Shown: piece by piece, positions 1 to 13,655 of the stretch
Layout of the letters: every line of letters starts with the position of its first letter
Position numbering within the stretch: the stretch's first letter is position 1
NCBI GenBank assembly: GCA_934646965.1
Contig: CAKUEZ010000055.1
Location: 1 to 13,655 of the forward strand
DNA length: 13,655 bases
From: an uncultured Collinsella sp.
GTDB lineage: Bacteria > Actinomycetota > Coriobacteriia > Coriobacteriales > Coriobacteriaceae
Reading direction: 5' to 3'
Notes under the pieces: model-generated
What the model saw: the letters and a program-made list of their open reading frames with translations, nothing else
Told to the model about the DNA's origin: nothing
Database searches by the model: none
Program-made: the position numbers and the translations under genes

Positions 1-302
1 GCGGCCCAGGCGCATGGGTGGGAGCACATGCGCCAAGGTCGAACGTTTTCGTAGCACGCGAGGACATTGCCGTTGCGATCGATAAAGGCGATGTCGATGG
101 AATAGGCCATAAAGCAGGTGTGGACCGAGGAACAGCGAGGGAATGCCATGACAAGCGGCAGTCCGCTGACGGCAACCGGCTGCCGCCCCAGCATGCCGCG
201 CAGGCGCACGGCAAACGACTCCGCCACCACAAACTCGGCCGGCGTCCAGCCCAACCTGTTGAGCGCCCGCGCGTAGGCGATATAGGACGAGACCGCACTC
301 AC
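1..302 (-). CDS. DUF192 family protein, C-terminally cut by window edge
   Basis: About 100 residues are visible from a GTG start at 302; the gene runs off the left edge. The fragment ends in the DUF192 (COG1430) signature: a segment PLVMAFPRC near residues 49-57, then HTCFMAYSIDIAFIDRNG at 61-78, which matches the family pattern of an aromatic/Met strand followed by 'pLDi-Fid-dG-V'. The family's molecular function is not firmly established. The GTG lies inside the end of the upstream TadE-like gene and overlaps its TGA by 4 nt (GTGA), so the two are probably translationally coupled and the protein belongs to the Tad operon. It carries at least five cysteines in the visible part (57, 63, 83, 93, 97). 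No signal peptide is evident at the N-terminus. The family call is fairly secure from the motif; the role in pilus biology is inferred only from position. Confidence 0.72.
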   Translation of the reverse strand, partial: MSAVSSYIAYARALNRLGWTPAEFVVAESFAVRLRGMLGRQPVAVSGLPLVMAFPRCSSVHTCFMAYSIDIAFIDRNGNVLACYENVRPWRMCSHPCAWA

Positions 303-772
303 ATGACCACCCCCGGGCGCCATGGATCGACTGCCACCGCGCGCTCGTGCGTAAGCACAGCCGGCGCCCCCAGAGAAAAGCCGGCGATGCTCAGCGAGCT
401 CGGCCACGGCTCATAATGCATGGTGCAGGTATAGGTCCTAAATGTTCCAGACAGCGAAAGCAGCCCACCATCCGTCGCCGTGCCCTGCTCGCTCGAAACC
501 TCGACCTGCAGCTCATAGCCCTCCATGGCATCCTGAATTTGCGCCTGGACCGTCGCGGAAGCATCAACAGCGCTGTCGTCGCCCTCCCCGCCCGGCGCCA
601 CGGCATGAGCTAGCACGATGTCGGGCACCACGCGGTCGAAGCGCGCGACCGCGCCGGCAAAGATCATGACGTTGTACACGATGAGAGCCAGCACGAGCAG
701 GACGGGCGTGATCATGGCCATCTCGACCGTTGCCTGGGCGCGTTCCTCGCGCAAGCGCGTACGAACGACCAT
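299..772 (-). CDS. TadE-like pseudopilin (second copy)
   Basis: 157-residue TadE-like minor pilin of the Tad/Flp machinery. The ATG at 772 shares one base with the TAA of the upstream TadG-like gene (TAATG). A short basic leader (residues 1-12, two acidic residues before Ala12) precedes the type IV-like motif AQATVEM, with Glu17 at the +5 position if processing falls between Ala12 and Gln13. A hydrophobic helix follows at about 19-40. The rest is a soluble, probably extracytoplasmic domain with little similarity I can name; it contains a single Cys in a 'YTCTMHYEPW' stretch. TadE/TadF proteins are known pseudopilins processed by the Tad prepilin peptidase. It overlaps the DUF192 gene by 4 nt. 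It could equally be called TadF; the family does not separate cleanly by eye. Confidence 0.8.
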   Translation of the reverse strand: MVVRTRLREERAQATVEMAMITPVLLVLALIVYNVMIFAGAVARFDRVVPDIVLAHAVAPGGEGDDSAVDASATVQAQIQDAMEGYELQVEVSSEQGTATDGGLLSLSGTFRTYTCTMHYEPWPSSLSIAGFSLGAPAVLTHERAVAVDPWRPGVVM

Positions 773-2934
773 TACGACCCACCGCCAAACACACCCGCCA
801 GCGTGGCGACATCGACGGCGATCGGAATGGAGCCGCCGCCTGGCAGCGGAATCTCCGCAATGGTAAACACTGCCTCGTTGATCGTACGCTCGACCTGGTA
901 CTGCAGGGCCTCGCAAAGCGCCTTGGGGTCGGTTACACCAAGCGGAATCTTTCGCAGGCTGTCCTGAACTTTGGAAAGACCAGAGATGTCGGAACCCGGA
1001 CTCTTGATGACATTTGCGGTATCGGTCAGCACGGGCTTTCGCAGGCGCAGGTTGCACGGCTCAAGACCCAGCCCCGCCACAGAACCCGACACGGTGTCAC
1101 CAAGCCACGACGCAATGGAGCCCAGCACCCCGTTGCTTCCACCCAGGCCGCCAATCAGGCTGTCCATGAGTTCATCGGCCGCATGCTGGATATCTCCGTA
1201 ACCCACCAGCAACTGGCCCCAAACATCCATGACGCCGTCAAACGCCCCCACGATGCCTCCGCCCGAGCGCTCCTCCATCGTCGAGAAGAAACGCGCGAGC
1301 ACGTTATTTTGCGCGGTCGCGTCATCGGGTGCCAGCACCGCGGCGGAAATCGCGCCGCGATCGCCAAGCCTAACTGCCGTGTTAAACGAAGAGTTGAGTT
1401 CGTCGGGACTAGAAATGGAGCCCGAGACCGCAAAGGACACCACGCCATTGCGCCCGGGCGGAGCGATACGCGGGCGCTCGGCGGAAAGCGCCTTGATGGC
1501 ATCGTCGAATGCGCCGCCCGCGCGCTCGGCTTCGTCCTCGGTCTGACGCTCGAGTTCGATCTCTTTTTTGCGGCAATCGACATAGTCTTCCATGGCGTCT
1601 TTAAACCGATCAAAGTGATATTCGAAGCCGCTCTCGATTACCGATGTGGGCATGGGCACGCGAGCCAGGCTAAGCACGTCAAAGCCACAGCGCCCACACG
1701 GATCCTGCCCATCGTAATCGGCGATCGATGCCAATCTGCCTGGAGTTCCCTTTGCATAGTTGGGGCAGCTTGTTCCATAGTGAAGGTACGTCTTGCCATC
1801 ATTTGTGCTCGTCGGCCATATCGCATCGGTGTAGAGCTCGGTTGCGCGCACCTCATCCGAATTCCTCGGAAGCAACGGAATGTAGGACGAGATCTGCTCG
1901 CCATCGTCATGAATATAGGCTCGGTCGACCTCATCGCTCGCATAGCTGTAGAACGCCTTGCGCGCCGCGGATTCCGCCATCATCTCGACACTCGAACCCT
2001 TCGGCGCCTCAGTTGCCAAGCGCCGATGGTAGTACGCCTTCGCGCGGTCGAGCGCCTCCTGCGGCTCCCACGTAATACTCGAGGCAAAATGCGGGTTTTT
2101 GCCACCGGAAAGGTCCGTCAGACTCTTCGCACGCTCCCACATGCACGAACAGCTTCCGATTGCGTCTTTATCCGACCCGCCGCAGTCGGCAAGCCAGGCA
2201 CGCTCTTTGGCCTTTGCCGTTTTCTCGGACGCCTTCTGCAGCTCCTTGGCAGCATAGTCCAAGTCTTTTGAGGTGCTTTCGATGGCATCGGTCGAGATCT
2301 CGGACCCTTCGAGCGCGGCAAAATCCGAATCGGAGGTCCTGGGCACGGCGAGTGCCGTGCCGGTATAGGTCACGCCCTCGGTATCCTGCGCCGACACGGC
2401 CTGCATGGCACGCGCGGCAATTAAATACGGCAGGGCGGTCTCCACTTTCTGAAGACCCTTGGATGCACTTTTGGCAAACTTGTTGCGTGTCTTAATGACC
2501 TCGACACCGGTATCGACGATATCGGCCCCCGCCACCTCGGCACCCGGTATGAGCATGGCAACCAGACCGGTGCCGACGGTGGCAAAGCCCGCCAAACCCA
2601 AGCTCAAGATGCACGCATCGAGTACCGTGGCGGCCGTATGATAGGACGACACCACGTTGGCACCTGCCAGCGCACCGCTATCGGCCGCCACCTGCGTATC
2701 TCCGGCTCGCGACATGCTCCATATCGCCGCCGTCGAGGAAAACAGCAGCGTGAGCACAACCAAGATAACCACGGCAGAAGAGAGCGTGGTATAGGCGCCG
2801 TCTTCGATAAACAAATCGATACCGGTGCGGCCCATAAAGCCGCCCCGCTTTCGGCGGGAACCGGGACGCCGGCGGCGCGCCGAAATGCGGTTTGACCAAA
2901 AGCGTTTAATCCCAAGAAGCAATCCACGAATCAT
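772..2934 (-). CDS. Large TadG-like Tad pilus protein with Cys/His cluster
   Basis: 720 residues. The ATG at 2934 is chosen because GGAGGGAG (2938-2945) sits just upstream; longer in-frame extensions lack this. The N-terminus is basic, then EDGAYTTLSSAV (44-55) mimics the pilin leaders of its neighbours but without Glu at +5. A membrane helix follows (about 53-72), then TQVAADSGALAGA (80-92), the hallmark of TadG N-terminal domains. A second hydrophobic stretch lies at about 105-130. The long remainder should be extracytoplasmic. It has a Lys/Glu/Ala-rich, possibly coiled-coil section (about 220-250) and cysteines at 251, 262, 264, 390, 413, 416 and 454. C390 and the CGRC pair (413/416) with H385 could bind a metal. 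No von Willebrand A domain with a MIDAS motif is apparent, unlike many proteobacterial TadG proteins. The last third is Gly/Ser/Leu-rich. The start overlaps the upstream TadE-like gene by 29 nt. The assignment to the TadG group is by N-terminal motif and operon position. Confidence 0.78.
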   Translation of the reverse strand: MIRGLLLGIKRFWSNRISARRRRPGSRRKRGGFMGRTGIDLFIEDGAYTTLSSAVVILVVLTLLFSSTAAIWSMSRAGDTQVAADSGALAGANVVSSYHTAATVLDACILSLGLAGFATVGTGLVAMLIPGAEVAGADIVDTGVEVIKTRNKFAKSASKGLQKVETALPYLIAARAMQAVSAQDTEGVTYTGTALAVPRTSDSDFAALEGSEISTDAIESTSKDLDYAAKELQKASEKTAKAKERAWLADCGGSDKDAIGSCSCMWERAKSLTDLSGGKNPHFASSITWEPQEALDRAKAYYHRRLATEAPKGSSVEMMAESAARKAFYSYASDEVDRAYIHDDGEQISSYIPLLPRNSDEVRATELYTDAIWPTSTNDGKTYLHYGTSCPNYAKGTPGRLASIADYDGQDPCGRCGFDVLSLARVPMPTSVIESGFEYHFDRFKDAMEDYVDCRKKEIELERQTEDEAERAGGAFDDAIKALSAERPRIAPPGRNGVVSFAVSGSISSPDELNSSFNTAVRLGDRGAISAAVLAPDDATAQNNVLARFFSTMEERSGGGIVGAFDGVMDVWGQLLVGYGDIQHAADELMDSLIGGLGGSNGVLGSIASWLGDTVSGSVAGLGLEPCNLRLRKPVLTDTANVIKSPGSDISGLSKVQDSLRKIPLGVTDPKALCEALQYQVERTINEAVFTIAEIPLPGGGSIPIAVDVATLAGVFGGGS

Positions 2935-3418
2935 AGTCTCCCTCCAACCAGTCGGGACGCGAACGATATGAGACGTCGACCCTGAGCTCAACGTATCCGT
3001 CCGCGCTTGCGGTGCCCATGGCCTGCGCAAAGGCGCCGATCACGGGCAAGGGCTTCACGTCGCCGGCAATAGACACGGACGAGGTGCCGCCCGCGCCCGC
3101 CCGGCCCAACTCGATATCCCACGACAGCGGACCTCCTGCATGGAATATCGAGACGTTGGGTACCGCGGCGAGCCTACGGCGGGCAAACTCCTCCAAGTCG
3201 GCGTCGTCGTCTACCGTCGTCGTAGTCATAATCCGCGCGGTCTCGGCAGCAGCAGACTCCATGACTGCGCGGGTATACAGCAGGCACACTGGCTGCAATG
3301 CCAGCAAGATGAGCGTCAAAAACGTCGGAAGCAAAAAAGCGGCCTCCACCGTCGACTGTGCCCGGTCCTCACATGCGGCATCAATACAGCGCGATATCCT
3401 TGGCACCCGTCGCGGCAT
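2906..3418 (-). CDS. TadE-like pseudopilin (first copy)
   Basis: About 170 residues if translation begins at the ATG at 3418. The core is a clear TadE protein: EDRAQSTVEAAFLLP (17-31 in this numbering), a hydrophobic helix to about residue 48, then MESAAAETARIM, the typical helical continuation of TadE pilins. Predicted processing is between Ala20 and Gln21, placing Glu25 at +5. The C-terminal 100 residues are a soluble domain with alternating hydrophobic strands, ending in an aromatic, acidic tail. The start is uncertain: the ATG at 3418 and the in-frame GTG at 3406 both lie inside the upstream small pilin gene and neither has a good ribosome binding site. An ATT at 3385 touching the upstream TGA is an unconventional third option and would give a leader as short as that of the neighbours. 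The stop overlaps the TadG-like start by 29 nt. Confidence 0.82.
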   Translation of the reverse strand: MPRRVPRISRCIDAACEDRAQSTVEAAFLLPTFLTLILLALQPVCLLYTRAVMESAAAETARIMTTTTVDDDADLEEFARRRLAAVPNVSIFHAGGPLSWDIELGRAGAGGTSSVSIAGDVKPLPVIGAFAQAMGTASADGYVELRVDVSYRSRPDWLEGDYDSWIASWD

Positions 3419-3599
3419 CGATGATCGACATAGGGGCAATGCCATGCGACGCCGCCCGCTCGACCAACGCCGCCAGACGGCCATCGGTGCCGGCGCGCCA
3501 AAGGCCGGCGATTGCCAGCACAATCGAGAGCAGCGCCAACGTGACGATGGCGTATTCGACGGTCGATTGGGCAGACTCTTCGCGCAGGGCGTCTTGCAT
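3381..3599 (-). CDS. Small Flp/TadE-like pilin-related protein
   Basis: 72 residues. The ATG at 3599 follows the upstream stop by one base and is preceded by a strong purine-rich site (GGAGGAGGGG about 7 nt upstream). The leader MQDALREESAQSTVEYA is nearly the same as the C-terminal part of the Flp leader two genes upstream, with Glu15-Tyr16 in the position of the conserved Glu-Tyr of Flp pilins. A hydrophobic helix (about 17-34) follows, then a short 38-residue tail. It is close in length to mature Flp plus a little, so it may be a minor pilin or a second fibre subunit rather than a true TadE. Predicted cleavage is between Ala10 and Gln11. Its stop lies inside the following TadE-like gene. 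Function beyond 'processed by the same peptidase' is inference. Confidence 0.78.
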   Translation of the reverse strand: MQDALREESAQSTVEYAIVTLALLSIVLAIAGLWRAGTDGRLAALVERAASHGIAPMSIIDAATGAKDIALY

Positions 3600-3600
3600 T

Positions 3601-4167
3601 TCACGACCCCTCCTCCAAGCTCGTCTTTTGCGGAACCAGGCGCACCGCGCGCAGGCGGCACGACGCATCGCCCTCATCTGCGGCGACGGTTATCATGTCA
3701 ACCCATCCGCGGTCGTCGCGCACGATGGCGCCCCATAGGTTACCCTTGATGTCGATATAGCCGCTCAAGGCCAGATGCGCCGTGGACATCTCCCGGTAGG
3801 CGCGCAACATGTCCGCGGCAGCCTCCGTCATCGGACGGTCCTCGGACCACGCGAGCCGAGCCGCAATGGCACTGTCCCCAGACGGCTCCGGTACCGCACC
3901 CGCCTGGGTATCAAGCGATTGCAGAAAGGTCTGCGCCGTGACGGGCGCATCTCCGTCGGCGGCAGAAACGCCGTCATTTTGCACCGCATCATCCTGGGAC
4001 GCTACGGCAGCAGGAGCTTCGACGCTATCGGAACCATGCCGACGCGCAGCGCCCAGCCCCCACACCACAGCCACGATTGCCACGATCAAGCAGGCAAGCA
4101 CCAGCAGTAAACCGGCAGGGCGCCCATGTCCTACAGACTGTTGATGCCGTCGCTGATCGCGTTCCAC
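3601..4167 (-). CDS. Unrecognised single-TM protein within the Tad operon
   Basis: 188 residues; I do not recognise the family. The GTG start at 4167 overlaps the end of flp by 37 nt and has only a weak ribosome binding site (GAAGAG); later in-frame starts would cut into the membrane helix. The N-terminus is basic with one strong helix at about residues 18-38, then Arg-Arg, fitting a single-pass anchor with the rest outside or in the periplasm-like space. An acidic Ala/Asp/Val-rich linker (about 45-78) leads to a compact domain (about 80-188) with a helical part around 105-130 and a beta-rich part, GYIDIKGNLWGAIVRDDRGW, near 136-155. One Cys is present near residue 170. It lacks the pilin Glu+5 motif. 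Position between the major pilin and a minor pilin suggests an accessory assembly or surface role, which is inference. Coding is supported by tight packing and the clean C-terminal junction (TGA, one base, then ATG). Confidence 0.75.
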   Translation of the reverse strand: MERDQRRHQQSVGHGRPAGLLLVLACLIVAIVAVVWGLGAARRHGSDSVEAPAAVASQDDAVQNDGVSAADGDAPVTAQTFLQSLDTQAGAVPEPSGDSAIAARLAWSEDRPMTEAAADMLRAYREMSTAHLALSGYIDIKGNLWGAIVRDDRGWVDMITVAADEGDASCRLRAVRLVPQKTSLEEGS

Positions 4168-4364
4168 AGCTCTTCGACCTTGCCCTTAAACGCGACGATG
4201 GCGATGATGGCGATCACCACGAGCACGCCGACCAAGATGGCATATTCGGTGGTACCCTGTGCGCTCTCCTCCCGCAGTAACGCCCCCGTGTGCTGGCGAG
4301 CGCGAATTGCCTGGCAAAAAGCCCAGCTCCAGATCTTGCCTGCGATGTCAGTCATCGTGTTCAT
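4131..4364 (-). CDS. flp: Flp major pilin precursor
   Basis: 77-residue prepilin of the Flp/Fap family, the main fibre subunit of Tad pili. The ATG at 4364 has an excellent site, GGGAGG (4370-4375), five bases upstream, which directly follows the tadC stop; this is one of the strongest binding sites in the operon, in keeping with a high-copy structural protein. The leader is unusually long (35 residues) and contains Trp/Cys and basic residues before REESAQ. Cleavage is predicted between Ala35 and Gln36, putting Glu40-Tyr41 at +5/+6, the defining Flp motif. The mature part would be 42 residues: one hydrophobic helix (about 42-59) and a short amphipathic tail with a Trp. The residue at -1 is Ala where Gly is the family norm. 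A GTG-started membrane protein overlaps its 3' end. Confidence 0.93.
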   Translation of the reverse strand: MNTMTDIAGKIWSWAFCQAIRARQHTGALLREESAQGTTEYAILVGVLVVIAIIAIVAFKGKVEELWNAISDGINSL

Positions 4365-4374
4365 ATATTCCTCC

Positions 4375-5016
4375 CTACATCATCCCGCCTGCTCCCAGCA
4401 GCGGGCCCAATATGGATAGCAGCAGCGCCGGCAAAATGAGCGTGCCGGTGGGGATCAACAACTTGACGGGCGCCCGCTCGATTTCGCGCTCGACCGCGGC
4501 GCGATGAGCCGCACGGATCTCGCGGCTCTGCGCGGCAAGCGTCTCGGCAAGCGGGGCGCCCAGAGCGAGCGCTTGACCCACCGTGATGGCGAAGGTCTCG
4601 AGCGCCCGCACATCCAGGTCGCGCGCCGCCGCCATCAGCTCGTCCTCTCGCGTTCCCACGCCCACCTGCCACGCCATGCACGCCCGCTCAAGTCGGACCG
4701 CCAGCAACGATGCGCGATTGGCGCAAAAAATCTCGAGCGCGGCGTCAAACGAAAGCCCGGCAGATAGGCCCAGGCGCACGACGTCAATCATCTCGGACAC
4801 CTCGCCGAGCGTCACACGTTGCGCGTCCCTCGCCCCGACCGCTCTCCTAACGCGCGCGGCGACAGCGTCGGCCAGCGAACGGGCGGCAGCAAAGATCAAC
4901 GCCGCCTCACGCCTGCAGGCCATTGCGATATCGCGCGCCTCCGCACGCGCAAAACCCGTTGCGACAAAGGCGCTCAACGCGCACAGGCAAGCCGTCGCGG
5001 CAACCAGGGCACTCAT
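4375..5016 (-). CDS. tadC: TadC, Tad inner-membrane platform protein
   Basis: 213 residues. The ATG at 5016 overlaps the tadB TGA by 4 nt (ATGA) and has GAGG about 8 nt upstream. It carries the type II secretion F (T2SSF/GspF-like) domain at about residues 72-180: a four-helix cytoplasmic unit with EMIDVVRLGLSAGLSFDAAL near 75-94 and a second amphipathic block, ETFAITVGQALALGAPLAETL, near 140-160. Membrane helices are at about 3-20 and 185-205. TadB and TadC together form the platform that couples TadA to pilin extrusion. It is shorter than many TadC proteins of around 300 residues, mainly through a compact N-terminal region. The stop TAG is directly followed by the flp ribosome binding site. 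Confidence 0.9.
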   Translation of the reverse strand: MSALVAATACLCALSAFVATGFARAEARDIAMACRREAALIFAAARSLADAVAARVRRAVGARDAQRVTLGEVSEMIDVVRLGLSAGLSFDAALEIFCANRASLLAVRLERACMAWQVGVGTREDELMAAARDLDVRALETFAITVGQALALGAPLAETLAAQSREIRAAHRAAVEREIERAPVKLLIPTGTLILPALLLSILGPLLGAGGMM

Positions 5017-5939
5017 AATTCCATCCTCATAATGCGGCGGATAACCACCAGTGCGACGACATTGAGAGCCAGACCCAGCACCACGGCACCGGCCCCCGCG
5101 GGTGTCGCGAGACCGCGGCGAAAGTCGGCCGAAAGAAGCGCCAGCACCGCGCACATACCCGCCGGCATCGCCGCGACCATGTGCGCCGACATACGTGCCT
5201 GCGACGTCTTAACGTCCAGACGGCGCTTAAGCTCGATACGCTCCCCCACCATGCTTGCCGCCTCGGACAGCAAGCCGGCAAGCGGAGCACCGGTGCGCTG
5301 CGAGACCTTGAGCGCCAGGGTAACGAGCGAAAGCCCGGGCGCATCGACGCGAACCAGCAGATCATCCAAGGCGTCGGTTGCCGAGATGCCGCATTCAATG
5401 GCCGCGGCAACGCGCAAGAACTCGGTATGCACCGGCTCCTGCGCATGGGCACCAACAAAACGCATGCCCTGAGCCAGCGAATGCCCCGAGGCAAGTGACA
5501 TGGAAAGCGCCGTGAAAGCCTCGGGCATAGCCTCTTCCGCATCGTGCTGCTCGCGGCGACGATCAAAGGTGTCACGCGCGGCAGAAGCGGCAAACGGCGC
5601 CGCGAGCCCCAGGAAAAACCCAAGGGGCGAAAGCGATACCACGGCTAGCGCGATGCAGGCGACACCGCTCGACAGCAGCAAAAACGCCAACCGCGCCGCA
5701 TCGTCCTCGACAACAAGGCCCAAGCGGCCCGCAGGGATAAGCGATGCCCAAGAACGGGCCAGCTTTGTCAGCAGGTCATTTTCAACCAGCTCGCGAGGCA
5801 GCTTTTGCGCCACCGACTCCAGCGCCTGATGCGCCATCTCTTTTGGCGAGACCTGTGGCACGCGGGATTCCGCCCCGCACGCCGTCACAACAGACAGTCC
5901 TGCGAGGCCCCCTACGACGAGGGGCACAGCGATCTCCAT
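5013..5939 (-). CDS. tadB: TadB, Tad inner-membrane platform protein
   Basis: 308 residues. The ATG at 5939 has a near-perfect AGGAGGTG eight bases upstream, inside the end of tadA, giving a 28-nt overlap. Domain order: N-terminal membrane helix (about 3-21), a cytoplasmic linker, two helices (about 84-120), the T2SSF/GspF-like cytoplasmic domain (about 137-250; MPEAFTALSMSLASGHSLAQG at its start) and two C-terminal helices (about 252-269 and 280-302). This is the standard TadB layout. Its partner TadC follows with a 4-nt overlap. The N-terminal helix ends in VTACG, which resembles a lipobox, but a TadB membrane helix explains it better. Together with TadC it should transmit ATP-driven motion of TadA to pilin subunits in the membrane. 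Confidence 0.92.
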   Translation of the reverse strand: MEIAVPLVVGGLAGLSVVTACGAESRVPQVSPKEMAHQALESVAQKLPRELVENDLLTKLARSWASLIPAGRLGLVVEDDAARLAFLLLSSGVACIALAVVSLSPLGFFLGLAAPFAASAARDTFDRRREQHDAEEAMPEAFTALSMSLASGHSLAQGMRFVGAHAQEPVHTEFLRVAAAIECGISATDALDDLLVRVDAPGLSLVTLALKVSQRTGAPLAGLLSEAASMVGERIELKRRLDVKTSQARMSAHMVAAMPAGMCAVLALLSADFRRGLATPAGAGAVVLGLALNVVALVVIRRIMRMEL

Positions 5940-7240
5940 TCGTCCACCTCCTCTTGTGTAAGCGTTCCCGAGCGCAAGCCCTCTGCGATAAACGGCGGCT
6001 CACGGTCGAGCGTCCAAGTGCGCCCGGCAGCGTCGAACGTCACATAGCGCTCAAGCTCCACGCCACCCGTCGAAGCGCGACGCACCCCCGAGTACGATGA
6101 GACGAAGCGCTTGCCGTCCGCATGGCGCTCGGACATCACGATGCCGTCGAGCGCCATGGCGATCTGCTCCTCGATCAGCTCACTTGGAAGGTCGATGCCG
6201 TAGCGCGCGAGCAGCGTCAGTCGCACCACCGTCTCCTGCTCGGTTCCCGCATGAAGCGTGGTAAGCGAGCCGTCATGGCCGGTATTCATGGCCTGCAGCA
6301 TGTCGCAGCATTCCGCGCCGCGCACCTCGCCCACCACGATGCGATCGGGACGCATGCGCAAGGCGTTGGTCACCAGGTCGCGAATCGTGACCGCGCCCTC
6401 ACCTTCGATCGAGGCCTCGCGAGCCTCCAGACGCACGACATGGGGATGGTGCGCAAACTTAAGCTCGGCGGAATCCTCGATCGTCACAATGCGCTCGCCC
6501 GTGGAAATCTCGCACGACAGCGCATTGAGCAGCGTCGTCTTGCCCGAGCCCGTACCGCCCGCGACGGCCAGGTCCTGCCGCAGCGACACCGCGCACGACA
6601 GCAGCTGCGCATACCAAAGCGGCAGCGACCCCAACCCCACAAGCTCATCCAGCGAACAAATGCGGTCCGAGAACTTACGAATGGTAAGAATCGGCCCGTC
6701 AATCGCCACGGGCGGAATCACCGCGTTGACGCGGTAACCCGTCTTGAGGCGCGCGTTGACGATGGGGCTTCGCTCATCGATACGACGGCCGAGCGGAGAG
6801 ATGATGCGGTCGATCAGCACACGAATCTGCTCGTCGTCGTCAAATGCATGCTCGATGGGATACAGAACGCCGCCGCGTTCGAAAAAGGCGGAACGGCAGC
6901 CGTTGATCATGATCTCGGTGACGGTGTCGTCCTCGATGAGCGGCTGCAACGGCCCCAAGCCGACCACGTCGTCCAGAATTTCGTCGATGATGGTCTCACG
7001 CTCGGGCGTCGCCAGGTCGGTCGACTCCTCCACATTAAGAGCCGCCTCCACCGCCGGGCGCAGTTCGGTGCGGGCGAGCACCGGGTCGACGTAGGAGCTG
7101 ATGCGCGCCACCTCGTCGTACCCCATGCGGTCCATCACCGCGCGCTTGGTACGACGCTTGATCGCGCGATGGCGGCCCGCATCGACGGGCGCTGACGCCG
7201 CAGCCACACCGGCAGCTTTAATCCTTGTCTGCAAGCTCAT
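5912..7240 (-). CDS. tadA: TadA/CpaF secretion ATPase of the Tad pilus
   Basis: 442-residue hexameric ATPase of the VirB11/PilT/GspE superfamily that powers Tad pilus assembly in the cytoplasm. The ATG at 7240 overlaps the tadZ TGA by 4 nt and has GAGGGTGA upstream. Visible motifs: N-terminal domain with LGPLQPLIEDDTVTEIMING (about 95-114), the family entry motif; Walker A GGTGSGKTT (228-236); Asp box IVTIEDSAEL (251-260); Walker B region RIVVGEVRGAE (300-310) with the expected Glu; His box GHDGSLTTLHA (321-331). All catalytic motifs look intact. Length is ordinary for CpaF. It sits between tadZ and tadB, the usual order. It is a close relative of type II and IV secretion ATPases, but the neighbours settle the Tad assignment. 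Confidence 0.95.
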   Translation of the reverse strand: MSLQTRIKAAGVAAASAPVDAGRHRAIKRRTKRAVMDRMGYDEVARISSYVDPVLARTELRPAVEAALNVEESTDLATPERETIIDEILDDVVGLGPLQPLIEDDTVTEIMINGCRSAFFERGGVLYPIEHAFDDDEQIRVLIDRIISPLGRRIDERSPIVNARLKTGYRVNAVIPPVAIDGPILTIRKFSDRICSLDELVGLGSLPLWYAQLLSCAVSLRQDLAVAGGTGSGKTTLLNALSCEISTGERIVTIEDSAELKFAHHPHVVRLEAREASIEGEGAVTIRDLVTNALRMRPDRIVVGEVRGAECCDMLQAMNTGHDGSLTTLHAGTEQETVVRLTLLARYGIDLPSELIEEQIAMALDGIVMSERHADGKRFVSSYSGVRRASTGGVELERYVTFDAAGRTWTLDREPPFIAEGLRSGTLTQEEVDEWRSLCPSS

Positions 7241-8907
7241 CGCGGATCACCCTCGCGCGACCACGGCAGACGTATGCGCGGACGCTCGCTGCGTGTCGCG
7301 CGGTCGTTGACCACGTCGCTCCACGGACCGACGGCACAGCCAAGCTCCACGAGCATCTCGCGCGTAGCCTCACGAACGCTCGTCGCAAAGGCACTGGTCT
7401 GGCCTATCGCCTCGTCGGCGCGGCCGAATGCCATAAGCGATGCCAGGTCCTGCCCGCCGTCGGCAATGCGAATCTTGGAGCTGAGCGAGCACGCGATCTC
7501 AAAACGCATGGCGACATCCTCATCGGCACCGCGCGCACCAAACCGGTTGAACACGGCGCTCATGCGCGTGCGCGGCACGCCTACGCGACTTGCCAGCTCG
7601 ATGACGCGCGCCGCAGAGGTCGCGGACGACACCGCCGCATCACCCACCACCAGGCAGCGATCGCTTGCCGCCACGGCGGCGGCCACGGCATCGCCCCAAA
7701 AGACCGAGGTGTCGACAAAGACCACGTCGGACTCGCGCCGCAAGATATCGAGCATCAGCTCCACTGGACGCGCCATGAGCTCGGCCTTCTCGGGGGCCGC
7801 GACAGGCCCCCAAAGCGTGACGCCCGGGGCGACGCGCATAGAGGCGGCGACCACGTCGGGCTCCGCCAGCGAGCCGGCGGCGGACGGCTCGATCAGGGCC
7901 GCCATATCGCGCGGGGCCTCGGCGCCCATAAGGTCGTAGAGGTTGCCGAACATAAGGTCCAGATCGAGCACGGCGGCACGCAGGCCCAACAGCGATGCTG
8001 CATGCGCCATGACGGCAACAATCGTCGACTTGCCGCAGCCGCCTGAGCCCGAAACAGCGCAGATGACCGGGGCGCGGTGCGAAGACCCCACGGCGTCGTC
8101 GGACACCGCGGAAGCGGGGGCGGCAGGCATCGGGGACAGCATTCCCGTCTCTCCGGCTGCAGCCACCTGCTGTGCCCAGGCAGGCACAGCGGGTTGCCCA
8201 GTTGGCGCGGCCTGCTCGATCGGCACGGGGCATGCGGGCGGCACTTGCAGGGGCGCCGGCCCATCAAACGAGCTCGCACCCGCGGCAAAGCCCTCGACTT
8301 CATCGAGTCCGTCTGCCAGGTTTACGCCGTGCACGTATCCCATATCTGTCGTCAGAGGCTCATCGCCATACGGCGCTGACACCCCGACGTCATCGTATGT
8401 AAGGGGGTCCCGGGGGCGCCGACCATGCTCGGCTTCCGCTCTTCCATAATCATCAACACGCGGGCCTCCTGTAGCGCGAGGCGCCCCGGGTTCCCTATCA
8501 ACAAAAGCATCGGGCTCGATCGGCACCAGCCGATCGCGATCGGCCGCTCCCTCGCCCGCGTGCCCGCTGCCGCATACGCTGTGCGCGGCGATGACCTCGG
8601 TCGCCCCCGCGCGAAACAGTCCTTCGATATCCGACGGGTCGAGCGCTTCTATCAACACGACCACACGGCCCACGCGGCCCTCGGCCGTCAGGCGCGCGAC
8701 CGTCGTCCGCACATCGGCGGGCTCAAACCGCGCCGCCGCGATCATGGCAGCCCCGCGACGCGACGGAAACGCGCGCGTCATGGCCACCAGACCATCCAAG
8801 TCGCCGACGCGCAGCACCTGTGCACCCGCATCGCGGCTTTCGACCTCACGCTGCAGCAGCCCGTAATCACCACACGCGCAGCACGCAAGCCAGATCGCCT
8901 TCATCAC
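7237..8907 (-). CDS. tadZ: TadZ/CpaE, ParA-like localisation ATPase of the Tad pilus
   Basis: 556 residues. Two adjacent ATGs lie at the 5' end (8907 and 8904); the first is used because GGAGG lies seven bases before it, and it overlaps the cpaB TGA by 4 nt. Layout: an N-terminal region of about 110 residues that resembles a degenerate receiver fold (alternating strands, e.g. RVVVLIEALDPSDIEGLFRAG near 81-101), a long low-complexity Asp/Pro/Ala/Gly-rich linker (about 112-278), then a MinD/ParA-type ATPase. In that domain are SGSGGCGKST (286-295), AVLDLDLMFGNL (312-323; the A' region) and VVFVDT (395-400; Walker B). The Lys that normally starts the deviant Walker A (KGGxGKT) is replaced by Ser. 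TadZ proteins place the pilus machinery, often at a pole. The C-terminal tail (about 520-556) is polar and basic. Confidence 0.9.
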   Translation of the reverse strand: MMKAIWLACCACGDYGLLQREVESRDAGAQVLRVGDLDGLVAMTRAFPSRRGAAMIAAARFEPADVRTTVARLTAEGRVGRVVVLIEALDPSDIEGLFRAGATEVIAAHSVCGSGHAGEGAADRDRLVPIEPDAFVDREPGAPRATGGPRVDDYGRAEAEHGRRPRDPLTYDDVGVSAPYGDEPLTTDMGYVHGVNLADGLDEVEGFAAGASSFDGPAPLQVPPACPVPIEQAAPTGQPAVPAWAQQVAAAGETGMLSPMPAAPASAVSDDAVGSSHRAPVICAVSGSGGCGKSTIVAVMAHAASLLGLRAAVLDLDLMFGNLYDLMGAEAPRDMAALIEPSAAGSLAEPDVVAASMRVAPGVTLWGPVAAPEKAELMARPVELMLDILRRESDVVFVDTSVFWGDAVAAAVAASDRCLVVGDAAVSSATSAARVIELASRVGVPRTRMSAVFNRFGARGADEDVAMRFEIACSLSSKIRIADGGQDLASLMAFGRADEAIGQTSAFATSVREATREMLVELGCAVGPWSDVVNDRATRSERPRIRLPWSREGDPR

Positions 8908-9563
8908 TCGTCGCCTCCGCTCTTTTTGCCGCGCGCCGTGGCGGGAATCGTCAAGCTGATCGTTCCCTTGCCCGAGGCCCCCAGCAATTCCTTAACGTCG
9001 TCGGGATCCGCCGCCAGCGTCACCCACTCGATCTTGCCTTCGCGCGAGGTACCGGCTTCCTCGCTGGTATCAATTACGCGCGCACCGCACAGGCGGTCGG
9101 TCACGCCATCCTTTTGCACGTATACGTCCACATAGCTGCCAACGCCCGTGGCGCCACCCACCGAATGCTCGGCATCGACCGCCACCGAAACGGCAACCTT
9201 GCCCTTGGGCACCTCGAGCGTGTGGCTCTCGGCCTTGGTGTAGACATCGCAAATCACGGCGTTTTTGGGAATGCGCGAGGTCGTCACGTCGCCGCGCACC
9301 TGACGCAGCTCGGTCGCCGCATCACGCGGCAGCAAGCTCGCCAGCCACTCTTGGGTTATGACGTTGGTTTCGTCGAGGGTCTCGCCCGCGTCGATATCGC
9401 GCGCCGCAACGCACACTTCGATACGGTCGCCGCCGTATTTCGCCAAGGTCTCGGCCTGGGCCTGATCGGCCTGCGAGCGAATTGACGACCCGTATGCCAT
9501 GCAAAGGACCGCGGCAAGCACACCCGTGGCCAGGCTGATCGCGATGCGCTTACTCTTGTTCAC
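8904..9563 (-). CDS. cpaB: CpaB/RcpC-like Tad pilus assembly protein
   Basis: 219 residues from GTG at 9563. This start is chosen over an in-frame ATG at 9578 because the ribosome binding site AGAGGAG lies between the two. A membrane anchor occupies about residues 6-27. A SAF (CpaB-type) domain follows at about 47-108, with VCVAARDIDAGETLDETNV matching the usual 'A-rdI-aG-il---dv' pattern. Next is an RcpC-type domain at about 119-205, seen as KVAVSVAVDAEHSVGGATG and then GSYVDVYV. In diderms RcpC/CpaB works with the secretin; in monoderm actinobacteria with no secretin it probably acts outside the membrane near the cell wall, which is inference. It is the first gene of the operon, and the region upstream carries the repeat cluster described separately. 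Confidence 0.9.
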   Translation of the reverse strand: MNKSKRIAISLATGVLAAVLCMAYGSSIRSQADQAQAETLAKYGGDRIEVCVAARDIDAGETLDETNVITQEWLASLLPRDAATELRQVRGDVTTSRIPKNAVICDVYTKAESHTLEVPKGKVAVSVAVDAEHSVGGATGVGSYVDVYVQKDGVTDRLCGARVIDTSEEAGTSREGKIEWVTLAADPDDVKELLGASGKGTISLTIPATARGKKSGGDE

Positions 9564-9568
9564 GGCCG

Positions 9569-9575
9569 CTCCTCT
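9569..9575 (-). promoter_or_regulatory. Ribosome binding site that decides the cpaB start
   Basis: AGAGGAG on the minus strand, five bases before GTG 9563. It lies downstream of the alternative ATG at 9578, which has no purine-rich site of its own (CCGTCACCGCC precedes it), so the GTG is the likely start of the first Tad gene. Confidence 0.7.
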
Positions 9576-9660
9576 CATGGCGGTGACGGGCGGGTGCCCG
9601 TACCACCATTGTCTGGGCGGCCAAGGCGCAAAACGGCGCGATGGCGATCCTGGGTTTCGC

Positions 9661-9725
9661 GGTCAAACCAATTGCTGACCAAAAGCTGACCAAGCCGTCA
9701 AGCTCACGGCAAGGTTTTGGTCAGC
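9661..9725 (-). promoter_or_regulatory. Phased 11-bp repeat cluster upstream of the Tad operon
   Basis: On the minus strand three consecutive 11-bp blocks begin at 9693, 9682 and 9671: TTGGTCAGCTT, TTGGTCAGCAA and TTGGTTTGACC. The first two share nine identical bases; the third shares the first five. An inverted copy, GCTGACCAAAA, lies at 9725-9715. Exact 11-bp phasing places the repeats on one face of the helix, as with direct-repeat sites of OmpR/PhoB-type response regulators; that parallel is an inference. The last block contains TTGACC (9666-9661), a fair -35 hexamer, but no convincing -10 follows at 16-18 bp, as expected if an activator is needed. The cluster ends about 98 bp before the cpaB start. 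The same bases can fold into an RNA hairpin followed by TTTT (see findings). Confidence 0.5.
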
Positions 9726-9762
9726 TCGTCGCCAAAACGCCTGTTTCGAGACGTTTCTGCAA

Positions 9763-9798
9763 CAAAAAAGCCGTCTCCCGAGCAGTTAGGAGACGGCT
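9763..9798 (-). terminator. Rho-independent terminator of rsgA
   Basis: On the minus strand a 10-bp perfect stem, AGCCGTCTCC (9798-9789) paired with GGAGACGGCT (9778-9769), encloses a 10-nt loop. A run of six T (9769-9764, partly within the stem end) follows. It lies 18 bp past the rsgA stop and separates rsgA from the Tad operon, so the Tad genes need their own promoter. The reverse strand lacks a U-tract, so it is one-directional. Confidence 0.88.
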
Positions 9799-9815
9799 GT
9801 CATAGGAAAAATCAA

Positions 9816-11000
9816 TTACAGATGGACATCGGGATCGAGCATTTGGGCACTCACGCGCATGGATGACGCCAGGTTTTGGAACGTCTCCAGACGCAGGCTG
9901 TCGATCAGCCCGGCATCTTCGGCCTCGCGAACGGCGCAACCGGGCTCGTGGGTATGCGTGCAATCGCCGAATCGGCACGCGCGCGACGCCTCGACAATCT
10001 CGGGGAAGGCGCGCGCCAAACCCCGCTCGTGGCCCACAAGCGGCAGGCTGCGCAAGCCCGGGGCATCGGCAATAACGCCGGCATCGCCCGGCAGCGCCAC
10101 CATCACGCGTGCGACGGTGGTATGGCGGCCTTGGTCGTCGCGCTCGCGCACGCCGCCGGTAGCCAGCGTGTCGTGGCCCAACAGCGCGTTGAGCAGCGTC
10201 GACTTGCCAGCGCCCGACTCGCCCAGGATCATGGCGCAGCTCCCTGCCGGCACGCAGGCGCGCGCCTCGTCCAGGCCGAGGCCCTCGGCAGAAGACGTCA
10301 CGATCACGCGTACGTCCGGACCCACCAGACGACGCACGCGATCCAGGTCGCGCGCAAGCTCGTCTGCCTCGCAGCGGTCGGCCTTGGTAAGCACCACCAC
10401 CGGCTCGGCATCGCAGTCGAGCGCCAGCACCAGCGAGCGCGCCACGCGGTCGAGCAGTACCTCGCCGGCGCCGAGTGCCTGCACGATGAGCACGCTATCC
10501 ACGTTGGAGCAGAGCACCTGGCGCTCGCCGCGAGCGCGGCCGCGCCAACGCTCAAAACTCGTGCGGCGCGGCAGAACGCACTCGATCACGCCCATGTCGT
10601 GCCCGGGCGCGCGACGAACCGCCACGCGGTCGCCCACGGCGGGCAGCAGGACTTCGTCCTCGCCACGTGACTTGGCAAACCCCACGGCGTGCTCGGCGCG
10701 GAACGTATCGTCGGCAGTCGCCACCAGCGGAAACCCTCGGTCCAGGCGCACCACGGCACCGAGCTGCATCTGCTCGGGCTCCTCGGCATGCGCGCAAAAG
10801 TCATCGAAGGCAGCATGCTGAGCCACATCGACCGGCAGGTCATCAAACGCCGGAACATCCTGCAGCGCATCGAGCCCCGGCACACTCGCCAGTAACTCCT
10901 CAGCAGATGCAGGGGCTTCGGTCGCGAGCTTCCGACGACGATCGCGCTTAGCCCGCGCCCCCGTCGTCTTTTTCTTCGCCTTAGCCTTAGCCTTGCCCAC
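9816..11000 (-). CDS. rsgA: RsgA, ribosome small-subunit-dependent GTPase
   Basis: 394 residues from GTG 11000, chosen for GGGAGG five bases upstream; upstream codons in this frame read back through the terminator and look non-coding. RsgA is a circularly permuted GTPase that acts in late 30S subunit maturation. Motif order confirms permutation: G4 TKAD (205-208), G5 SSAEG (236-240), G1 GESGAGKST (260-268), a G2-region RHTT (292-295), then G3 DAPG (312-315, Ala where Thr is commoner). The C-terminal zinc knuckle is C342-x4-C347-x-H349-x5-C355, complete. An OB-fold precedes the GTPase (about 78-165). The first 75 residues are unusual: a Lys/Ala/Arg-rich start and then an acidic segment, longer than in Bacillus-type RsgA (about 300 residues in total). 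It appears to be monocistronic, with terminators on both sides. Confidence 0.95.
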   Translation of the reverse strand: MGKAKAKAKKKTTGARAKRDRRRKLATEAPASAEELLASVPGLDALQDVPAFDDLPVDVAQHAAFDDFCAHAEEPEQMQLGAVVRLDRGFPLVATADDTFRAEHAVGFAKSRGEDEVLLPAVGDRVAVRRAPGHDMGVIECVLPRRTSFERWRGRARGERQVLCSNVDSVLIVQALGAGEVLLDRVARSLVLALDCDAEPVVVLTKADRCEADELARDLDRVRRLVGPDVRVIVTSSAEGLGLDEARACVPAGSCAMILGESGAGKSTLLNALLGHDTLATGGVRERDDQGRHTTVARVMVALPGDAGVIADAPGLRSLPLVGHERGLARAFPEIVEASRACRFGDCTHTHEPGCAVREAEDAGLIDSLRLETFQNLASSMRVSAQMLDPDVHL

Positions 11001-11005
11001 AAACG

Positions 11006-11011
11006 CCTCCC
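11006..11011 (-). promoter_or_regulatory. Ribosome binding site of rsgA
   Basis: GGGAGG on the minus strand, five bases before the GTG at 11000. It is the evidence for setting the rsgA start here and not at any codon further upstream in the same open frame. Confidence 0.75.
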
Positions 11012-11038
11012 AGCAAACAACCACACAACTGAGCAGGT

Positions 11039-11066
11039 ATTTTACCCACAAAAAAGAGTCGGTCGA
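11039..11066 (-). promoter_or_regulatory. Possible rsgA promoter
   Basis: A -10-like TAAAAT (11044-11039) is preceded at 16 bp by TCGACC, a four-of-six match to -35, which lies inside the terminator hairpin of the upstream unit. Transcription would begin about 30 bases before the rsgA start. The -10 is reasonable; the -35 is weak. This is offered because rsgA follows a strong terminator and needs a promoter within about 50 bp. Confidence 0.3.
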
Positions 11067-11085
11067 GCAAATGCTCGACCGACTC
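11050..11085 (-). terminator. Strong Rho-independent terminator (end of repeat unit A)
   Basis: Minus-strand stem of 14 perfect base pairs, GAGTCGGTCGAGCA paired with TGCTCGACCGACTC, with only TT between the arms (in practice about 13 pairs and a four-base loop). Six T (11055-11050) follow. It is the only hairpin with a full U-tract after the ATPase gene, 300 bp past its stop, and it forms the 3' end of repeat unit A. Confidence 0.88.
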
Positions 11086-11160
11086 ACACACTTTCCCTCA
11101 GCCTTTTTCATCCGCGCGAGAGAAACCAGCAACGTTACCGCAGGGCCCGCCTGCCGGGAG
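11056..11160 (-). repeat. Tandem 105-bp unit A, hairpin-ended
   Basis: First of two 105-bp tandem units. In the minus direction it starts with CTCCCGG and GCGGGCCCT, continues through a conserved core that includes TTGCTGG and GCGGATGAAAAAGGCTGAGG, and ends in the terminator hairpin at 11085-11056. Unit B has the same order of blocks, with only small differences and one- or two-base indels. No conserved peptide is encoded across the two copies. A duplicated small RNA or a repeat-family terminator module are both possible; nothing here proves transcription from within the unit. Confidence 0.7.
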
Positions 11161-11189
11161 GGGTTTCCAAAGGGCACATCCTTTTATTC

Positions 11190-11224
11190 AAAATGAGCTT
11201 GCCAAGCAATTGCTCGGCAAGCTC
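11190..11224 (-). terminator. Weaker hairpin of repeat unit B
   Basis: Minus-strand stem GAGCTTGCCGAGCA with TGCTTGGCAAGCTC, 14 pairs including one G-U wobble, followed by ATTTTG. The T-run is short, so termination may be partial. It is the counterpart of the unit A terminator with different stem bases but preserved pairing. Confidence 0.6.
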
Positions 11225-11299
11225 ACTTTATTTCCTCAGCCTTTTTTCATCCGCACGGGAGAAAAGCCAGCAAGGATACCGTAGGGCCCGCCCCGGGAG
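11195..11299 (-). repeat. Tandem 105-bp unit B, hairpin-ended
   Basis: Second copy of the 105-bp unit, nearest the ATPase gene and separated from unit A by 34 bp. The core GCGGATGAAAAAAGGCTGAGG and the GCGGGCCCT and TTGCTGG blocks are shared with unit A. Its outer end (GGGCCCGCCCCGGGAG in plus orientation) doubles as the left arm of the inverted repeat at 11285-11371. In the minus direction an ATPase transcript would read through unit B and then unit A. Confidence 0.7.
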
Positions 11300-11371
11300 T
11301 GTTTTCTTCTGAGCGATCCCGCAGCGCGAAGCGCGAGGACCAGCGAAGAAGAAAACACGCAGGGGCGGGCC
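11285..11371. repeat. Long imperfect inverted repeat after the ATPase stop
   Basis: Left arm 11285-11310 and right arm 11347-11371 pair over 10 bp (GGCCCGCCCC with GGGGCGGGCC) and then 12 bp (GTGTTTTCTTCT with AGAAGAAAACAC), with a small 3-4 base internal mismatch. The 36-base loop has its own short GC stem (GCGC-GAA-GCGC). It begins 13 bp past the ATPase stop codon. It lacks a U-tract on either strand, so it is not a standard terminator; it could protect the 3' end of the ATPase mRNA or be a mobile repeat of the REP/MITE sort. Confidence 0.7.
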
Positions 11372-11384
11372 TGGACAGGTTAAC

Positions 11385-13655
11385 TTACTCCTTTTCGACC
11401 GCGCGCATGATCGCCTTGTAGATCTCCATCAGCGGAATGATCAGGAAGGCCAGGCCCAGCGCGGCGATAACGCCCTTAAGCTCAAGCGTCACGGGACCAA
11501 AGAACATCTCGGCAAGCGTCGGCTGCACGGTCACGATCACCGTCAGCACCAGCGCCAGCGCGGCCGAAGCCCACAGCCATTTGTTCTGCTTCTTCATGGT
11601 GAACAGCGACGCGCGGCGGCTGCGCATGTTGAAGCAGTGGAAGATCTCGACCATGTTGAGCGTGATGAAGGCCATCATCACGCCTTCCTCGTCGGCGTTG
11701 CCGGCGATCATATCGGAGATGTGGATGTAGCCCATGTCAAAGTACACGCCCACAAAGAAGCTCGCCAGCACCAGCACGGTGATGATCAGGCCCTGGACCA
11801 CGCAGTCAAGACCCATATGTCCGGCAAAGACGCCGTCCTTGGCGTTGCGCGGCTTGCGCTTCATGATGTCGCCCTCGGCGTCCTCCATGCCCAGTGCGAG
11901 CGCGGGGAAGCAGTCAGTGACCAGGTTCACCCACAGCAGCTGCACCGGCTGGAAGATAGTAAAGCCGATGAGCGTGGCGATGAACACCGAGAAGACCTCG
12001 GCAAGGTTAGCCGAAAGCAGGAACTGGATGACCTTACGGATGTTGTCGTAGATGCGACGGCCCTCTTCGCAGGCACCGATGATGGTGGCGAAGTTGTCGT
12101 CGGCGAGCACCATGTCGGCGACGTTCTTGGTGACGTCGGTGCCGGTGATGCCCATGCCCACGCCGATGTCGGCGCGCTTGATGGACGGCGCGTCATTGAC
12201 GCCGTCGCCCGTCATGGCCACGATCTGGTCACGCGACTTCCAGGCCTCGACGATACGCGTTTTGTGCTCGGGCTGGACGCGGGCGTACACGCCGTAGTCC
12301 TCGATGTGTGCGTCGAGTTCCTCGTCACTCATGCGGTCGAGGTCGGCGCCGGTGATGGCCTGGCTGCGGTCGGTGACGATACCCAGCTGCTTGGCGATGG
12401 CCACGGCGGTATCGATGTGGTCGCCCGTGATCATGACGGTGCGGATACCGGCGTCGTGCGCCTCGCGGATAGCGTCGGCCACCTCGGGGCGGACCGGGTC
12501 GATCATGCCGGACAGGCCACAGAAGACCAGGTCATGCTCGAGCGCGGCGGGGCTGCAGTCGGCCGGGACCTCGGTGTAGGTGCGGCTCGCCAGCGCCAGC
12601 ACGCGCAGGGCCTCGTCGGCCATGGCCTTGTTGGCGGCCACGAGCTCGGCACGACGCTCCTCGGTCAGTGGAACGACCTTATCGCCCTCGTAGATATGGG
12701 TGCACAGGCCGATAACCACGTCGGGCGCACCCTTGGTGTACTGCTCGTACTCGCCGTCCAGGGTCTCGACGACCACGGACATCATCTTGCGGCCGGAGTC
12801 GAACGGTGCCTCACCCACGCGCGGGTGCTCGGCGGCCAGGCCGGTCAGGCCCGCCTTGCCGGCGTCGTTGACGAGCGCACACTCGGTCGGCTCGCCCACG
12901 GCCTCGCCCAGCTCCTCGTCCCACTGGGCATCGGAGCACAGCGCCATACCGGCCAGGAACTTCTCCTTAGGCGCGGCAAGCTCGTGCTTGACGACGGTCA
13001 TCTTGTTCTGCGTGAGGGTACCGGTCTTGTCGGAGCAGATGGTCTGCGTGCAGCCGAGGGTCTCGACAGCAGAAAGCTTGCGGATGATTGCCTGGCGCTT
13101 GGCCATCTTGGTCACGCCCAGCGAAAGCACGATGGTCACGACGGCGACCAGGCCCTCGGGGATGGCGGCGACGGCGAGCGAGACGGCGACCATAAAGGTG
13201 TCGAGCAGCGCAGTCGGGTCGGTGAGGACGTTGCCCACGCCGTGACGCAGGATGTCGACGCCAAAGATCACGACGCAGATGACAATCACCATGATGGTGA
13301 GGATGCGGCTGAGCTCGGCAAGCTTAACCTGCAGCGGGGTGAGTTCTTCCTTGGCCTCGGCCAGAGCGCCGGCGATCTTGCCCATCTCGGTGTTCATACC
13401 GGTGCCGACCACGACGGCGCGGCCGCGGCCGTACACCACGGTGGAGCCCATGTAGCACATGTTCTTGCGGTCGCCGAGCGGCACGTCGTCGGTGCCCGCG
13501 GCAAGCTCGATCACGTTGGCATGCTTCTCGACGGGGACGGACTCGCCGGTCAGGGCAGCCTCCTCGATCTTCATCGTGGCGCTCTCGAGCACGCGGCAGT
13601 CGGCCGGGACGGAGTCGCCCGCCTCGAGCATGATCACGTCGCCGGGCACGAGCTC
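11385..13655 (-). CDS. Calcium-transporting P-type ATPase (P2A), N-terminus beyond window
   Basis: 756 residues are visible; the start is off the right edge, with perhaps 130 residues missing compared with the usual 880-900. The fragment opens in the actuator domain (ELVPGDVIMLEAGDSVPAD) with TGES at 36-39. It continues with M4 VAAIPEGL (160s), the phosphorylation motif CSDKTGTLTQNKM with Asp209, the nucleotide-binding KGAPD (308-312), the hinge MITGD and GDGVNDAP (483-490). M5 has SANLAEVF and M6 has NLVTD, which together with the M4 Glu match calcium-binding residues of SERCA-type pumps. The C-terminal cation ATPase domain with four further helices is complete. It should export calcium from the cytoplasm using ATP. 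Manganese transport is a possible alternative within the family. The TAA at 11387-11385 is followed by the inverted repeat. Confidence 0.93.
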   Translation of the reverse strand, partial: ELVPGDVIMLEAGDSVPADCRVLESATMKIEEAALTGESVPVEKHANVIELAAGTDDVPLGDRKNMCYMGSTVVYGRGRAVVVGTGMNTEMGKIAGALAEAKEELTPLQVKLAELSRILTIMVIVICVVIFGVDILRHGVGNVLTDPTALLDTFMVAVSLAVAAIPEGLVAVVTIVLSLGVTKMAKRQAIIRKLSAVETLGCTQTICSDKTGTLTQNKMTVVKHELAAPKEKFLAGMALCSDAQWDEELGEAVGEPTECALVNDAGKAGLTGLAAEHPRVGEAPFDSGRKMMSVVVETLDGEYEQYTKGAPDVVIGLCTHIYEGDKVVPLTEERRAELVAANKAMADEALRVLALASRTYTEVPADCSPAALEHDLVFCGLSGMIDPVRPEVADAIREAHDAGIRTVMITGDHIDTAVAIAKQLGIVTDRSQAITGADLDRMSDEELDAHIEDYGVYARVQPEHKTRIVEAWKSRDQIVAMTGDGVNDAPSIKRADIGVGMGITGTDVTKNVADMVLADDNFATIIGACEEGRRIYDNIRKVIQFLLSANLAEVFSVFIATLIGFTIFQPVQLLWVNLVTDCFPALALGMEDAEGDIMKRKPRNAKDGVFAGHMGLDCVVQGLIITVLVLASFFVGVYFDMGYIHISDMIAGNADEEGVMMAFITLNMVEIFHCFNMRSRRASLFTMKKQNKWLWASAALALVLTVIVTVQPTLAEMFFGPVTLELKGVIAALGLAFLIIPLMEIYKAIMRAVEKE

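Follow-up and report, generated by a model that had tools for sequence, protein, structure and literature searches.

Catalogues of structured RNAs cover 5' UTRs far better than the regions behind genes. REP elements are known for a stabilising role and, in G+C-rich actinobacteria, 'I-shaped' terminators devoid of a U tract have been proposed. The REP and BIME stem-loops found in the 3' UTRs of E. coli have been described as probable decay intermediates (PMC4681348). Collinsella-1 (RF01700) was reported as a structured RNA of Actinobacteria and of the human gut (PMC2864571) and, among the HMP2 candidate RNAs predicted from human microbiome data, HMP2_254 is present in Collinsella upstream of L7/L12 (PMC8040213).

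The window, i.e. the whole stretch of 13,655 nucleotides analyzed here, belongs to a Collinsella aerofaciens-like genome and carries a member of a dispersed family of long 3'-UTR hairpins with a near-constant inner loop and drifting stems. Like the E. coli REP and BIME sequences as that report presents them, these are dispersed extragenic palindromes forming stem-loops in 3' UTRs; unlike them, the internal loop rather than the stems is mainly conserved, the orientation is nearly always the same and the spacing to the stop codon is fixed. A long stable hairpin without U tract just past the stop codon is a property shared with 'I-shaped' terminators, from which the element differs by its near-constant asymmetric internal loop and by the separate terminator-like site found downstream of 27 of 95 copies. 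Collinsella-1 shares with the element its structured nature and its occurrence in Actinobacteria and the human gut, but its sequence and sites are different. The HMP2 candidates are likewise structured RNAs from the human microbiome; HMP2_254 lies 5' of its gene whereas the element lies 3', a comparison that covers that named Collinsella candidate alone.

In the window, the interval of interest is bounded by a P-type ATPase gene and an rsgA-like gene, both on the minus strand. The C-terminus of the ATPase, LMEIYKAIMRAVEKE, is that of locus L150, which clusters with L247, and the last 300 amino acids of the L247 protein match TIGR01116 and other Ca-ATPase models; through this shared C-terminus and the clustering, the window ATPase is classed as calcium-type. 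From the ATPase gene to the rsgA-like gene, the following features were delimited:

11385..13655, minus strand: 3' part of the P-type (calcium-type) ATPase gene, from the list of open reading frames; extends past the window end, stop codon at 11385-11387
11285..11371, minus strand: copy 1, full long 3'-UTR hairpin, 13 nt past the ATPase stop codon
11316..11340, minus strand: internal-loop motif and apical hairpin, TCCTCG-CGCTTCGCG-CTGCGGGA, match to covariance model R1 (below)
11230..11284, minus strand: copy 1 tail (the 'core' of an earlier, sequence-only reading), stretch from hairpin to terminator, within the 37-nt 84% repeat, type A
11190..11229, minus strand: copy 1 terminator-like hairpin, inverted repeat I1, 90% complementary, weak U tract ATTTTG
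11143..11181, minus strand: copy 2, truncated, with the 3' half of the long hairpin only; begins within the CTGCGG/GATG motif, GGATGTGCCC at 11181
11086..11142, minus strand: copy 2 tail, from repeat comparison and alignment with L014 and L017
11056..11085, minus strand: copy 2 terminator hairpin, inverted repeat I3, 100% complementary, then TTTTTT (11055-11050)
11039..11044, minus strand: TAAAAT, -10-like box ahead of the next gene; TAAAATACCTGCTCAGTTG is present in each of L001-L020
9816..~11027, minus strand: rsgA-like gene (ribosome small-subunit GTPase), downstream gene, start codon position approximate

TAAAAT at 11039-11044 is a putative -10 box, and rsgA is presumably the proper name of the gene at 9816..11027; in the best segment, its product shares 95-98% identity with its counterparts in 20 Collinsella loci (L001-L020). 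Copy 1 folds with -58.3 kcal/mol (11278-11373), and the R1 match at 11316-11340 covers model positions 9-34 with 31.3 bits (E 1.5e-6).

The sequence-only reading had described two tandem units of equal length with covarying hairpins. Two similar minus-strand units do exist, 11299 to 11195 (unit 2) and 11160 to 11056 (unit 1), each 105 nt counted from one end of the range 11056-11299, and they have in common a 37-nt stretch (84% identity) and a 16-nt stretch (94%). They are not arranged head-to-tail, as a gap of 34 nt separates them, and the shared stretches begin 138 and 141 nt apart, which implies small indels. The likeness extends further on the 5' side of each unit: the full hairpin (11285-11371) precedes unit 2 and its 3' half (11181-11143) precedes unit 1, so that the locus consists of one full and one truncated copy, the units corresponding mainly to the tails and terminators of copies 1 and 2. 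In a by-eye comparison, the stem changes between 11056-11085 and 11190-11229 were found as described (T-A to C-G, C-G to T-A, G-C to T-A and T-A to C-G), together with one G-C to G-U change, and the folds of 11050-11160 and 11186-11300 were each better than 200 of 200 shuffles (z -4.7 each). The changes are thus real, but the stems that carry them are those of terminator-like hairpins, with TTTTTT after unit 1 and only ATTTTG after unit 2. Selection on pairing is better evidenced in the long hairpin than in these two terminator stems, whose G-U is one event.

Counting the window, 19 loci were aligned, and in 9 of them the core, held to be well conserved, is replaced by a different and shorter sequence (type B). 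As the tail differs in type among the aligned loci, it is not the conserved unit; the conserved unit is the long hairpin, which lies mostly outside the range 11056-11299 covered by the sequence-only reading. Many loci carry the hairpin, while of the core only short pieces are found elsewhere (best exact pieces 19 nt; 9 genomes; match list running down to chance level), which is largely the outcome that this reading had named as counting against it. A 16-mer of the core gave 4 matches in viral sequences, none with the motif on a motif scan, and these were taken as chance.

The constant internal loop has the sequence UCCUCG/CUGCGGRA (in DNA form TCCTCG ... CTGCGGGA) and is surrounded by stems that vary. 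We read it as a bulged U and a C-G pair, followed by a pyrimidine-C mismatch and finally a bulged purine. In 43 genomes of the genus, the motif pattern yielded 62 matches compared to 0 for the reversed control pattern; a looser pattern yielded 332 compared to 3, with evident chance coding matches among the 332. In 400 kb of genome G002, a permissive search returned two matches, one being the ATPase-site element and the other probably due to chance (1 match for the reversed control). Many copies are nested: the motif closes another long stem, which has an AU bulge and an apical loop of its own. Two elements, each with its own arms, were also observed side by side behind one gene (L153:2994-3184, L159:2994-3184 and L168:2995-3177), and two such elements face each other at L140:2993-3388.

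Model R1 was built on 25 elements (24 distinct; alignment A2) with a short apical loop, originating from different genes and species and picked by the motif pattern, not by their stems. As the training patterns fix GTCCTCG and CTGCGGRRTG, the loop owes part of its constancy to this selection; in these motif-chosen copies, 17 of 43 columns are invariant and all of them lie within the motif. Across the 25 elements, 94.1% of cells were paired, with 63 double-change cells and a covariation score of 0.463, whereas in controls slid by 1-3 columns 34.5-47.3% of cells were paired, with 3-20 double-change cells and a covariation score of at most 0.113. The 5' side of the motif in 50 copies fetched by the model was GTCCTCG in 45, GTTCTCG in 3, GCCCTCG in 1 and GGCCTCG in 1, and CTGCGAAATG, the change matching GTTCTCG, was present in 2 of the 50. 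At L227 the motif is altered on both sides, TTCTCG with CTGCGAAA replacing TCCTCG with CTGCGGAA. The 5'-side variants GGCCTCG and GCCCTCG occur in otherwise intact elements (L222:3001-3042 and L221:3001-3041), indicating that the conserved U is not strictly required.

R1 matches were detected in 39 of the 43 genus genomes (E 0.01), in 60 of 296 genomes of the class (E 0.001; 27 of them, several having just one weak match, outside the 43 genus genomes) and in 11 of 296 genomes of the phylum (E 1e-4; 9 already in the class result). Two genomes searched singly gave 9 and 22 matches (E 0.05). These genome counts are lower bounds, 21 or 150 candidates being scored per genome. A DNA similarity search with copy 1 gave no match in plasmid and phage records, and none of 18 pattern matches in viral contigs paired beyond the motif (0-6 of 12 positions).

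The position relative to genes was analyzed in 97 copies, namely 50 of 53 model matches (the three weakest, 19.4-26.2 bits, being excluded) and 47 pattern matches in L140-L179, by using a home-made gene caller that misplaces some genes, including an OppF-like one at L140. In 81 of the 97 copies, the gene called closest upstream was on the same strand, and this near-constant orientation points to a sense RNA. The stop codon of that gene precedes the model start by 27-59 nt in 75 of the 81 copies and by 117-173 nt in six, some of which are second tandem copies. Among the remaining 16 copies, 7 follow a same-strand open reading frame of at least 295 codons that ends 28-43 nt upstream, leaving 9 of 97 without a clear upstream sense gene by either analysis. 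The copies are not independent since many represent the same gene in related species; they fall into 54 rough gene clusters, with some noise.

NCBIfam searches were performed with 30 representative proteins, restricted to the last 300 amino acids or less, and several scores are therefore below curated cut-offs. By these searches, the genes bearing the element encode pyruvate:ferredoxin oxidoreductase, GroEL, PurL, two fructose-bisphosphate aldolases, homoserine kinase, Pta, an Xaa-Pro peptidase-like protein, GrcA, ribosomal proteins S10 and L24, alcohol dehydrogenases, a Ca-type ATPase, carbamate kinase, aspartate-semialdehyde dehydrogenase, IlvE, PEP carboxylase, LarD, rubrerythrin, an Hsp18-like protein, AccC, an Opp-type ATPase, a heavy-metal ATPase, FtsZ and a flavorubredoxin-like protein; at E 1e-15, four of the 30 remained without a match. 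The product of the gene at L146, L155, L166 and L168, for which the family search returned no family, is presumably a universal stress protein (Usp) judging from its C-terminus. Most of these genes belong to housekeeping and central metabolism, and we take their products to be abundant proteins.

The element persists behind the same genes while its arms change. In nine gene families with 2-6 loci each (a few nearly identical), including the Ca-ATPase with L247 and L150, mean arm identity between loci was 44-58%, and the complementarity score of each arm with its own partner was 0.75-0.86 compared to 0.42-0.61 for arms taken across loci. The ATPase of the window carries the element also in a distant genome (L247). 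In C. aerofaciens-like genomes, a near-identical long hairpin was observed behind different genes, at the Usp site (L048:1300-1530) and at the ATPase site (L008:4790-4892), which suggests that hairpins are exchanged between loci. A loose clustering of elements (30 clusters of 96) was not relied on.

Several observations bear on whether RNA or DNA is the selected form. In 21 long inner hairpins, 12 G-U were counted compared to 0 A-C, related copies being counted apart. The base facing the motif U was A in 39, G in 11 and C or T in none of the 50 model-fetched copies, six rows being registered by eye and R1 itself having been trained on purines at this position; a count of A 74 and G 22 among 96 was not relied on because most loci had been fetched with patterns demanding purines there. 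In the outer stems, G-U only slightly exceeded A-C (83 versus 52, p 0.0096 with copies treated as independent; 27 elements were richer in G-U and 13 in A-C), and the excess was weaker in another set (45 versus 30). The minus-strand reading drawn earlier from the two units is supported. As 89-93% of aligned stem positions are Watson-Crick and the G-U excess is small, upkeep of the palindrome at the DNA level, by template switching or exchange between loci, may add to selection on the RNA.

Described systems were compared with the element by sequence and by position. Rfam 15 gave no match at the gathering cut-off for the whole window or for 8 loci, 7 of which carry elements, in agreement with the earlier statement that no known family was recognised; over 10990-11400, 12 weak matches were all far below cut-offs (best 23.8 bits for a cut-off of 45). 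A search of the open-licence literature returned nothing naming the element. The Collinsella-1 model matched once in each of 2 of 6 genomes, and neither of the two loci concerned yielded an R1 match at E 1. For an intrinsic terminator, made of a hairpin and a U tract, a T-rich run 10-70 nt past the model end was found in only 12 of 95 copies; in the window, such a tract (TTTTTT) follows the separate terminator 11056-11085. For a REP/REPIN system with its RAYT, palindrome copies flanking a RAYT gene were not found in 20 neighbourhoods, 18 of them with RAYT-like open reading frames, and the stems are not conserved, arms behind the same gene being 44-58% identical on average.

Our reading, made with moderate confidence, is that one complete copy of a clade-specific structured 3'-UTR element and one lacking its 5' part are present in the window, and that the element acts on the 3' ends of sense mRNAs. 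The element would be co-transcribed with the gene upstream, and the mRNA would fold, within tens of nucleotides past the stop codon, into a long hairpin of stacked stems and internal loops. In the most economical reading, this hairpin would form and protect the 3' ends of abundant mRNAs by blocking 3'-5' exonucleases after trimming from a downstream end, the stabilising effect being proposed by analogy, and the constant loop would be a putative protein docking site. A tentative extension is a clade-specific post-transcriptional regulon, in which a putative Coriobacteriia RNA-binding protein docks on UCCUCG/CUGCGGRA and jointly sets the 3' ends and stability of mRNAs, while the stems may drift provided that pairing is kept; if so, as many as some twenty mRNAs of housekeeping and fermentation genes would be set together in each genome. 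The family combines strong covariation, a fixed distance to the stop codon and a coherent set of genes mostly for abundant proteins in a genus common in the human gut, and no Rfam 15 entry matches it; it makes the setting and protection of mRNA 3' ends in these G+C-rich bacteria directly testable.

The main rival holds that the hairpins are themselves terminators of the 'I-shaped' type without U tract, the internal loop being incidental or aiding RNA polymerase or Rho. Their position just past stop codons and their very stable stems are what such terminators would show, and a U-tract terminator-like site within 260 nt downstream was found for only 27 of 95 copies (7.9% for random positions in the same loci). 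However, in these 27 cases and at the window locus a separate terminator-like site does follow, and a near-constant internal loop between drifting stems is unexpected for a generic terminator. The number of matches, from none to about 20 per genome (lower bounds), is also far below the number of transcription units, and we regard this explanation as rather unlikely.

A mobile DNA palindrome of the REP or MITE kind, tolerated only where it inserts behind genes and propagated through gene conversion or by a transposase of the RAYT type, would account for a dispersed, palindromic and extragenic element and for the near-identical hairpin behind two genes (L048 and L008). Y1 transposases (PF01797) were present in 9 of 9 genomes searched, 8 of which also have longer, weaker-scoring open reading frames of 250-360 amino acids that we label RAYT-like by their length. 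Yet no R1 match was found in 20 neighbourhoods of 3.5-3.7 kb around 18 RAYT-like genes and 2 short fragments, and 2 of 7 RAYT-like regions inspected have clustered long palindromes of other sequence (L263:2422-2603 and L266:2383-2504); in the same search, an R1 match was found near one short IS200-like gene (L255). The near-constant orientation, the persistence of sites behind the same genes as arms turn over, the absence of copy 1 from the plasmid and phage records searched and the lack of pairing outside the motif in viral pattern matches all argue against mobility, which appears improbable. The sequence-only reading had proposed either a duplicated small RNA of about 100 nt or a repeated 3'-end module upstream of a terminator. 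The module stands; a small RNA released or transcribed at the window site and duplicated in this strain fits with a structured tail followed by a terminator and with two units that both fold well, but the tail is replaced in 9 of 19 aligned loci, its best exact pieces elsewhere are of 19 nt and Rfam has no match, so that the duplicated small RNA is not supported and is very improbable.

The origin of the second copy was considered in orthologous loci. The window locus was aligned in 19 loci including the window, leaving out L001 (other DNA between the genes) and L011 (contig end). The other 18 have a single long hairpin, compared to one and a half in the window. Ten of the 19 loci, window included, have the type A tail of the window and nine have type B; the long hairpin and the terminator are kept with both. 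L014 and L017 have two terminators each, and 11050-11186 is identical to them in 121 and 120 of 134 aligned columns, respectively. Among ten loci compared, the best-scoring partners were L005 and L019 for copy 1, and L014 and L017 for copy 2. As the two copies match different loci best, this site resembles two sibling alleles fused together, with an apparent joint inside the CTGCGG/GATG motif. Recombination between such alleles is the most likely origin of the second copy, which has lost the 5' half of the hairpin and retained the tail and terminator.

Pairing at this site was analyzed in a hairpin alignment of 19 rows (13 distinct) that includes L001 and leaves out L011 and L018, the latter missed by the pattern. 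In the outer stems, 95.8% of cells were paired and 4 pairs were changed on both sides, whereas slid controls had 44-67% of cells paired and at most 2 double-change pairs; one control had 7 double-change cells compared to 6 in the structure. The ATPase-site hairpin at L002:4812-4910 is chimera-like, with a 5' arm of the window type, a 3' arm of the other type and broken pairs in the middle stem. At L001:2518-5001, about 2.4 kb of other DNA lies between the ATPase 3' element and rsgA, with a small helix-turn-helix-like open reading frame, recognised by eye, near its end. In the window, the tail may form a small hairpin at 11244-11266 (minus strand), CUUUUCUCCCGUGCGGAUGAAAA, in which a UCC/GGA step and a bulge resemble a reduced motif.
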